From: Bradyrhizobium erythrophlei
GTDB lineage: Bacteria > Pseudomonadota > Alphaproteobacteria > Rhizobiales > Xanthobacteraceae
Assembly (NCBI RefSeq): GCF_900142985.1
Contig: NZ_LT670849.1
Span: forward strand, 2,108,001 to 2,172,000
Direction of reading: 5' to 3'
DNA: 64,000 nt
The notes below the pieces were generated by a model. The model saw nothing but the letters and a program-made list of their open reading frames with translations. It was not told where the DNA came from and searched no databases. Positions 1 through 64,000 of this stretch are shown one piece after another; position 1 is the first letter of the stretch; each line of letters opens with the position of its first letter. A program made the position numbers and the translations under genes.

Positions 1-1522
1 CTGCGACGAGCTTGCGTGCCTCGCCGCTTCGGTGGTGGTGCTCAAGCGCTGCCTGCAGAATTTTCAGAGTCTGCAATGGCTGTCGCAAGTCATGACTTGC
101 GGCGGCCAGAAAGCTCGATTTGGTTCGATCGGCCAGTTCTGCTGTTTTCCGCGCGAGCGAAAGCTCCTCGTCAAGACGTTTGCGCTCGGTGACATCCGTG
201 GTGAGCCCATTGATGCGCGCGGGCTTTCCGGCAGAATCGAACTGGGTGATCGCAATCTGTTCCAGCCAGACTTCACCCCCATCCGGCCGACAGTAGCGGA
301 ATGCGATCGAATGCGAAGGCCGGTCCGGACGAGCACCGTCGAAGTGGGATGCCGCACGCGGTTGGTCTTCAGGATGTATATGTTTCAGCCATTCAGTCCC
401 GCGGAGAACCTGTTGCGAGTTGAGACCGAGGATCCCAGTTGCATTTTGGCTGAACCGTACTTCATCGGTAGACAACTCCCAATCGAAGGCCATAACGCCG
501 CCCGCCCGCAGCGCCTCCTGCAATCGGGCCTCCCTCTCCAGAATCGCACTTTCATGCAGCCGCCGCTCGCTAAACAAGGCCGCAAGAACCAGGGCGCCCA
601 GCGAGGTCGCCAGGATGGTAACCTGGGCCCCGAGCACGCGCTCCGCTACTGAGAGGTGCAAGTCCCCGAAAACGCCGATTGCGAAGATGGTCGTCCAGAC
701 AATCGTGATCGCAATGAAGAACGTGGCAACCGCGGTGAACGCTGAACGAAGGCGAGCCGCGATCCAGAGCAGAAGTGGGCAGAGCGCGCCGATCGCCAGC
801 TCCGCGGTCCAGGGCTCATTGGGTAAGAAAACCAGCAACGCACTCAGAAGGGCCACTACAGCAAGCGCCACGACGCCTTCTACGATCTCGCGCCGCGGCG
901 GGACGTTGCGCACCAACGATGCCAGCCCAATCGCAAGCGGCGCCGTCGTGATGATTCCGATCGCGTCAGACGAAAACCAGTGAAACCAGATCACCGGCGG
1001 TGACGCCGTTGACCCGTGAAACAGCGCAAAACCTATCGTACCGGCAATTCCGGAGAGGCTCGTTGCCGCAACAGTCACGCCGAATAATGCCAGCACCTTT
1101 CGCAGTTCGTTCAACTCGAAGGGAGAGCCGAAAAAGCGATGGATCAGGCCTGCGATGATGACGGCGTCAGCCGCGTTCGCGGCAGCAAAGAACAGAGAGC
1201 TCCAGATGTTGCGATCGCCCAGCAAATTGGCCGCAATCGTTGCAGCCACTACCCCGACCACGACGGGCCAGCGAGCCGCCGAACCAAGAGCGATCAAAAT
1301 CCCCGAAGACACTCCCGCAGCGGGCCAGAACACGGCGACACCATCGGCTGGCTCCAGCAAGAAGAGGCTCAAACGTGCGGCGACAAAATAGGCCAGCGCT
1401 ACTCCGACGGTCGAAATAACGTTTGCCCCGCTTGCGAGCGGGTGGCGACCCAAAACGACCGTTTGCTTTGCGGCAGTGCCCAACGTCTTCTCCGCTCGTC
1501 TGGGCCAAAATCCCTGACGCAC
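1..1522 (-). CDS. MASE1-PAS sensor histidine kinase, 3' end cut by the window
   Basis: Membrane sensor kinase read on the minus strand. The N-terminal part is a MASE1-type multi-helix membrane domain with the typical stretch GVAVFWPAAG near 1300-1340. A PAS domain follows (about 250-480, including WELSTDEVRF). The dimerisation/phosphoacceptor helix SFLAAASHDLRQPLQTLK lies near 70-118, with its histidine in SHD. The ATP-binding domain lies beyond position 1. The start is uncertain: GTG at 1522 or TTG at 1483 are the in-frame options, and a stop lies just upstream. The ligand is unknown. Domain assignment is by motif; the reading frame was worked out by hand because no ATG opens it. Confidence 0.8.
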   Translation of the reverse strand, partial: MRQGFWPRRAEKTLGTAAKQTVVLGRHPLASGANVISTVGVALAYFVAARLSLFLLEPADGVAVFWPAAGVSSGILIALGSAARWPVVVGVVAATIAANLLGDRNIWSSLFFAAANAADAVIIAGLIHRFFGSPFELNELRKVLALFGVTVAATSLSGIAGTIGFALFHGSTASPPVIWFHWFSSDAIGIITTAPLAIGLASLVRNVPPRREIVEGVVALAVVALLSALLVFLPNEPWTAELAIGALCPLLLWIAARLRSAFTAVATFFIAITIVWTTIFAIGVFGDLHLSVAERVLGAQVTILATSLGALVLAALFSERRLHESAILEREARLQEALRAGGVMAFDWELSTDEVRFSQNATGILGLNSQQVLRGTEWLKHIHPEDQPRAASHFDGARPDRPSHSIAFRYCRPDGGEVWLEQIAITQFDSAGKPARINGLTTDVTERKRLDEELSLARKTAELADRTKSSFLAAASHDLRQPLQTLKILQAALEHHHRSGEARKLVA

Positions 1523-1940
1523 GAGCCTTTTGCCGCGGGATCGCTGATGCGGCGGTTCTAGCGACTATAAGCTCTCATTTCCGCTCAAACCATGATGTTG
1601 CGGTGCATTGATCTTCTTGTGGTACTTTTCAGACGTGGCGGAGCTGACGATGTCCACCTTCGGCGCTATGTGGAAGTCTGACTGACTTATGGACCGTCAG
1701 GTCTGACCATGACCCGAACTGGACATTGAGCGGGACCAGCTTTTGACACCGTTTGTGTCCATTTTTCATTCATTGCCCGGTCGCAAAGTGCTAGGCTTTA
1801 ACCACGTGGTCTTTCGGGCGCACATACGGCGGAGTGTGTTCCCCATGTTTTTCGGTGCTGCAGCGGTTGTGTATCACCCCGTCGCGCGCGAACCGGATCA
1901 TTCCGTCGTCATGCGATGGGCTTTGTATTGAGTTAATCCG
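1523..1940. other. Intergenic region, nothing recognised
   Basis: This 418-base gap separates the divergent kinase gene and the periplasmic binding protein gene. A 62-codon open frame at 1743-1931 has no ribosome binding site or recognisable protein character and is not called. No FixK box, tRNA or clear terminator was seen. Confidence 0.5.
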
Positions 1941-3161
1941 ATGCAAACGTGGGTTCGAACTCTCGTTGCGATTGTCTTGGCGCTCGCTTCATTGAGCGCA
2001 GTCTCTGAGCGAGTGCGCGAACAAGGCGTGACCGAAACTGAGATTCGCATCGGCAATCTCATGCCTTACAGCGGGAATTTGCAGGTCTTCGGATCGATCG
2101 GAAAAGCCGAAGCAGCATATTTCGAGATGATCAACGAGCGCGGCGGGATTAATGGCCGACAGGTGCGCTTTATCTCATATGATGACAAATCCAGTCCGGT
2201 GACAGCCCTAGAGCTTACACGCCGTCTTGTCGAGGAAGACAACGTCTCGTTGGTATTCGGATCCTTCGGAACCCCGGGCAACTTTGCCGTTCGTCGATAC
2301 TTGAATGAGAGGCAGGTCCCTCAACTCTTCATCGCCTCGGGAGACGATCATCTGAGCGATCCATCATTGTTTCCGTGGACAATGGGCTGGCAGCCCTCGT
2401 TTCGAGAAGAGGGGCGCATCTACGCCAACTACATACAGGCGTCCTACCCTGGAAAGAGGATTGTAGCTCTTTGGCAGAACGATCAAGTCGGTCGAGAAAC
2501 TATAAGGGGGTTGGAAGACGGTCTTGGTAACCTCGCCAATATGATCAGGGTCGATATCGCGTACGACGTCGCAGATGAGCATCTGGACACGCACGTATCG
2601 ATCTTGAAGCAATCAGGAGCCGAGGTTTTTGTATTTGCAGGCGCGCCCGCAAACGCGGCCAAGGTCATTCGAATAGCGGCGGGTTTCAATTGGCACCCCG
2701 TGTTCATTCTAAGCCACGTGGCGTCATCGATAGCGATGGCGCTAGAGCCGGCGGGCTTGGACAATGCTTCCGGCGTGATTACAGCCGCCTTCCTGAAGGA
2801 TGCAAATGATCCGGCCTGGAAAGGTCAACAAGCCTCAAGGGACTGGCAGTCATTTGTTGACAGATATAATCGGGCCGGAGGCAAGGACGACGGCGCCGCT
2901 GTCTTCGGCTATGCGGCCGCCGAGACATTGGAGCAAGTGCTCAAGCAGTGCGGCAATGACCTATCTCGCGAGAACATCATGAAACAGGCAGCGGCCCTCA
3001 AAGACTACCAAGGCTCCATTTTGCTGCCTGGGATCAAAATCAATACTGGCCCATGGAATTTTCGGCCGATCAAGCACCTGCGACTAGTTCAATTCGACGG
3101 CCGCATGTGGCAACCAATCGGTGATGTCCTCGAAACGGCTTTCTCCAACGTCGACAGGTAA
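1941..3161 (+). CDS. ABC transporter periplasmic binding protein, branched-chain amino acid type
   Basis: A 406-residue type-I periplasmic binding protein (LivJ/Peripla_BP_6 family) with an N-terminal signal segment (residues 1-20). The family start TETEIRIGNLMPYSG is followed by GGINGRQVRFISYDD, a classic strand-turn of this fold, and by LVEEDNVSLVFGSFGTPGN. It should capture a small amide, amino acid or organic acid in the periplasm. No permease or ATPase gene lies beside it, so it is an orphan binding protein or works with a transporter elsewhere. The neighbouring divergent sensor kinase could respond to it, but that is only inferred from position. Confidence 0.85.
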   Translation: MQTWVRTLVAIVLALASLSAVSERVREQGVTETEIRIGNLMPYSGNLQVFGSIGKAEAAYFEMINERGGINGRQVRFISYDDKSSPVTALELTRRLVEEDNVSLVFGSFGTPGNFAVRRYLNERQVPQLFIASGDDHLSDPSLFPWTMGWQPSFREEGRIYANYIQASYPGKRIVALWQNDQVGRETIRGLEDGLGNLANMIRVDIAYDVADEHLDTHVSILKQSGAEVFVFAGAPANAAKVIRIAAGFNWHPVFILSHVASSIAMALEPAGLDNASGVITAAFLKDANDPAWKGQQASRDWQSFVDRYNRAGGKDDGAAVFGYAAAETLEQVLKQCGNDLSRENIMKQAAALKDYQGSILLPGIKINTGPWNFRPIKHLRLVQFDGRMWQPIGDVLETAFSNVDR

Positions 3162-3445
3162 CCGAGTCCGGCAAAACAATTGGCCTCGCTCTGTTTGGGC
3201 GATACCCAGCTTAAACCGGACGCCATGGCGTAGGTTGTCACGCCGTGTGGTTCAACACGGACAAGCGGATTGCGCAGGAGCTGTGTATCAAGGCAAGCGT
3301 GATCGCTAATCAACGCAGCAAGCTATGCGATGCCTTCAATTCGCTTCGCAAGCTAAACTCGTGGCCATGACCGACCGGCTACCTTTTGCTCGATCAAGCA
3401 TATGGGACGGCTGCGCGTCTTTCACGCTCGCCGCCCACACGCCGC
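3162..3445. other. Intergenic region with a possible gene remnant
   Basis: The stretch between two convergent genes holds a short open frame from GTG 3245 to the stop at 3370 (41 codons, VWFNTDKRIAQELCIKAS...). It reads like protein-coding sequence, but it is short and has no clear ribosome site. It may be the end of a decayed gene. Nothing else was recognised. Confidence 0.3.
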
Positions 3446-3913
3446 TCAATACTGATATTGGTTCGGGCACACATATTGCCCGTACGTATCGTAATAGCAT
3501 CCGTTATTGTAGTTGTTGTTGTAGTAGCCGTAGGCTCCTGCCGCAGCGGCGGCTCCCACAGCGGCAGCACCGTAGCCCAAACCCGGGCGGTAATAGCCAC
3601 CCCCGTAACCTGGGTAACCCGCGACCGGGCGGCCGGGGCGACCTGCTATCGGACGGCCGGGGCGTCCGGCGATTGGACGGCCTGCTATCGGATGCGAGGG
3701 GCGTGCCGCATAGCGACCGCCGCCACCATGAATCCTTCCAGCGCCGCCGTGGATGCGTCCGGCATGCATACCGCCACCACGGAAGCCGCCGCCGTGAAAT
3801 CCGCCGCCTCCACCACGGCCGCCTCCACCACGACGCGCATAGGCATCATCAGGGATCAAGCTTGTGGTAAGTAGAACGACTGCTGCTAGCGCAGCGAGAA
3901 TATAGCGTAGCAT
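3446..3913 (-). CDS. Secreted glycine-rich repeat protein
   Basis: A 155-residue exported protein. A signal peptide (residues 1-26, ending DDAYA) precedes an RGGGGRGGGGGFHGGG stretch and imperfect GRIHGG and AGRPGRPIAGRP repeats. A Tyr/Asn-rich tail with two cysteines (GCYYDTYGQYVC) closes it. A GGAGG ribosome site (3923-3927) sits just ahead of the ATG. A perfect FixK/FNR box lies about 60 bases upstream, so low-oxygen induction is likely. Function is unknown; similar Gly-rich secreted proteins are common in rhizobia and usually unassigned. Confidence 0.8.
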   Translation of the reverse strand: MLRYILAALAAVVLLTTSLIPDDAYARRGGGGRGGGGGFHGGGFRGGGMHAGRIHGGAGRIHGGGGRYAARPSHPIAGRPIAGRPGRPIAGRPGRPVAGYPGYGGGYYRPGLGYGAAAVGAAAAAGAYGYYNNNYNNGCYYDTYGQYVCPNQYQY

Positions 3914-3974
3914 GACAGTAACCTCCTTGCAGAGCGCCCCGCATGGGAAATTTAGGATCTGCCAGCGCGGAAGG

Positions 3975-3988
3975 TTGATCTAGATCAA
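3975..3988 (-). promoter_or_regulatory. FixK/FNR box upstream of the Gly-rich protein
   Basis: The sequence TTGATCTAGATCAA is a perfect 14-base palindrome matching the FixK/FNR consensus TTGA-N6-TCAA. It lies 62 bases before the ATG at 3913, a usual activator distance once a leader is allowed for. Confidence 0.8.
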
Positions 3989-4113
3989 TGGAACCCATCA
4001 GTCGCGGAAACGGAATCGATTTTGGCTTTTCCGTCGATGCGCGCGGTTCGACCGACGCCACGGTGGCCACCAGCGCCCGGCGCATTTTTTGACCCGTCGA
4101 GCGGTCGGCATAT

Positions 4114-4542
4114 TCACTGACAAACGAGCACGGGGGTTTTCGCGTGCGCCATCACCTTGTTTGTCACACTGCCGATTAGAAGCATGGAAAGCCCGCTGCG
4201 CCCATGCGACGACATAACAATGAGATCGCAGCCTTTGTCCTCGGCTGCCGCGATAATGGCTTGATGGGGTTGTCCGCTCTCCACTTGAATCGTCTTGCAG
4301 GAAACACCAACTTCCTTGGCCGCATTTGCAGCGCGATCCAAAGCGCTCGTGGCCTGTTCGTTGCGCAGCTCAGCATATTTTGCGACTGCCTCAACGAAGC
4401 GGCCTGTCATTTCTGAAAACGGTTCCACAGCGAAGATTACAGAGACCTTGGCTCCAAGAGATTTCGCCAGGGCCAACCCGTGCGTCACTCCGTGCTCCGC
4501 TAGCTCCGACCCATCTGTCGGAATAAGGATATGCCGGTACAT
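4114..4542 (-). CDS. Universal stress protein, UspA family
   Basis: A 142-residue single-domain Usp protein. It opens with the family strand MYRHILIPTDGS and ends with the nucleotide-binding signature SSHGRSGLSMLLIGSVT (G-x2-G-x9-G-S) followed by TPVLV. Family members bind ATP in the cytoplasm and support survival under starvation or oxygen stress. A FixK-type box lies 73 bases upstream, consistent with the microaerobic theme of the region. The ribosome site GGGAGGTGAAGC before the ATG supports the start. Confidence 0.93.
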   Translation of the reverse strand: MYRHILIPTDGSELAEHGVTHGLALAKSLGAKVSVIFAVEPFSEMTGRFVEAVAKYAELRNEQATSALDRAANAAKEVGVSCKTIQVESGQPHQAIIAAAEDKGCDLIVMSSHGRSGLSMLLIGSVTNKVMAHAKTPVLVCQ

Positions 4543-4614
4543 GCTTCACCTCCCGATTGTCTGGACGTATCGCTACCTTCCGGATGCAACCTTGCCCGCG
4601 TTTTGAATAGAGTC

Positions 4615-4628
4615 TTGAGATAGATCAA
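4615..4628 (-). promoter_or_regulatory. FixK/FNR box upstream of the universal stress gene
   Basis: TTGAGATAGATCAA keeps both half-sites TTGA and TCAA with six bases between. It is 73-86 bases upstream of the usp start codon. Confidence 0.65.
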
Positions 4629-4743
4629 TCGATCGGCCCATTGTGCTGCGACCAACTGGTGGATTGGGCCCAGGCTCACGCGCGCGGCTCTTTCGATGCC
4701 AGCTTGGTTTCCCGACCGATTGGCGCCGACCGCCGCCCATCTA

Positions 4744-4938
4744 TCAAGTCTGCCTCTTCACGATCTCAAACCCCTTAGCCTGCAATTCTAGCAGTATGCC
4801 CTGTGCCAAGTGCACGCACTCTTCGGGTTTGATCCAATGCGGACTTCTCCAATCGGAATCGTCTTCCTTTGGGTAACTGGTGAATGCTGAGCGAATGGCT
4901 GCTTCGATTACGTCTACGGGTTTGTCCGACATCCGCAT
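4744..4938 (-). CDS. Small soluble protein of unknown function
   Basis: A 64-residue protein, MSDKPVDVIEAAIRSAF... with a PHWIKPEECVHLAQGILLEL segment. The true start may be the second methionine, three residues in. No family was recognised. It is called because the codon pattern and composition look coding and because a FixK-type box lies upstream at 5052-5065, as for its neighbours. Confidence 0.55.
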   Translation of the reverse strand: MRMSDKPVDVIEAAIRSAFTSYPKEDDSDWRSPHWIKPEECVHLAQGILLELQAKGFEIVKRQT

Positions 4939-5051
4939 CCCTCACGCGTTGAGCCAACTAGTCAAATCGCAGAAAGGGCACAAGAAACATGCCCCGACCA
5001 ACATTCACCCGGCCGCTATCCCAAGAGAAAGATGGCACCGGCATCAATCGT

Positions 5052-5065
5052 TTGATCTGGGTCAA
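5052..5065 (-). promoter_or_regulatory. FixK/FNR-type box in front of the small protein gene
   Basis: TTGATCTGGGTCAA has intact half-sites TTGA and TCAA with N6 spacing. It lies 114-127 bases upstream of the minus-strand gene at 4744-4938 and downstream of the DUF808 gene. Confidence 0.6.
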
Positions 5066-5110
5066 GGGTCGTCGCAGGAGTGCGCGACTCTTCAGAAAAC
5101 GATGCCGACC

Positions 5111-6100
5111 TCATCGCTTGCACAAGTTATCGATCAAAAGATTCCAAGCGGGCACGAAAATAAATCCAAATGCCGGGATCGACACCGCCCCGATAAGCAA
5201 TCCAACAACCCCCGATAGGAGGGCCATAACTGTCCATTTCACTGGACCGGCCGCGAATGGCAGCGCATGAGCAGCTGCATCGGCACCGGAGCTGATTGCT
5301 TGGCTGACCGAATGCACGCCGTATGCATCGAGACCATGTACCATGATGCCGCCCCCAACCCATATCATAGCAGCAGTCCCGGCCGCGCCGAGAAACGTCA
5401 GAAAGCCGGGCATACCGAGAACAAGGGCGCGTCCGAATGTATGGCTTACTCGACCAACAATAGAGCCGTTGCTGTTCTTCGTAAGAGCCACGCCAACATC
5501 GTCGGCCTTCACGATCAACGCGACCACGCCATAAACCGCAACGGTGATGCCAATTCCTACGAGCGCCAACACAATTGCCTGCATCAAGATGCTCTCATCG
5601 GAAACGGTCCCCAGCGTTATCGCCATGATCTCTGCTGAGAGGATGAAGTCGGTCCTGATTGCGCCCGCGACTTTCTCGACCTCAAGCGTATGCTGGCTCA
5701 GCACCACCGTTCCTAGCTGGGTTTCATGGGAGCTAGCCTGATGGGGGATAATGGCTTCGAAGATCTTTTCCGTCCCTTCGTAGCAGAGGTAAGCACCACC
5801 GAACATGAGAAGCGGCGTGATCATCCAAGGGAAAAAATAACTCAGAGTCAAAGTGGCAGGAAGCAGGAGAATAAGCTTGTTTCGAAGCGATCCTGCCGCA
5901 ATCTTACCCACGATTGGCAATTCGCGCTTGGCATCGAATCCGAGGATATAGCGCGGCGTGATTGCCGTGTCGTCGACGACGACTCCCGCCGCCTTGATCC
6001 CCGCTTTGGCAGCTAGGGCCGCGGCATCGTCGAGTGAGGCAGCCGCCAGCTTTGCGATAGCCACCATATCATCGAAAAGAGCGATCAATCCAATGCTCAA
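5111..6100 (-). CDS. DUF808 (YedI-type) inner-membrane protein
   Basis: A multi-pass membrane protein of about 330 residues. The family's characteristic start SIGLIALFDDMVAIAKLAAASLDD and the segment DAYGVHSVSQAISSG identify DUF808/YedI. No ATG fits the family start; a TTG at 6098-6100 preceded by GGGAG does, so that start is preferred. An ATG at 6163 or 6241 would add residues not typical of the family. The function of the family is unknown. It lies in the low-oxygen block, but no FixK box was seen directly ahead of it. Confidence 0.8.
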   Translation of the reverse strand: MSIGLIALFDDMVAIAKLAAASLDDAAALAAKAGIKAAGVVVDDTAITPRYILGFDAKRELPIVGKIAAGSLRNKLILLLPATLTLSYFFPWMITPLLMFGGAYLCYEGTEKIFEAIIPHQASSHETQLGTVVLSQHTLEVEKVAGAIRTDFILSAEIMAITLGTVSDESILMQAIVLALVGIGITVAVYGVVALIVKADDVGVALTKNSNGSIVGRVSHTFGRALVLGMPGFLTFLGAAGTAAMIWVGGGIMVHGLDAYGVHSVSQAISSGADAAAHALPFAAGPVKWTVMALLSGVVGLLIGAVSIPAFGFIFVPAWNLLIDNLCKR

Positions 6101-6273
6101 AGCTTCGGCTCCCTTCAGAACACCAGCGAAGCGAAAATGAGAACTGCAAAACAGAGTTCTCATCGCAGCCTGGGTACCTTTCGTAATGCTGCGACACTCA
6201 AACCGGCGCGCCACACAATTGAAATCGAAAATACAAAACATAGCGGCTAATGAAATCGGGCGCTTGCTAATCT

Positions 6274-6300
6274 GGCGTCGCGACGATCAAACGCGACGCC
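6274..6300. terminator. Hairpin between the DUF4239 and DUF808 genes
   Basis: Arms GGCGTCGCG (6274-6282) and CGCGACGCC (6292-6300) form a perfect 9-base stem with a 9-base loop. There is no T-run on either strand, so termination activity is uncertain. Confidence 0.35.
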
Positions 6301-6328
6301 GCGAGAGGCGATTGCAGGGCAATCGCAG

Positions 6329-7126
6329 TCAGCGCATTTGATCGCAGGCGTCTTTGAGAAAATGATCGAAAGCCTCGATACGAATGAGGCCGAGTCGTGG
6401 ATATTCCATATCGGTCACGACGTAGAGTGCGACGGTCAGGGTTCCCGCAAATAGCACCATGTGTATCCAGCTAAGTCCTGAGCTCGCGGCCATACCGAAT
6501 CCGGCGAGCAGTGAGCATCCAAGACCGAGGCCAAACAACATAAAGTAGATGATCTGTGGCGGATGCTTTTCGGCGGCACCGGCACGCTGACGTGCAACCT
6601 CGAAGAGGCTATTCAGCGCCGGAAGCGACAAAGCACATGCAGGACGGTAGTTCGGTTGCGGGCAAGCCGCTACCGCCGCGTCCCATAACTGGTTCTTGAG
6701 TTCGAGCACCTTGTTTTCCTGCTGGTCCGAAAAATCTTCCGCCTGCGGGAGCAGCTGGAAATCATGCGCCATTCGATACAGATCGACCCGAGCGCGGACA
6801 TATTCTTTGAGGCTGCTCTGCAACCTGGATCCGTCGTCCCCGCCGAAAAGGGCTAACCGGTCATACGCCGTGGTGGCCGCGGTCGCTTCCTGAATGACCA
6901 ACTGTCGGCGATCATCGAAGCGTTGCAGCGCGCCGGCGATGGTGAAAGCCAGCAGCAGACCCATCAAGCCAAATATCGCGCCCTCGGCAGTCGCCAATCC
7001 CCCTGCCCCCTCGGGGCCGTTCCGTTTGCGATACTGCAGTCCGACATGCCGGCCCAACCGCAGCAAGATGAGTGAACCGACAAAAAATACGGCAGCAATG
7101 GCAACGGCAAATAACATGAAGATCAT
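6329..7126 (-). CDS. DUF4239 (bestrophin-like domain) membrane protein
   Basis: A 265-residue protein. An N-terminal hydrophobic helix (residues 1-22) precedes a GLMGLLLAFTIAGAL helix with the following RFDDRRQLVIQEATA segment. A long soluble loop and two C-terminal membrane helices ending before DMEYPRLGLIRIEAFD complete it. This arrangement is the DUF4239/bestrophin-like family; transport activity has not been shown for most members. It is on the same strand as, and just upstream of, the DUF808 gene. Confidence 0.75.
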   Translation of the reverse strand: MIFMLFAVAIAAVFFVGSLILLRLGRHVGLQYRKRNGPEGAGGLATAEGAIFGLMGLLLAFTIAGALQRFDDRRQLVIQEATAATTAYDRLALFGGDDGSRLQSSLKEYVRARVDLYRMAHDFQLLPQAEDFSDQQENKVLELKNQLWDAAVAACPQPNYRPACALSLPALNSLFEVARQRAGAAEKHPPQIIYFMLFGLGLGCSLLAGFGMAASSGLSWIHMVLFAGTLTVALYVVTDMEYPRLGLIRIEAFDHFLKDACDQMR

Positions 7127-7276
7127 GGTTCGCGATTCCGTGTAACTGGAATGATGGGCGCGCGGAAAAACCTCTCCGTTCGGGGTTTCCAGGGCGCGCT
7201 TTTGGAACCACGCTCGATGAAGCCGACGATCCAGACAGCAGGCGAGGTACTCGCGCCCGCGGAGCCCGAACGGTCG

Positions 7277-8332
7277 TCAGTCGACAACGTGATATCCGCC
7301 ATCAACGTAAATCGTATCTCCGGTGATCAGCCGAGCCGCGTCATGAGCTAGGAATGCCGTTGCCGCACCGACATCCTCGATGGTTACGAGGCTGCGCGCG
7401 GGAGCTTTCGCCTTGGCCTTTTCCAGCAATTTATCAAACTCGGGTATGCCAGACGCAGCTCGTGTCGCAAGCGGTCCTGGCGAGATGGCATGTACGCGAA
7501 TGCCTTTTGGACCGAGTTCGGCAGATACGTATTTGACCGCACTTTCTAAGGCAGCTTTCGCTACGCCCATAATGTTGTAATTCTTCACCACCGTCTGGCT
7601 TCCATAATAAGTCATGGTGAATAGGGTGCCACCCTTCTTCATCAAAGGCTCAGCAAGTTTGGCCATCCGAAGGAACGTCCAACAAGAGACCTGCATGGTG
7701 GTCGAAAAGCCTTCTAAAGACACGTCGATAACCCGACCATGCAGCGCATCCTGTGGAGCGAATGCAATCGAATGCACGACGAAGTCGAGCTTGCCCCGCT
7801 CCTTTGATATTTTATCGAATACGGCCTCCATTTGCCCGGGGACACGGACATCGAGCGGCATCACGATCGAGGACTCTAGCGCTTGAGCCAAAGGGGCTAC
7901 GTGCTTCTTAGCTTTGTCGTTCAGATAGGTCACGGCCAGATCGGCGCCGAAGGCGCGGAAAGCGGCGGCACATCCCCAGGCGATCGACCGCTCGTTCGCG
8001 ATCCCCACAACTAGTCCCTTTTTTCCATCCAGCAACTTCGCCTTGACCGCTGGTATGAGACGGGCCTTGCCGTTTGTCGAGCCGTCCATCGGCTCGCCGC
8101 GTGCGTAGCGTTCTGCGGCGTCTTTCAAGAGCGCGAACGCCTGACGACGGTCTTTAGCTTCCGCAGTCCTGGCGACCTCCCGATCATTGACCTTCAACTG
8201 GCCTTCGCCCCACGGAGCCACGCTGATCTCGAACCGATCTTTCCCAAGGGTTGTAAAGAACTGCTGGATGGTCGCGCCTTTCCCAACGGGCATGTCCTTG
8301 TTGGGCTCCCAATTGACTTTCGCAAGCGGCAT
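7277..8332 (-). CDS. fabI: Enoyl-ACP reductase FabI with an extra N-terminal domain
   Basis: A 351-residue protein. Residues about 95-351 are a complete FabI-type short-chain dehydrogenase: GIANERSIAWGCAAAF (cofactor loop), SIAFAP, the catalytic Y-x6-K in YNIMGVAK, and the ending GDTIYVDGGYHVVD. FabI reduces the enoyl-ACP double bond in fatty acid elongation. Ordinary FabI is about 260-275 residues; here some 80-95 residues precede it (MPLAKVNWEPNKDMPVG...), with a sound AGGA ribosome site ahead of the ATG at 8332. An internal ATG at residue 82 could make a normal-length enzyme. It is the last gene of the pfl cluster and probably not the only FabI of the cell. Confidence 0.85.
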   Translation of the reverse strand: MPLAKVNWEPNKDMPVGKGATIQQFFTTLGKDRFEISVAPWGEGQLKVNDREVARTAEAKDRRQAFALLKDAAERYARGEPMDGSTNGKARLIPAVKAKLLDGKKGLVVGIANERSIAWGCAAAFRAFGADLAVTYLNDKAKKHVAPLAQALESSIVMPLDVRVPGQMEAVFDKISKERGKLDFVVHSIAFAPQDALHGRVIDVSLEGFSTTMQVSCWTFLRMAKLAEPLMKKGGTLFTMTYYGSQTVVKNYNIMGVAKAALESAVKYVSAELGPKGIRVHAISPGPLATRAASGIPEFDKLLEKAKAKAPARSLVTIEDVGAATAFLAHDAARLITGDTIYVDGGYHVVD

Positions 8333-8368
8333 GACGATTCCTGTGCGGGTTGTTGAATTTTGTAGGTA

Positions 8369-9238
8369 CTACTTTTTGTCCGGGGGCGACGCGCCGAACG
8401 TTGCCCGATAAATTGCCCAGTAAAAGGCGCCGACAAAGCCGGCTCCCCCGACGATATTGCCCAGCGTTACCGGGACGAGATTGTGGATGATCCCGGACGC
8501 CGTGACAGGCGACGCGTCAAAATTCGCCGGAACGTGGCCTGTCTGGATGAGCAGCCATGCCAAAGGCAGGAAATACATGTTGGCAACGCAATGCTCGAAT
8601 CCAGCGGCTATGAAGGCTGAGACCGGCAGCACAACAGCAACCATTTTGTCGGTGACCGAGCGGCCCGCATAGGCAAGCCAGACCGCCGCGCATACGAGCA
8701 CGTTGCAGAGTACGCCCTTGAAAAAAAGCGTCGCCACATCGGGACGGATTTTCCCGACGGCCGTATTCAAAGTCGACAGCGCGATGCGACCATCGTTCAT
8801 ATCGAGATGATGCGAAAAGAAGACCAGAACAATGAGCCCAAGCGCCCCAAACAAGTTACCGAACCAGACGATAGTCCAGTTACGCAGCATCGTGCGCGTC
8901 GACACCTTTCCGCTTGCCCATGCCATCACGATCAGATTATTTCCTGTAAACAGTTCGGCGCCTCCGACAAGGACGAGTGTCAATCCGAGAGTGAAAACAA
9001 GTCCGCCGACGACGCGTGTCGTCGCGAAGCTAAGCGTCGCGTCGCTAGCAACGATAGTGTAGTAGAGCGCGCCGAAACCGACGCCGCCGCCTGCCACGAT
9101 CGCCAGCATGAAGGAGGCCAGAAAGGGTAGATTGGCCTTCTTCACTCCAACCTTTTCGACGGCCTCCTTGATTTCGGCAGGACTGTAAGCCTGCAGATTG
9201 AAGATAGGCGGCTGTGGCGCGGTTGCCGGTTCGGCCAT
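8369..9238 (-). CDS. Formate/nitrite transporter, FocA family
   Basis: A 289-residue six-helix FNT channel. Family signatures are GVGFGALYYTIVASD, the helix-break segment GNLFGALGLI, and NMYFLPLAWLL followed by the P/N-rich loop before IIHNLVPVTLGNIVGGAGFVG. It carries formate (or nitrite) across the inner membrane. Its place between pflB/pflA and fabI points to formate export or re-uptake during pyruvate fermentation. It is 33 bases downstream of the AspT-type gene on the same strand. Confidence 0.92.
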   Translation of the reverse strand: MAEPATAPQPPIFNLQAYSPAEIKEAVEKVGVKKANLPFLASFMLAIVAGGGVGFGALYYTIVASDATLSFATTRVVGGLVFTLGLTLVLVGGAELFTGNNLIVMAWASGKVSTRTMLRNWTIVWFGNLFGALGLIVLVFFSHHLDMNDGRIALSTLNTAVGKIRPDVATLFFKGVLCNVLVCAAVWLAYAGRSVTDKMVAVVLPVSAFIAAGFEHCVANMYFLPLAWLLIQTGHVPANFDASPVTASGIIHNLVPVTLGNIVGGAGFVGAFYWAIYRATFGASPPDKK

Positions 9239-9270
9239 CTGTTGCCCTCGCTCACGGACCGTTCGACGCG

Positions 9271-10872
9271 CTACCCGCCTGCGCCGCCAGTGGCCAGAAG
9301 TCCGACGATCTGCGCGGCTATCACCTTCACCAGCGTCATCGAGGGGAAGATCATGGCGTAGCCGATATCGGGTCGTTCCGTCGGCGCCATCTTGGTTGAA
9401 TAGACCAGGATGGCGGGATTTCCGGTGGCCCCAGACGCAACGCCGACCAGGTCGTCATAGGGAATCTTCATGACGTAGTAGCCGACCACCAGAACGACAA
9501 ACACGGTCGTCAGCAGCACAGCCACGCCGATGAACAGCATCGTGAAACCCGATTCAGCCACAGTACGGACGAAGGGTTGCCCGGCGTTGACACCTACGGT
9601 GGCCAGGAACATCGCAAGACCGAAGTTTCGAAGAACGATGTTCGCCGGCAACGGCATCGTCCAAAGCAGAGGACCCGTACGGCGAAGCCTGCCGCAAATG
9701 AGTGCAACGATCAGCGGCCCTCCCCCGATGCCGAGGGTGACGATTCCAACGCCTGGGATTGGAATCGGGACAAGCCCGAGCAGGACGCCTAACACCATCC
9801 CCAATCCGAGCGATACATAGCTGAACTCGGCTGCTGCCTTCACCGTGTCGCCGAAGTGACGCCGGATCTCTTCCTTTCGGTCAGGTGGCATCAACACACC
9901 GACCCTGTCCCCGAACTCGAGCATCAGGTCGGGCGACGGCACCAGGTCGGCATCGTAGCGGCGAACGTGCAGCAGATATGTCGGATAACCCGATGGCATC
10001 GGAAGACTTGAAAGCGGTATGCCGACCACACTCGCCTTTCCGACAAAGACGCGGATGTAGTCGAGATCAGCGCGATCGCTCGCCAGCACGCCCGGCTGGA
10101 GGTTGCCGAGCTGTGCGGCTGCCTTCGCAATCGCCGCCTCATTGTCTGCCACGACCAGAATTGCATCGCCTGCGGACAACACGGTGTCGGGTGTTGGAAC
10201 AAAATTCTGCCCTCCCTCGCGGACCATCGTGACCTGAACGTCGGCAAGGATGCTGCTCGTCAGCTCTTCCAGCCTCTTTCCGGCGAACGTCTGGCCGACC
10301 GAAATCTCGCCCATGTGGAAGCGCTGTGCCTTGGAGGGGAATTTCGGCTTCACGATCTGCGTCATGAGATAGATACACAGGATCGGGCCGAGGACCCCAA
10401 ACGGGTAAGCGATTGAATAGCCGATCGACGGATCCTTGTTCTTCATCACGTCAAGCGCCGCTTGCAGCGACGCCGTGCTCGTCATCGATCCGGCATAGAG
10501 ACCAAGCGTGTGGCCGATCTTGATTCCGAAGACGTGTCCCAGTCCGAGCGCGACCAACAGGCCTGCGAGACAGGCGACGAGTGCCAGCAGATTGTATTTC
10601 TGGCCGCTGCCATGGATGCCTTCGAAAAATTGGCGGCCATAAAGAATGCCGATGCCGTACAGGAACATGATCAGCCCGGTCAGACCGATAGGCCCGATGA
10701 TCTGGGCCTTTGGCGCGAATGCGCCGATCGCAAGGGCGACGAACAGTACAGCGCCGACCCCGAGCGAAAACCCGGCTACGCTGATCTGGCCAACCAGGTA
10801 GCCTAGTCCGATCGCGAGAAACGCCGTCAGGATGGGCTGGCTGCCGATGATGTCGCGTGCAAGATCCAACAT
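9271..10872 (-). CDS. AspT/YidE-type exchanger with two RCK_C domains
   Basis: A 533-residue protein of the aspartate:alanine exchanger (AAE) family. The N-terminal half has five or six membrane helices (ILTAFLAIGLGYLVGQI...). Two TrkA-C/RCK_C regulatory domains follow around residues 195-350 (VQVTMVREGGQNFVPTPD, then YPTYLLHVRRYDADLVPSPD), then a second membrane half with a conserved glycine-rich GIVTLGIGGGPLIVALICG. The start at 10872 is chosen for its GGGAG ribosome site; an in-frame start at 10938 lacks one. In this operon it may exchange an organic acid linked to fermentation, which is inference. Confidence 0.88.
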   Translation of the reverse strand: MLDLARDIIGSQPILTAFLAIGLGYLVGQISVAGFSLGVGAVLFVALAIGAFAPKAQIIGPIGLTGLIMFLYGIGILYGRQFFEGIHGSGQKYNLLALVACLAGLLVALGLGHVFGIKIGHTLGLYAGSMTSTASLQAALDVMKNKDPSIGYSIAYPFGVLGPILCIYLMTQIVKPKFPSKAQRFHMGEISVGQTFAGKRLEELTSSILADVQVTMVREGGQNFVPTPDTVLSAGDAILVVADNEAAIAKAAAQLGNLQPGVLASDRADLDYIRVFVGKASVVGIPLSSLPMPSGYPTYLLHVRRYDADLVPSPDLMLEFGDRVGVLMPPDRKEEIRRHFGDTVKAAAEFSYVSLGLGMVLGVLLGLVPIPIPGVGIVTLGIGGGPLIVALICGRLRRTGPLLWTMPLPANIVLRNFGLAMFLATVGVNAGQPFVRTVAESGFTMLFIGVAVLLTTVFVVLVVGYYVMKIPYDDLVGVASGATGNPAILVYSTKMAPTERPDIGYAMIFPSMTLVKVIAAQIVGLLATGGAGG

Positions 10873-10912
10873 GTGTCTTAACTCCCTCGGATTGGCCCGA
10901 TACCTGGCGGAA

Positions 10913-11740
10913 TCAGCGGGCCTGGCACCCCGCGGCACGGAATTGTTCGATCACCCGATTCACCAGATCGCGGCTGGGCGGCTGGGTGTTTTCGAGCTTG
11001 TATTCAAGGCCCATCGCCTTCCACTTGAACGAGCCCATCTGATGGAATGGCTGCACCTCGACCCATTGGACGTTTTTCATGGGTGCGACAAATCGTGCAA
11101 TGCCGTCGACATTTGCGGGGTCGTCGGTCTCGCCAGGCACCAGCGTGAAGCGAACCCAAACGGGCTTCGACGACGACGCCAGACGCTCGGCGAAGCGAAG
11201 CGTGGGCGCGAGATCACGTCCGGTCGTTCGCCAATATGTTTCCGGATCCGAGCTCTTGATGTCGAGGAGAACGAGATCGACCTCGGACAGGAAGCTTTCG
11301 TCGGCGCGGTCGCCCAGAAATCCGGACGTCTGTATCGCCGTGTGCAGACCCATGCGCCTAGCGCCGGCGAGGATCCGCCTGGTGAAAGCCAGCTGCACCA
11401 TCGGCTCGCCGCCCGAGACCGTCAGCCCGCCACCGAGAGCCTGGATGGAAGGAGCGAAATCGGCAATGCGGCGGAGCACCTGGTCGACCGAGACATAGGT
11501 GCCGTCCTTGAGGTGCCAGGTGTCAGGGTTGTGACAATAGGTACAGCGCAGCAAGCAACCCGAGAGAAACAGCACCAGGCGCAGACCGGGACCGTCGTAG
11601 CGCGACGACGTTTCGTAGGAATGGCAATAACCGAACGAACCGAGTTCGTCCTTGATCTTGTCCTCGTCGGGCGCGTCGGGCGAAACCCCGACCCGGAGGT
11701 CGTAACGACTTCCGGGCTCCAGTGCCTGCACCGTCGACAT
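10913..11740 (-). CDS. pflA: Pyruvate formate-lyase activating enzyme (radical SAM)
   Basis: A 275-residue radical SAM protein with the [4Fe-4S] motif C-x3-C-x2-C in SGCLLRCTYCHNPDTW, then GGGLTVSGGEPMVQ. It creates the glycyl radical in PflB using S-adenosylmethionine. The N-terminal 45 residues are longer than in E. coli PflA. A GGAGG ribosome site precedes the ATG, and the gene begins 12 bases after pflB, so the two are co-transcribed. Confidence 0.95.
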   Translation of the reverse strand: MSTVQALEPGSRYDLRVGVSPDAPDEDKIKDELGSFGYCHSYETSSRYDGPGLRLVLFLSGCLLRCTYCHNPDTWHLKDGTYVSVDQVLRRIADFAPSIQALGGGLTVSGGEPMVQLAFTRRILAGARRMGLHTAIQTSGFLGDRADESFLSEVDLVLLDIKSSDPETYWRTTGRDLAPTLRFAERLASSSKPVWVRFTLVPGETDDPANVDGIARFVAPMKNVQWVEVQPFHQMGSFKWKAMGLEYKLENTQPPSRDLVNRVIEQFRAAGCQAR

Positions 11741-11752
11741 GGCGCACCTCCG

Positions 11753-14023
11753 TCAAATCTGGCCGTGGAAGGTACGGCTGATCACGTCTCGCTGCTGCTC
11801 CGGCGTCAACCGGACGAAGTTCACCGCGTAACCCGAGACCCGGATCGTGAGCTGCGGGTATTTGTCCGGGTTCTTCATCGCGTCCTCGAGCGTCTCCTTG
11901 TCGATCACGTTCAGGTTCATGTGGAAGCCGCCGCGATCGAAATAGACGTCGAAGGCCTTAACCGCTTCGTCCAGCAATTGGCTCTCCGACAGGTGCGCTT
12001 TTTGCGGCGCGACGGAGACGGTGTAGCTGATGCCGTCCAGCGAATCCTTGTAGGGAAGCTTTGCGACCGAAAGGCAGGAGGCCAACCAGCCATGGCTGTC
12101 GCGCCCATGCATCGGGTTGGCGCCAGGCCCGAACGGCTCGCCCTTGCGCCGTCCGTCTGGAGTATTTCCGGTGGCCTTGCCGTAGACGACATTGGAGGTG
12201 ATCGTCAGCACGCTCTGAGTGTGCGTCGCGTTCCGGTAGGTCGGATGCTTGCGGATCTTCTCCATGAAGCTGGTAACCATGCTGGAGGCGATCAGATCGA
12301 CCCGATCGTCGTTGTTGCCGAACTGCGGCGTCGATTGGTTGCCTTCGTTCTGATAGTCGACAATCAGGCCCGTGGCGTCGCGCGTGACGCGCATCTTCCC
12401 GTACTTGATCGCGCTCAGACTGTCGGCAACCACTGAAAGCCCCGCGATCCCGAACGCCATCGTTCGCAGGATGTCGCGGTCATGCAGCGCCATTTCGAGA
12501 CGTTCGTAGAAATACTTGTCGTGCATGTAGTGAATGCAGTTCATGGCGTGCACGTAGGTCTTGGCCAGCCATTCCATCGTGGTGTCGAACTTGGCCATGA
12601 CGTCGTCGTAGTCGAGGAAGTCGCCGACAACAGGCATTGTTCGCGGGGCGACCTGATCTCCGGAGACCTCGTCGCGGCCGCCATTGATGGCATAAAGCAG
12701 TGCTTTGGCGAAATTGACGCGAGCTCCGAAGAACTGCATTTGCTTGCCCAGCCGCATCGCCGAGACGCAACAGGCGATACCGTAATCGTCACCCCAGAAC
12801 GGCCTCATCAAATCGTCGTTCTCGTATTGCAGCGACGACGTGTCCTTGCTGACCTTGACGCAGTAGCGCTTGAACGGCGCCGGCATATGATTTGACCAGA
12901 GCACTGTAATATTTGGCTCCGGCGCAGGCCCGAGGTTGTAGAGCGTGTGCAGCATGCGGTAGCTGCTCTTGGTGACGAGCGTGCGCCCATCGAGATCCAT
13001 GCCGCCGACACACTCGGTCGCCCAGTAGGGGTCGCCGCTGAACAGCGCGTCATAGTCGGGCGTGCGGAGGAAGCGCACGATGCGCAGCTTCTGCACCAGC
13101 TGGTCCCACAGCTCCTGGGCGCGCTTTTCGTCCAGAGCACCTGCTTTCAAGTCACGCTCGATGTAGATATCGAGAAAGCTCGAGATGCGGCCAATCGACA
13201 TCGCTGCACCATTGGCTTCCTTGATGGCGCCGAGATAGGCGAAATAGGTCCACTGGAATGCCTCCTGGGCGTTTGTGGCTGGCTTGGAAATGTCGCAGTC
13301 ATAAAGCTTCGCCATCGACGCGAGATCCTCGAGCGCACGGATTTGCTCGGACAGCTCCTCGCGCTGTCGGATGATCTCGTCGGTCGGCCACATGTCGTCG
13401 ATCTGCGCTCGTTCGGCGTGCTTTACTTGGATGAGGCGATCGACTCCATAGAGTGCCACGCGGCGATAGTCGCCGATGATGCGGCCGCGGCCGTAGGCGT
13501 CAGGAAGTCCGGTAATGATGCCGGACCGGCGGCAATTCATGATCTCTGGCGTATAGGCGTCGAAGACGCCGTCGTTGTGCGATCTGCGGTACTTGGTGAA
13601 GGTCTCATGCACCGCTGGATCCGGTTCAAAGCCGGCGGCCTTGATGCCGGCCTCGACCATTCTCAAACCGCCGAACGGAAAGATGGCACGCTTGAACGGC
13701 TGGTCGGTCTGAAGTCCCACGACGACTTCATTGTCACGGTCGATGTAACCGGCCTTGTGGGCCAGCAAGGTGGAAGGCGTCTTGGTATCGACCGCCAGAA
13801 CACCCTTTTTCCTTTCGTCCGCGAAGTATGGCTGTAGTTTCGCCCAAACGGCCTTTGTGCGCTGCGATACCCCGGCCAGGAAGTCCTCGTTGCCGGTGTA
13901 AGGCGTAGCATTCCGGACGATGAAATCGCGAACGTTGATCGACGTGCACCAATCGCCGGGCCGGAAACCTCTCCGGAAATCGCCGACATCCCCTTCCTTC
14001 CTAAGAGCCGCGCTCGCTTTCAT
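11753..14023 (-). CDS. pflB: Formate C-acetyltransferase (pyruvate formate-lyase)
   Basis: About 756 residues, the usual PflB length. The active-site cysteine pair is in [13 protein letters not shown], and the glycyl-radical loop [17 protein letters not shown] is near the C-terminus. It converts pyruvate and CoA to acetyl-CoA and formate under anaerobiosis and is destroyed by oxygen. The second ATG (14023) is favoured because GGAGG lies five bases ahead of it; ATG 14035 is the alternative. First gene of the pflB-pflA-aspT-focA-fabI run. A FixK box lies about 115-130 bases upstream. Confidence 0.95.
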
Positions 14024-14138
14024 GGACGCCTCCATCGATTATGCTTTGATTGGTTTAGCTTCATGGCCCGACGCCAGGAGCAGACTGCATTCAACGCATG
14101 CCGAATGAAGCATTAGGAAACGATGCCGCCGGCTTCTA

Positions 14139-14152
14139 TTGATCTAAATCAA
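14139..14152. promoter_or_regulatory. FixK/FNR box between pflB and the CBS-GntP genes
   Basis: TTGATCTAAATCAA matches TTGA-N6-TCAA. It lies 116 bases from the pflB start and about 200 bases from the start of the divergent CBS gene, so it could serve either or both. Confidence 0.75.
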
Positions 14153-14354
14153 GCCGTCGCAACTCGAGCTGCCGGAGCGTGCATTGCTAACCGGGCAGCG
14201 CACGCGCGTCAGGCGGCCAGAGTCTATCAGTGTGCGGTCTTGGCTATCAGCAACGGCAGCAGCAACCGACACCTCATGTGCGCCTGGAGGTTTGGATGGA
14301 CAATTCGTCATCGCCAAGTAGTTCTATCGATTTCCATCGTGGAGGTGACACAAG

Positions 14355-14834
14355 ATGGATCATCCGCTCAGACGCCCAGAAGAAATTCTCGCCTATCGGC
14401 CGCTGAAGCAGATTCTAAAATCGGGAAATGTGTGGGCTGTCGCCTCGGCGGACACTGTGCAGACGGCCGTGCGGATCATGGAAGAGAAGAATATCGGGTT
14501 CCTCGTCGTTCTCGAGAAGGACGCGATCGTCGGTGTTGTGTCCGAACGCGATTGCCTCAGGCGCGTGGTGCTGGCTGGGAAGACGCCGCAGGCGACCGCG
14601 GTCAAGGACATCATGGTCGAAAACGTCGTCAAGGTCGGGATCGAGGATACCTTCGCCGAATGTCTGAGGCTGATGCACGCCCACGGGATTCGTCATCTGC
14701 CGGTTCTCGAGAAAGGCAGGTTGGTCGGCGTGGTCTCGATCCGTGACCTACTGCGCGAGGTGGTCGAACATCACGCCAGGATCATCGGCGAGCTCGAGCG
14801 CGAACGCATGACGATGCTCACATCAACAGTCTGA
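14355..14834 (+). CDS. Two-CBS-domain regulatory protein
   Basis: A 159-residue protein made of two CBS motifs (about residues 20-78 and 85-140), with IGFLVVLEKDAIVGVVSERD in the first and GIRHLPVLEKGRLVGVVSIRDLL in the second. Such pairs bind adenine nucleotides and signal energy state. A strong GGAGGTGA ribosome site supports the start. It precedes the GntP gene by 35 bases and may be co-transcribed with it. The partner it regulates is unknown. Confidence 0.92.
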   Translation: MDHPLRRPEEILAYRPLKQILKSGNVWAVASADTVQTAVRIMEEKNIGFLVVLEKDAIVGVVSERDCLRRVVLAGKTPQATAVKDIMVENVVKVGIEDTFAECLRLMHAHGIRHLPVLEKGRLVGVVSIRDLLREVVEHHARIIGELERERMTMLTSTV

Positions 14835-14869
14835 GGTTACCCCGATCCGGTACAATTGGGAGTGTCGCC

Positions 14870-16255
14870 ATGAATCTTCTGATCGTGCTGGCCGCTCTGG
14901 TCTTCCTCATGCTTGTCGCCTATCGCGGCTACAGCGTCATCCTGTTCGCGCCGGTCGCCGCGATGGGGGCGGTGTTGCTGACCGATCCCTCGCTAGTACC
15001 GCCGCTGTTTTCTAGTGTCTTCATGGAGAAGATGGTCGGTTTCGTCAAAAACTATTTCCCGGTGTTCATGCTCGGGGCCGTCTTTGGCAAGGTCATTGAA
15101 CTTTCGGGTTTCTCGAAATCGATCGTGTCGGCCGTGATCGGAGTGCTCGGGCGAGAGCGCGCAGTCCTGTCCATTGTCATCGTCTGCGCAATTCTGACCT
15201 ATGGCGGCGTATCACTGTTCGTCGTCGTCTTTGCGGTTTATCCGTTTGCCGCTGAGATGTTTCGCCAGGGGGAGATTCCGAAACGGCTCATCCCAGCCAC
15301 TATCGCGCTCGGCGCCTTCAGTTTTACGATGGATGCCCTGCCGGGAACGCCGCAAATCCAGAACATCATTCCGACCACTTTCTTCAACACGACCACATGG
15401 GCTGCGCCGATCCTCGGCGTGATCGGCAGCGTTTTCGTGTTCGTCACGGGCATTGCCTATATCGAGAACCGCCGCGGCGCCGCGCAAAGAAACGGAGAAG
15501 GTTATGGCGCCGAGCTTCTCAACGAGCCGGAGCCGTTCGAGGAGAAGGAATTGCCAAACCCCTGGATCGCGCTATCGCCGCTGGTCGTGGTCGGGGTTGC
15601 AAACTTCATATTGACGAAACTGGTGCCTCGTGCTTACGGCGCAACGCATGAGGTAACGCTGAGCGGCCACGCGATCGCGACGAAGATCGGTCCAGTGGCG
15701 GCGATCTGGGCGGTTGAAGGTGCCCTGCTGCTCGGCATCCTGGCGGTGTTCGTCTTTGCCTGGCGGCCCGTGCTGACGAAGTTCGCGGATGGCAGCAAGG
15801 CAGCCGTTGCGGGAGCGCTGTTGGCGTCGCTCAACACGGCCTCCGAGTACGGATTCGGCGGGGTGATTGCGCTGTTGCCGGGCTTCGAGATGGTCTCTGC
15901 CGCGCTCAAAGCGATTCCCAATCCGCTGGTCAACGAGGCCATCACAGTGACGGTGCTCGCCGGTATCACCGGCTCGGCTTCCGGGGGGATGAGCATCGCT
16001 TTGGCCGCGATGTCCGATACTTTCATCGCCGCCGCGCAGGCCGCAAGTATTCCGCTCGATGTCTTCCATCGTGTCGCAGCCATGGCGAGCGGCGGCATGG
16101 ATACCTTGCCGCACAACGGAGCTGTCATCACGTTGCTTGCGGTCACGGGACTCACTCACCGGCAGGCCTATAAGGACGTGTTCGTGATTACGCTGACAAA
16201 GACTGCGGCGGTCTTCGTTGTCATTGCGTTTTTCTATTTGACTGGAATGTACTGA
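14870..16255 (+). CDS. GntP-family organic acid permease
   Basis: A 461-residue permease with about 12-14 hydrophobic helices. GntP features include YFPVFMLGAVFGKVIELSG, LPGTPQIQNIIPT and SASGGMSIALAAMSDTF. The family takes up gluconate, or 3-hydroxybutyrate and related acids, with protons. Its nearness to a phasin gene and the fermentation cluster would fit a hydroxy acid substrate, but the substrate cannot be read from sequence. Confidence 0.88.
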   Translation: MNLLIVLAALVFLMLVAYRGYSVILFAPVAAMGAVLLTDPSLVPPLFSSVFMEKMVGFVKNYFPVFMLGAVFGKVIELSGFSKSIVSAVIGVLGRERAVLSIVIVCAILTYGGVSLFVVVFAVYPFAAEMFRQGEIPKRLIPATIALGAFSFTMDALPGTPQIQNIIPTTFFNTTTWAAPILGVIGSVFVFVTGIAYIENRRGAAQRNGEGYGAELLNEPEPFEEKELPNPWIALSPLVVVGVANFILTKLVPRAYGATHEVTLSGHAIATKIGPVAAIWAVEGALLLGILAVFVFAWRPVLTKFADGSKAAVAGALLASLNTASEYGFGGVIALLPGFEMVSAALKAIPNPLVNEAITVTVLAGITGSASGGMSIALAAMSDTFIAAAQAASIPLDVFHRVAAMASGGMDTLPHNGAVITLLAVTGLTHRQAYKDVFVITLTKTAAVFVVIAFFYLTGMY

Positions 16256-16382
16256 GAGAGCAGCAGCGAGCCGAACGTCCATGATCCGATGATGAAGGTA
16301 AACACAGCAAAAGCCCCTAGCCATAATGCTTTCAAAGATCATGAAGCAATCGCGGGACGTCAAGCTATGATGAGGAGTTGGC

Positions 16383-16559
16383 ATGGCTGAAATCAATAAA
16401 CTCTCCGTAAAGAAAGCGCTTGAAAAGCTGCGTGGGAGCGATCGGCCGAAATCAAAAAACGATCGGCTCGATGAAAAAGATGCGCAGCTTGATGAAAAGA
16501 TAAAGCGCATGACGGAGCAGCGATTGCGCCTTGAACGTCACCGACGCAACCGGAAGTGA
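16383..16559 (+). CDS. Small highly charged coiled-coil protein
   Basis: A 58-residue protein opening MAEINKLSVKKALEKL and continuing with Lys/Asp/Arg-rich heptads (RLDEKDAQLDEKIKRMTEQR). GAGGAG six bases before the ATG is a good ribosome site. The predicted shape is a single long helix. No family was recognised. It lies between the GntP gene and the convergent phasin remnant. Confidence 0.6.
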   Translation: MAEINKLSVKKALEKLRGSDRPKSKNDRLDEKDAQLDEKIKRMTEQRLRLERHRRNRK

Positions 16560-16642
16560 GCGACAGCGCTCGGCGGCGAAAGCACAGCTCTCATCGGAAA
16601 CATGCTAGGCTGTGCCCCGCAAAATTGCTCCCTAATGAAGGC

Positions 16643-16988
16643 TCAGCCTTTTGATCGATTGAATGACGCAGCCATTTTGGACGTGAGTTGGGTTGCGTCG
16701 TCGGCGGCCGATCTCAACTGTGACTGAAAGTACTCGGCTTGAACGCGAAAGGCTTCCTGAAAGTCCTTGACGCGCAGGAGCTTGTCAACGAAGGCATGAT
16801 TGGCGGCCACTTGTCTTTCTACGTACGCCTTGAACGCAGCGCCAACTTGATCTTCCTTCGCATTCGGAAAAACTCCGCACCGTCTTCTCAAATAGATCGA
16901 AGTAGCTCTGCGTTGCCGTCCGTGATTTTTCGACAGTATCGATCATCATCGAGCGGACCGCCTCCAAGGGGTTGTTTTCGGCTTCCAT
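16643..16988 (-). pseudogene. Phasin-family gene with a frameshift
   Basis: Two adjacent frames together give one phasin-like protein of about 115 residues. MEAENNPLEAVRSMM...EKTVRSF comes from ATG 16988, then NAKEDQVGAAFKAYVERQ... continues in another frame to the stop at 16643. The break is at a run of five A's on the plus strand (16868-16872), so one extra base explains it. Phasins coat polyhydroxyalkanoate granules. A GGAGAGAAC ribosome site precedes the ATG and FixK boxes lie 60-113 bases upstream. It could be a real mutation, a sequencing error in the homopolymer, or slippage. Confidence 0.75.
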
Positions 16989-17047
16989 GGTGTTCTCTCC
17001 ATTCCGGTTCCGGATATACAAGTGCTGGATGAATGCCACATCGAGGG

Positions 17048-17101
17048 TTGATCTAGATCAAGAGGATTGATCCAGATCAAAGCCCGGTTGATTTGGATCA
17101 A
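17048..17101. promoter_or_regulatory. Three tandem FixK/FNR boxes
   Basis: TTGATCTAGATCAA (17048-17061), TTGATCCAGATCAA (17067-17080) and TTGATTTGGATCAA (17088-17101) all match TTGA-N6-TCAA, with centres 19 and 21 bases apart. They sit between the phasin gene (minus) and the Ca2+/H+ antiporter gene (plus). Confidence 0.85.
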
Positions 17102-17198
17102 GCCCATTGCTGCGAAAATGGTTGCCATCATCCGTGTTGAGCCGGATGCCGGTCTCGGTCGGATTTTCCGCCATCTCACTCAGTACGGAGCCGGCGTC

Positions 17199-18299
17199 AT
17201 GCAACCTTTGCTCAAGGAAATCCGGCAGACCCCTTTGCTCTGGATGCTGGTCTTCGTACCTACCGTGCTAGTAGCTGAAGCGGCGACGCCGCATTCTCAT
17301 ACCTTGTTGTTTGTGCTGGCCGTGCTCGCCATCGTGCCGCTGGCCGCCCTGCTGAGCCACGCGACCGAAGCGGTCGCCGCCAAGACCGGCGATGCCGTTG
17401 GCGGATTGCTCAATGCCACGCTTGGCAATCTTACGGAACTGATAATCGCCATCACGGCGCTGCGCGCCGGCCAGTACATGCTGGTGAAGGCGTCGATCGC
17501 GGGCGCAATTGTCACTAATGCGCTGTTCATGCTCGGCGCATGCCTGCTGATCGGCGGATTGCGTTACCACGTCCAGGAGTTTAACCGGTCCGGCGGGCGG
17601 CTCTATTCCGGGCTGTTGCTGATGGCGACCGTTGCGCTGCTCGCCCCGTCGGCGGTCGCCGATCTCGACCTCGCGGAGGGCGAGGCTATCATGCGGAAGC
17701 TCAGCATCGGCCTCGCCATCCTGCTCATCGTCGCCTATGGCCTCGGCCTGCTGTTTTCGCTAAAGACCCACAAGGAGCTGTTCGCAGGCGCCGAGCATGG
17801 TGCGGACGAGGCGCACTGGCCGATTGGCCTTGCGGTCTGGACGCTGCTCGTCGTCACCGTGTTGGTTGCGCTGGTCAGCGAGATCTTTGTGGAGTCCGTG
17901 CAGAAGGCCGCGGAGACATTTGGGATGAGCCCGGCCTTCGTCGGGTTTATTATCGTCTCGTTGGTCGGTGCTGCCGCCGAGTTTGCCGTTGCATTTTCCG
18001 CGGCGCGCAAGGACCGCCTCGACATGAGCGTCAGCATCGCGCTCGGCAGCGCTTCCCAGATCGCGCTGTTCGTGGCACCTGCGCTGGTGTTGCTCAGTTA
18101 TGTCGTCGGACCGTCGCCGATGAGTCTGCAGTTCTGGCCGGGCGCGGTGACCATGGTGATGATCGCGACGGTGACTGCGAGCTTCATCACGAGTAGCGGG
18201 CGCTCGGCATGGTTCATCGGCGCGCTGCTCATCTTCATCTACGCGGTCTTCGCTTTGACGCTCTACGTGGTCCCGCCAGCCGGCCAAGGGATGGGTTGA
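17199..18299 (+). CDS. Ca2+/H+ antiporter, CaxA/ChaA family
   Basis: A 366-residue cation antiporter with eleven or so membrane helices. The two family repeats are visible as GGLLNATLGNLTELIIAI and FIIVSLVGAAAEFAVAF, each with the acidic residue needed for cation binding. It expels Ca2+ or Na+/K+ in exchange for protons. The start at 17199 is preferred because GGAG lies nine bases upstream and because an earlier in-frame ATG at 17067 falls inside the FixK boxes. Confidence 0.9.
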   Translation: MQPLLKEIRQTPLLWMLVFVPTVLVAEAATPHSHTLLFVLAVLAIVPLAALLSHATEAVAAKTGDAVGGLLNATLGNLTELIIAITALRAGQYMLVKASIAGAIVTNALFMLGACLLIGGLRYHVQEFNRSGGRLYSGLLLMATVALLAPSAVADLDLAEGEAIMRKLSIGLAILLIVAYGLGLLFSLKTHKELFAGAEHGADEAHWPIGLAVWTLLVVTVLVALVSEIFVESVQKAAETFGMSPAFVGFIIVSLVGAAAEFAVAFSAARKDRLDMSVSIALGSASQIALFVAPALVLLSYVVGPSPMSLQFWPGAVTMVMIATVTASFITSSGRSAWFIGALLIFIYAVFALTLYVVPPAGQGMG

Positions 18300-18567
18300 A
18301 ACCACCCCTCTTTCCTTGCCCGTCCGTTAGAGCGTTGCCAGCTTATACGGCTTTTCTCGCGATTTGCTGGTACGGCATACAGCGTCTGAAATGGGCATGG
18401 GTTCGATCCCCTCAGCTCAATCTACCAACAGCTGTTCTCTTCAATACCAACAGCCGTACCAACAAATGTTCTGGTTGTCAGCGGAACACCGCGGAAGGCA
18501 GTGGAAGAGAATTCCTCGCTTTATTGAGGGATTCTAACACGGTGGCGGAAGACTGCGGAGGGGGTCA

Positions 18568-18643
18568 TGGTGCCCAGGGGCGGGATCGAACCACCGACAC
18601 TGCGATTTTCAGTCGCATGCTCTACCAACTGAGCTACCTGGGC
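18568..18643 (-). tRNA. tRNA-Phe (GAA)
   Basis: On the minus strand GCCCAGG forms the acceptor stem with CCTGGGC, and the D-arm is TAGCTCAGTTGGTAGAGC. The anticodon arm GCGACTGAAAATCGC has anticodon GAA, and the T-arm contains GGTTCGATCCC. CCA is encoded. Located just downstream of yacG, the usual alphaproteobacterial position. Confidence 0.96.
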
Positions 18644-18846
18644 GTTCCCTGGCCTTAAGCGTAGTGGCTTGAGGGAGCGGCGGTTTATAGTCAGGACAAT
18701 CCGTCCTGTCCACCTGCTTCGCCTTGCAGCTTCGCCAGGCGCAGCCAAGGGTCAAAAAAAGCGAAGCGTGTCCGGCACCGCCCGAAGGGCAGCGACGAAC
18801 AATCCTGCAAGATCATGAAAACAAAAGAGTATTTCTAATATATCGC

Positions 18847-19038
18847 TTATTCGTTGTCGTCGTCCTCGCTGGGCCGCCCGGGGATCGCATAGGACCCCGA
18901 CAGCCAGCGATTGAGGTCGACGTCACGGCAGCGTGCCGAACAGAACGGACGGTTTTCGCCTGCTGAGGGTTTGCCGCAGATCGGGCACGGTTTCGCCGCC
19001 CCGTCGGAAGCGGCCTTGCCGGATGGCCTAGCTGGCAT
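18847..19038 (-). CDS. yacG: DNA gyrase inhibitor YacG
   Basis: A 63-residue zinc protein with four cysteine ligands in CPICGKP and [19 protein letters not shown], the YacG signature. In E. coli YacG binds GyrB and blocks its DNA binding. The ATG overlaps the end of maf by 11 bases, so the two genes are coupled. Highly acidic C-terminus. Confidence 0.93.
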
Positions 19039-19651
19039 TCAACCATCCGAAGCGGATCGGAAACCCTTCGCCGCCGAGCAGCGAAATCGATTCGTAGAGC
19101 GGCAGGCCGACGATGTTGCTGTAGGAGCCGACCATCTTGACCACGAACGATCCGGCGATGCCCTGCACGGCGTAGCCGCCAGCTTTGCCGCGCCATTCGC
19201 CGGAGCCGATATAGGCCTGGATGTCTTCCTCCGAGAGGCGCTTGAAGCGCACGCGGGTCTCGATCAGGCGCTGGCGAAACGCCTCTTTCGGCGTGACAAG
19301 GCAGATGGCGGTGTAGACGCGGTGATTGCGGCCCGACAGCAGCCGCAGGCACTGCGCGGCCTCATCGACCAGATTGGCCTTGGGCAGGATGCGGCGGCCG
19401 ACCGCGACCACGGTATCGGCGGCGAGAATGAAGGCGCCGCGCAACTCGTCGTCGAGTTGCACCGATTTGAGCGCCGCATCCGCCTTGGCGCGGGCGAGGC
19501 GATTGGCGCAGGCGCGCGGCAGCTCACCGCGCTTGGGCGTCTCATCGACGTCGGCGGGCCGCAGTGCGTCCGGCTCGATGCCGGCCTGATTGAGCAGGCC
19601 GAGGCGTCGCGGCGAACCTGAAGCGAGAACCAGTTTGGGACGGCCAAGCAT
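19028..19651 (-). CDS. maf: Maf-like nucleoside triphosphate pyrophosphatase
   Basis: A 207-residue Maf protein starting [16 protein letters not shown], the nucleotide-binding signature, with ILAADTVV and the later [12 protein letters not shown]. The family hydrolyses dTTP/UTP or modified nucleotides and affects septum formation. The ATG at 19651 matches the family start; an earlier start at 19726 would add unrelated residues. Confidence 0.93.
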
Positions 19652-19871
19652 GCGGATAAATCGGTGGGAGAGATTCGTGACCCCTGAATGCGCGCGGAAC
19701 CTATCGGAAGGCCATCGCCGAGACAACCGTGCATCATGACAAAGAACTGGCCCGGTAAATGGCCATCAGGGTTGAGAAAAAGGGCTCGCCGCCCTGCTGA
19801 CATCGAGCCGTCACGAAGCGGCAACGGTGCGGCACCCGCCCGGCGTCCCCGATGGCAGGAACCCGCCCCGC

Positions 19872-20336
19872 TCAGCCAGAGGCCGCGCCGACCTTCGAAA
19901 ACCGCTTGCGGATGCGCAACAGCAGGCCGTCGCAGACCTCGCGATAGGCCTCCAGCTTCTGCTCGCGGCTGCCATCGGTGCCGGTGGGGTCCGGCGTCGG
20001 CCAGTATTCCACGTCCGCCGCAAGCGTTCGCGTCAGGTCGAGCGCCCTGTGATGCGCCTCCGGCGACAGCGTGATGATGAGGTCGAAGTTGAGGCCTTCC
20101 CAGTCATCCAATTCCTCGAATGTCATCGGCCGGTGCTGCGCGATGTCCTGGCCGAGTTCGGCCATCACGGCGACCGCGAAGGGATCGAGTTCGCCTTTCT
20201 TGACGCCGGCTGAGCGCACGTAGAGCGCATGCGGGAACATCTGTTGCAGCAGGCTTTGCGCCATCGGCGAACGCACGCTGTTGAAGCCACAGGCAAACAG
20301 CACGGCTTGCGGAGCGCGCGTGGCCGGCGCCGCCAT
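19872..20336 (-). CDS. Low-molecular-weight tyrosine phosphatase family protein
   Basis: A 154-residue protein with the C-x5-R catalytic loop ACGFNSVRSP (Cys16) and the general-acid region WPTPDPTG. The family includes protein phosphatases and arsenate reductases. It is separated from UPF0262 by 38 bases. The 220-base space between it and maf holds no recognisable gene; infA, which often lies here in alphaproteobacteria, was not found. Confidence 0.88.
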   Translation of the reverse strand: MAAPATRAPQAVLFACGFNSVRSPMAQSLLQQMFPHALYVRSAGVKKGELDPFAVAVMAELGQDIAQHRPMTFEELDDWEGLNFDLIITLSPEAHHRALDLTRTLAADVEYWPTPDPTGTDGSREQKLEAYREVCDGLLLRIRKRFSKVGAASG

Positions 20337-20374
20337 CAGGCTTCTTTCGGTTGGCGCATCGCCGCAAACATGCG

Positions 20375-20869
20375 CTACCCCTTCCAGTGCAGGACGCAGA
20401 TCAGCGTGAACAGGCGGCGGGAGGTCTCGAAATCGATCCGTACCTTGCCCTTCAACCGCTCCTGCAATGTGCGCGAGCCTTCGTCGTGGATGCCGCGGCG
20501 GCCCATGTCGATCGCCTCGATCCGGTCCGGCGTCGCGGTGCGGATCGCCTGATAGTAGCTGTCGCAGATCATGAAGTAGTCTTTTACGATCCGCCGGAAC
20601 GGCGTCAGCGACAACAGGTGCGCCACGACGGGCGTGCCATCCTCGCGACGTATATCGAAGGCCAGGCGGTTGCCGGTGATGCTGAGGTCCAGCGTATAGG
20701 GTCCGTTATCGACGCCTTCCGGCGCAAACAGGTTCTGCTCGATCAGGTCGTAGATCGCGATCGCACGCTCATGCTCGATGTCGGGACCGGAACGGCCGAT
20801 CGATTCCTCATCGAGCGTGACTGCGACAATGCGGTTCTGCGAATCGTCCCCTGAAGGCGGCTTGGTCAT
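20375..20869 (-). CDS. UPF0262 family protein
   Basis: A 164-residue conserved protein of unknown function, starting [20 protein letters not shown], with [33 protein letters not shown] split over two conserved blocks. It overlaps hisD by 4 bases (ATGA), showing coupled translation. The family occurs almost only next to hisD in alphaproteobacteria. Confidence 0.92.
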
Positions 20870-22161
20870 GGCAGGTTGAGACGGATTCCGACGGAGCGTG
20901 AGTGCGCATCGAGGCCTTCGGCGTGGCCCAGCGCCATCGCGGCGGGACCGAGCTGGCGCAACTGGTCGGGCCCGCATTTGAGCATCGACGTCCGCTTCAT
21001 GAAGTCGAGCACGCCAAGGCCCGACGAGAATCGCGCCGAGCGCGCAGTCGGCAATACGTGATTGGATCCGCCGACATAGTCGCCGATGGCTTCGGGCGTG
21101 TGTGCGCCCAAGAACACCGCGCCGGCATTGCGGATCTTTGCCGCCAGGCCTTCCGGATCGGCGGTCATGATTTCCAGATGCTCGGCGGCTAGCGCATCCG
21201 CCAGCGCGACCGATTCCTCGATCGCCTTGACCTTGATGATGCCGCCGAAATCCTGCCACGAGGCGCGCGCGATGTCGGCGCGAGGCAGGGTCGACAGCTG
21301 CGTTTCGACGGCGCGCGCGACATCGCCCGCCAAGGCGGGATCGTCGGTGATCAGGATCGATTGCGCATTGGCGTCGTGTTCGGCCTGCGCCAGGAGGTCG
21401 GCGGCGATCCAGGCGGGATTGGCGGAGCGGTCGGCAATAACCAGCACTTCCGACGGGCCCGCGATCATGTCGATGCCGACCTTGCCGAACACCAGCCGCT
21501 TGGCGGCCGCGACATAGGCATTGCCGGGCCCGACGATCTTGAAGACCGGCGCAATCGTCGCCGTGCCATAGGCCAGCGCCGCGATCGCCTGCGCACCACC
21601 GACCCGATAGATTTCCGAAACCCCCGCCAGATGCGCCGCCGCCAGCACCAGCGGGTTGAGCTTTCCGTCCGGCGACGGCACCACCATGACGACGCGGTCG
21701 ACGCCAGCGACTCTTGCCGGCACCGCGTTCATCAACACCGAAGATGGATAGGCGGCGGTGCCACCGGGCACATAAAGGCCGACCGCCTGGATAGCGCTCC
21801 AGCGCCAGCCGAGTTCGACGCCGAGCGCGTCGGTGAACCGTTCGTCCTTTGGCAATTGCCGGCGGTGAAAACTCTCGATTCGTTCGCGCGCCAGCTCGAG
21901 CGCGGCCACCGTCTTGGGGTCGCATGCCTTCACGGCTTGCGCGATTTCGTCCTCGCTGACCCGAAGCTTTGAGGCGTCAAGCTCGAGCCGGTCGAACCGG
22001 CGCGTCGCCTCGATCAGGGCCGCATCCCCTCGTCCCGCCACATCGTCGACAATGCGCCGGCAAGCGGCTTCGACGTCGGCCGCCACCTCGCGCTTCATCG
22101 CCAGGAATGCGCCGAATGCGGCCGCAAAATCGGGGCTGGAGGTATCGAGCAGAACGGGCAT
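20866..22161 (-). CDS. hisD: Histidinol dehydrogenase
   Basis: A 431-residue enzyme catalysing the last two oxidations of histidine synthesis. Signatures include [30 protein letters not shown] (zinc-site Gln and His) and [11 protein letters not shown]. The start [12 protein letters not shown] at 22161 is the family start; an in-frame ATG at 22236 adds 25 unrelated residues. Confidence 0.96.
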
Positions 22162-22301
22162 GACGGCTTTCCGGACGGTATTGAAGACCAAAGGTAAAGG
22201 CTTCTGCTCCATGGCGCGAGGGCAAATCGCCGTCAACCCACTAGTGCGGGCCGGTCGCTTGGAATACGCCGGTTCCTTAGGTCGGAAGAGGTCGCGGGGT
22301 C

Positions 22302-23591
22302 TTAGTCGCTGATGCGCTCGATGCGGGCGCCACAGGCGGAGAGCTTTTCCTCCAGCCGCTCGAAACCGCGGTCGAGATGATAGACGCGGTTGACCATGGT
22401 CTCGCCCTCGGCGGCAAGGCCGGCAATGACGAGCGACACCGACGCCCGCAGGTCGGTCGCCATGACCGGCGCGCCGCGCAACTGGCCGATACCGTGCACG
22501 GTTGCGGTCTCGCCATCGAGCGCGATGCGGGCGCCGAACCGCGCCAGTTCCTGCACGTGCATGAAGCGGTTTTCGAAGATCGTCTCGGTGATGTGGGAAG
22601 CGCCCTTGGCGCAGGTCATCAGCGCCATCAACTGCGCCTGAAGGTCGGTCGGAAAGCCCGGAAATGGCGCGGTCGAAACCTTCACCGGATTGATGCCCGC
22701 ACCGTTGCGGGCGACGCGAATGCCTTCGTTGGTGGAGGTCACGACGGCACCGGCCTCAGTGAGCACATCGAGCGCGGCTTGCAGGAGTTCTGGCCGCGCC
22801 CCGCTCAACTGAACGTCGCCGCCGGTCATCGCCACCGCCATGGCATACGTGCCGGTCTCGATCCGGTCGGGCAGCACGGTATGCCGCGCGCCATGCAGTT
22901 TGCTCACGCCTTGCACGGTGATTCGCGGCGTGCCGGCGCCGGTGACGCGTGCACCCATCTTGTTGAGGCAGTCGGCGACATCGCGGATTTCCGGCTCGCA
23001 AGCCGCGTTACTGATAACAGTGGTTCCTTCCGCGAGCGTCGCCGCCATCAGCGCGACATGCGTGCCGGAGACCGTCACCTTGGGAAAATCGATCTCGCCC
23101 CCCTTCAGGCCGGAAGGCGCGCGGGCGATCACATAACCGCCGTCGATGGTGATCTCGGCGCCGAGTCTTTCCAGCGCCATGATCAGGAGGTCGACCGGCC
23201 GCGTGCCGATGGCGCAGCCGCCGGGCAACGACACCTTGGCTTCGCGCATCCGCGCCACCAGCGGCGCGATCACCCAGAAACTGGCGCGCATCCGCGACAC
23301 CAGTTCGTAGGGCGCGGTGGTATCGAAGATGTCAGCCGCAGAAATGTGCAGGGTCTGGCCCTGGTACTCGCGATCACCGGGCCGCTTTCCGGCCGACATG
23401 ATGTCGACGCCATGGTTGCCGAGAATCCGCTGCAACTGCGCGACATCGGCAAGCCGCGGCACGTTATCCAGGATCAGCGTCTCGTCGGTCAAAAGACCTG
23501 CGATCATCAAAGGGAGCGCGGCATTCTTGGCGCCGGAAATCGGGATGGTGCCGTTGAGTGCGTTGCCGCCGATGATGCGAATGCGATCCAT
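22302..23591 (-). CDS. murA: UDP-N-acetylglucosamine 1-carboxyvinyltransferase
   Basis: A 429-residue MurA. It opens [20 protein letters not shown] followed by the AKNAALPLM block; the fosfomycin-reactive cysteine is C126 in [14 protein letters not shown]. It adds enolpyruvate to UDP-GlcNAc as the first committed step of peptidoglycan synthesis. A 140-base gap separates it from hisD and holds no gene. Confidence 0.97.
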
Positions 23592-23768
23592 GCTGGTCCC
23601 CCCATCCGGACCAAGGGTATAGGGCGAACGGCGCCCAAAGCAAACCTCCCGGCCGATCTTCTAAGGACCAAACGGCTTCACCTTTACGGCGAATTGATGG
23701 GAAGGACGCAGGTACCGCACGCTCCGGGGGGCGGGTTCTGGCCCGGCCCCCGATAAAGCGAGGCCGGA

Positions 23769-24260
23769 TCAGGCGGGACGGAAACGCCGCACCGAAGCGA
23801 TGATCGCGATAACAAAGAGCACGAGGACAACGCCCTGGGTCACGGCGAACGGCGGCTCGCTTGGCGGCACGCTCGGCGCCAGCTCATGCAACGGGCCGAT
23901 CTTGAGGAAGCTCTGGATCACCAGCACGAAGACGTTGAGATAGAGCGAGGTAACCGCCGTGATCACGTAGATCGGACGCCACGCCCCTGAAAGCATCTGA
24001 CCGTAGAGCGCGAAGCAGGCGATCGCCAGCAGCACCAGCGACAGGATCGCGATGATGTGCGAGGGCAACAGCTTCTCGAACGGAAACATGAAGCCGGTGG
24101 CGTTGGTGAGAATGGTGGTGAGCAGAAAGATGGCGGTCATGCCAGGCATCGACTGCGACTTGAACAGCCCGTACAAGACGACGAGGCCGGTGACGATTCC
24201 GATCAGACTGATGACGACGTGCAACACCGTGACGGCATGCAAGCTTAGACCGAGCATCAT
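23769..24260 (-). CDS. Five-helix membrane protein of unknown function
   Basis: A 163-residue hydrophobic protein with about five membrane segments (VLHVVISLIGIVTGLVVLYG, AIFLLTTILTNATGFMFPF and others). No family name was recognised with certainty. The start has two adjacent methionines. It stands alone between murA and the flavin oxidoreductase. Confidence 0.75.
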   Translation of the reverse strand: MMLGLSLHAVTVLHVVISLIGIVTGLVVLYGLFKSQSMPGMTAIFLLTTILTNATGFMFPFEKLLPSHIIAILSLVLLAIACFALYGQMLSGAWRPIYVITAVTSLYLNVFVLVIQSFLKIGPLHELAPSVPPSEPPFAVTQGVVLVLFVIAIIASVRRFRPA

Positions 24261-24414
24261 GACGCGCTCCCCCTTTTTGGATCGCTCAATGCTACGGCCG
24301 ATCGTTTGAAATTGCCACAGCCTTAGCTCACGACAGCAATGACCGTGTCACGGAATTTTTGCAGCGCTGTCATGCCGACACCAACTCGCGCGCAAGAAAT
24401 CTTGTCCGTCGCCT

Positions 24415-26124
24415 TTAGAGCGACGGCCGTGCGGAATCATTGAGATAGCCGTGCAATGCGGCAACGACCTGCGCGCCCTCACCGATCGCCCCGCCGACGC
24501 GCTTGACCGAGCCCGAACGGACGTCACCCACTGCGAAGACGCCCGGCACCGAGGTCTCCAATGCCGATGCGGGAGAGCTTGCGCCGTTCGACACCCCGGT
24601 AATGACGAAGCCGGCCCGATCGACCTTCACGCCACAGCCTTCGAGCCAGTTCGTTGCCGGATCGGCGCCGACGAACAGAAAAAGATTGCGGGCATTAAAC
24701 CGCATCTCTTCGGGCGACAGACGGCTGCGCCAGCGCACGCATTCGAGTGAAGCTTCCTTGGCGCCATCTAACCCAATGACTTCAGCGTTGAAGATCAGTT
24801 CGATGTTTGACGATGCTTCGATGCGCTCGATCAGATAGCGCGACATGCTGGCGCCAAGCCCGCCACCGCGGATCACCATCTGAACCTTGCTGGCATGGCC
24901 CGACAGGAAAACCGCGGCCTGCCCCGCGGAATTGCCGCCGCCGACCAGCACGACCTCCTGACGGGTGCACAGGCTCGCCTCGATCGGCGAAGCCCAGTAC
25001 CACACGCCGCGGCCTTCATATTCGGCGAGGCGTTCGATCTGTGGCCGGCGGTAACGTGCGCCGCTGGCGATCACGATCGCGCGCGCCCGCACCACATCGC
25101 CATTCTCGAGTGTCAGGCCGAAGACGCCGTCAGCGCGCGAGCAATCGAGCGATCTCACCTCGACGGGAATCATGATGTCGGCGCCGAATTTTTGCGCCTG
25201 GTTGAAGGCGCGCGCCATCAGCGCATGGCCCGAGATGCCGGTGGGAAAGCCGAGATAGTTCTCGATGCGGGCGCTGGCGCCGGCCTGGCCGCCGAAAGCC
25301 CGCGTGTCGCAAACGGCCACGGACAAACCTTCGGAGGTGGCATAGACCGCGGTCGACAGCCCCGCGGGCCCGGAGCCGACGACGGCAACGTCATAGACCT
25401 TGTCCTTGGCGACGGCGCGCACCATGCCGATGGCACGCGCGAGTTCGGACTCGCGCGGGTTGCGCAGCACCGTCCCGTCGGGCACGACCACCAGCGGCAG
25501 TTCTTCCGGTAGCGGCGAATAGCGTGCGATCACGTCGGCAGCGTCCGCATCGACATGCGGGCAAAGCAGATGATGCGGATAGCCGTTACGGGACAGAAAG
25601 CCCTGAAGACGAATGACGCCTGCGGAAGTCCCGGGTCCAATCAGGACCGGGCCGCCTGCGCCGCCGCGGATCAGGTTGACGCGGCGAAGGATCAGCGCCC
25701 GCATGATGCGCTCACCGAGGTCGGCTTCCGCCACCATCAGCGCGCGCAACTTGGCCGGCGGCAGCAACAACGTGGTGACATCGCCCTCGGCATGGCCGTC
25801 GACCAAAGCAGGGCGTTCCGACAACTGGCCGATCTCGGCGAGGAACTGGCCCGGCCCCTGATCGATGATCGGGGTGACGCGGCCGAGGCCGTCGCGCTCG
25901 CTGATGGCGACATGGCCGGACAAAACGACGAACAGGCCGGGGCCGACCTTGCCGGTTTCAAACAAGGCTTCGCCGTGCTTGTAATTGCGCTCCTCGCCAA
26001 ACCGGCGCATCCGCGCGATCTCCGGCGCGGTCAGTGTCGGAAAGGTCTGCTCATAGCGGGGAAATGCACTGGCGAGATTAGCGGCGCCGTTTGCTTCTTG
26101 TCCTATGATGGCTTGTTTTGACAT
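24415..26124 (-). CDS. Cyclic-nucleotide-domain thioredoxin-reductase-like flavoprotein
   Basis: A 569-residue protein. An N-terminal cyclic-nucleotide-binding domain spans about residues 30-150 (HGEALFETGKVGPGLFVVLSG), followed by a short thioredoxin-like segment. A TrxR-type FAD/NAD(P) oxidoreductase follows, with DVAVVGSGPAGLSTAVYA (FAD), VVLVGGGNSAGQAAVFLSG (NADPH) and VPGVFAVGDVRSGSVKRV. The CxxC redox pair of thioredoxin reductase is missing; the region reads YWASPIEASLCTRQE. It is therefore probably not a classical disulfide reductase. The ATG at 26124 is the family start. Confidence 0.88.
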   Translation of the reverse strand: MSKQAIIGQEANGAANLASAFPRYEQTFPTLTAPEIARMRRFGEERNYKHGEALFETGKVGPGLFVVLSGHVAISERDGLGRVTPIIDQGPGQFLAEIGQLSERPALVDGHAEGDVTTLLLPPAKLRALMVAEADLGERIMRALILRRVNLIRGGAGGPVLIGPGTSAGVIRLQGFLSRNGYPHHLLCPHVDADAADVIARYSPLPEELPLVVVPDGTVLRNPRESELARAIGMVRAVAKDKVYDVAVVGSGPAGLSTAVYATSEGLSVAVCDTRAFGGQAGASARIENYLGFPTGISGHALMARAFNQAQKFGADIMIPVEVRSLDCSRADGVFGLTLENGDVVRARAIVIASGARYRRPQIERLAEYEGRGVWYWASPIEASLCTRQEVVLVGGGNSAGQAAVFLSGHASKVQMVIRGGGLGASMSRYLIERIEASSNIELIFNAEVIGLDGAKEASLECVRWRSRLSPEEMRFNARNLFLFVGADPATNWLEGCGVKVDRAGFVITGVSNGASSPASALETSVPGVFAVGDVRSGSVKRVGGAIGEGAQVVAALHGYLNDSARPSL

Positions 26125-26197
26125 CACCCACCTGATCCGAAAAATCCGCTTCTTCGAGGGATATCCTCCAACCGCCGCATCGCAGCCAGCCGGATAT

Positions 26198-26407
26198 TTA
26201 CCCGGGGTTCTCTTCGTCACCCTCGCCGACCACCTCATCAGAGACGGACGACGTTGGCATCAAATCGCCCTTGTAATCGCCCTTGCCTCTGGCTTGCGAC
26301 TTTCTGCGCTTGAGATTTTCGCGCAGCGCGAGCTTCAACCGTTCCTGGCGCGCGTCCTTCGGCGCCTTTCCGGCCGGCCGCCCACCGCCCTGCCCGTCAT
26401 CCTTCAT
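26198..26407 (-). CDS. Small basic protein, probably nucleic-acid-associated
   Basis: A 69-residue protein with a lysine/arginine-rich core RQERLKLALRENLKRRKSQAR and an acidic, disordered tail. Short proteins of this kind are common in Bradyrhizobium and relatives; function is unknown. It lies between the flavoprotein gene and tRNA-Thr. Confidence 0.6.
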   Translation of the reverse strand: MKDDGQGGGRPAGKAPKDARQERLKLALRENLKRRKSQARGKGDYKGDLMPTSSVSDEVVGEGDEENPG

Positions 26408-26613
26408 CGCCGACCTGCTCGCCTACGCCGCCGCCATCCGCCTGGCCTGCATTGGCCGAAACCGGGCTAAAATCGAAAGAAGCCAGTTATAGCAGTAAAT
26501 TACGGCGATTTCGGCTTCCGCCGGGCCTTTCCCGTGCTTGCGCGACCCCTGACCTTGTGGCAAGGATCGGCCGCCTTGTAGGGCCTTTTTGGCCGATTCT
26601 CGATGCGGGGCAC

Positions 26614-26688
26614 GCTGCCGTAGCTCAGTGGTAGAGCACTCCATTGGTAATGGAGAGGTCGACAGTTCAATCCTGTCTGGCAGCACCA
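26614..26688 (+). tRNA. tRNA-Thr (GGT), integration site of the element
   Basis: Acceptor stem GCTGCCG pairs with TGGCAGC, the D-arm is TAGCTCAGTGGTAGAGC, and the anticodon loop TTGGTAA carries GGT at 26646-26648. The T-arm is GACAGTTCAATCCTGTC, and CCA is encoded. The gene is intact because the element brought an identical 3' part; the displaced copy lies at 43493-43540. Confidence 0.97.
26641..26688 (+). repeat. attL, 48-bp direct repeat (3' part of tRNA-Thr)
   Basis: Identical over 48 bases to 43493-43540, and the identity stops exactly at both sides. It spans from the anticodon stem to the encoded CCA, the usual core for tRNA-targeting tyrosine integrases. Confidence 0.97.
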
Positions 26689-26780
26689 TTCTTGCTAATA
26701 AAATCAAACACTTTGCGCCGTCAGGCTTTGTTGCGATCGGCGGCAATTGGCATCTGCACGCAGAACGAAGCATGAAATGG

Positions 26781-26820
26781 CGTGCAGTTACGTGCAAAAT
26801 CCGTGCAGCAGGTTCGTGCG
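26781..26820 (+). repeat. CGTGC repeats, likely integrase or excisionase arm sites (left arm)
   Basis: CGTGC occurs at 26781, 26791, 26802 and 26815, spaced 10-13 bases, close to one helical turn. The 16 bases at 26791-26806 recur exactly at 43417-43432 inside the right end. Confidence 0.6.
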
Positions 26821-26838
26821 ATGTTCCTATACAAAATT

Positions 26839-26901
26839 GGGTACTGGCCTGTTTCGACCCCAAGCGGCCTAGTTTGAAGTTAACAGTGGCCTGATTTGAT
26901 T
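26839..26901 (+). repeat. Imperfect direct repeat, copy 1
   Basis: About 60 bases resemble 27501-27563, sharing GGCCTAGTTTGAA and similar flanks. The two copies bracket the zinc-ribbon gene at 27089. The meaning is unknown; they could be duplicated promoter or regulatory segments, or ends of a decayed mobile unit. Confidence 0.5.
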
Positions 26902-27088
26902 TTTCTAAATTTGAATCGGACAAAGGACCAATTCGTGAACCAATCGTTAATTTCTTTGCGGAGGTGAGCAAAACAGAACAGCGCTCCCGTATTGCAGCGC
27001 GCATCGTCGGTTCCATCACCGGCCTTGTAATGGCATCCATCCGGTGACTGAGAGTGTAGCGCTCCCGCCAGATGTGAGGGACCACATC

Positions 27089-27298
27089 ATGGGCGAGTTT
27101 TACAGACCACCATGCCCGAAATGCAAAACCCAAACTATGCTGGCGCGGGTTACATCCGGCCGCCTGGGTTTCCATATCCGCACCTATGAGTGCCCGGTTT
27201 GCAAAGAAATCCGTCAGACTGTCGCCGATTTGGCCGACCCAATGAAATCCAGAAAAACCCAAGGTTGGCTTCGCAGCGACTTGCGAGCACCGACGTAA
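27089..27298 (+). CDS. Small zinc-ribbon protein
   Basis: A 69-residue protein with two CxxC knuckles, PPCPKCKTQTMLAR and YECPVCKEIRQ, separated by about 27 residues, forming one zinc ribbon. ATG 27089 follows GAGGGA, a good ribosome site; a GTG at 27044 is an alternative that adds 15 residues. Similar short proteins are widespread in Bradyrhizobium, with unknown function. It is followed directly by a terminator. Confidence 0.7.
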   Translation: MGEFYRPPCPKCKTQTMLARVTSGRLGFHIRTYECPVCKEIRQTVADLADPMKSRKTQGWLRSDLRAPT

Positions 27299-27330
27299 GG
27301 CCGCCTCAGCGGGCGGCCTCTTTCATTCCG
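27299..27330 (+). terminator. Rho-independent terminator after the zinc-ribbon gene
   Basis: GGCCGCC (27299-27305) pairs with GGCGGCC (27312-27318) and is followed by TCTTTCATT. The stem begins one base after the stop codon. Confidence 0.75.
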
Positions 27331-27500
27331 GCTGCTAGAATCGAAAGGGGTCACCTCTCGGCGACCCCAATGGCCGGTAAAAATTTGTGCGTGATGAAAA
27401 TCTCAGCCCCGGCAAGGGCCAACGTAGAGTTTTCCGCAGGACCGGATAGCCGGATCAATACCGTCTACAGCACTGTCCTAATTGGCACAGCACCCCCAGT

Positions 27501-27563
27501 GGGTTACTGGCTTGTTTCAACCCATAGTGGCCTAGTTTGAAAATAGCAGTGGCATAATTTGTT
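27501..27563 (+). repeat. Imperfect direct repeat, copy 2
   Basis: Partner of 26839-26901. Both contain TGGCxTGTTTC, GGCCTAGTTTGAA and a terminal ATTTG at matching spacing. Confidence 0.5.
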
Positions 27564-27627
27564 CTCTGTAAGGACCACGTCAGCCAAAGCCTCTACAAAG
27601 AGCCATCCTTTGCGTTGGACGGCTTCG

Positions 27628-27747
27628 ATGGACGAATGGCTGATGGATAAGGCCACGCTTCTCGGCTTTCAGTTCCAAAACTGGATGGTCGTGACTTTTG
27701 CGCTGATCCTTGTCGCAAGCCTCATCAACATTTCCGAACGTCGCTAG
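27628..27747 (+). CDS. Single-helix membrane microprotein
   Basis: A 39-residue protein beginning MDEWLMDKATLLGFQFQNW, with one hydrophobic segment MVVTFALILVASLI and a basic end. It resembles other short single-pass proteins; no family was recognised. The start was chosen as the ATG closest to the membrane segment; upstream codons in the same frame look non-coding. Confidence 0.45.
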   Translation: MDEWLMDKATLLGFQFQNWMVVTFALILVASLINISERR

Positions 27748-27814
27748 ACGATAAATAAGGGATGCTGCTTGAGTCGAATCGACATAGTTCTATTCTCCTT
27801 CTGGGAGACTATTC

Positions 27815-28060
27815 GTGCGCAGCGTTGTTATCTTTCTAGCTCTGCTGTTGTCGCTGCCTAGCATGGCAAGCGCAGCCATGCTTACACTCTACAGCCCGTT
27901 CGACATGATCCATAACGGGCACCATGGGAATCCAAAGCCAGCCGCACCGCACGTAGGCCAGCCGCCTTTGGTTACTGGCGATGCCCTCGGAGGCTGTGGG
28001 CGTGGCCGCAATCGCGATTCTGCAACTCATCGGTGCAGAGGCCCGGCTGACCTGCGTTAA
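27815..28060 (+). CDS. Small secreted protein with GCGRGR motif
   Basis: An 81-residue protein starting at GTG with GGGAG ahead. The signal peptide MRSVVIFLALLLSLPSMASA precedes a His/Pro-rich middle and the ending GCGRGRNRDSATHRCRGPAD. Short exported proteins with this ending recur in Bradyrhizobium genomes; function is unknown. Two cysteines could form a disulfide in the periplasm. Confidence 0.65.
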   Translation: MRSVVIFLALLLSLPSMASAAMLTLYSPFDMIHNGHHGNPKPAAPHVGQPPLVTGDALGGCGRGRNRDSATHRCRGPADLR

Positions 28061-28068
28061 AGGCCGCA

Positions 28069-28221
28069 TCAGTTGGCCGCAACACGTCCTTTGCCGAGAC
28101 ATTCTTCGCACGCTTTATAAATTTTGACGCCGGGTTTCGTTGGATGCTTCACGACTGTGAAGCCGCTCCCCATGCACTCAGTGCATCTGGTCTCTGCTGG
28201 CATCATGACAGGCTTCTTCAT
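28069..28221 (-). CDS. DnaJ-type zinc-finger microprotein
   Basis: A 50-residue protein with two knuckles of the DnaJ type, CTECMGSGF and CEECLGKGR (CxxCxGxG), enough for one zinc site. It starts one base after the previous gene's stop, as third gene of a minus-strand run 28671-28069. It was found by reading the sequence directly. Likely a chaperone-like or nucleic-acid-binding accessory; this is inference. Confidence 0.7.
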   Translation of the reverse strand: MKKPVMMPAETRCTECMGSGFTVVKHPTKPGVKIYKACEECLGKGRVAAN

Positions 28222-28222
28222 C

Positions 28223-28441
28223 TTAGCCCACGATTCCCTTTAGCGCTCGAAACATTTCCTTAATATCACTGAGCCGAAGCGGCTCGTCACGCTGTCCGCG
28301 AAACTGATTCATAACACTGAGTTGATTGGCGGCTATAGCATCCTGTTTGTGCTTGTCTTGCTCAGCGAAAAAGTCCTCCATGGCCTTCACAAAGGCACGC
28401 GCGACGTTCGGCGGAAGATCGATCGGCTTGCGGGTTACCAT
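28223..28441 (-). CDS. Small helical protein of unknown function
   Basis: A 72-residue mostly helical protein, PNVARAFVKAMEDFFAEQDKH, followed by LSDIKEMFRALKGIVG. It overlaps the gene before it by 7 bases and is followed one base later by the DnaJ-type microprotein gene, so the three form one operon. No family was recognised. Confidence 0.6.
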   Translation of the reverse strand: MVTRKPIDLPPNVARAFVKAMEDFFAEQDKHKQDAIAANQLSVMNQFRGQRDEPLRLSDIKEMFRALKGIVG

Positions 28442-28671
28442 CCCTTAGTGCCCATCCTTGCTGGCGCAAAGTTCGGCCGAATGTCCGCCCCGCGTGTTCC
28501 GCACGCCTTGCAGACGAAGCGCGGCTCAAGATCGGATAGTCGGAGATCGTCAGGCCATCCATCCGCGCTGATCTTCAGGTGATGGCTGCAACGGTAGTCG
28601 GAGCAATAAATCAGGAGGCCGTGCACGCCGGACTGCCGCATCTCTCCAAGGGTGATCTTTTGCTCACGCAT
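28435..28671 (-). CDS. Small zinc-binding protein, SDYRCSH type
   Basis: A 78-residue protein with IYCSDYRCSHHLKISADGW and the knuckle FVCKACGTRGADIRP, giving four cysteines for a zinc site. Homologous short proteins are very common in Bradyrhizobium and relatives, in both core and mobile DNA. First gene of a three-gene minus-strand operon. Function unknown. Confidence 0.75.
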   Translation of the reverse strand: MREQKITLGEMRQSGVHGLLIYCSDYRCSHHLKISADGWPDDLRLSDLEPRFVCKACGTRGADIRPNFAPARMGTKGW

Positions 28672-29131
28672 CCCCTATTGATTCCGGGGATCGCGACGAG
28701 AGTCGAGCCGCTAGGGATTGGGGCAGAGCCGCGCCGCTAGTATGTGGCTTGTGCGGCATGTTGCAGATGAGCAACGGGTAGTACAGCCACCATGCTTTTC
28801 GTTCGGATTCGTGATAGAACCCCGACACGATTGATGAAGACAAGAGCCACCTAGCAAATTGTTTCTAAATGCTATACAAGGTTGGAACTGATTTCTAGAC
28901 CAAAGCAATTTTGAATATCGCCGCGTCGGGACACGCGGCACCGGGGACACCAAAACAATCTAACAGTTCGGCGCAGCCGCATAGTGCGCGGAGCGATGAC
29001 GGCCGCTTGGGCGGGAGTAACCGTCAGTTAACCCCCAGATTATCTTTCAGGTGCTAAACCCTACTCCACGGCGCGACCGAATACGCACCTAGCGATAAGA
29101 AACGCTTTTTACACAGAGAGGAACCCCTAAA
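28672..29131. other. AT-richer intergenic region, nothing recognised
   Basis: The gap lies between the divergent zinc-protein operon and the gene at 29132. It must hold both promoters. No tRNA, repeat or protein of recognisable character was found. Confidence 0.4.
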
Positions 29132-29629
29132 TTGAAACTCCTTCCGGTTGCCGACGCACCCAAGTTCGTTAAAGACATCGAGCCCGGTGTGATGTTCTGC
29201 CTAACGCATAAGACTGAAAAATGTTTTGGATGGAAATGCATAGAAGTCGGCACCAACTACGCCTACTTGGTCTTTTCGACACCTTTTAGAAACGTTCAAG
29301 CTTTCGAATTGGTGGATGCCGAACCGCTTGCGGATGAAATCGGAATTCCATTTACTGACGCAAAGTTACTGCCGAATTCCGCGACAATGGAATCTGCAAG
29401 GACGCCAGAAGCAAAAGCTGGAACGCTGCTCGTAAGCCCCAACGATGCCGGCTTGGTTGTGACGAAACAACATCAATCATTTATTTTAAGCTTGGACAGC
29501 GGTCAATTGAGTCCAGCAAATGCTGCGGCGTGGGTTTCCTATCCAGCCTGGGAAATCGTCAGCCCGGTCGATCCAAAAAATGTCGAGAAGGGAACCAGCA
29601 TTCTTACATTTTCCGCCCACCCGGCATAG
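29132..29629 (+). CDS. Hypothetical element protein
   Basis: A 165-residue protein beginning at TTG (GAGAGGA ahead): LKLLPVADAPKFVKDIEPGV. It is beta-rich, with no membrane segment or known motif. About 45% GC in a sampled line, lower than the flanking chromosome. It precedes another unknown gene on the same strand. Function not recognised. Confidence 0.6.
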   Translation: MKLLPVADAPKFVKDIEPGVMFCLTHKTEKCFGWKCIEVGTNYAYLVFSTPFRNVQAFELVDAEPLADEIGIPFTDAKLLPNSATMESARTPEAKAGTLLVSPNDAGLVVTKQHQSFILSLDSGQLSPANAAAWVSYPAWEIVSPVDPKNVEKGTSILTFSAHPA

Positions 29630-29783
29630 GAAGGCGCGCGTTGGCGCTACGTTTATTTTCATTCGTGCCCGCCAAGCGTTTCGTCGGATAATTAATTTCA
29701 ACAACACCGCGATCAACACGGGACGCGACCCGACATGCCGAACGGCAGCGGGAATATTTTGGAAAAGCAAAGGCAAAACAACT

Positions 29784-30938
29784 ATGGACGACGCACCTAC
29801 TAACGTCACCGGCGACCCGATTACGTGCCCCGTTGTTCTCAATCTTCTGGCCAAGCCGCTCTTCGCAGAACGCCGTTCTGGAATCGCAACGAAAACTTTC
29901 CTGCCGGGTGAGAGCAAGCGAGACGGCGTACCGTTCAAAGCATCGCCAGCAATTCCATATCTCGGCCCGCCGAAACATCGCGAACCGAACGATAGGCAGA
30001 GGCGCGGCGCGTGGCAGTTGCAAGAAGAATATCTCAAGGACCGGCTTGGAAGGAATAAAGAAGAGAACAGCCGACTTTGGAATACTGCAATCTGGATCGA
30101 CCGCCACTATCGAGTTTTAATGACGCCAGCAAAGGCGCTCCCACCTTTGAATATCTATGTCGGCGACAAAATATCGCAAAGCAGGGAGGGAACGGGAGCG
30201 CCAACCGGGCCGGATGATGAGGCACCTGATGAAGCTGCAAACGAAGGATTCGAATTCGAAAGTATTAACGTTGGTGATGAGGGTGGCAAAAGCGGTATGC
30301 GCGTAATGGACGAGCATGGAACAACCCGCCGTCTTGAAATCAAGGCCGATGACTACTCAGTGATACGCCTCCTTGATGCGCTCAATGAAATTGACGACAG
30401 GTCGAAGATAGATGTTAGCGGTCTAATTCGCGAAGCACCGCCTCTTCTGCCTCAAACAGATTTTCCAAGTTCCGACCAACGGGCCGAGTCGGGCCAGATT
30501 GTTCGCATGTTGAAGTTGGAGATGCGTTCGCTATGGCACCCCGTTATTCGCGCCATTGCGCATCACGCAACAATGAGCAGTCTTGGAAAAACGCAGGGAG
30601 TGGGAGACGGCGTTGCCGCAGCGGTCGGACGCCAACGCGTCATTGAAGGATTGCGGGTGGCGGAGTCGATCAGGAAGGGGCGGGGGCGACCTGAATTCGT
30701 TTCACGACGCACGTTGGAGCCGTCTTACAGCGTCACGACGTGCCTATACGGAATCCTTAGAGACATATTGACTCACCTTGCAGGGGAGACATTAGACAAT
30801 CGCCGCGCTACTTGGCCGCCCTATCGGGATTGGCCCGCCTCATCTTGCTACATTAACGGGAAGAGCTTTTTGCGGTCTATGCCATTCGCAGCAAACGACA
30901 ATCACGGTGCCATCGCAACAATTTGCGACGCTGCATAG
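29784..30938 (+). CDS. Large hypothetical element protein
   Basis: A 384-residue protein. The N-terminal half is Pro/Arg-rich (GPPKHREPNDRQRRGAWQ); the middle is acidic (PDDEAPDEAANEGFEFE), and the C-terminal part is helical with HPVIRAIAHHATMSSLGKTQG. The frame is open further upstream to 29520, but ATG 29784 is the first start after non-coding-looking sequence; the ribosome site is weak. No family recognised. A regulatory or replication accessory role is possible from position only. Confidence 0.55.
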   Translation: MDDAPTNVTGDPITCPVVLNLLAKPLFAERRSGIATKTFLPGESKRDGVPFKASPAIPYLGPPKHREPNDRQRRGAWQLQEEYLKDRLGRNKEENSRLWNTAIWIDRHYRVLMTPAKALPPLNIYVGDKISQSREGTGAPTGPDDEAPDEAANEGFEFESINVGDEGGKSGMRVMDEHGTTRRLEIKADDYSVIRLLDALNEIDDRSKIDVSGLIREAPPLLPQTDFPSSDQRAESGQIVRMLKLEMRSLWHPVIRAIAHHATMSSLGKTQGVGDGVAAAVGRQRVIEGLRVAESIRKGRGRPEFVSRRTLEPSYSVTTCLYGILRDILTHLAGETLDNRRATWPPYRDWPASSCYINGKSFLRSMPFAANDNHGAIATICDAA

Positions 30939-31026
30939 GCCCCCTCGGGGGGGTCTATCCGAAACCGGTATAGTCTAAGTATGGAAGGAAGAAATTCCTC
31001 CCCGCTTTTCCAAAGCAGACTCCTAG

Positions 31027-31061
31027 CCCGGTCCACCCCGCAGTGGATCGGGTTTTCTTTT
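31027..31061 (+). terminator. Strong rho-independent terminator
   Basis: CCCGGTCCAC (31027-31036) pairs with GTGGATCGGG (31043-31052) over ten positions with one G-T pair and a six-base loop, followed by TTTTCTTT. It ends the transcript before the gene at 31101. Confidence 0.85.
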
Positions 31062-31100
31062 GCCCATCATATTTTCACGTCCAAAACATAGGAGATATCT

Positions 31101-31565
31101 ATGACCGCGAAAGCGGACTTGCTCTTGAGTGCCAGCCAAGTTGCAGCGGTTACCGGCGCTTCTGCAAGATTGCAGGGACAGCGCTACGCGCATCACATTT
31201 ACACACATTCAGCGGGCGACTCGATCCCGTGTGGCCACGGCGACGATCGCTATGTGACCATCGGAACAGCTTATCGGATTGCGATCATCGAAGCTTGCGC
31301 CAAGGCTGGCGTTCAAATCAGGACCGCAGCCAAGTCGGCCCTTCTCTTCGCGGAAGACCAACGCACACGGCACGCCAATACGCTTTTCGATTTTTGCCGG
31401 ACCTTGATCGTAATCAAAGAAGGCAACGCCACGATCGTGGCCGCGCCGTTTGACGCGTTGCTTACCGACGTTTGTGGCAAGGACGGTGCGTTCGTCATCG
31501 ATTTGGGGCCGATCATCGCTGACGTAAATCAGAAGCTTTCTCAACTCAAGTCAAGGAAACAATAA
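31101..31565 (+). CDS. Hypothetical protein with helix-turn-helix-like N-terminus
   Basis: A 154-residue protein. The start LLLSASQVAAVTGASARLQGQR resembles the first helices of MerR/excisionase-type DNA-binding domains; the rest is not recognised. Its stop codon shares one base with the next start (TAATG), so it is translationally coupled to the 31565 gene and then to the prohead protease. Possible regulator, low certainty. Confidence 0.6.
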   Translation: MTAKADLLLSASQVAAVTGASARLQGQRYAHHIYTHSAGDSIPCGHGDDRYVTIGTAYRIAIIEACAKAGVQIRTAAKSALLFAEDQRTRHANTLFDFCRTLIVIKEGNATIVAAPFDALLTDVCGKDGAFVIDLGPIIADVNQKLSQLKSRKQ

Positions 31566-32260
31566 TGCCTTTCTATCGCAGCCCGACAAACATTGACCCT
31601 CTCGCGCCTATTCACATCACGAGCGCGAACCTAACTCGCCTCGCGAACGCGCTGGATGCGCGTCGGCAAGATCGCCTTAACCTTGGCGCTGAATATCGCG
31701 TGCTCGCGAACCGTTTGCGGCCGGACATTGGTCCAAGCGTAGTGCGCTACGAGCGGCCGGTAGAAAAAGCGACCATAGACCTAACTGATCACCGTCCGGT
31801 GCCGGGTAAAATCGACACGGCTGGTGCCATCGACGAAGACACGCGTCGTGCTGACGACGTGGCCCGCATCGAGCGGGGCGAGTCTCTTGAAGACCTGCCA
31901 GATATCAGGACTCAAATGAATCACGTCGCACGTAAGGCTCAGGCTACCGAAGTGGTGATTGAGAAACTTGAGGCTGAGTTTCGCATAGAGCACGCCAAGC
32001 TTTCAGCGGCGTACTGTAAGCCTCTGAAGCCCAAGCACGACGCCGACATGAAAAGGTTTTTCAAAATGTTAGGCGAGGCTTACACAGTCTACTCAGAAAT
32101 GCAGAAGACGAAGCGGGACTTGGTGGAAAGCCAGATCGGGTTCGGCGGCCTATTCGGTGTGAACCTTGATTTCCTTCGCAGCGAAGATGTTCGGACCGCC
32201 TTTAACGAAGCGAAGGCGGCGGGTTACGTCGCTTCGATTCCAGATTTGTTACGCGTGTGA
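31565..32260 (+). CDS. Hypothetical coiled-coil protein upstream of prohead protease
   Basis: A 231-residue protein with a long helical stretch near residues 120-200 (RKAQATEVVIEKLEAEFRIE). It overlaps the prohead protease gene by four bases (GTGA). Position directly before a prohead protease would fit a scaffold-like or protease-partner role, but no portal or scaffold family was recognised. Confidence 0.6.
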   Translation: MPFYRSPTNIDPLAPIHITSANLTRLANALDARRQDRLNLGAEYRVLANRLRPDIGPSVVRYERPVEKATIDLTDHRPVPGKIDTAGAIDEDTRRADDVARIERGESLEDLPDIRTQMNHVARKAQATEVVIEKLEAEFRIEHAKLSAAYCKPLKPKHDADMKRFFKMLGEAYTVYSEMQKTKRDLVESQIGFGGLFGVNLDFLRSEDVRTAFNEAKAAGYVASIPDLLRV

Positions 32261-32799
32261 CGTACAGCGGACTTGTTCTGCATGGATATGGATTCCGGTT
32301 CGATACGCTTTATCGTCACAACGATCGATGGAATTACATCTCACCGGGCGCGTTCGATGAGTCGTTGAAATCGGCTCACGTCGTCCGAATGCTCCTAGAG
32401 CACAACGACGATCTTGAGTTTGGCAACTCACAATCAAATCTGATTTTGCACGCAGATGAGTATGGGGTGGCCTTTAGATGCCACCTTCGGAAAGATAAGA
32501 TCAGTGAGCATGTCACCGCTCTTGCTCAGAGTAAGGCGTTCCTAGATTGCTCTATTGGCTTTACATACGCAGCGTCTAATACGACGACACATACTGTAAG
32601 TCAGAATCCGGTTCATTTCATTAGCAAAGGTGAGCTTCAGGAAATCTCTTTTCTGAGGGCCGGGGCTTGTCCTGAAACCAACGCGACGTTGGAAGATGCC
32701 GATAAGTGCGGGCCGCTCTTCTCGGACTGCAAAGCTTCGCGGCTCGTGAGCGACAACAAGTTCAATCACCTTATACGAACGTTACGGGATATCGAATAG
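32257..32799 (+). CDS. HK97-type prohead protease, copy 1
   Basis: A 180-residue serine protease of the HK97 prohead protease family (U35). The catalytic pair is visible as H49 in VRMLLEHN and S99 in FLDCSIGFTY; YISPGAFDESL is the family N-terminal block. Such proteases cut the capsid scaffold during head maturation. It starts at GTG overlapping the previous stop. No capsid or portal gene is nearby, so the target is probably a helper phage protein or an element protein (inference). Confidence 0.88.
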   Translation: MTYSGLVLHGYGFRFDTLYRHNDRWNYISPGAFDESLKSAHVVRMLLEHNDDLEFGNSQSNLILHADEYGVAFRCHLRKDKISEHVTALAQSKAFLDCSIGFTYAASNTTTHTVSQNPVHFISKGELQEISFLRAGACPETNATLEDADKCGPLFSDCKASRLVSDNKFNHLIRTLRDIE

Positions 32800-32848
32800 T
32801 TTTAAGACTCCCGCTCTGTCGTCATCCCGAGCAGAGTGGTGATGCGAG

Positions 32849-32884
32849 CGCGGACAGCATCTATTGACGGCGGTGCTGTCCGCG
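32849..32884 (+). terminator. Hairpin after the first prohead protease gene
   Basis: CGCGGACAGCA (32849-32859) and TGCTGTCCGCG (32874-32884) form a perfect 11-base stem. There is no clear T-run, so it may be a terminator or an mRNA-stability element. Confidence 0.5.
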
Positions 32885-32977
32885 TACCGCTAAGATTTAC
32901 TTAGACAACCCGACGCACGCGGGCATTTCGTCCTTAACCCCTGCCGGAATTTCACCGGCTACTTTGAAAAAGATAAA

Positions 32978-33307
32978 ATGTTTGAATTACGAAAAACTGA
33001 CTGCGCCGAATCCGTTAGCTATGGATTGAACCTCACAAAGGATTGGCGAGATAAAATGACGGCCCGCTATTCAGATCCGCGCAATGCTCGCGGAGCTGAG
33101 TGTCTGGCGAAGTTGGCAGCCGAAGCGGCTGGACTAAGCGACGCGGATTACATGCAACTTCAACCCTACTTCGAATCTGGCGGTGCTCCTTGGCGAGCCG
33201 CCATTAGCAAAGCAGCTAGGGCTGTGGGATTTAAGCACCGGATCAAGGATTTCCCAACCTTCGTTGAACACCTCATGGAAGTTCTCAATGAACCGGTGGC
33301 AGCGTGA
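32978..33307 (+). CDS. Small element protein before the replication ATPase
   Basis: A 109-residue (or 83-residue, if starting at ATG 33056 after GGCGAG) helical protein with LSDADYMQLQPYFESGGAPWRAA. Its stop overlaps the next start (TGATG), so it is coupled to the ATPase gene. No family recognised; an accessory role in replication is inferred from the coupling. Confidence 0.55.
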   Translation: MFELRKTDCAESVSYGLNLTKDWRDKMTARYSDPRNARGAECLAKLAAEAAGLSDADYMQLQPYFESGGAPWRAAISKAARAVGFKHRIKDFPTFVEHLMEVLNEPVAA

Positions 33308-34791
33308 TGGCTGCTCTGCCCGTGAAGGTTTCAAGTATCGCTTCGGCGGAAGTCAGACCGCGTCGAAATACAGATGCGGAAATCGCACTAAGAAAAGTTC
33401 TTTCTGACTGGAAAGGTGACTTCGTCAATGACGCCTGTCATGCCGCAACCCAAATAGGGAGTTTTCACTCCGGTGGCTGGCTCGGACACAAGGCCAAGGA
33501 GATTGTTCTTGAAGAATTTGATCTCAGGAAAGTGGACGATATCCACTGGTCAACGGTGCATGCAGCGTTCAAGAATGGCTGCGACGCCGTTATTACTCCC
33601 GCACAGCTAAGGGCCAGGTATCTTCCCGTTGCTGCCAACGATAACGAGTTTTTCGAGCCAACCGTTTTCGAATGGGAAGACCCTGCTTCAATTCCGGTGC
33701 GTGACTGGATTTACGGCAGACACCTGATACGCCGTCACGTCTCGGCGACCATTGCGTCCGGTGCAGTCGGAAAAACATCGCTCAAAATCGTTGAAGCATT
33801 AGCCCTTGCTACGGGCCGTCCCCTGCTCGGCCAAGATGTGCCCAAACCTTCGCGGGTTTGGTTGTTCAATCTAGAAGACGACAAGGTTGAACTTCGCCGC
33901 CGCGTCAGTGCGGCAATGATTCACTACAATATCAAGCCAGAGGATATTGGGGACAGGCTGCACATAGATGGCGAGAAGTCGTTGGTCATTACTAAGACGA
34001 CGCGCACGGGAACAATCATAAATGTCCCGGTGGTTGACGCCGCAATTGAGGCCGTCGAAGCCTTGGAAATCGATGTTCTGTTCGTGGACCCCTTCATAAG
34101 CAGCCATGACGCCCCCGAAAGCGATAGCGGAGCGATGGACTTGGTTATGAAGTCCGGCTGGGTCCGCGTGGCTCGCGAGGGCAATTGCGCCGTGGAGCTA
34201 TGCCATCACACGACGAAGGCAGACACTTCCAGTGGAATGGCAACCGCTATGTCCGGGCGAGGCAGCGGTGCGGTGGTCTTTGCTTGCCGCTCTGTGATGG
34301 TTCTCAACCCGATGACCCACGAAGAGGCCAAAGCTGCGGCGCTTCAAAGTCCATCGGGCTATTTCAGCGCGAAAGATGACAAGCAGAATCTGACACTCAA
34401 GACCGGCAGCCGCGATTGGTACAAGATGGAAAGCGTTTCGCTCGGCAATGGCGGTACAGGTAATCTTTCCGGTCTGCGGTCGGACAACATCGGCGTTGTC
34501 ACCCGGTGGCAGTGGCCGACCCAAGCTTCATTTGTGGAAGGAGTTACGAGCCAGCAACTGCTATCTATCCAAGATCGACTCAAGGCCGGGGCATACCGCA
34601 AGGACCCACAGGCGAAGGCATGGGCTGGCTATGTGGTTGGCGAGGTACTTGGGCTCGGCTCTACGAAAGAAGTGATGACGGGCCACGACAAGCAGCGTGT
34701 CAGGCGGATGTTGGATACGTGGCTCAAAGACAAGCAACTCGAAGTCTACGAGCAAAAGGTCAATCGCGAATTTAAGGAATTCATCGCGTGA
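33307..34791 (+). CDS. RecA-like replication ATPase (RepA/AAA_25 family)
   Basis: A 494-residue protein. An N-terminal domain (1-120) is followed by a RecA-fold ATPase with Walker A IASGAVGKTSLK (about 150-160) and Walker B EIDVLFVDPF (about 254-263), then CHHTTKADTSSG. A C-terminal DNA-binding-like tail ends it. The family includes plasmid RepA hexameric helicases and satellite primase-helicases. It probably drives replication of the excised element; a large palindrome follows 60 bases after its stop. Confidence 0.85.
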   Translation: MAALPVKVSSIASAEVRPRRNTDAEIALRKVLSDWKGDFVNDACHAATQIGSFHSGGWLGHKAKEIVLEEFDLRKVDDIHWSTVHAAFKNGCDAVITPAQLRARYLPVAANDNEFFEPTVFEWEDPASIPVRDWIYGRHLIRRHVSATIASGAVGKTSLKIVEALALATGRPLLGQDVPKPSRVWLFNLEDDKVELRRRVSAAMIHYNIKPEDIGDRLHIDGEKSLVITKTTRTGTIINVPVVDAAIEAVEALEIDVLFVDPFISSHDAPESDSGAMDLVMKSGWVRVAREGNCAVELCHHTTKADTSSGMATAMSGRGSGAVVFACRSVMVLNPMTHEEAKAAALQSPSGYFSAKDDKQNLTLKTGSRDWYKMESVSLGNGGTGNLSGLRSDNIGVVTRWQWPTQASFVEGVTSQQLLSIQDRLKAGAYRKDPQAKAWAGYVVGEVLGLGSTKEVMTGHDKQRVRRMLDTWLKDKQLEVYEQKVNREFKEFIA

Positions 34792-34851
34792 TCCGCCAAA
34801 CCTGCGGTACCCGTAGGTACTGCAAGTGTTGTGCAGGTGTAGCAACTACAG

Positions 34852-34896
34852 TGCCGCACCACCCCCACCCTTTCTTAGGGTGGGGGTGGTACGGCA
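34852..34896. repeat. Long near-perfect palindrome after the replication gene
   Basis: ACCACCCCCACCCT (34858-34871) and AGGGTGGGGGTGGT (34877-34890) pair perfectly around the loop TTCTT, and TGCCG / CGGCA extend the stem beyond one mismatch. No T-run follows on either strand. It lies between the convergent ATPase and HDO genes. It could be a bidirectional terminator or part of a replication origin. Confidence 0.8.
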
Positions 34897-35043
34897 GTGA
34901 AGGGAAGAAAAATAAGGGTTTGGCAAAGCCGCCCAATGACCGCTGCCGGGGGGAACCCAGAAGCGGCGGTATGGGGACAAAACCGACGCGATTGACCCAT
35001 CACGCAAGTCGTGAGGCTTCTATAGAATCGAGCTTTCCTTCGG

Positions 35044-35772
35044 CTATCGAGCAGAAGCGACTATAGCGCGCTCGAACGCTTCGTCCCACACGGGAAGCGG
35101 GTACACCTGGTGAAAATAGTCAAAACAGCGGAACATTGCCGTTGGGCTTTCAGGATAACGCGTTGCCACGTCTAATATCAGGTGCTTGATAAAAACGGCG
35201 TGCTTAGCATCCTCTGTTGCATGCTCGATAATGAAGCGGAATCCGTCTGTTGGTAGATCCCGAGCTTTGATAAGAGGCAGCAAAGCTGCTGTAGCCAGCG
35301 CTGTGAGCTCCTCAAAAAGATATTCCGCACCTAAATACCCTAAGGGATCTTCCAACATCGCCATACGCCACCAAACCGCGGCAACCGCAAATGTGGCAGG
35401 TGAGGGCTTTGCTTGTACCTGCGGCTGGCCCCCCAGTTTCTGATGGTCCTCGGCCGCCCAGATGCCGTGCTCGGCCTCTTCCGCCTTATGACCACATAGA
35501 GCCTGGATCAGCCGGACATCGCCTTTCGGCAAGCGGCCGAACATATGGAATCCCGCTTCCGTGGTGTGAGCCTGATACATGACCACAGAGCGAAATATCT
35601 CTCTAATGAACCTGACAATGTCTTCACGCGGGGTATTAGGATCGTGAAGGAATTTCCATCCGCGCCACTCCTTGACCTGCGAGAATACCTTTTCGACTCG
35701 AGCATCGAGCTCGTTAAAGGTCGCGTGGGCTTCTTCCGAGTATTTTCCTGTCTCTTTTGCTACGTGATTCAT
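35044..35772 (-). CDS. Heme-oxygenase-fold diiron oxidase (HDO family)
   Basis: A 242-residue helical protein of the iron-containing redox enzyme / HDO superfamily (relatives: UndA, CADD, BesC). Candidate metal ligands are E98/E101 and H102 in KAEEAEHG, E150/E154 in AEYLFEEL, and H184, D188, H191 in HATEDAKHA, matching the H-x3-D-x2-H end motif. Such enzymes use O2 for oxidative cleavage or decarboxylation of amino acids and fatty acids. Its ATG overlaps the stop of the FeeM-like gene by four bases, so the pair is one coupled operon. The substrate is unknown; an acylated product of the partner is the obvious guess. Confidence 0.8.
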   Translation of the reverse strand: MNHVAKETGKYSEEAHATFNELDARVEKVFSQVKEWRGWKFLHDPNTPREDIVRFIREIFRSVVMYQAHTTEAGFHMFGRLPKGDVRLIQALCGHKAEEAEHGIWAAEDHQKLGGQPQVQAKPSPATFAVAAVWWRMAMLEDPLGYLGAEYLFEELTALATAALLPLIKARDLPTDGFRFIIEHATEDAKHAVFIKHLILDVATRYPESPTAMFRCFDYFHQVYPLPVWDEAFERAIVASAR

Positions 35773-37175
35773 GCGCGCACCTTACTGCTATTTCGAAATG
35801 CAAAAGCATCGAACACTCTTAGAAATATAGAGCGAACAGCGGAAAGCGCTTCTCTATTCCGCAGATTCAATATCATTACAACCAGATCGCCCGCGAATTC
35901 GTCGTGGTAACTGTCGCTGTGCTGAATCCAACCCATTTTTTTGAAAAGCCGGACATAGGCTGGTTTCGTAGACATAACGGCATAGTTAAACCCGCTAATC
36001 ATTGCTACTCGAAAGGCCTCCTGGACCAGAGGAACTAATTGAAGACGCGCTCGGATGCCCTTCGCCAAAACAAGTTGCGAGCAGAGCACAATTTTACCGT
36101 AGTCCGATGGGGCGAAAGGAATGTGTGAACGCAGTCGCAACAAGGAGTCGCCTTGGAGTGGATCGTTGGCTTTCGACAGTCGAACGCCCCCTACGCACTT
36201 CGTGCGGACAGTCGCAACAATATTCACGCTATCCAGATCAATTGGCTCGAGGAAGCAGCGGCTAGATGGGTCGGCGTATGGAGACAACTTCGTGTCGGTT
36301 TTGAAATTCATCAAATATCGAAGCTCGCCTATCTTTCGCAGGTCCTGTGATGTCTTTACCAGCGAGACGCTATATTTGAACATCGAAGCATGAAACTTTC
36401 TGCCCTCATCTTTGAGAATTGGCCACCCGGCCGCCGCTCGATCGAATGAAAACGCCCCGACAATAGCATTCATTTTTGGCTCAGGCCCTTTGCGAAACGT
36501 AAGTGCATCATAAACTCGTAGGAATATGGAGCGAGTAGAGGAAAGAACTTCTCTGTTCCGCAGGTCCAGTATTAAGACGCTCAAATCGCCGGCAATTTTT
36601 TCTCGGTATCCTTCTCCAAACGGGATGAACCCCATTTTTTTGTAGAGCGGAACAAGGGCCGGACGTGCAGATAAGACGGCGTAGTCAATTCCATTTGTAA
36701 GCGAAATTCTGAAAGCCTCTTGAAGAATGCCAGATATTTGAAGTCGCGCGCGTACAGAGTTTGCTAAAACTAACCGCGAGCATACGACCACTTTATCGTA
36801 GTCGGCTGGACTGAAAGGAGTGTGCGAAAGTAATCGAAACAGATACTCATCGTCAAAAGCATCGCAGGCTTTGGTCAATCGAAGGCCCGCTATACATTCG
36901 CCGCGCACCGTTGCTGCCAAGTTCACACTTCGCAGGTCAATTGGTTCAAGAAAACAACGCTTAGAGGAGTCCGCGTGAGCGTAAGGTTTTTTGTCTTGTT
37001 CGATATACATCGAGTATCGGAGCGCGCCGATCTTTGTCAGCCCTTCCGATGTTTTTAAAATCGTTATTGCCCGTTTGATTGTCCAAATACGCCTCTTACG
37101 TTTGGCGTCATTTTTAAGAACTGGCCAAATGCGCGCGACTTGATCGAGCGAAAATGTTCCGGCCACATCATCCAT
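35769..37175 (-). CDS. Tandem-duplicated FeeM/LuxI-like N-acyltransferase
   Basis: A 468-residue protein made of two full copies of one domain: residues 1-234 and 235-468. The second copy still begins with its own methionine (MNAIVGAFSFD against MDDVAGTFSLD). Matching blocks in both copies include RCFLEPIDL, RARLQ, LQEAFR/VQEAFR, KKMGF/KKMGW, and IFLRVYDA/IFLRVFDA. The pattern LRYSMYIE... RLTK... SRLVLA... fits the FeeM N-acyl amino acid synthase branch of the GNAT/autoinducer-synthase fold, which uses acyl-ACP. Sampled lines are 40-45% GC. It is first in the operon with the HDO gene. Confidence 0.75.
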   Translation of the reverse strand: MDDVAGTFSLDQVARIWPVLKNDAKRKRRIWTIKRAITILKTSEGLTKIGALRYSMYIEQDKKPYAHADSSKRCFLEPIDLRSVNLAATVRGECIAGLRLTKACDAFDDEYLFRLLSHTPFSPADYDKVVVCSRLVLANSVRARLQISGILQEAFRISLTNGIDYAVLSARPALVPLYKKMGFIPFGEGYREKIAGDLSVLILDLRNREVLSSTRSIFLRVYDALTFRKGPEPKMNAIVGAFSFDRAAAGWPILKDEGRKFHASMFKYSVSLVKTSQDLRKIGELRYLMNFKTDTKLSPYADPSSRCFLEPIDLDSVNIVATVRTKCVGGVRLSKANDPLQGDSLLRLRSHIPFAPSDYGKIVLCSQLVLAKGIRARLQLVPLVQEAFRVAMISGFNYAVMSTKPAYVRLFKKMGWIQHSDSYHDEFAGDLVVMILNLRNREALSAVRSIFLRVFDAFAFRNSSKVRA

Positions 37176-37662
37176 TGACGATCTCGCCTACCAAACCGTC
37201 GAAAAATAACCGCATGAAAATAAATCGAGCAGCAAAAGTGCAGCGCTTTACCTAATGGTATCTTTTCGATATTGTCTCCGTCAAGCTTCGGCCATATTCT
37301 TGGAGCCCGGCTTGGGGCAGTCAAGCGCTGTGGCGAATGCTGGCGCAAAACCGGCATTGATCGGGAAAGCGCCCACGTCCGTTGTTGGGCACTTTTCGGA
37401 CATGGCGCAAGGTGCGATTTGAGTCCGTTAAGCGCTCAAGGACGGACATCCACCAAGGCGTAATCACCTGCCAACCAGACGGATCGCCTTTAGCGCGGTT
37501 CGCGCCCAGACAGCGTGCCTGTTGGCAACAGTCCAACAACGATTGCAACCATGCCGGAAGGCTACGAAGGCACGGGGGCCAACCATCCCTGCTCGCTTTG
37601 GCCGCGTGACTGACCAGCCGTCAATGTTTTACGTCCACAAAACCCAGAACCTTCAGGATTCC
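37176..37662. other. Intergenic region between the FeeM-like gene and terS
   Basis: This 487-base gap should hold the promoter of the minus-strand FeeM-HDO operon and that of terS. Open frames on both strands look non-coding. No tRNA, repeat or transposase fragment was identified. Confidence 0.4.
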
Positions 37663-38016
37663 ATGGCTAGGCCAAGAAAACCGACCGCTATGCTCGAATT
37701 GCTCGGCGCATTCAAACGCAATCCAAACAGGAAGAGAGAACGACAAAATGAACCCATCGTAACGACGCCGCTCCCTGATCCACCACGACGGGTCCCGAAG
37801 CCGGTCAAGGAAACTTGGCAGGAAATGCGCGAACGCGGCTGGTGGCTGACAAGCGCCGATAGATTCCTCGTCGAAATCGCAGCTACGCTGATGGCACGAT
37901 ATCGGTTAGAGGAAATCAAATCCGGCGACGTATCGAATTTAATTGGCGTGCTAAGCAAGCTCGGATTCTCTCCGAGAGAACGCGGCGCGCTGAATCTGCC
38001 AACGCGGACGACTTAA
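37663..38016 (+). CDS. Phage terminase small subunit, P27 type
   Basis: A 117-residue protein starting MARPRKPTAMLELLGAFKRN, the family opening, with PKPVKETWQEM and SADRFLVEIAATLMARYR. The ending LSKLGFSPRERGALNLP is a strong P27-family signature. Small terminase subunits choose the DNA to be packaged. No large subunit was found in the element, which is typical for satellites that redirect a helper phage's packaging motor. ATG 37663 is preferred over the longer open frame. Confidence 0.88.
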   Translation: MARPRKPTAMLELLGAFKRNPNRKRERQNEPIVTTPLPDPPRRVPKPVKETWQEMRERGWWLTSADRFLVEIAATLMARYRLEEIKSGDVSNLIGVLSKLGFSPRERGALNLPTRTT

Positions 38017-38062
38017 CGTGCCGCGACCCACTCAACGATGCGGACTTCCTCACCGATTTGCT

Positions 38063-38338
38063 CTAATTTTTTAGACCGCGCTCGACCAATAAAGAACGAA
38101 GCTCGTCGATCCTTTGTGCAAAATCCAAAGCGTTGACCTTCAATACATCTAGCGCGAGGCTTCGATGACCCTCGCTTTCTAATTCGGCGATGCGGTCGTT
38201 AAAGGCGTTCAGTTCCTCTTCCAATCTTTGGATTTCACTTTCGACAGGGAACCTTTGTGCCGGAACCTTCTTTGCGACTGGTCGATCCTTAGGACGACCT
38301 GTCAGCCTATTACCGCCTCTTGAATTGTGAGTGGCCAT
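38063..38338 (-). CDS. Small coiled-coil protein opposite the terminase/protease genes
   Basis: A 91-residue protein, MATHNSRGGNRLTGRPKDRP, then a long heptad-rich helix EIQRLEEELNAFNDRIAELESEG. GGAGAAGGG precedes the ATG. It lies on the minus strand between terS and the second prohead protease gene. No family recognised; the basic start and helical body would suit a DNA- or protein-binding accessory. Confidence 0.6.
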   Translation of the reverse strand: MATHNSRGGNRLTGRPKDRPVAKKVPAQRFPVESEIQRLEEELNAFNDRIAELESEGHRSLALDVLKVNALDFAQRIDELRSLLVERGLKN

Positions 38339-38440
38339 CCCTTCTCCGCTAACGCCCGGCGAATCTAACTCGCGAGATATCATCGCGGCACACTACTAAA
38401 CACCACCATTGCTCTCAAATAGTTTTTAGGATTTAGACTC

Positions 38441-39031
38441 ATGGACCACATCTATTGCCCGCTCGAAATCAAAGCAGGCTCGAATGACGACGATGGAACG
38501 TTTGTCGGATACGGGTCAACATTCGGTAACGTTGACGACTATGGCGATACGGTAGCTCCCGGCGCGTTCCGAAAAACGATTGCAGACGCGAAGAGCGGCG
38601 CGGCTCAATGGCCTGCACTACTCTCACAACATTCCGATGTCCCTATCGGCATCTGGACCGGCATGGAAGAGGACGAACGCGGCTTGAAGCTGAAAGGCAA
38701 GCTGGCGATCAACACACGGCGCGGTGCGGACGCGTATGCGCTCTTGAAGATGAAACCACGCCCCGCGTTCAACGGGTTGAGTATTGGCTACAGGGCGAAA
38801 GACTTTGATTTACATAAATCAGGTTCGGGTCCGAACGGCGCGAAGCGAACGCTGAAGGCGGTTGATCTAGTAGAATGCAGCCTTGTGACAGTTCCCGCTG
38901 ACAGATTCGCTCGCGTTGGCGGTGTTAAGTCATGGCTTGAAGAAGAGTCCGAAGCGCCAGCCATGACGATTAAAGAACTGGCTTGGATGGATTTCGTGGC
39001 GTTGCGGCGGCTGACCGAGACTCGTCGGTGA
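38441..39031 (+). CDS. HK97-type prohead protease, copy 2
   Basis: A 196-residue U35 serine protease. H64 in PALLSQHSDVPIG and S114 in NGLSIGYRAKDF are the catalytic pair; FVGYGSTFGNVDDYGDTVAPGAF is the family start block. It is clearly diverged from the copy at 32257, so it is not a recent duplication. The position after terS follows HK97-type order, but the portal and capsid genes that should flank it are missing. Confidence 0.92.
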   Translation: MDHIYCPLEIKAGSNDDDGTFVGYGSTFGNVDDYGDTVAPGAFRKTIADAKSGAAQWPALLSQHSDVPIGIWTGMEEDERGLKLKGKLAINTRRGADAYALLKMKPRPAFNGLSIGYRAKDFDLHKSGSGPNGAKRTLKAVDLVECSLVTVPADRFARVGGVKSWLEEESEAPAMTIKELAWMDFVALRRLTETRR

Positions 39032-39043
39032 CAGATGACAGTC

Positions 39044-39679
39044 TTAGGGAGGGGAAGACGGCGCGAGTGTTTCAAATACCATGACTTTCCCGTCGGGGCC
39101 CTTCAAAGCGCAATACCAATGCCGCAAATTGTCCGGCGACCTGATGCGGTGTTGGTCTAGGAGGCCAAGCGTTTTCTTCGCGCATTCTGTCGCTTGGGTC
39201 AGGTTAACAGCACTATATGGCGGGCGAGACTGCAATCGTCTTAACTTCCCCCGATGTAAATAATTGCCAGTCCGGCCATACAGCCTAAGGAATTCATCTT
39301 TGGTCAAAGCGCTGCCTGCCGGAGCTTCGTCAATATGTACGGAACCCTTGGGGTTGCCGGGACCCGGCGGTAATACCTGAATCCTAACGGGTTCTGGGAA
39401 GGATGTTGCACTAAGGGGTGTGAGGCTTTTGATGATCTTGTCGGCGTCGTATTCGTCGCGAAGCTTTTTGAGATCATGTTGAGTGAAATCGCCATGTGCT
39501 ATCAGACAGCCCAATCCTACGATCTCGCACAATAGGCGAATTTGCAGGTAAATAAGTTCCTCAAGTATCATGTCGGGGAGCGATATCCTGCCGCTTAGCG
39601 CTGCGTCCATAGCTTCTACTCTGTATCGTGCTTCCTCCATCAAGTTAGCGTACAGAGATTTTGGCAATAGCTTCGACAT
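39044..39679 (-). CDS. Hypothetical element protein
   Basis: A 211-residue soluble protein. The helical N-terminal half contains YRVEAMDAALSGRISLPDM and IRLLCEIVGLGCLIAHGDF; the C-terminal half includes FLRLYGRTGNYLHRGKLRRL. No family was recognised. It is downstream of the XRE/GIY-YIG pair on the same strand, 23 bases after the GIY-YIG gene, and may belong to that operon. Confidence 0.6.
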   Translation of the reverse strand: MSKLLPKSLYANLMEEARYRVEAMDAALSGRISLPDMILEELIYLQIRLLCEIVGLGCLIAHGDFTQHDLKKLRDEYDADKIIKSLTPLSATSFPEPVRIQVLPPGPGNPKGSVHIDEAPAGSALTKDEFLRLYGRTGNYLHRGKLRRLQSRPPYSAVNLTQATECAKKTLGLLDQHRIRSPDNLRHWYCALKGPDGKVMVFETLAPSSPP

Positions 39680-39702
39680 CGTTCGCAGCTTTCGCGTTGC
39701 GC

Positions 39703-40410
39703 CTATTGGTATTTTCGACGCTTAAACGCGGCAACGTCTGCGCGATCAAGCTTAAACCATTCACCATTAGCTCGCTTGTCTGCAAAACGACGATGCCAAT
39801 AACCTTCGATACCGGCTGGATCGTCAGTCCTGATGGAGTGTTCGAGGGTAGCGCTGTCGGGCAGCGCCACACGTATTTCCTTAACACGCCGCTCCAATTC
39901 GTCGCTCCGGCCAATTTTGTAGTGTGAACCAGAACGGATCAGATAAACAAATCCTTCTTTTATATTGGACGGAATCACCGGAGTCGGTGCGAGGTTGGCA
40001 CTCAATATTTTTTCAATGTCGGCGCGGTTGTTCGCCACCGCCCATTCTAAAAGCTGACGCGGTACGTTCTTCAATGAACCGAACTGCCTTGTGATGCTCT
40101 TGGTGCTAGGGAACGCTTCATCAATCTTACTGTACATCCGAAGCTCCATCGCGGTCGGAAACTTCCGCAGATGGATGCAGGCTTCAGCGAGCTTTTCTAG
40201 AAAAAACTTCTCTTCATGTTTCTCCTGTTTAACATTCGGTTCGAAACCGGCTTCGGTGACGGCATCACCCCAACGTGCCCACAAAACTCCTCGCCATGCA
40301 CTTTGGCGGATACCAGTTTCATTCTCAAATGTACGCGAACCCGGAGGCTTCCCACCATCTGCTTCGGCGAGACGCTTTATTTCTCTTAGTATCGTTTCTC
40401 GCACAGTCAC
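39703..40410 (-). CDS. GIY-YIG family protein (T5orf172-like)
   Basis: A 235-residue protein. Residues 1-145 are helical and unlike known domains. The C-terminal part is a GIY-YIG nuclease-like fold: GFVYLIRSGSHYKIGRS, then LERRVKEI, and the distal EGYWHRRFADKRANGEWF. Family members are found in phages and satellites and may cut or bind DNA. It overlaps the XRE regulator gene by four bases, so the two are made together. Confidence 0.8.
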   Translation of the reverse strand: MTVRETILREIKRLAEADGGKPPGSRTFENETGIRQSAWRGVLWARWGDAVTEAGFEPNVKQEKHEEKFFLEKLAEACIHLRKFPTAMELRMYSKIDEAFPSTKSITRQFGSLKNVPRQLLEWAVANNRADIEKILSANLAPTPVIPSNIKEGFVYLIRSGSHYKIGRSDELERRVKEIRVALPDSATLEHSIRTDDPAGIEGYWHRRFADKRANGEWFKLDRADVAAFKRRKYQ

Positions 40411-40658
40411 TTCCCGCGCTTGATCTTCAGCTTTACGCCGACATACTTGCTATCGTTTTCGAAGATGATGCCAGCGCCTTCTAGGGAGCTCATCATTGCC
40501 GTCAAGTTGTCGGATCGCGGCTCGCGCTTACCAATTTCGAATTCGGCTACAGTCGATAAGGCTACGCCAGAAGACTCGGCTAGTTGAGTCTGCGACCATT
40601 TCAGAAGTGCCCTTGCTGCACGGCATTGGCTGGAATTCATGTTGGAGTTGTAGCGCAT
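40407..40658 (-). CDS. XRE-family transcriptional regulator
   Basis: An 83-residue (77 if starting at the second Met) Cro/C1-type protein. The helix-turn-helix is CRAARALLKWSQTQLAESSG, then VALSTVAEFEIGKREPR. Its divergent position relative to the excisionase-integrase module is that of a lysogeny-type switch repressor. It is coupled to the downstream GIY-YIG gene. Confidence 0.88.
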   Translation of the reverse strand: MRYNSNMNSSQCRAARALLKWSQTQLAESSGVALSTVAEFEIGKREPRSDNLTAMMSSLEGAGIIFENDSKYVGVKLKIKRGK

Positions 40659-40825
40659 TCCGTTTCACGGAGTCAGGCATTTTGTAACCAGTTTCGATGC
40701 GGCCGGATACCCGGAAGTGTATCGATTTTCGGTACAGCTAAGTCAGTATTTTTTATTGACTCCTCAATTTCTTGTACGCACACTTGGCGGGCCGCGAGAT
40801 TCCTTGCGGCTGTATAGGGGGATAC

Positions 40826-41200
40826 GTGCCAGCACCACACAAGAGGACTTTCAATCAATTCGGGACACAGAAATCGTTACCGCCTCACTTCGGGCAAATC
40901 GATCCACAAGCGCCGTTTGATCCCAAGCGGTTTTTTACTATGATGGATCGTCTCGGATTCAATCCGCACGTCGGATATCTGATCGACGAAGAAAAGATTC
41001 AGTTGATTTTAAAGTTGCCGCCTCCGTTGAAGACTGCGCTTCAGAAAAAACGCCTGAGGGACGTTTGTGCGTGGGAAGCAGCGCAAGACCCAACGCGAGA
41101 GAAGCAGTTCAACTATCTAAAAAACATTCTGACAAGTCTGAACTTCGGGTCGCGTGGTCCGTCTAGCGCTGGCAATCGATACTTCGAATGCGCGATATAG
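40826..41200 (+). CDS. Small element protein before the excisionase
   Basis: A 124-residue protein from GTG 40826, with AGGGGG six bases ahead: VPAPHKRTFNQFGTQKSLPP. It is Pro/Phe/Lys-rich with KRLRDVCAWEAAQ. No family recognised. A longer frame to 40772 exists but lacks a ribosome site. Position suggests an early gene of the excision module. Confidence 0.55.
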   Translation: MPAPHKRTFNQFGTQKSLPPHFGQIDPQAPFDPKRFFTMMDRLGFNPHVGYLIDEEKIQLILKLPPPLKTALQKKRLRDVCAWEAAQDPTREKQFNYLKNILTSLNFGSRGPSSAGNRYFECAI

Positions 41201-41260
41201 CCTAACGAGTTTTTTCAAACGCGGCCGTCCCGGTGGGGCGGCTTCTACATTTTAGGGGAA

Positions 41261-41599
41261 ATGAAATTGCGAGCTGCGAACGATAATGAACCGATTGGGA
41301 CTATCTACAAATTCGAGGAAGCCGCCGCTAAATTACGGGTTGGGAAACGCTCGCTTCAAGACATCATCAAGCGACATCCGCACTACGCAAAGAATGGCAG
41401 GACCTATCTGTTTTCTGAAAATGACATTCGATTAATTTGGGAGGGGATGCATTGTCACTCAAGCTCGTCAAGCGATCAGGTTCGGACCACTACTATCTCC
41501 GTGGCACCGTCCGCAAACAGTCTGTATTCGAAAGCACGGGCACTGACGACAAGAAGGCCGCAGAGGCAATCCGCATCAAACGTGAAGCTCGCCTCTTAG
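41261..41599 (+). CDS. Excisionase-like winged-helix protein
   Basis: A 112-residue protein. The first half is a MerR/excisionase HTH: IYKFEEAAAKLRVGKRSLQDI and RHPHYAKNGRTYLFSENDI. The Ser/Thr-rich second half is encoded in a different frame over the first 148 bases of the integrase gene. GGGGAA precedes the ATG. It should control direction of recombination. Confidence 0.75.
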   Translation: MKLRAANDNEPIGTIYKFEEAAAKLRVGKRSLQDIIKRHPHYAKNGRTYLFSENDIRLIWEGMHCHSSSSSDQVRTTTISVAPSANSLYSKARALTTRRPQRQSASNVKLAS

Positions 41600-42612
41600 A
41601 GGATAGTGTTTACGGCAAGCAATCTACCGTTACGTTCTTCGAAGCCGCGGTTTCATACATGGCGGGCGGTGGCTCACCTAGATTTCTAGGAGAGGAAAAG
41701 AATGGGCGCTGGACTCGTTTGCTTGGCCATTTCGAGAAAACGAAATTGCATTCCATTGGCCAAGACGAATTAGATGCTGCGGCAAATATTTTGTACCCCA
41801 ACACGTCTGCGGCGACTCGCAATAGGCAGTGCCACGCTCCTTTTATTACAGTTTGGAATCATGCCGTAAGGAACAAGTGGGCTGAACCACGGAAATGGGT
41901 TCGGCCTCGTAAGCCGAAGGGCACGACTGTAAAGCTGACCCCGAAGAAGTATCGGGCTGGGACAACGCCCGTGGCTTATGACTACGCCGCGAGGTTTGTG
42001 ATGGCGATGTCGCCAGCCCCAGCGATGCTTTTGACGACGATGTTTTACACCGGAATGCGCCCCATCGAATTGTTCGTCATGGAGGACTATCAGCTTAACA
42101 TCGAAGGTCGATGGGTCACGCTCGATGCAAGTAAGACCGGCGAACCTCGTGGCGTTCCCATGCACGAAGTATTGGTGCCGCTGTTCACCGGCCTTTGTAA
42201 GCGCGGCGGCTTCTTGTTCCGAACACCACGCGGCAAGCCATATGAGCCGAAGGAGGACGAAGGCGGCCAGATGAAAACTGCGATCAACGGTGCGCGGCGG
42301 CGGTCAGGAATTAGGGATATCTCGCCTTACACCGGGCGGCATTCGTGTTCGACGCAGTTGGTGGTCAACGGCATACACCCGCACATTAAGGATCAGATTA
42401 TGGGCCATGCGGTTGGCGACGATATGAGCCGTCATTATACCAACGTGCCGCAGCCTAAGTTGATCGAGGCCATTAATACCCTGCCGGTAATCAATGAGTG
42501 GGCAAATGCGCCGTGGATGAAGGACCCACTGAAGTGGGCCAACAGGCTCGCCGCAGGCACGGGCAAGCGAAACGACCTAGTGGGTCGAAGGGACGAAGTC
42601 GCTTTGCGCTAG
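41452..42612 (+). CDS. int: Tyrosine site-specific integrase
   Basis: A 386-residue tyrosine recombinase. Catalytic residues are R203 in FYTGMRPIEL, the arginine/histidine block YTGRHSCSTQL, the histidine of QIMGHAVGDD, and nucleophile Y329 in SRHYTNVP. An N-terminal arm/SAM-like domain spans about 60-170. The start is TTG 41452 with GGGAGGGG ahead; a TTG at 41437 is the alternative. It targets the tRNA-Thr 3' end. Confidence 0.94.
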   Translation: MSLKLVKRSGSDHYYLRGTVRKQSVFESTGTDDKKAAEAIRIKREARLLEDSVYGKQSTVTFFEAAVSYMAGGGSPRFLGEEKNGRWTRLLGHFEKTKLHSIGQDELDAAANILYPNTSAATRNRQCHAPFITVWNHAVRNKWAEPRKWVRPRKPKGTTVKLTPKKYRAGTTPVAYDYAARFVMAMSPAPAMLLTTMFYTGMRPIELFVMEDYQLNIEGRWVTLDASKTGEPRGVPMHEVLVPLFTGLCKRGGFLFRTPRGKPYEPKEDEGGQMKTAINGARRRSGIRDISPYTGRHSCSTQLVVNGIHPHIKDQIMGHAVGDDMSRHYTNVPQPKLIEAINTLPVINEWANAPWMKDPLKWANRLAAGTGKRNDLVGRRDEVALR

Positions 42613-42651
42613 CGCTTGAGAGCGGCGATGGCACCCGGTACCATGAGCCGC

Positions 42652-43404
42652 ATGGCTAGATGCACAGCACCAAGATTTGGCCACCGCACGGCGAGCGGTC
42701 GAGCGGCCTGCCCTGCATGCGGTGGGCGCGGCTACGGCGGTTATGGCGGCGGCTACAGCAGCTACAGTTCGTACTCGCCCCCATCCTACTCGCCCCCGTC
42801 TTACTCATCGTCGGGGAGTAGCGGGAGTGGCCGGAGTAGCGGCGGCGGGTCCGGCGGCCGCGTAAGGGCGCGATGGTCGCGAGCAGGCTCGTCCGTGACG
42901 TACACGCCGGCCGAGGTGCAAGCGCTCACGCCGGTCCGCGAGAGCGTCGAAAAACAAGCGTTCCTTGACCTTCGGGATATGTTTCTCTGCCATGCGTGGG
43001 ACGACCGCGAGGGGGCCGCCAAGGAACTCCACGACCTGCTTGAGGCACGCGGTGTCAAAGTCTGGTTCAGTGAGAAGGACGTAGGCCTCGGCGTGCCCTT
43101 GATGCGCGCCATCGATAAAGGCTTGGCGGCCTCGCGGATCGGAATCGTCCTTGTCACCCCAGCGCTGCTGCGCCGCCTGCCAACGGAAAGCATCGCCGAC
43201 AAAGAACTTTCGGTACTTCTAGCTGGTAACCGTCTCGTTCCCGTTGTTCACGGAACGACATACGAAGCCCTCCGTAACGTCAGCCCAATGCTCGCCTCTC
43301 GAACCGGCTTAGATACCGCAGAGAATACGATGGCAGAGGTCGCGACCAAGCTCGCCGATCTAGCCAATCCCAAACCTATCGCCGAGGAGGCGGCCCGCTC
43401 CTAG
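42652..43404 (+). CDS. TIR-domain protein with Gly/Ser/Tyr-rich N-terminus
   Basis: A 250-residue protein. The start has a CxxC knuckle (CPACGG, C20/C23), then a low-complexity GYGGYGGGYSSYSS-type stretch to residue 70, then a TIR domain (about 105-240). The first strand is DMFLCHAWDDREG, the BB-loop region is WFSEKDVGLG, and the likely catalytic glutamate is E175 in ADKELS. Bacterial TIR domains cleave NAD+ and act in anti-phage defence. It lies 39 bases after int and 88 bases before attR, a common defence-cargo spot. Other starts at 42616 and 42628 are possible. Confidence 0.82.
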   Translation: MARCTAPRFGHRTASGRAACPACGGRGYGGYGGGYSSYSSYSPPSYSPPSYSSSGSSGSGRSSGGGSGGRVRARWSRAGSSVTYTPAEVQALTPVRESVEKQAFLDLRDMFLCHAWDDREGAAKELHDLLEARGVKVWFSEKDVGLGVPLMRAIDKGLAASRIGIVLVTPALLRRLPTESIADKELSVLLAGNRLVPVVHGTTYEALRNVSPMLASRTGLDTAENTMAEVATKLADLANPKPIAEEAARS

Positions 43405-43416
43405 AACCGGCACACC

Positions 43417-43432
43417 CGTGCAAAATCCGTGC
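43417..43432 (+). repeat. Arm-type repeat, right end
   Basis: CGTGCAAAATCCGTGC, identical to 26791-26806, 60 bases inside attR. In the excised circle the two copies would flank the core in the same orientation. Confidence 0.6.
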
Positions 43433-43492
43433 GGTGTTCAAAAATAGCGTCAGAAGTTCTTGAAAAACATCACTTTCTAACTTTTGGCCCAA

Positions 43493-43540
43493 CCATTGGT
43501 AATGGAGAGGTCGACAGTTCAATCCTGTCTGGCAGCACCA
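43493..43540 (+). repeat. attR, 48-bp direct repeat
   Basis: Exact copy of 26641-26688, lacking the 5' half of a tRNA. It marks the original downstream end of tRNA-Thr and the right border of the element. Confidence 0.97.
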
Positions 43541-44101
43541 GCCCATCCCGACGGCTAGCGGATTCGAAGCTCGAGCCGTCGTCGTTAAGTTCCGCGATCG
43601 GCGCGAAGCAATCTCAAACCATCTTCCAGCATCGCGGGCGAGGCGACGAACGTCGAACGCACGAACAGCGTCGGAAACGATTGTCGTGACGCTTCAGCGC
43701 AAACCGGCGTGAAGGAATTTCGAGGTGCGCTTGACCGGCGACAGTATCCCTAAGAAGCCTGGTTTGGGTTCGAAGTGCCCAGCCCGAGGCGGCCAATCTC
43801 CGATATTCGAAGCGTTCACGAATTCGTTTGGATTGCGCCTGTGGGACCGCGCGCGATCTCGGCAACCGGTTCCCGCCGTTACCGTATTGCGATGCGCAAC
43901 TGCTTGAAATTAAGGCTTCTTTAAAGCTTCATTAAGCCGTCACTAAGCATAAATTTCTGTTGTTCCCCAATACGTTGGGTTCTCCCCAGGTGTGGCGGAT
44001 CGGTGACAGCTTTTTACCCAAAAGCTGGCTAAGTGCGCGCCATGGACGGCGCAGAATGCGCACGGTCTGAAAAACGTACTACTCTCTGGAGAAACCTACC
44101 A
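43541..44101. other. Intergenic region between attR and the porin gene
   Basis: This is native chromosome again. No gene is supported. The last 150 bases should carry the porin promoter; no FixK box was seen. Confidence 0.5.
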
Positions 44102-44830
44102 ATGAAGAAAGTTCTACTCGCAACTGTGGCTCTCGTCGCCCTCGGCGCGACCGTGCCAGCACTCGCAGCCGATCTTGCGGCACGCCCCCAGTACACCAAG
44201 GCGCCGGCCTATGCCGCTCCGCTCTATAACTGGACCGGCTTCTACATCGGCGGCCATCTCGGCGGCGTGTTCTCGGACAACAGCAACTTCGGCGGCCTCA
44301 CCACCGGCAACAACGGCAATGGCCGTTTCCTCGGCGGCGTGCAGGCTGGCGCCGACTATCAGTTCAACCCGAACTGGGTGATCGGTGCGGAAGCCCAGTA
44401 CTCCTGGATCGCCGGCAACAACGGCAGCGTCGTGTTCCCGGGCGGCTCCACCTACACCAACAACCAGCGCGGCCTCGGCTCGCTGACGGGCCGTATCGGC
44501 TACACCTGGGGTCCGGGCCTGCTCTACGTGAAGGGCGGCTATGCCTACTCCGACAACAACGAGTCGGTGGCGGTTGGCGGGACGCCGGTCGCGTTCGCGA
44601 CCACTGGCGATCATCAGAACGGCTACACCATCGGCGCCGGTCTGGAATACATGTTCACGCAGAACTGGTCGGGCAAGCTGGAGTATCAGTACTACAACTT
44701 CGGCAACGCCAGCTTCACCACGCCGGCCACGCTGGCTCAGTTCGGCAGCTTCCGCACCGACGACCACGTCGTGAAGGCGGGCATCAACTACCGTTTCAAC
44801 TGGGGAGGCCCGGTGGTCGCGAAGTACTGA
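44102..44830 (+). CDS. Outer-membrane beta-barrel porin, Omp25/Omp31 family
   Basis: A 242-residue protein. The signal peptide ends VPALAADLAAR; YNWTGFYIGGHLGGVFSD is the family block, followed by eight predicted amphipathic strands ending NYRFNWGGPVVAKY with a near-terminal aromatic. GGAGAAA precedes ATG 44102. A terminator follows at once, so it is a single-gene unit, probably abundant in the outer membrane. Confidence 0.93.
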   Translation: MKKVLLATVALVALGATVPALAADLAARPQYTKAPAYAAPLYNWTGFYIGGHLGGVFSDNSNFGGLTTGNNGNGRFLGGVQAGADYQFNPNWVIGAEAQYSWIAGNNGSVVFPGGSTYTNNQRGLGSLTGRIGYTWGPGLLYVKGGYAYSDNNESVAVGGTPVAFATTGDHQNGYTIGAGLEYMFTQNWSGKLEYQYYNFGNASFTTPATLAQFGSFRTDDHVVKAGINYRFNWGGPVVAKY

Positions 44831-44857
44831 TCTTCGTCTGATCACTTGGTGAGAGAA

Positions 44858-44885
44858 AAGGCCGGCGTAGCGCCGGCCTTTTTAA
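44858..44885 (+). terminator. Rho-independent terminator of the porin gene
   Basis: AAGGCCGGCG and CGCCGGCCTT pair around the loop TAG and are followed by TTTAATTTT. Confidence 0.92.
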
Positions 44886-44990
44886 TTTTGCCGCCTGCTG
44901 AAGCCCATATCGCCAATCCCGAATTGGCGATTGTGTTCGGTGGCCGCCGCGTCGATAGTGGCCGGACACCGAACGCAAACCGGATCGGGG

Positions 44991-46055
44991 ATGACGAATT
45001 CAAGGACAGACGTAACGACGTCCTCCGCGGAGGCGCTGCGCTACCCCTGGGAAAACCATCCCGGTCCCGACCAGGCCGTGGAGATCATGCCCGGCGTGCT
45101 GTGGGTTCGCCTGAAGCTGCCGTTTCGCCTGAACCATGTGAACATTTACCTGCTCTCCGACGGCGACGGCTGGGCGATGGTGGATTCCGGCTTCGGCAAC
45201 GAGGAAACGATCGCGGCCTGGACGACCTTGTTCGATGGTCCGCTCAAGAACGTAAAAATCAGCCGGCTGATCGTCACCCATTCCCACCCCGATCATGTCG
45301 GTCTCGCCGGCTGGGTGGTCGAACGTTTCGGCTGTCCGCTGTTCATGTCGCAGGTCGAGTATCTGCAATCGGTCTATCACCAGAACCGCGGCACCGAAGA
45401 ACGCAAGCAGGCGCAGCGCCTGTTCTTCCGCCGCCACGGCATGGACGAAAGCCTGACCGACAAGCTGCTCGGGCGCGGCCAGGACTATCTGAAGCGGGTC
45501 TCGACCTTGCCGGCTTCCTATCGGCGCATTTCGCATGGCGACGAGATTTCGATCGGCACGCGCCGCTTCAAGGTCATCACCGGCGGCGGCCATGCGCTCG
45601 ATCAGGTCATGCTCTATTGCGCCGCCGACAAGCTGTTTCTGTCGGCCGACCAGGTGCTCAGCAAGATCTCACCCAATGTCAGCGTCTGGGCGGTCGAGCC
45701 CGAGCAGAATTCGCTCGGCGAATATCTCGCTTCGCTCGCCAGCCTCACGACCACGCTACCCTATGATCTTCTCGTATTACCCGGCCACGGCGTGCCGTTC
45801 TACGGCTTGAAGACGCGGATCAAGCAGCTCGCCGATCACCACGAAGAGCGCTGCCGGCTGATCGCGGATGCCTGTCGCGAGACCTCGAAGACTTCGGCAG
45901 AACTCGTGCCGGTCGTGTTTCACAAGCATGTGCTCGACGAGCACCAGATGGGCTTTGCCGCGGGCGAGCTGGTCGCGCATGTCAACTACATGCTGGTCGA
46001 AGGCCGCCTGACCGCAGAAGAAGTCGACGGCATGCTTCGCTACAGCACGACATGA
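44991..46055 (+). CDS. MBL-fold metallo-hydrolase
   Basis: A 354-residue metallo-beta-lactamase-fold enzyme. The metal motif is THSHPDHVG, with later ligands in GGGHALDQ, LSADQV and LPGHGVPF. A C-terminal helical part (about 260-354) is typical of this large MBL subgroup. The family hydrolyses thioesters, lactones or esters; substrate unknown. GGGG precedes ATG 44991. It overlaps the next gene by four bases. Confidence 0.88.
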   Translation: MTNSRTDVTTSSAEALRYPWENHPGPDQAVEIMPGVLWVRLKLPFRLNHVNIYLLSDGDGWAMVDSGFGNEETIAAWTTLFDGPLKNVKISRLIVTHSHPDHVGLAGWVVERFGCPLFMSQVEYLQSVYHQNRGTEERKQAQRLFFRRHGMDESLTDKLLGRGQDYLKRVSTLPASYRRISHGDEISIGTRRFKVITGGGHALDQVMLYCAADKLFLSADQVLSKISPNVSVWAVEPEQNSLGEYLASLASLTTTLPYDLLVLPGHGVPFYGLKTRIKQLADHHEERCRLIADACRETSKTSAELVPVVFHKHVLDEHQMGFAAGELVAHVNYMLVEGRLTAEEVDGMLRYSTT

Positions 46056-47050
46056 TCCTCACAAGAAGAAGCCTCTCTTGCGGCCTTCTGGGACTGGCCA
46101 CACTCCTTGCGGCACCATCGGCCGCGCAAAATGCCCCCGTCGTCTTCATGACCGCCGGTGACGGCAGCGCCTTCCTGCCCTACGGCCAGGGCGTGGCGGC
46201 CTATCTCGCCAAGAAAGACATCCGTCTCGAGATCAAGAAAAGCGGCGGCTCGAACGACAACCTGATCGCGGTCGACGCTTCGCCGATGACGATCGGAACG
46301 GCCTTCATGGCGTCGGCATATGAGGCCGTCAACGGCACCGGCTTTGCCGCCGGCCACAAGCACGAGAACGTGCGTGCGCTGTTTCCGATGTATGAGACCT
46401 CGTTCCAGGTGGCCGCATTGCGTAAAAGCGGCATTCGCGCGCTCGTCGACCTCGACGGCAAGAAGGTCGGCGTCGGTCCCGCGAAAGGCCCGGCCGAAGG
46501 ATTTTTCCGTGCCGCCGCCGAGGTCGCGCATATCAAGCCCGTCATCGTCAACGGCGATCCGGCCGCGCTCTCGCGCCAGGTTCTCGATGGCGAGATCGAT
46601 GCGTTGTGGCAGGGCGCGGTGGTGCCGATCCCCTCGCTGATCGCCGTCGCCGATCAGGCCGATGCGATCGTGTTCGGGCTGTCGGATACCGAAGTCGCAG
46701 CCGTGCTCGCGAAGCTGCCGGCGCTGTCGCCGACGTCGATTCCGCCCGGCACCTACAAGGGACAGACTGCCGAGATAAAAAGCTTCTCCGCCTGGAATTT
46801 CGTGGTCGCCAACAAGGACCTGCCGGACGAGGTCGCCTACGCGATCACCAAGGCGGTTTTGTCGGCGGCGGATCCGAAATCCGAAATCTATCCGACCGCC
46901 ACGGGTACGCGCGCGGCCAACGCCGCCAACAACCGCATTCTGCCGTTCCATCCCGGCGCGCTGCGGTTCTACCGCGAGGACAGTGCTTCGTTGTCGCAGG
47001 ACACCTTGCAGCATCTAAAGGGGCAGCCGGCGCTCAAGCCTCGAAATTAA
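46052..47050 (+). CDS. TAXI-family TRAP transporter binding protein
   Basis: A 332-residue periplasmic protein with a signal peptide (ends APSAAQ) and TAXI features: VFMTAGDGSAFLPYGQG, VGVGPAKGPAEGFFRAAAE, and DALWQGAVVPIPSL. It captures a dicarboxylate or amino acid. No TRAP membrane gene is nearby, so it depends on a distant one or has another role. The ATG overlaps the MBL stop; the two are coupled. It ends convergent with the amidohydrolase gene, overlapping by 17 bases. Confidence 0.85.
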   Translation: MILTRRSLSCGLLGLATLLAAPSAAQNAPVVFMTAGDGSAFLPYGQGVAAYLAKKDIRLEIKKSGGSNDNLIAVDASPMTIGTAFMASAYEAVNGTGFAAGHKHENVRALFPMYETSFQVAALRKSGIRALVDLDGKKVGVGPAKGPAEGFFRAAAEVAHIKPVIVNGDPAALSRQVLDGEIDALWQGAVVPIPSLIAVADQADAIVFGLSDTEVAAVLAKLPALSPTSIPPGTYKGQTAEIKSFSAWNFVVANKDLPDEVAYAITKAVLSAADPKSEIYPTATGTRAANAANNRILPFHPGALRFYREDSASLSQDTLQHLKGQPALKPRN

Positions 47051-48146
47051 AGAGCTTCGCCGCGGTCCGGCCGAGGATATCGGCCTTCTCGTCGTCGCTG
47101 AGCGAGGTCGAGGCGAAGATGTGATCGACGGGCTGGGGCTCCCAGGGAAATGGGTAGTCGCTGCCGAGCATGATCTGATTCGCGCCGACCTGCGCCACCA
47201 GATGGCGGAGCGCCTCGGGCGTGAAGACAAGCGAGTCGAAATAAATTTGCTTCAGATATTCGGTCGGCTTTTTCTTTAGCTGGATGTCCGGGTTGCATCC
47301 CTTGGGCTGGACCATACAGCCATGGTCGATGCGATCGGCGTAAGCCGGCAGATACCCGCCGCCGTGGGCCGCAATCACTTTCAGGCCGGGAAAGCGGTCG
47401 AGCGTGCCCTCGAAGATCAGGTGCGACAGCGCCAGCGTCGTGTCGAATGGATAGCCAATGGTGTTGTCGAGCCAGCCATTGCCCGCGAGGCGCTTGTTGA
47501 GCTCGGGAATGCCGCGCGGATGGATGAACAAGGGTACGCCGAGTTCTTCGGCCTTGGCCCACACCGGATGGAATTTCGAGTCGGAGAAATCGACGCCGTT
47601 GACGGAGCTGCCGATCGCGGCGCCCTTTAATCCCTGCTTCTTGACGGCGATCTCGAGCTCCTGCACAGCCAGATCAGGCGCCTGCAAGGTGAGCGAGGCA
47701 AAGGCTGCGAAACGATCGGAATGCGCGGCGCAGAATTCGGCGAGCTTCTCGTTCTGGATTTTGACGATCTGCGCGGCGAGATCGCTGTCGCGATTGTACC
47801 AGAACGGATTGATCGACAATATCTCTACGTCAACGGCTTGAGCATCCATTGCGGCGAGCCGCTGACCGAGTTCGATAAACGTCTCTTGCGCCCCGACGTT
47901 CGTGCCGGCCTGAATCCTTGTCCCCTCCTCACCCAGGAGTGCGCCGGCTTCGCGGAAATTGCAGTGCGCGTGCACATCGATGGTTTTCACCCGCTTGCCG
48001 TTGGCCGAAACGGGCAGCTTCTGCCGCGTTGGCGCTTGTGCATGTGCGCGGTGCAAGAGGCCGCAGCCACAAAAGAAAATGCCGCTGGCGGCAGCGGCAC
48101 CCGTTTTGAGAAAATCGCGGCGCGTGGTCATGACGTTTGCTCCCAT
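47034..48146 (-). CDS. Exported amidohydrolase, ACMSD/decarboxylase type
   Basis: About 370 residues. A twin-arginine signal (TTRRDFLKTGAAAASG) is followed by CGCG, which may make it a lipoprotein. Metal ligands are in TIDVHAHCN, HPRGIPE, AAHGGGYLPAYADR and GSDYPFPWEP, the amidohydrolase-2 set. The start may be 48146 (GGAGG 12 bases away) or 48131 (GGAG 8 bases away). It acts outside the cytoplasm after Tat export. Substrate unknown. Confidence 0.85.
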   Translation of the reverse strand: MGANVMTTRRDFLKTGAAAASGIFFCGCGLLHRAHAQAPTRQKLPVSANGKRVKTIDVHAHCNFREAGALLGEEGTRIQAGTNVGAQETFIELGQRLAAMDAQAVDVEILSINPFWYNRDSDLAAQIVKIQNEKLAEFCAAHSDRFAAFASLTLQAPDLAVQELEIAVKKQGLKGAAIGSSVNGVDFSDSKFHPVWAKAEELGVPLFIHPRGIPELNKRLAGNGWLDNTIGYPFDTTLALSHLIFEGTLDRFPGLKVIAAHGGGYLPAYADRIDHGCMVQPKGCNPDIQLKKKPTEYLKQIYFDSLVFTPEALRHLVAQVGANQIMLGSDYPFPWEPQPVDHIFASTSLSDDEKADILGRTAAKLFNFEA

Positions 48147-48230
48147 CTTTTCTGTTTCCTCCGCGCGAACGGCGGCGGTTGATGGGAGATCGTAGAATAG
48201 GGGATGGGTCGCGGGCAAGCCGCGCCGGCT

Positions 48231-48959
48231 TCAGTGCTTGAGAATTCTGGCGAGGAAAGCCTTGGCGCGTTCCGATTCGGGCGCGTTGAAGAACCTTGCA
48301 GCGTCTGCCGTTTCGACGATTTCGCCACCGTCCATGAACAGCACCCGGCTGGCGACGTTGCGGGCAAAGCCCATCTCGTGGGTGACGCAGATCATCGTCA
48401 TGCCCTGCTTCGCCAGCGACGTCATCACGTCCAACACCTCGTTGACCATTTCGGGATCGAGCGCCGAGGTCGGCTCGTCGAACAGCATCACTTCAGGATC
48501 GAGCGCCAGCGCCCGCGCGATCGCGACGCGCTGTTGCTGGCCGCCGGACAGTTGCGCCGGATATTTTGTGATGTGGGCCGAGAGTCCAACGCGCGTCAGC
48601 AATGAGCGCGCCTTCTCCTCGGCCACCGCTTTCGGCCGCCTCAACACCTTCGTCTGTGCGATCGTCACGTTGCTCAACACTGTGAGATGCGGAAACAGCT
48701 CAAAACTCTGGAACACCATGCCGACCGAGCGCCGCAGCGCGGCCATATGGGTGACGCCAGGCGCAAGCCGAAAGTCGCCGACCTTGATCTCACCAGAGTC
48801 GATGGTCTCGAGCCCGTTCACCGTCTTGATCAGCGTGCTCTTGCCCGAACCCGACGGCCCGCAAATCACCACCACTTCGCCGCGGGCGACTTCCGCGTTG
48901 CAGTCCTTCAGAACCTGAAACGTTCCGTAGGATTTCGAGACATGGCTGATCGAGATCAT
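48231..48959 (-). CDS. gltL: Glutamate/aspartate-type ABC transporter ATPase
   Basis: A 242-residue ABC ATPase: Walker [11 protein letters not shown], signature [15 protein letters not shown], Walker [14 protein letters not shown]-loop CVTHEMGFA. The polar amino acid (GlnQ/GltL) subgroup is shown by [17 protein letters not shown]. It overlaps the permease gene by four bases, as last gene of a four-gene operon. The symbol is by analogy. Confidence 0.93.
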
Positions 48960-49645
48960 CCGCGAACTCCATAAGAGAGCCGGCCTTGCAGCCGTTTGAC
49001 GAACTGCGAGGCGGCGTAACAGAACAGGAAATAAATGACGCCGACGGTCAGATACATCTCGACCAGACTGCCGTCTCGCTGTGCGATCTTGGTGGCCGCG
49101 CCCAGAAGATCCGTGGCCGAAATGACGTAAACCAGCGACGTGTCCTGGAATAGAATGATGGTCTGGGTCAGCAGGATCGGCAGCACGTTGCGGATCGCCT
49201 GCGGAAAAAGAATATAAACATAGGCGTGAAGCCTGGAGAGCCCGAGCGCGTCGCACGCCGCATATTGCCCGCTCGAAATCGAACGGAAACCGGCGCGCAC
49301 GATCTCGGCATAGTAGGCCGCCTCGAACAGCACGAAGGTGACGTAAATCGTCAGCGACGCGCCGACCGCGACGGGGCGACCGCCATTGGTCAGCCATCCG
49401 ATCGCCCACGGCACCAGAAAGAAGACCCAGAAAATCACCATGATCAGCGGGATCGAACGCATCAGGTTGATGTAGGCGGTCGCGAAAGCCGAGAGCAGGC
49501 GATTGCGCGAGAGCCGCGCCACGGCGAGCAGGCTGCCGAACACGATGCCACCGGCGACACCGACACAAGTGATCTGGAGCGTGAACAGAAGTCCCGACAG
49601 CAGGAACGGCGCAACGGAAGCGATGGCGGAAAGATCGAGCTTCAT
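48956..49645 (-). CDS. gltK: Amino acid ABC transporter permease (GltK-like)
   Basis: A 229-residue inner-membrane protein with about five helices and the EAA motif region [22 protein letters not shown] and [12 protein letters not shown]. It overlaps the partners on both sides by four bases. Forms the membrane channel with the 49642 gene product. Confidence 0.92.
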
Positions 49646-50370
49646 TTCCGTGCGCTCCCGCTGACGAGGCTCGGTAACTGCATCGCGCGTTCGATCCAGT
49701 ACATCAGCGACCAGGCAAGCAGCGCGATCACGAGATAGACCAGCGTAACGACGCCATACGCCTCGAAGGTGCGAAACGTGTTTTCGTTGATTTCCCGCGC
49801 CGTCGCGGTCAGTTCGACGAGCCCGATGGTCAGGGCCACCGACGTGTTCTTGAAGATCGTCATGAACTCGTTGGTCAGCGTGGGCAGGATGATGCGGAAC
49901 GCCTGCGGCAACAGGATCACCCGGTAGAGGCCCGCGCGGCCGAACCCGAGCGCGGAAGCGGCCGCGCTCTGGCCTGCGGGGAGCGCCTGCACGCCGGCGC
50001 GGACCTGTTCGGCGATCCGCGCCGCGGTGAAGAGGCCCAGGCAAATCAGCGCCGGGACAAAACTGCCCCACGGCGGGTCGATCTGCTTGATGGCGAGCCC
50101 GATCCGCTGCGGCAGAATTTCCGGCAGCGCGAAGTACCAGAAGAACATCTGCACCAGGAGCGGAATGTTGCGGAAGGTCTCAACATAAATCCGGCCGAGC
50201 CTCGGCCAGATTCCGCCTCTCAATGTGCGGGCCACGCCGACCAGCGTACCGACGACAAGCGCGATGGCCCAGGCGCCAAACGCCAGCGACAATGTCCAGA
50301 CCAGACCGTTCAGGATCCAGTCGATGTACCGCCCTGCACCGTCGGGAGTGGTCTCGAACAGGAGGGACAT
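49642..50370 (-). CDS. gltJ: Amino acid ABC transporter permease (GltJ-like)
   Basis: A 242-residue permease: [19 protein letters not shown] is typical of GltJ, and [21 protein letters not shown] with [15 protein letters not shown] is the EAA loop. Second gene of the operon, 39 bases after the binding protein. Confidence 0.92.
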
Positions 50371-50409
50371 TGGCGATTACCCCTTATGACGCGGCTGGAT
50401 CGCCTCTCG

Positions 50410-51312
50410 TCACTGGCCGATCGCCTTGTCACTGGGGGTTTTGACCAATTCCTTGAGCTTGTCCGACTGCGGAAATTTGAGGTTGATGTTCTTCGGAGGA
50501 ATCGGGCTCTCGAACCACTTGGTGTAGAGCTTGTCGTAGAGGCCGGACTTCATGGCCTCGACCAGCGCGTCATCGACCAGCTTTTTGAATTCGCCATCGC
50601 CCTTGGCCATCATCACGCCGTAGGGATCGCTCGGATAGGCGTCGTTCAGGAAAGCGAGATTATCTGGCGAGGCCGCATTGGCCTTGAGGCCCGCGAGCAA
50701 AATATCGTCTTCCATGAAAGCCGAGGCACGGCCGGTCTCGACCAGTAGGAAGGATTCGGCATGGTCCTTTCCTTGCAGGATCTTCATACCGAGATTTTTT
50801 TCGGCGTTGAGCTTGGCGACGAATTGCGCGGTGTTGGTACCCTGCGTGACCACCACGGCCTTGCCCTTGAGATCGTCCGTGGTCTTGAGATCGGAGGCTT
50901 TCAGTGCCAGCCATTTGAATTGCGGCGCATAGAAGATCACGGAGTAGGCGACCTCCTGCTGGCGCGCGATGGTGTTGGCGGTCGAGCCGCACTCGATATC
51001 GACGGTGCCGTTCTTGACCAACGGAATGCGATTCGACGAGTTGACCGCCTGATAGGCGATCTTGAGATCGGGCTTGTTCAGCTTCGCCTTGGTCTTCGCA
51101 ACCACGAGGTCACACAGCTCCAGCGAAAACCCGATCGGCTTCTGGTTATTGTCGAGATAGGAGAACGGCACCGAGGAATCGCGATGGCCGATCGTGATCG
51201 TGCCGGCGTCCCTGATCTTTTGCAGCGTCGGGCTGAGGCTTTGAGCTGACGACGAAACCGGCGCAAACGCCAGCACGCACAGCGTGGCAAGGCCGGTGGC
51301 TATTCTCTTCAT
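50410..51312 (-). CDS. gltI: Glutamate/aspartate-type ABC transporter binding protein
   Basis: A 300-residue periplasmic binding protein (SBP family 3). The signal peptide ends SSSAQS; GTITIGHRDSSVPFSY, QKPIGFSLELC and GTVDIECGSTANT are the GltI/DEBP blocks. First gene of the operon gltI-J-K-L. Substrate is likely glutamate or aspartate, judged from family resemblance. Confidence 0.92.
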   Translation of the reverse strand: MKRIATGLATLCVLAFAPVSSSAQSLSPTLQKIRDAGTITIGHRDSSVPFSYLDNNQKPIGFSLELCDLVVAKTKAKLNKPDLKIAYQAVNSSNRIPLVKNGTVDIECGSTANTIARQQEVAYSVIFYAPQFKWLALKASDLKTTDDLKGKAVVVTQGTNTAQFVAKLNAEKNLGMKILQGKDHAESFLLVETGRASAFMEDDILLAGLKANAASPDNLAFLNDAYPSDPYGVMMAKGDGEFKKLVDDALVEAMKSGLYDKLYTKWFESPIPPKNINLKFPQSDKLKELVKTPSDKAIGQ

Positions 51313-51354
51313 GATTTACTCCCCTCCTACAATGACTTCAGATTCGACGCGCCC

Positions 51355-52686
51355 TCATTTGACGGACGCGACCGCGGCGTCGACCGCATCGCCCAGACGC
51401 TCGACAATGGTGTCGATCTGTTCCCGGTTCACGATGAACGGCGGCGCGATCAGGACGTGGTCGCCGTTCACGCCATCGATCGTGCCGCCCATCGGATAGA
51501 CCATCAGGCCGCGCGCCATGGCTTCGCGCTTCACGGCCGCGTTGATTTTCAATTCCGGCGCAAACGGCTTTTTCGAATCGACTTCGGAGACGAGCTCCAT
51601 GCCGCGGAACAGGCCACGGCCGCGGATGTCACCGACGTGATGGTGGTTGGCAAAGCGCTCTTCGAGGCGCCGTTGCAGGTGGCCACCCATGGCAACCACA
51701 TTGTCGAGCAGATGATCGCGGCGGAGCACGTCCTGCACCGCAAGCCCGGCTGCGGCCGCCATCGGGTGGCCCATATAGGTGTGGCCGTGCTGGAAGAAGC
51801 CGGAGCCTTTGGAGAACGCTTCGAAAATCTTGCCGCTCAGAAGGGTGGCGCCGACCGGCTGATAGCCGCCGCCGAGCCCCTTGGCGATCGCCATCAGGTC
51901 CGGCGCGATGTCGTCCTGTTCGCAGGCATGCAGCGTCCCGGTGCGGCCCATGCCGCACATGACTTCATCGAGAATGAGCAGCACGCCGTAGCGGTCGCAG
52001 ATCGCGCGGATGCGCTTGAAGTAATCGGCGACCGGCGGCACCGCGCCCGAGGTCGCGCCAACCACCGTCTCCGCCACGAAGGCAATGACGGTATCGGGCC
52101 CGAGTTCCAGGATCTTGTCTTCGAGCTGTTGCGCGGCGCGCGCGGCGTATTCGGCATCGCTCTCGCCGGCCTTCTGCCAGCGATAGGCATAACAGGGGTC
52201 GATGTGATGGGTTTCGATCAGGAGCGGACGGAACTGCGCGCGGCGCCACTCGTTGCCGCCGGTCGCCAGCGCCCCCAGCGTATTGCCGTGATAGCTCTGG
52301 CGGCGCGCGATGATGTGGCGCCGCTGCGGCTCGCCCTTCTCGACGAAATATTGCCGCGCCATTTTCAGCGCCGCTTCGATCGCCTCCGATCCGCCGCTGA
52401 CGAGATAGACGTGGTCGATGCCCTCGGGCGCGGTCTCGACCAGCCGGTCGGCGAGCTGTTCGGCGACTTCGGTGGTGAAAAAGCCGGTGTGGGCGTAGGC
52501 GAGCTTGTCGATCTGCCTGTGAAGCGCGGCGATCACATCGGGATGGCCATGGCCGAGGCAGGACACCGCCGCGCCGCCGGAGGCATCGATATAGGCCTTG
52601 CCGGTCTGATCGAACAATTCGATCCCCTTGCCGCCGACGGCGACGGGCATTTTGGCGTTGGCGGAACGGTGAAGAATGTGGGTCAT
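51355..52686 (-). CDS. Class-III PLP aminotransferase
   Basis: A 443-residue enzyme. VSGGSEAIEAALKMARQY holds the phosphate-binding turn, LILDEVMCGMGRTG the aspartate contacting the pyridine nitrogen, and DLMAIAKGLGGGYQPVGA the PLP lysine. The family acts on omega-amino acids or amines. It lies between the glutamate-type transporter operon and an RpiR regulator whose stop it overlaps by four bases, suggesting amino acid or amine catabolism under that regulator. Confidence 0.9.
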   Translation of the reverse strand: MTHILHRSANAKMPVAVGGKGIELFDQTGKAYIDASGGAAVSCLGHGHPDVIAALHRQIDKLAYAHTGFFTTEVAEQLADRLVETAPEGIDHVYLVSGGSEAIEAALKMARQYFVEKGEPQRRHIIARRQSYHGNTLGALATGGNEWRRAQFRPLLIETHHIDPCYAYRWQKAGESDAEYAARAAQQLEDKILELGPDTVIAFVAETVVGATSGAVPPVADYFKRIRAICDRYGVLLILDEVMCGMGRTGTLHACEQDDIAPDLMAIAKGLGGGYQPVGATLLSGKIFEAFSKGSGFFQHGHTYMGHPMAAAAGLAVQDVLRRDHLLDNVVAMGGHLQRRLEERFANHHHVGDIRGRGLFRGMELVSEVDSKKPFAPELKINAAVKREAMARGLMVYPMGGTIDGVNGDHVLIAPPFIVNREQIDTIVERLGDAVDAAVASVK

Positions 52687-53576
52687 GACGACTTCTTGCT
52701 TTGTTGTCTGGATTTGAGGTGGGTATTGAGCGCGGCGAGATGGCCGTCCGAATGCCGCAGCGAGGCGAGCGCCGCATCGCCACCGCGGCCGGCGATGATG
52801 GCGCCGAGAACTTCGGCAACGGCAAAGGCCGGCGACATCGCGTGAAAGAATGACGGACTTTCGGTCGAAACCAGCACGCTATGCTGGGCGATCTGCGCCA
52901 GCGGCGCGACTTCGCTGTCGGTGATCGCGACCACCGCGATACCCTGCGCGACCGCATATTCGGCGAGCTCGATGGTCATGCGCGTATAGGGCATGACGCT
53001 CGCGACAAGCAGCACGTCCTTGTCGGTCGCGCGCGCCAGCGCGTCAGGGCCCGTGGCGCCAATGCCGTCGATATGAACCGAGCGATCGCCAACCAGCGTG
53101 AGCACGTAATGAAGATGCCAGGCGATCGAATGGCTTGATCTCAAGCCCAGACAGTAGATCCGGCGCGCCGACGCCAGCGCCCTGGCGGCGCTGACCAGAC
53201 GATCGAGGCCCGCGGGTGTTGCGAGCTTTTGAATTTGCTGGCCGATCGAGGTCAGCATGTCGGCAGCGAGCGCCTTGTCGCCCTTCAATTTCTGACTGAT
53301 GACCTGCACGCCAGCCTTGCCGGCAAAACCGAGGTCGCCTTCGCGCACGGCAGCGGCATAGAGTTCGCGCACCTCCTCATAGCCGTCCATGCCGAGACGT
53401 TTCGCAAGCCGCGTCATCGTCGCCGGCTGCACGCCGGCCTGACGTGCCTGTTCGCGCATCGACAACAGCGCCACATCGCGGGGACGATCGAGCACGTAAC
53501 GTGCGCCAGCCTGCAATTGCGCGGGCATGTTGTCGAAGCTGCGGATGATCTGCTCGGTCAGCGGGCCTCTGTCCAT
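52683..53576 (-). CDS. RpiR/MurR-family transcriptional regulator
   Basis: A 297-residue protein: N-terminal HTH (residues 1-80; REQARQAGVQPATMTRLAKR is the recognition region) and a C-terminal SIS domain (about 130-265; IYCLGLRSSHSIAWHLHYVL). SIS domains sense phosphosugars or related ligands. Coupled to the aminotransferase gene, which it probably regulates. Confidence 0.92.
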   Translation of the reverse strand: MDRGPLTEQIIRSFDNMPAQLQAGARYVLDRPRDVALLSMREQARQAGVQPATMTRLAKRLGMDGYEEVRELYAAAVREGDLGFAGKAGVQVISQKLKGDKALAADMLTSIGQQIQKLATPAGLDRLVSAARALASARRIYCLGLRSSHSIAWHLHYVLTLVGDRSVHIDGIGATGPDALARATDKDVLLVASVMPYTRMTIELAEYAVAQGIAVVAITDSEVAPLAQIAQHSVLVSTESPSFFHAMSPAFAVAEVLGAIIAGRGGDAALASLRHSDGHLAALNTHLKSRQQSKKSS

Positions 53577-53797
53577 GGCTCGATCCTAGGCCGCCACCTC
53601 TCGATTTTGCAACAATTGTTTCAAAAACTTCCATTTCAATTCATATGGATCGTGCGTCGGCCGGCGGCGCTTGGGCCGCCGACGCCGGGGCACCAGACAG
53701 CACGATGGAGAAAATCGGAGCGTTTTTAGAAAAGCTTGAGGAAGCATCGTGGTTTACGGTTCTGCATGGCAGAGCCGAACGCGACGCGCACCCAAAC

Positions 53798-53811
53798 TTG
53801 ATCGAAATCAA
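53798..53811 (+). promoter_or_regulatory. FixK/FNR box upstream of hemA
   Basis: TTGATCGAAATCAA matches TTGA-N6-TCAA and lies 107 bases before the hemA ATG. Oxygen control of hemA through a FixK-like site is known in Bradyrhizobium. Confidence 0.8.
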
Positions 53812-53917
53812 TGCCTTCGCCGTGCGGGCGGCGTTTGAATTCGGCTCGACATCGATTATGGAAACCCTCTAAAAAGGTGTCCTCACTCTTCGGCCCGCTC
53901 AAGTTCCAGGTTCCGCG

Positions 53918-55144
53918 ATGGATTACAGCCAGTTTTTCCGTACCGCCCTCAATCGCCTTCATGACGAGCGGCGGTATCGGGTCTTTGCCGATCTGGAACG
54001 CGTTGCCGGCCGTTTCCCGCATGCGGTGTGGCATTCGCCGAAAGGCGCCCGCAACGTCGTGATCTGGTGCTCCAACGATTACCTCGGCATGGGCCAGCAT
54101 CCGAAGGTGGTTGGCGCGATGGTCGAGACTGCGACCCGCGTCGGCACTGGCGCCGGTGGCACCCGCAACATCGCCGGCACCCATCATCCGCTGGTGCAAC
54201 TCGAGCAGGAACTCGCCGATCTGCACGGCAAGGAAGCAGCCCTGCTCTTCACCTCGGGCTATGTGTCGAACCAGACCGGTATCGCGACCATCGCAAAACT
54301 CATTCCGAACTGCCTCATTCTCTCCGACGCGCTCAACCACAATTCGATGATCGAAGGCGTTCGCGGCGCCGGATGCGAGCGGCAGATCTTCCGCCACAGC
54401 GACATGGCGCATCTGGAAGAACTGCTGCGTGCCGCCGGCGACCGGCCGAAGCTGATCGCCTGCGAGAGCCTTTACTCGATGGACGGCGACATCGCGCCGC
54501 TGTCGAAGATTTGCGATCTCGCCGAGAAATACGGCGCGATGACCTATGTCGACGAGGTCCATGCGGTCGGCATGTACGGCCCGCGCGGCGGCGGCATTGC
54601 CGAACGCGACGGGGTCATGCACCGTATCGATATCCTGGAAGGCACGCTTGCCAAGGCCTTCGGCTGTCTCGGCGGCTACATCGCCGGCAGCGCCGAAATG
54701 GTGGACGCGGTGCGCTCCTACGCCCCCGGCTTTATCTTCACGACCGCGCTGCCGCCGGCGATCTGCTCGGCCGCAACCGCCGCGATCCGGCACCTGAAGA
54801 CCTCGAACTGGGAGCGTGAACGCCACCAGGACCGCGCGGCCCGCACCAAGGCGATCCTGACCGCGGCGGGCCTGCCCGTGATGTCGAGCGACACCCATAT
54901 CGTGCCGCTGTTCGTCGGCGATCCCGAGAAGTGCAAGCAGGCCTCCGACCTGTTGCTGGAAGAGCATGGCATCTACATCCAGCCGATCAACTATCCGACG
55001 GTGGCCAAAGGCACCGAACGGTTGAGGATCACGCCCTCGCCCTATCACGACGACGCGGTGATCGACCAGCTGGCGGACGCCCTGTTGCAGGTCTGGGAAC
55101 AGCTCGGCCTGCCGCTGAAGCAGAAGTCGATGGCGGCGGAATAA
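53918..55144 (+). CDS. hemA: 5-aminolevulinate synthase
   Basis: A 408-residue ALAS, starting [48 protein letters not shown] and the PLP lysine K246 in [14 protein letters not shown] are diagnostic. It condenses glycine and succinyl-CoA, the alphaproteobacterial route to heme. Haem demand rises under low oxygen, consistent with the FixK box upstream. Confidence 0.98.
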
Positions 55145-55295
55145 CCTTAATCCGCCTGATAGCAGCCGGTTTCGGCCCCAAAACCTCGCGCAACGTGCGT
55201 AGCCGGTCCAGTCCGGCTATAGTTCTTCCTTGAATAACGGTCCTGGTGCGGGCGCACCGCACGAGGGCGTCCGTATCTCAAGGGAGTGAGCAGCA

Positions 55296-58200
55296 ATGCT
55301 GCACGACTGGGGCGTGATTGCAGTCGCCTTCGGCTACATCGGCTTCCTGTTTTTCGTGGCGAGTTACGGCGACCGTCTCTCGCCGGCGCAGCGCGGCCGC
55401 GCCAGCGGGCTGATCTATCCGCTGTCGCTTGCGATCTACTGCACTTCGTGGACCTTCTTCGGTTCAGTCGGCTTTGCCACCCGCACCAGCGTCGACTTCC
55501 TGGCGATCTATGTCGGCCCGATCCTGATGATCGGCCTCTGCACCCCGTTGCTGCGCCGGGTGATCAAGCTCGCCAAATCTCAGAACATCACCTCGATCGC
55601 CGACTTCATCGCCGCGCGTTACGGCAAGAGCCAGGCGGTGGCCGCGACGGTGGCGGTGATCGCCATTATCGGTTCGGTGCCCTACATCGCGCTTCAGCTC
55701 AAGGCTGTCGCCTCCTCGCTCGAAACCATCCTGGTCGACGAGCAGGCGTTCGTCGCCATCCCCGTCATTGGCGACATCGCGCTGATCGCCATGCTGGCGA
55801 TGGCGGCTTTTGCCGTCTTGTTCGGAACCCGCCAGACCGATGCGACCGAACATCAACACGGATTGATGCTGGCGGTCGCCACCGAATCGATCGTCAAACT
55901 CGTGGCCTTCATCGCAGCCGGCGCCTTCGTCACCTTCTGGATGTTCTCGCCGCACGAACTGGTCGAGCGCGCGATGAAGACGCCGGAAGCCGTACGCGCC
56001 ATCGAATACGTGCCGTCGATCGGCAATTTCCTGACCATGACGCTGCTGTCATTCTGCGCGATCATGCTGCTGCCGCGCCAGTTCCACGTCAGCGTGGTCG
56101 AGAATTCCACGCCCGCGGAAGTCAATCGCGCGCGCTGGTTGTTTCCGACCTATCTGGTAGCGATCAACCTGTTCGTGATTCCGATCGCGCTCGCGGGCCT
56201 CATCATGTTTCCGTTCGGTGCGGTGGATCCGGACATGTTCGTGCTGGCACTGCCGGTCGAGGGCGATGCATCGCTGCTTAGCGTCGCCGTGTTCGTCGGC
56301 GGATTGTCGGCTGCCACCGCCATGGTGATCGTCGAATGCGTCGCGCTTTCCGTGATGGTGTCAAACGACATCATCATGCCGCTGGTATTGCAGCGCCGGC
56401 GCGAAACCGGCAACGGCCAGCAGGATTTCGGCCGCTTCCTGCTGGGGACGCGCCGCTTCGCCATCTTCGCCATCATGGCTCTCGGCTATTTCTACTACCG
56501 CGCGCTCGGCGAGGCACAACTCGCCGCGATCGGGCTGTTGTCGTTTGCGGCGATCGCGCAGCTCGCGCCCGCTTTCTTCGGCGGACTGTTCTGGCAGCGC
56601 GCCACCGCACGCGGCGCCATGGCCGGCATGCTGGTCGGCTTTGCGATGTGGGGCTACACGCTTTTCCTGCCGAGCTTCCTCGACGGCACGCCGGTCGGGC
56701 TCGCGTTCCTGCAAAACGGCCCGTTCGGGATCGAGACGCTGAGGCCGCAGGCGTTGTTCGGCTCCAACCTCCCGCAACTTCTGCACGGCGTGCTGTGGTC
56801 GCTCTCGCTCAACATCCTGACTTATGTGCTGCTGTCGCTGTCGCGTCAGCCATCCTCGATCGAACGGATGCAGGCGGATCTGTTCGCGCCGAGCGTCCTG
56901 ACGCCGATGACGCCAACGTTCCGCCGCTGGCGCACCACCGTGACCGTGCAGGACATCCAGAGCACGGTGGCGCAATATCTCGGACCCGACCGCGCACGGG
57001 AGTCCTTCGAGGCCTTTGCGGCCTCGCACAGCACTCACCTGTCACCGTCGGCGCCGGCCGATTTCGAACTGCTCCAGCACGCCGAGCATCTGATCGCATC
57101 ATCGATCGGCGCCGCTTCATCGCGCCTCGTGATGTCGCTGCTGTTGCGCAAACGAACGGTCTCCGCCAAGGCGGCGCTCAAGCTGCTCGATGATTCCCAC
57201 GCGGCGCTGCATTTCAACCGCGAGGTCCTGCAAACCGCACTCAATCACGTGCGGCAGGGCATCGCCGTGTTCGACGCCGACCTGCAACTGATCTGCTCCA
57301 ACCGCCAGTTCGGCGACATCCTCGGCCTGGCGCCACATCTCGTGCAGATCGGGATTCCGTTGAAGGAAATCCTCGAATACATCACGGCGATCACGCCATC
57401 GGAGTTTGGCGACAACGACATGGTGGTGGAGCGGCGGCTGAAGGCTTACACCGCCGAAGGCAAGCCGTATCTCGAGCGCCTGCCGGACCGGCATATGGTG
57501 ATCGAAGTGCGCTCCAACCGGATGCCGGGCGGCGGCCTCGTCATCACCTTCTCCGACGTCACGCCTTCCTTTGAAGCGGCCGAAGCGCTGGAGCGCGCCA
57601 ACGCCACGCTGGAGAAGCGCGTCCGCGACCGCACCGAGGAGCTGACGCGGTTGAACTCGGAGCTGGCGCTGGCGAAAAGCACCGCCGAAGATGCCAATAT
57701 CTCCAAGACGCGTTTTTTGGCGGCGGCAAGCCACGACATCCTTCAGCCGCTGAATGCAGCCCGCCTCTATGTGACGAGCCTCGTCGAACGCCAGAACGGC
57801 GGCGAGGATTCCAGGCTGGTCGAGAACATCGACGATTCACTTGAAGCGATCGAGGAAATCCTCGGCGCGCTGCTCGACATTTCGCGGCTCGACGCCGGCG
57901 CCATGACAACCTCGATCACGAATTTCAAGATCGGGGACCTGATGCGCTCGCTGGAAATCGAATTCGCACCGATCGCGCGCGCCAAGGGGCTGAAGCTCAC
58001 CTTCGAGCCATGCTCGCTGCCGGTGCAATCCGATCGATTGTTGCTGCGGCGGCTGTTGCAGAACCTGATTTCCAACGCCATCAAATATACCCCGCGCGGT
58101 CGGGTGCTGGTCGGCTGCCGCCGTCGCGGCCAGTCCCTGCATATTGGTGTCTATGACACCGGCGTCGGCATTCCCGTGCAGAAGCGCGGCGAGATCTTCA

Positions 58201-58805
58201 AGGAGTTTCACCGGCTGGAGCAAGGCGCGCGGATCGCGCGTGGCCTCGGGCTCGGATTGTCGATCGTCGAACGGCTCGCCCGCGTGCTCGGTCACGGCAT
58301 CGCGATCGATTCCATCGCCAGCGGCGGCTCGCTGTTCTCGGTGACGGTGCCGACGGCGAAGGCCATCAACCATACCGCCGCGGTCACCAGCGCCACGCCA
58401 TTGGCGAAAACGCCGATGGCGGGCACTTTGATCGCCTGCATCGAAAACGATGCCGCGATCCTCGACGGCATGAAAACGCTATTGAAGGGCTGGGACGCCG
58501 AGGTCATTGCGGTCGCCGATCCCGAATCCGCCATCGAGGCGATCGAAGCGGCGAACAAGCGGGTCACCGGACTTCTGGTCGACTATCACCTCGACCGCGG
58601 CAACGGGCTCGCCGCGATCCGCGACATCCGCAAGAAATTTGGCGAGACGATCCCCGCCATCCTCATCACCGCCGACCGCAGCCCGCACGTACGCGCCGCC
58701 GCGCGCGAGGAAAACGTCGCGGTGCTGAACAAGCCGGTGAAGCCGGCCTCGCTGCGCGCGCTGGTCGGACAATGGCGCACCCAGCAGATGGTCGCTGCGG
58801 AGTAA
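55296..58805 (+). CDS. Sodium-solute-symporter-fused hybrid histidine kinase
   Basis: 1169 residues. An N-terminal SSS-type transporter of about 12-13 helices (1-500) comes first, then a linker (500-620), PAS (about 640-755) and a coiled coil. HisKA follows with H813 in FLAAASHDILQPLN, HATPase (N-box LLQNLISNAIKY near 925; GLGLGLSIVERLARVLG), and a receiver domain (1045-1165, phospho-acceptor D1096 in LLVDYHLDRG). The class resembles PutP-kinase fusions such as CbrA. It probably senses nutrient import. Its partner may be the convergent LuxR-type regulator three bases downstream. Confidence 0.93.
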   Translation: MLHDWGVIAVAFGYIGFLFFVASYGDRLSPAQRGRASGLIYPLSLAIYCTSWTFFGSVGFATRTSVDFLAIYVGPILMIGLCTPLLRRVIKLAKSQNITSIADFIAARYGKSQAVAATVAVIAIIGSVPYIALQLKAVASSLETILVDEQAFVAIPVIGDIALIAMLAMAAFAVLFGTRQTDATEHQHGLMLAVATESIVKLVAFIAAGAFVTFWMFSPHELVERAMKTPEAVRAIEYVPSIGNFLTMTLLSFCAIMLLPRQFHVSVVENSTPAEVNRARWLFPTYLVAINLFVIPIALAGLIMFPFGAVDPDMFVLALPVEGDASLLSVAVFVGGLSAATAMVIVECVALSVMVSNDIIMPLVLQRRRETGNGQQDFGRFLLGTRRFAIFAIMALGYFYYRALGEAQLAAIGLLSFAAIAQLAPAFFGGLFWQRATARGAMAGMLVGFAMWGYTLFLPSFLDGTPVGLAFLQNGPFGIETLRPQALFGSNLPQLLHGVLWSLSLNILTYVLLSLSRQPSSIERMQADLFAPSVLTPMTPTFRRWRTTVTVQDIQSTVAQYLGPDRARESFEAFAASHSTHLSPSAPADFELLQHAEHLIASSIGAASSRLVMSLLLRKRTVSAKAALKLLDDSHAALHFNREVLQTALNHVRQGIAVFDADLQLICSNRQFGDILGLAPHLVQIGIPLKEILEYITAITPSEFGDNDMVVERRLKAYTAEGKPYLERLPDRHMVIEVRSNRMPGGGLVITFSDVTPSFEAAEALERANATLEKRVRDRTEELTRLNSELALAKSTAEDANISKTRFLAAASHDILQPLNAARLYVTSLVERQNGGEDSRLVENIDDSLEAIEEILGALLDISRLDAGAMTTSITNFKIGDLMRSLEIEFAPIARAKGLKLTFEPCSLPVQSDRLLLRRLLQNLISNAIKYTPRGRVLVGCRRRGQSLHIGVYDTGVGIPVQKRGEIFKEFHRLEQGARIARGLGLGLSIVERLARVLGHGIAIDSIASGGSLFSVTVPTAKAINHTAAVTSATPLAKTPMAGTLIACIENDAAILDGMKTLLKGWDAEVIAVADPESAIEAIEAANKRVTGLLVDYHLDRGNGLAAIRDIRKKFGETIPAILITADRSPHVRAAAREENVAVLNKPVKPASLRALVGQWRTQQMVAAE

Positions 58806-58808
58806 GAG

Positions 58809-59471
58809 CTAGGGCTGCTGCGGCGCGCGCCACTGGCCGCCGGCGATTTTGGAGGCGGCAATCACCGCCTGCGTCCGGCTTTCGACGCCGAGTTTTTGCA
58901 GGATCGCAGAGACGTGCGCCTTGATGGTCGCTTCCGACACGCCAAGCTCATAGGCGATCTGCTTGTTGAGCAGACCTTCCGACAGCATCATCAGCACCCG
59001 CACCTGCTGCGGGGTGAGCGTTACCAGGCGGTCGCGCAGACGCGCCAGTTCCGGATCGGTCTGCGAGGACAGGTCGGTGTCCGCCGGCACCCAGACGTCG
59101 CCGTCGAGCACCTTCATGATGGCATCACGCAGTGTTTCAACGCCAAATCGCTTCGGGATGAAGCCGGACGCGCCGAAGTCCAGCGACTGGCGGATGGTTC
59201 CGCCATCGTCGCTCGCCGAAACGATCACGACCGGAATGGCCGGAAATTGCGCCCGCAGGTAAATCAGTCCGGAAAAGCCCGAGATTCCCGGCATCGTCAG
59301 ATCGAGCAGCACCAGATCAACGTCGGAATCCTGATCGAGCAGCGCCGTCAGTTCCTCGAAGCTGCCGGCCTCATCGATTTTGGCCGATGTCACCACGCTC
59401 GCCACCGCCTGCCGCAAGGCGTCGCGGAACAGCGGGTGGTCATCGGCAATGACGAGATGGGTGGCAGTCAT
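58809..59471 (-). CDS. LuxR/NarL-family response regulator
   Basis: A 220-residue protein: receiver domain with acceptor D57 in LVLLDLTMPG, and a C-terminal HTH (about 150-210) with LTPQQVRVLMMLSEGLLNKQ and SEATIKAHVSAILQKLGV. Convergent with the hybrid kinase gene, with which it could form a phosphorelay. It has the usual length for the family. Confidence 0.94.
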   Translation of the reverse strand: MTATHLVIADDHPLFRDALRQAVASVVTSAKIDEAGSFEELTALLDQDSDVDLVLLDLTMPGISGFSGLIYLRAQFPAIPVVIVSASDDGGTIRQSLDFGASGFIPKRFGVETLRDAIMKVLDGDVWVPADTDLSSQTDPELARLRDRLVTLTPQQVRVLMMLSEGLLNKQIAYELGVSEATIKAHVSAILQKLGVESRTQAVIAASKIAGGQWRAPQQP

Positions 59472-59807
59472 CTATTGCTTGCAATGGGTTACGGTGAAGG
59501 CAAATCCCGGTGTAGCCGTTTTGCTTTTCGATTGTCCTGCGGCCTGTGACCGCACGCAAGACTACGGATACCGCCATGCGAAATAGCGGTTAACTCCGCT
59601 GCTTGTGCGCTGCAATAGTCCTCGAGAACGACGGGCGCGGCAAGCCTTGCCATCTTCCTTCTGCCTATAGATGCGCCCTCCCCAGCGAGCCGAAAGTCTT
59701 ACTGGGCGAGCTTTCACGGCGATGTTACCGTGCGACATAACCTCGCGGCCTGGTTCGTCCGGCGCGCAAGGACGAAGCAGCATCTGGATTTTCGGGGAGT
59801 GCGCACT

Positions 59808-61478
59808 ATGGCAATGGCAGCAACAGCGGGTGGCGACACCCGCAGCGGCGGGATGACGAAAGACGAACGTTTCGTCATTCTTGCCTCGTCGCTCGGTACC
59901 GTTTTCGAATGGTACGATTTCTATCTTTATGGGTCGCTCGCCGGCATTATCGGTGCGCAGTTCTTCTCGGCCTATCCGCCTGCGACTCGCGATATTTTCG
60001 CACTGCTCGCCTTTGCAGCCGGCTTCCTGGTCCGTCCATTCGGCGCCATCGTTTTCGGACGCATTGGCGACATTGTCGGACGCAAATACACCTTCCTCGT
60101 CACCATCCTCATCATGGGTTTGTCGACCTTCATCGTCGGCCTGCTGCCGAACGCAGCAACCATCGGCTTTGCCGCGCCGGTCATTCTGATCGGCTTGCGT
60201 CTGGCCCAGGGTCTGGCGCTCGGTGGTGAGTACGGCGGTGCCGCTACCTATGTGGCCGAGCACGCGCCTGCCGGCAAACGCGGGTACTACACCTCGTTCA
60301 TCCAGACGACGGCCACGCTTGGCCTGTTTCTGTCGCTGCTGGTGATCCTGTTCACCCGCTCCGCTATTGGCGAGGCCGACTTCGCCGCCTGGGGCTGGCG
60401 TATTCCATTCCTGGTCTCGGTGGTGCTGTTAGGCATATCCGTCTGGATCCGGCTGCGCTTGAATGAATCGCCGGTGTTCCAGAAGATGAAGGACGAGGGC
60501 AAGAGCTCGAAGGCTCCGCTCACCGAAGCCTTCGGCAACTGGAGCAATGCCAAGATCGTCTTGCTGGCGCTGCTTGGCGGCGTGATGGGTCAGGGCGTGG
60601 TCTGGTACACGGGCCAATTCTACGCGCTGTTCTTCTTGCAATCGATTTTGAAGGTCGACGGCTACACCGCGAATCTTTTGATCGCCTGGTCGCTGCTGCT
60701 CGGCACCGGCTTCTTCCTCGTGTTCGGCGCCTTGTCGGACAAGATTGGACGCAAGCCGATTATCCTGGCCGGCTGTCTGATCGCGGCACTGACCTTCTTT
60801 CCGATCTTCCGGATGATCACCACCAATGCCAATCCGGCGCTCGAAAAGGCGATCGAATCCGTAAAGGTCGAGGTGGTGGCCGATCCCGCAGGCTGCGGCG
60901 ATCTGTTCAACCCGGTCGGTACCCGCGTGTTCACCTCACCTTGCGACACCGCCCGCGACTTCCTCGCCAAGTCATCGGTCAAGTATTCGACCACGTCAGG
61001 CCCGGCGGGTTCGGGCGTGAAGGTGATGATCAATGGCAAGGACGTGGCCTATGCCGATGCGAAAGCTGGAAACCCGGCCGTCGCCGCTGCGGTAGCTGCC
61101 GCCGGTTATCCCAAGGCGGGAGATGCGGGCATCGTGAAGATGAGCAACCCGTTTGACATCTTCCGTCCGCAGGTCGCAGCAATCATTGGATTGCTGTTCA
61201 TCCTGGTGATCTTCGTGACCATGGTATACGGACCGATCGCTGCGATGCTGGTCGAACTGTTCCCGACCAGAATCCGTTACACCTCGATGTCGCTGCCCTA
61301 TCACATCGGCAATGGCTGGTTTGGCGGGTTGTTGCCTGCGACGGCCTTCGCGATCGTCGCCTCGACCGGCGATATCTATGCAGGCCTTTGGTACCCGATC
61401 ATCTTCGCATCTATCACCGCAGTGGTCGGCTTCTTCTTCCTGCCCGAAACCAAGGATGTCGATATCCGAACCAACTGA
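59808..61478 (+). CDS. MFS transporter, metabolite:H+ symporter family, with periplasmic insertion
   Basis: A 556-residue 12-helix MFS protein of the MHS group (ProP/KgtP-like): TVFEWYDFYLYG, RPFGAIVFGRIGDIVGRK and LAQGLALGGEYGGAATYVAEHAP. Between two later helices an inserted loop of about 110 residues carries two cysteines (AGCGDLF and TSPCDTA) and an Ala-rich segment. ATG 59808 has GGGGAG ahead. Likely takes up an organic acid or osmolyte. Confidence 0.9.
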   Translation: MAMAATAGGDTRSGGMTKDERFVILASSLGTVFEWYDFYLYGSLAGIIGAQFFSAYPPATRDIFALLAFAAGFLVRPFGAIVFGRIGDIVGRKYTFLVTILIMGLSTFIVGLLPNAATIGFAAPVILIGLRLAQGLALGGEYGGAATYVAEHAPAGKRGYYTSFIQTTATLGLFLSLLVILFTRSAIGEADFAAWGWRIPFLVSVVLLGISVWIRLRLNESPVFQKMKDEGKSSKAPLTEAFGNWSNAKIVLLALLGGVMGQGVVWYTGQFYALFFLQSILKVDGYTANLLIAWSLLLGTGFFLVFGALSDKIGRKPIILAGCLIAALTFFPIFRMITTNANPALEKAIESVKVEVVADPAGCGDLFNPVGTRVFTSPCDTARDFLAKSSVKYSTTSGPAGSGVKVMINGKDVAYADAKAGNPAVAAAVAAAGYPKAGDAGIVKMSNPFDIFRPQVAAIIGLLFILVIFVTMVYGPIAAMLVELFPTRIRYTSMSLPYHIGNGWFGGLLPATAFAIVASTGDIYAGLWYPIIFASITAVVGFFFLPETKDVDIRTN

Positions 61479-61502
61479 TCTCGTCCCGGAGGGGGACCAA
61501 AG

Positions 61503-61532
61503 CCGGCCGCGGAGCGATCCGCGGCCGGTTTT
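61503..61532 (+). terminator. Rho-independent terminator of the MFS gene
   Basis: CCGGCCGCGGA (61503-61513) and TCCGCGGCCGG (61518-61528) form a perfect 11-base stem followed by TTTTGCTTT. Confidence 0.93.
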
Positions 61533-61547
61533 GCTTTCTGCGCGCTG

Positions 61548-62027
61548 CTAATCGGTGCGGGTCTTGCCGACGAACTGGATGACGACCTCACGGGCGTGCG
61601 GACGCCGCCGGTGCTCGATCAGGTAGATCGCCTGCCACACGCCTAACATGAGCTTGCCCTTCATGACCGGCACTTGCAGCGAGGTTGCCGAGAGCATGGT
61701 TTTGACATGGGCGGGCATGTCGTCGGGACCCTCGGTATCGTGGCTCCAGCCAAAATCCTCCGGCGCGAGACGATCGAGCGCGGCAGTCAAATCTCTCAGC
61801 ACGGTGGGATCGGCATTCTCCTGGATCGTCAGCGAAGCCGAGGTGTGACGGATGAACAGCGTCAACTGGCCCTCGACGGCATTCGCCTCCTGCACGAACT
61901 CCGCGACCTCGGCCGTCAGGTCGACGAAGCCGCGGCCCGGGGTCTGCACCGTCAACAAGGACGATACGACCGAACTCGCGGAAACCGCCGAGAGCGCATT
62001 GCGAGAGATGGATTTGGACGATGTCAT
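61548..62027 (-). CDS. YjbQ/UPF0047 family protein
   Basis: A 159-residue protein with LFIRHTSASLTIQENADPTV, the metal-binding H and E block, and GPDDMPAHVKTML. Members show weak thiamine-phosphate synthase-like activity. ATG 62027 is preferred; a TTG two codons earlier is possible. Confidence 0.92.
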   Translation of the reverse strand: MTSSKSISRNALSAVSASSVVSSLLTVQTPGRGFVDLTAEVAEFVQEANAVEGQLTLFIRHTSASLTIQENADPTVLRDLTAALDRLAPEDFGWSHDTEGPDDMPAHVKTMLSATSLQVPVMKGKLMLGVWQAIYLIEHRRRPHAREVVIQFVGKTRTD

Positions 62028-62040
62028 GAACAATTACCCG

Positions 62041-62157
62041 TCGTCCCCGCGAACGCAGGGACCCATAACCACCGGCATTGGCTTTTAGAGAAGATATCGA
62101 CATTGGCCGGCTAATCGAGAGATCGTCGTGTATGGGTCCCTGCTTTCGCAGGGACGA
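62041..62157. repeat. Intergenic inverted repeat of Bradyrhizobium type
   Basis: The 27 bases at 62041-62067 (TCGTCCCCGCGAACGCAGGG then ACCCATA) and 62131-62157 are inverted copies with two mismatches, 63 bases apart. This type of repeat is scattered between genes in many Bradyrhizobium genomes. Confidence 0.75.
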
Positions 62158-62181
62158 CTTCCGAGACTTCCGACCGTCTCA

Positions 62182-62712
62182 TCAAATCCTGCCGCTGACG
62201 TCTTTCTGCATCCGGTTGGCCATCTCGACCAGCCGCCGCCAGGCTTGCTCCAGGAACGACATCACCCGATCCATGTCGCGATCGCTTGGCAGCGGGATTT
62301 CGATCTTGCGCGGGCTTTCGGCAACTTTCGGTTCAGCTTTTTTCTGCAAGTCCGCTTTCGGCAGCGCTTCGTCGGTCTTGCCTTCGGCCACCGCCGGCCG
62401 CGACGCAAGCTCAGCCTTCAGCTTTTCGACTTCCGCTTTGGACTTTTCATTCTCCGCCTGCAACCGGCCGATTTCCTGATCGTAGGCGGCGCGCTCGTCG
62501 GGCACGACGTAACAGGCCCAACCGGTGCCGGCATTGTTGCAGGTCGAGACCGCGCCGGTCCGGGTGTCCAAACGGATCACACCGTCGGCAATCGGCGACA
62601 GCGTGTAGCGGCCGTTTTCACCGTCGGGCATCGATTGGGCGGGGACGGCGTCCGCGCCAGCCAGAATCGACACGAAGACAATGGCCGATGTCAGAAATGG
62701 CGCTCTGGTCAT
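62182..62712 (-). CDS. Secreted coiled-coil protein
   Basis: A 176-residue protein. The signal peptide (residues 1-26, ending AVPAQS) is followed by a small domain with two cysteines (AVSTCNNAGTGWACYVVPDE). Then come a charged coiled coil (QAENEKSKAEVEKLKAELAS) and a helical C-terminus. Similar periplasmic proteins occur across Bradyrhizobium; function is unassigned. Confidence 0.82.
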   Translation of the reverse strand: MTRAPFLTSAIVFVSILAGADAVPAQSMPDGENGRYTLSPIADGVIRLDTRTGAVSTCNNAGTGWACYVVPDERAAYDQEIGRLQAENEKSKAEVEKLKAELASRPAVAEGKTDEALPKADLQKKAEPKVAESPRKIEIPLPSDRDMDRVMSFLEQAWRRLVEMANRMQKDVSGRI

Positions 62713-62770
62713 GGGATGCTCCGCCTCAAAGGCCGTCAGGGTCTTACCGCTATCTATCCCTACCTAACCC

Positions 62771-63394
62771 TCAAATTTGCGAACGATAGGGCGGACGGCC
62801 TGATTTCAATGCGTCCATCAGCAATTCGATCCGGTCCTGTCCCCAGAATACCTCACCGTCCAGCACATAGGCCGGCGATCCGAACACGTCGGCCGCCAGG
62901 GCTTCCTGCCGGTTCTGCTCGTATTTCTGGCTGATCTCCTCGCTCCCGGAGCGCTCGACCAGCGCCTTGCCGGGCAGGCCGCTGTCGTCAGCCAGCCGAA
63001 CCAGCGTCTCGGCGTCAGCAAGATTGAGCTCTTGTTCCCACACCCCGGCAAAGGCCCGGCGCAGGAAGGGATCGGGATCGTGACCGGCCTCGAGCGCCGC
63101 GACCACCAGACCATCGGCCAGCCGTGCGTTGAGGGGCACGTATTTCGGCTGGAAACGGAAATTGAGCCCGCGCTTGTCGCGCCAGCGCTGCAGTTCGAGC
63201 ATGCGATAGCGCTGCCGCACCGGATGACGCTTGATCAGCGGCAAGCCGCCGGTTTCCGAAAACAAATCGACCAGGACGACCGGCTTGTGATTGACCGTAA
63301 GGCCGTAGGTCGCGACGACATCGCGGAACAATTTGTGTCCGATATAGGCCCAGGGAGAGGAAATCGAAAAGTAATAGTCGATCTGGCGCGGCAT
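62771..63394 (-). CDS. 2-hydroxychromene-2-carboxylate isomerase-like protein (DsbA fold)
   Basis: A 207-residue protein: YFSISSPWAYIGHKLF holds the glutathione-contacting serine of the HCCA isomerase family. VFGSPAYVLDGEVFWGQDRIELL is the thioredoxin-fold cis-proline region and end. Catalyses a glutathione-dependent isomerisation in aromatic degradation in known cases; the substrate here is unknown. Confidence 0.9.
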   Translation of the reverse strand: MPRQIDYYFSISSPWAYIGHKLFRDVVATYGLTVNHKPVVLVDLFSETGGLPLIKRHPVRQRYRMLELQRWRDKRGLNFRFQPKYVPLNARLADGLVVAALEAGHDPDPFLRRAFAGVWEQELNLADAETLVRLADDSGLPGKALVERSGSEEISQKYEQNRQEALAADVFGSPAYVLDGEVFWGQDRIELLMDALKSGRPPYRSQI

Positions 63395-63592
63395 GCAGTT
63401 TCTCTGGCAAGTTTTTTGGAATCGCGGATCATCCCAACAGACCCAAAAAGGCGATGCAAGCCGGTCCCGGTCACGGATTTATTGGTGATATCGCGGCCAG
63501 CTATTGCAGTGCGATGATCCGGCGATTCGGCCAGCTGAAAACCTGACAAATATCATAGCAATATCAATTGGCTAGATGGCTGTGACGCAATC

Positions 63593-63621
63593 TTGACTTG
63601 ATTTGGCGTGGTCAGTATGGT
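63593..63621 (+). promoter_or_regulatory. Likely sigma-70 promoter of atpI
   Basis: TTGACT (63593-63598) and TATGGT (63616-63621) are 17 bases apart, about 70 bases ahead of the atpI ATG. Assignment is by consensus only. Confidence 0.5.
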
Positions 63622-63689
63622 CCGCGCGGCTTTTGAGGGGTGACGGGCGTCGTTTTCGTTCTCAGCAATCGTTTCGGGTCTTAGCAGGC

Positions 63690-64000
63690 ATGGCGCAAGG
63701 CACGAACGACCGCGAAGAAGAAAACAAGTCGTCCTCCGAGGAGGCCGCACTTTCCGCAAGGCTCGGAAGTCTGGAGCACCGGTTGTCCGAACTTCGGGAC
63801 AGCCGAAACATCAGAACTGATCAATCCGGAGCTGAAAGTGGAGACGGCAGCGCCCGCGCTTCGGCGATGGCGCTCGGTTTCCGCCTCTCATCGGAGTTGA
63901 TCGCCGGCGTTCTCGTCGGAGGGCTGATGGGCTGGGGTTTCGACCGTCTGCTCTCGACGTCCCCTTTCGGGCTCATCGTGTTCGTGCTGCTCGGCTTCGT
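63690..64000 (+). CDS. atpI: AtpI-family F0F1 ATP synthase assembly protein, cut by window end
   Basis: The first 103 codons of a protein with a charged N-terminal part (MAQGTNDREEENKSSSEEAA), a coiled segment, then RLSSELIAGVLVGGLMGWGF and a second helix: the AtpI/AtpZ two-helix family. It helps assemble the c-ring and is normally followed by the F0 genes, expected beyond the window. Confidence 0.88.
   Translation, partial: MAQGTNDREEENKSSSEEAALSARLGSLEHRLSELRDSRNIRTDQSGAESGDGSARASAMALGFRLSSELIAGVLVGGLMGWGFDRLLSTSPFGLIVFVLLGF

Follow-up and report, generated by a model that had tools for sequence, protein, structure and literature searches.

The window, the 64-kb stretch of DNA analysed here, is part of a host genome that consists of a single contig of 7.5 Mb. 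On its minus strand, two open reading frames (ORFs) encoding proteins of 468 and 242 amino acids overlap by four bases (35769-35772), as an earlier note on this DNA had described for a two-gene operon (Table 1). The product of the first gene matched the Pfam family FeeM (PF21926) in two stretches (E 1e-11, 45.3 bits; cut-off 27), while the product of the second gene matched Haem_oxygenas_2 (PF14518; E 1.4e-10, 41.7 bits; cut-off 28.9). Neither protein was matched in NCBIfam. PADLOC models likewise matched neither of them at E 0.01, indicating that the pair does not consist of described defence proteins, although undescribed ones are still conceivable. Consensus scans returned five promoter-like sites (2.4 expected, sd 1.5) and three terminator-like sites (4.2 expected).

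Table 1 Operon genes, domain copies and features of the surrounding element (window coordinates)
Feature	Position	Strand	Remarks
Acyltransferase, 468 aa, first operon gene	35769..37175	-	ATG start; PF21926, two stretches
N-terminal acyltransferase copy, residues 1-236	36468..37175	-	1 departure in 33 conserved columns
C-terminal acyltransferase copy	35769..36467	-	5 departures in 33 conserved columns: Y65S, T101S, D109G, R134Q, R171K
HDO, 242 aa, second operon gene	35044..35772	-	ATG start; PF14518
attL, 3' 48 nt of tRNA-Thr(GGT) 26614-26688	26641..26688	+	perfect 48-nt direct repeat
attR, repeat copy	43493..43540	+	perfect 48-nt direct repeat; site unoccupied in two relatives
Tyrosine integrase (longest ORF; true start possibly later)	41437..42612	+	PF00589 5.6e-13, phrog_1 4.2e-29
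Excisionase-like HTH protein	41261..41599	+	phrog_1840 2e-5; PF12728 under cut-off
AAA ATPase, primase/helicase-like	33304..34791	+	PF13481 8.6e-31, phrog_906 1.3e-29
Small terminase-like protein	37666..38016	+	phrog_83 3.5e-8; no Pfam match
Prohead protease-like protein	38441..39031	+	PF04586 8.4e-24, phrog_80 3.4e-41
Second prohead protease-like protein	32257..32799	+	PF04586 1.6e-21, phrog_80 2e-16

The operon is cargo of a tRNA-integrated element

The pair sits in a 16.9-kb element integrated at a tRNA-Thr gene, with exact ends at 26641 and 43540; a tRNA was the only Rfam match at the gathering threshold. For the empty-site survey, the right flank was searched in 11 genomes and six loci were compared. 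Two of these (L082 in G1213 and L085 in G1202) carry the same tRNA-Thr followed about 0.8 kb on by an outer-membrane protein gene, with no match to the element, and thus represent empty sites. Similarity of the left flank extends beyond the tRNA at both, weakly so at L085 (about 58 bp). At L083, L084, L086 and L087 the compared stretch excludes the tRNA, and in two genomes (G1292 and G1181) the flanking gene is separated from the repeat by about 2.9 and 6.0 kb. Together with the att repeat, the empty sites corroborate the mobile location that the earlier note had proposed. Its designation of the element as phage-satellite-like agrees with the integrase, excisionase, small terminase and prohead protease matches obtained by scanning 10 ORFs with PHROGs and 18 ORFs with Pfam. 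Att repeats, an integrase and an excisionase-like gene are common to this element and PICI-like phage satellites, and the packaging genes seen among the ORFs scanned were the small terminase-like gene and the two prohead protease-like genes.

Low GC content had been taken as a further mark of transfer. The acyltransferase and oxidase genes have a GC content of 48.3% and 53.1%, respectively, and in 2-kb windows the element as a whole ranges from about 50 to 59%, compared with about 59-66% in the near-side chromosome (18-26 kb and 43-64 kb). This contrast is real but modest, since values of only 56-61% prevail further left (1-18 kb).

Relatives of the AAA protein were found in 28 of 257 genomes of the genus at 1e-60, the window's own included. 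When six AAA regions from six other genomes were compared, the pair was present in none of them, and five matched the AAA gene only. The sixth, a sibling element in G1267, likewise lacks the pair; besides the AAA protein (54% identity) it shares three further backbone genes, one for a prohead protease (45%) and two for small proteins. On the basis of these sequence comparisons, the pair is variable cargo of the element. Phage-satellite cargo is usually described as defence-type, and small-molecule synthesis would place chemistry beside such cargo.

The acyltransferase is a duplicated FeeM-type protein

The acyltransferase consists of a single FeeM-type domain duplicated in tandem, a feature that the earlier note had missed: residues 1-236 and 237-468 share 52% identity across 229 aa (E 3e-88), and the N-terminal copy alone reached 28.7 bits against PF21926 (cut-off 27). 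The first half was modelled as a LuxI/FeeM fold, and the top Foldseek matches of the model were the acylhomoserine lactone (AHL) synthases LasI, BjaI and RpaI. Since phmmer gave no useful match among solved structures and the family profile only weak GNAT matches, it was the fold search that settled the class, in line with the FeeM/LuxI-like fold claimed before. Structural alignment with FeeM itself (PDB 2g0b) gave 11% identity.

Within the family, S133 is invariant and R134 nearly invariant, corresponding to Ser103-Arg104, the Ser-Arg motif of LasI in an excerpt of PMC9654057. The window protein thus shares fold and Ser-Arg motif with LuxI-type synthases. In contrast to these, it did not list Pfam Autoind_synth among its families at an E limit of 10, a setting at which the HMMER filters drop most matches above 0.1. 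Unlike FeeM, it carries two copies per chain, and the position of FeeM Glu94 and LasI Glu101 is apparently hydrophobic (V, I or L throughout the family, as read by eye via the Ser-Arg motif). With Ser-Arg retained but this position altered, the chemistry of the family may differ from that of both FeeM and LasI.

The two copies have not diverged equally. In the 33 columns that are at least 90% conserved in a 33-row alignment, the C-terminal copy showed the most departures of any row (five vs one for the N-terminal copy), and its terminal tree branch is the longer one (0.53 vs 0.21). Between the copies, dN of 0.38 and dS of 1.47 (dN/dS about 0.26) indicate that, on average, constraint acted at the protein level. 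Rather than being simply another active site, the second copy is probably altered, be it in a structural or regulatory role or towards a different specificity. R134Q had been considered a sign of a dead active site in this copy, a reading we withdrew: Gln97, next to Glu94-Val96, is among the active-site residues listed for FeeM in the excerpt of PMC9654057. Near relatives (P0121, P0126 and P0127) are single-domain proteins of 262-264 aa (P0121 possibly cut by a contig end), and the duplication may therefore be recent in its own line, with a tree that leaves the branching of both copies open.

The oxidase retains a complete metal-binding motif

The 242-aa protein was modelled as a heme-oxygenase-like dimetal oxidase (HDO) with a helical fold. 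All six residues of the HDO motif E-H-E-H-D-H are intact in the window (E99, H102, E154, H184, D188 and H191) and fall in three helices of the model (86-112, 143-170 and 179-205). Pfam match, predicted fold and full metal motif thus agree with the earlier assignment to the HDO family. The fold and the E-H-E-H-(D/E)-H motif are shared with UndA, CtCADD, HrmI, BesC and RohS, at only 12-18% identity to known HDOs; the closest solved relative is 3dde, the title of which gives no function. The full motif was found in 119 of 124 aligned rows. Unlike known HDOs, the clade of the window protein keeps a further histidine, H95 (119 of 119 full-motif rows), and a further glutamate, E72 (118 full-motif rows and one gap).

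According to an excerpt of PMC13108848, functional validation exists for no more than about a dozen HDOs. In the protein collection, the HDO clade comprises at least 184 relatives, some with a built-in substrate hint, and the nearest cluster (92% identity) represents 51 contigs. Outside chromosomes, the HDO was found in one of 72,556 plasmid records. Scans of viral contigs, whether by the single HDO sequence or by its alignment, confirmed no relative; tblastn found none in phage records, and the model had no match at E 0.001 or better in the viral structure library.

Could the two genes be in decay, or passengers of the element that currently serve no function? HDOs without the full motif do exist, among them those of G971, G1054, P0072 and P0115, and the second acyltransferase copy diverges. 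We nevertheless regard this as very improbable, given the intact metal motif, the two open frames, the low dN/dS between the copies and the breadth of the nearest HDO cluster.

The pair recurs at other loci

At E 1e-20, genomes with the oxidase numbered 2 of 391 in the family, 1 of 385 in the class, 3 of 397 in the order and 2 of 265 in the genus; these sets overlap, and each includes the window's own genome. The search for co-occurrence that the earlier note had suggested revealed the pair intact at two further loci. In G359, a genome of the same genus, it is chromosomal and retains the four-base overlap, and an integrase gene is located about 8.6 kb away; the acyltransferase partner is 34% identical to the N-terminal copy across 195 aa and falls under the Pfam cut-off. 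In Rhizobium sp. CB3171, a plasmid bears the pair; IS transposase genes occur some 6-12 kb upstream of it, and the partner shares 36% identity with the N-terminal copy across 175 aa without a Pfam match. The start annotated for this FeeM-type gene (L010 11433-12020, +) is possibly too late, as similarity to a profile that itself includes the annotated protein extends a little further upstream without leaving the open frame. The pairing is therefore not confined to satellites, the other intact loci being one on a plasmid and one in a chromosome with an integrase gene at some distance.

Two genomes of one genus carry HDO homologues with open frames that have lost most metal ligands (L013 6712-7371, -; L014 7278-8135, +). 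In G971, a FeeM-like ORF (25% identity across 177 aa, 2e-9; profile 3.3e-12; no Pfam match at 0.01) is divergent from an oxidase in which five of six motif residues are lost. The oxidase of G1054 lacks four motif residues, and the 16 kb examined around it contained no FeeM match. A search of 12 genomes of this family gave no further cases.

Contig sizes provided a second measure of linkage. Six of 32 FeeM-type proteins come from a contig equal in size to that of one of at least 120 oxidases (1814, 5975, 2286, 1342, 101253 and 305023), the other 26 not being placeable, while 0.42 equal-size matches were expected by chance (estimated on 30 of the 32 sizes). For two of the six, Rhizobium sp. CB3171 and R. 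aquaticum, the same record was confirmed. Among 140 genomes of the order, Pfam detected FeeM in 35 and PF14518 in eight, with both only in the window's genome, and no other Pfam-detectable FeeM gene adjoining an HDO was present. By this sequence survey, the two families are not co-located in general. Other pairs could be missed, since the profile matches this clade weakly. Genome contigs scanned with the acyltransferase yielded one distant match, in Cytobacillus, in a different gene context.

Three LuxR-type regulators (GerE) adjoin the pairs of G359 and CB3171, two of them with weak PAS matches and some with HTH matches; that of G359 is under the Pfam cut-offs. Such neighbours raise the possibility of a quorum-sensing-type cassette, in which the LuxI-fold enzyme makes an AHL-like or other acyl signal, the HDO tailors it and the adjacent regulators respond. 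The AHL synthases at the top of the Foldseek matches and the conserved Ser-Arg pair (LasI Ser103-Arg104; excerpt of PMC9654057) fit this idea. However, apart from the missing Autoind_synth match, an AHL-binding domain was not listed at E 0.01 for any of the three regulators, which argues against a standard AHL circuit while leaving room for a signal role, and no regulator was recognised beside the window pair among the ORFs scanned. As a whole, a signalling cassette appears quite unlikely to us.

Proposed pathway and relation to known systems

N-acyl amino acid synthases coupled to O2-dependent oxidases have been described before. In an excerpt of PMC10404671, the LuxI/FeeM-fold synthase TyzA feeds the O2-dependent oxidase TyzC, and N-acyl dehydrotyrosine clusters are described as carrying synthase, ThiF and nitroreductase genes (excerpt of PMC12479983). 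Like the pair in the window, these clusters (TyzA/OxzA/NasY with TyzC) combine a FeeM/AHL-synthase-fold N-acyltransferase with an O2-dependent oxidase, and in the excerpts of both sources the oxidase modifies the N-acyl amino acid. The Tyz/Oxz systems employ a flavin nitroreductase and a ThiF-type enzyme, whereas the window pair has an HDO instead; a Pfam scan of 18 element ORFs revealed neither ThiF nor nitroreductase. In addition, the synthase in the window is duplicated in tandem and encoded by an integrated element. The earlier note knew of no described system with this pairing, and we found no report of a FeeM-type synthase with an HDO in the literature searched, which was mostly covered by title and start of abstract and mostly outside subscription papers. 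Within that literature, the HDO is a new partner class for LuxI/FeeM-fold synthases.

Acylation followed by HDO oxidation of the acyl-amide is the simplest reading of the operon. The acyltransferase would take a fatty-acyl group from ACP or CoA as carrier and attach it to an amino acid or comparable amine at the amino group. With O2 and its two-metal centre, the HDO would then oxidise the acylated product; most likely it would desaturate or oxidatively decarboxylate the amino-acid part, and less likely carry out N-hydroxylation. The product would be a small acyl-amide, probably diffusible, and LuxR-type regulators may control the module where they adjoin it. We consider it somewhat probable that the locus indeed represents such a mobile acylation-then-oxidation pathway, carried as cargo of a tRNA-integrated, phage-satellite-like element.

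Alternatively, the HDO might act first or independently, in the manner of RohS, HrmI and BesC, and yield an oxidised amino acid or amine to which the acyltransferase would add an acyl cap. These three enzymes are among the structural matches of the HDO. On the other hand, the acyltransferase is the first gene, and the oxidase of the known synthase operons acts on the N-acyl amino acid (excerpts of PMC10404671 and PMC12479983); neither point is decisive, and we judge this order of events unlikely. Acylation before oxidation remains the reading we prefer, and under it the two genes constitute a testable route to an oxidised acyl-amide that is probably new. A bolder version, which we put forward as speculation and think quite unlikely as it stands, is that a duplicated LuxI-fold synthase without the usual active-site Glu and an HDO with an enlarged four-His metal site make a new oxidised acyl-amide that serves the integrated satellite as a weapon or signal directed at competing phages or neighbour cells, with related copies spread by plasmids and islands.

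Additional features of the element

No separate capsid gene was recognised among the ORFs scanned, while the two prohead protease-like genes of the element are distinct from each other. Just inside attR lies a gene for a TIR-domain protein (42616-43404, +) that matched the PADLOC model of ThsB (Thoeris TIR) at 1.3e-118; ThsA was not recognised among the few ORFs scanned with PADLOC. A MUG113/T5orf172-domain protein is also encoded within the element (39703-40410, -). An inverted repeat of 26 nt (34846-34902; 88% complementary, 5-nt gap) is located just downstream of the AAA gene, and the left part of the element contains a direct repeat of 70 nt with 79% identity (26839-26908 and 27502-27571).
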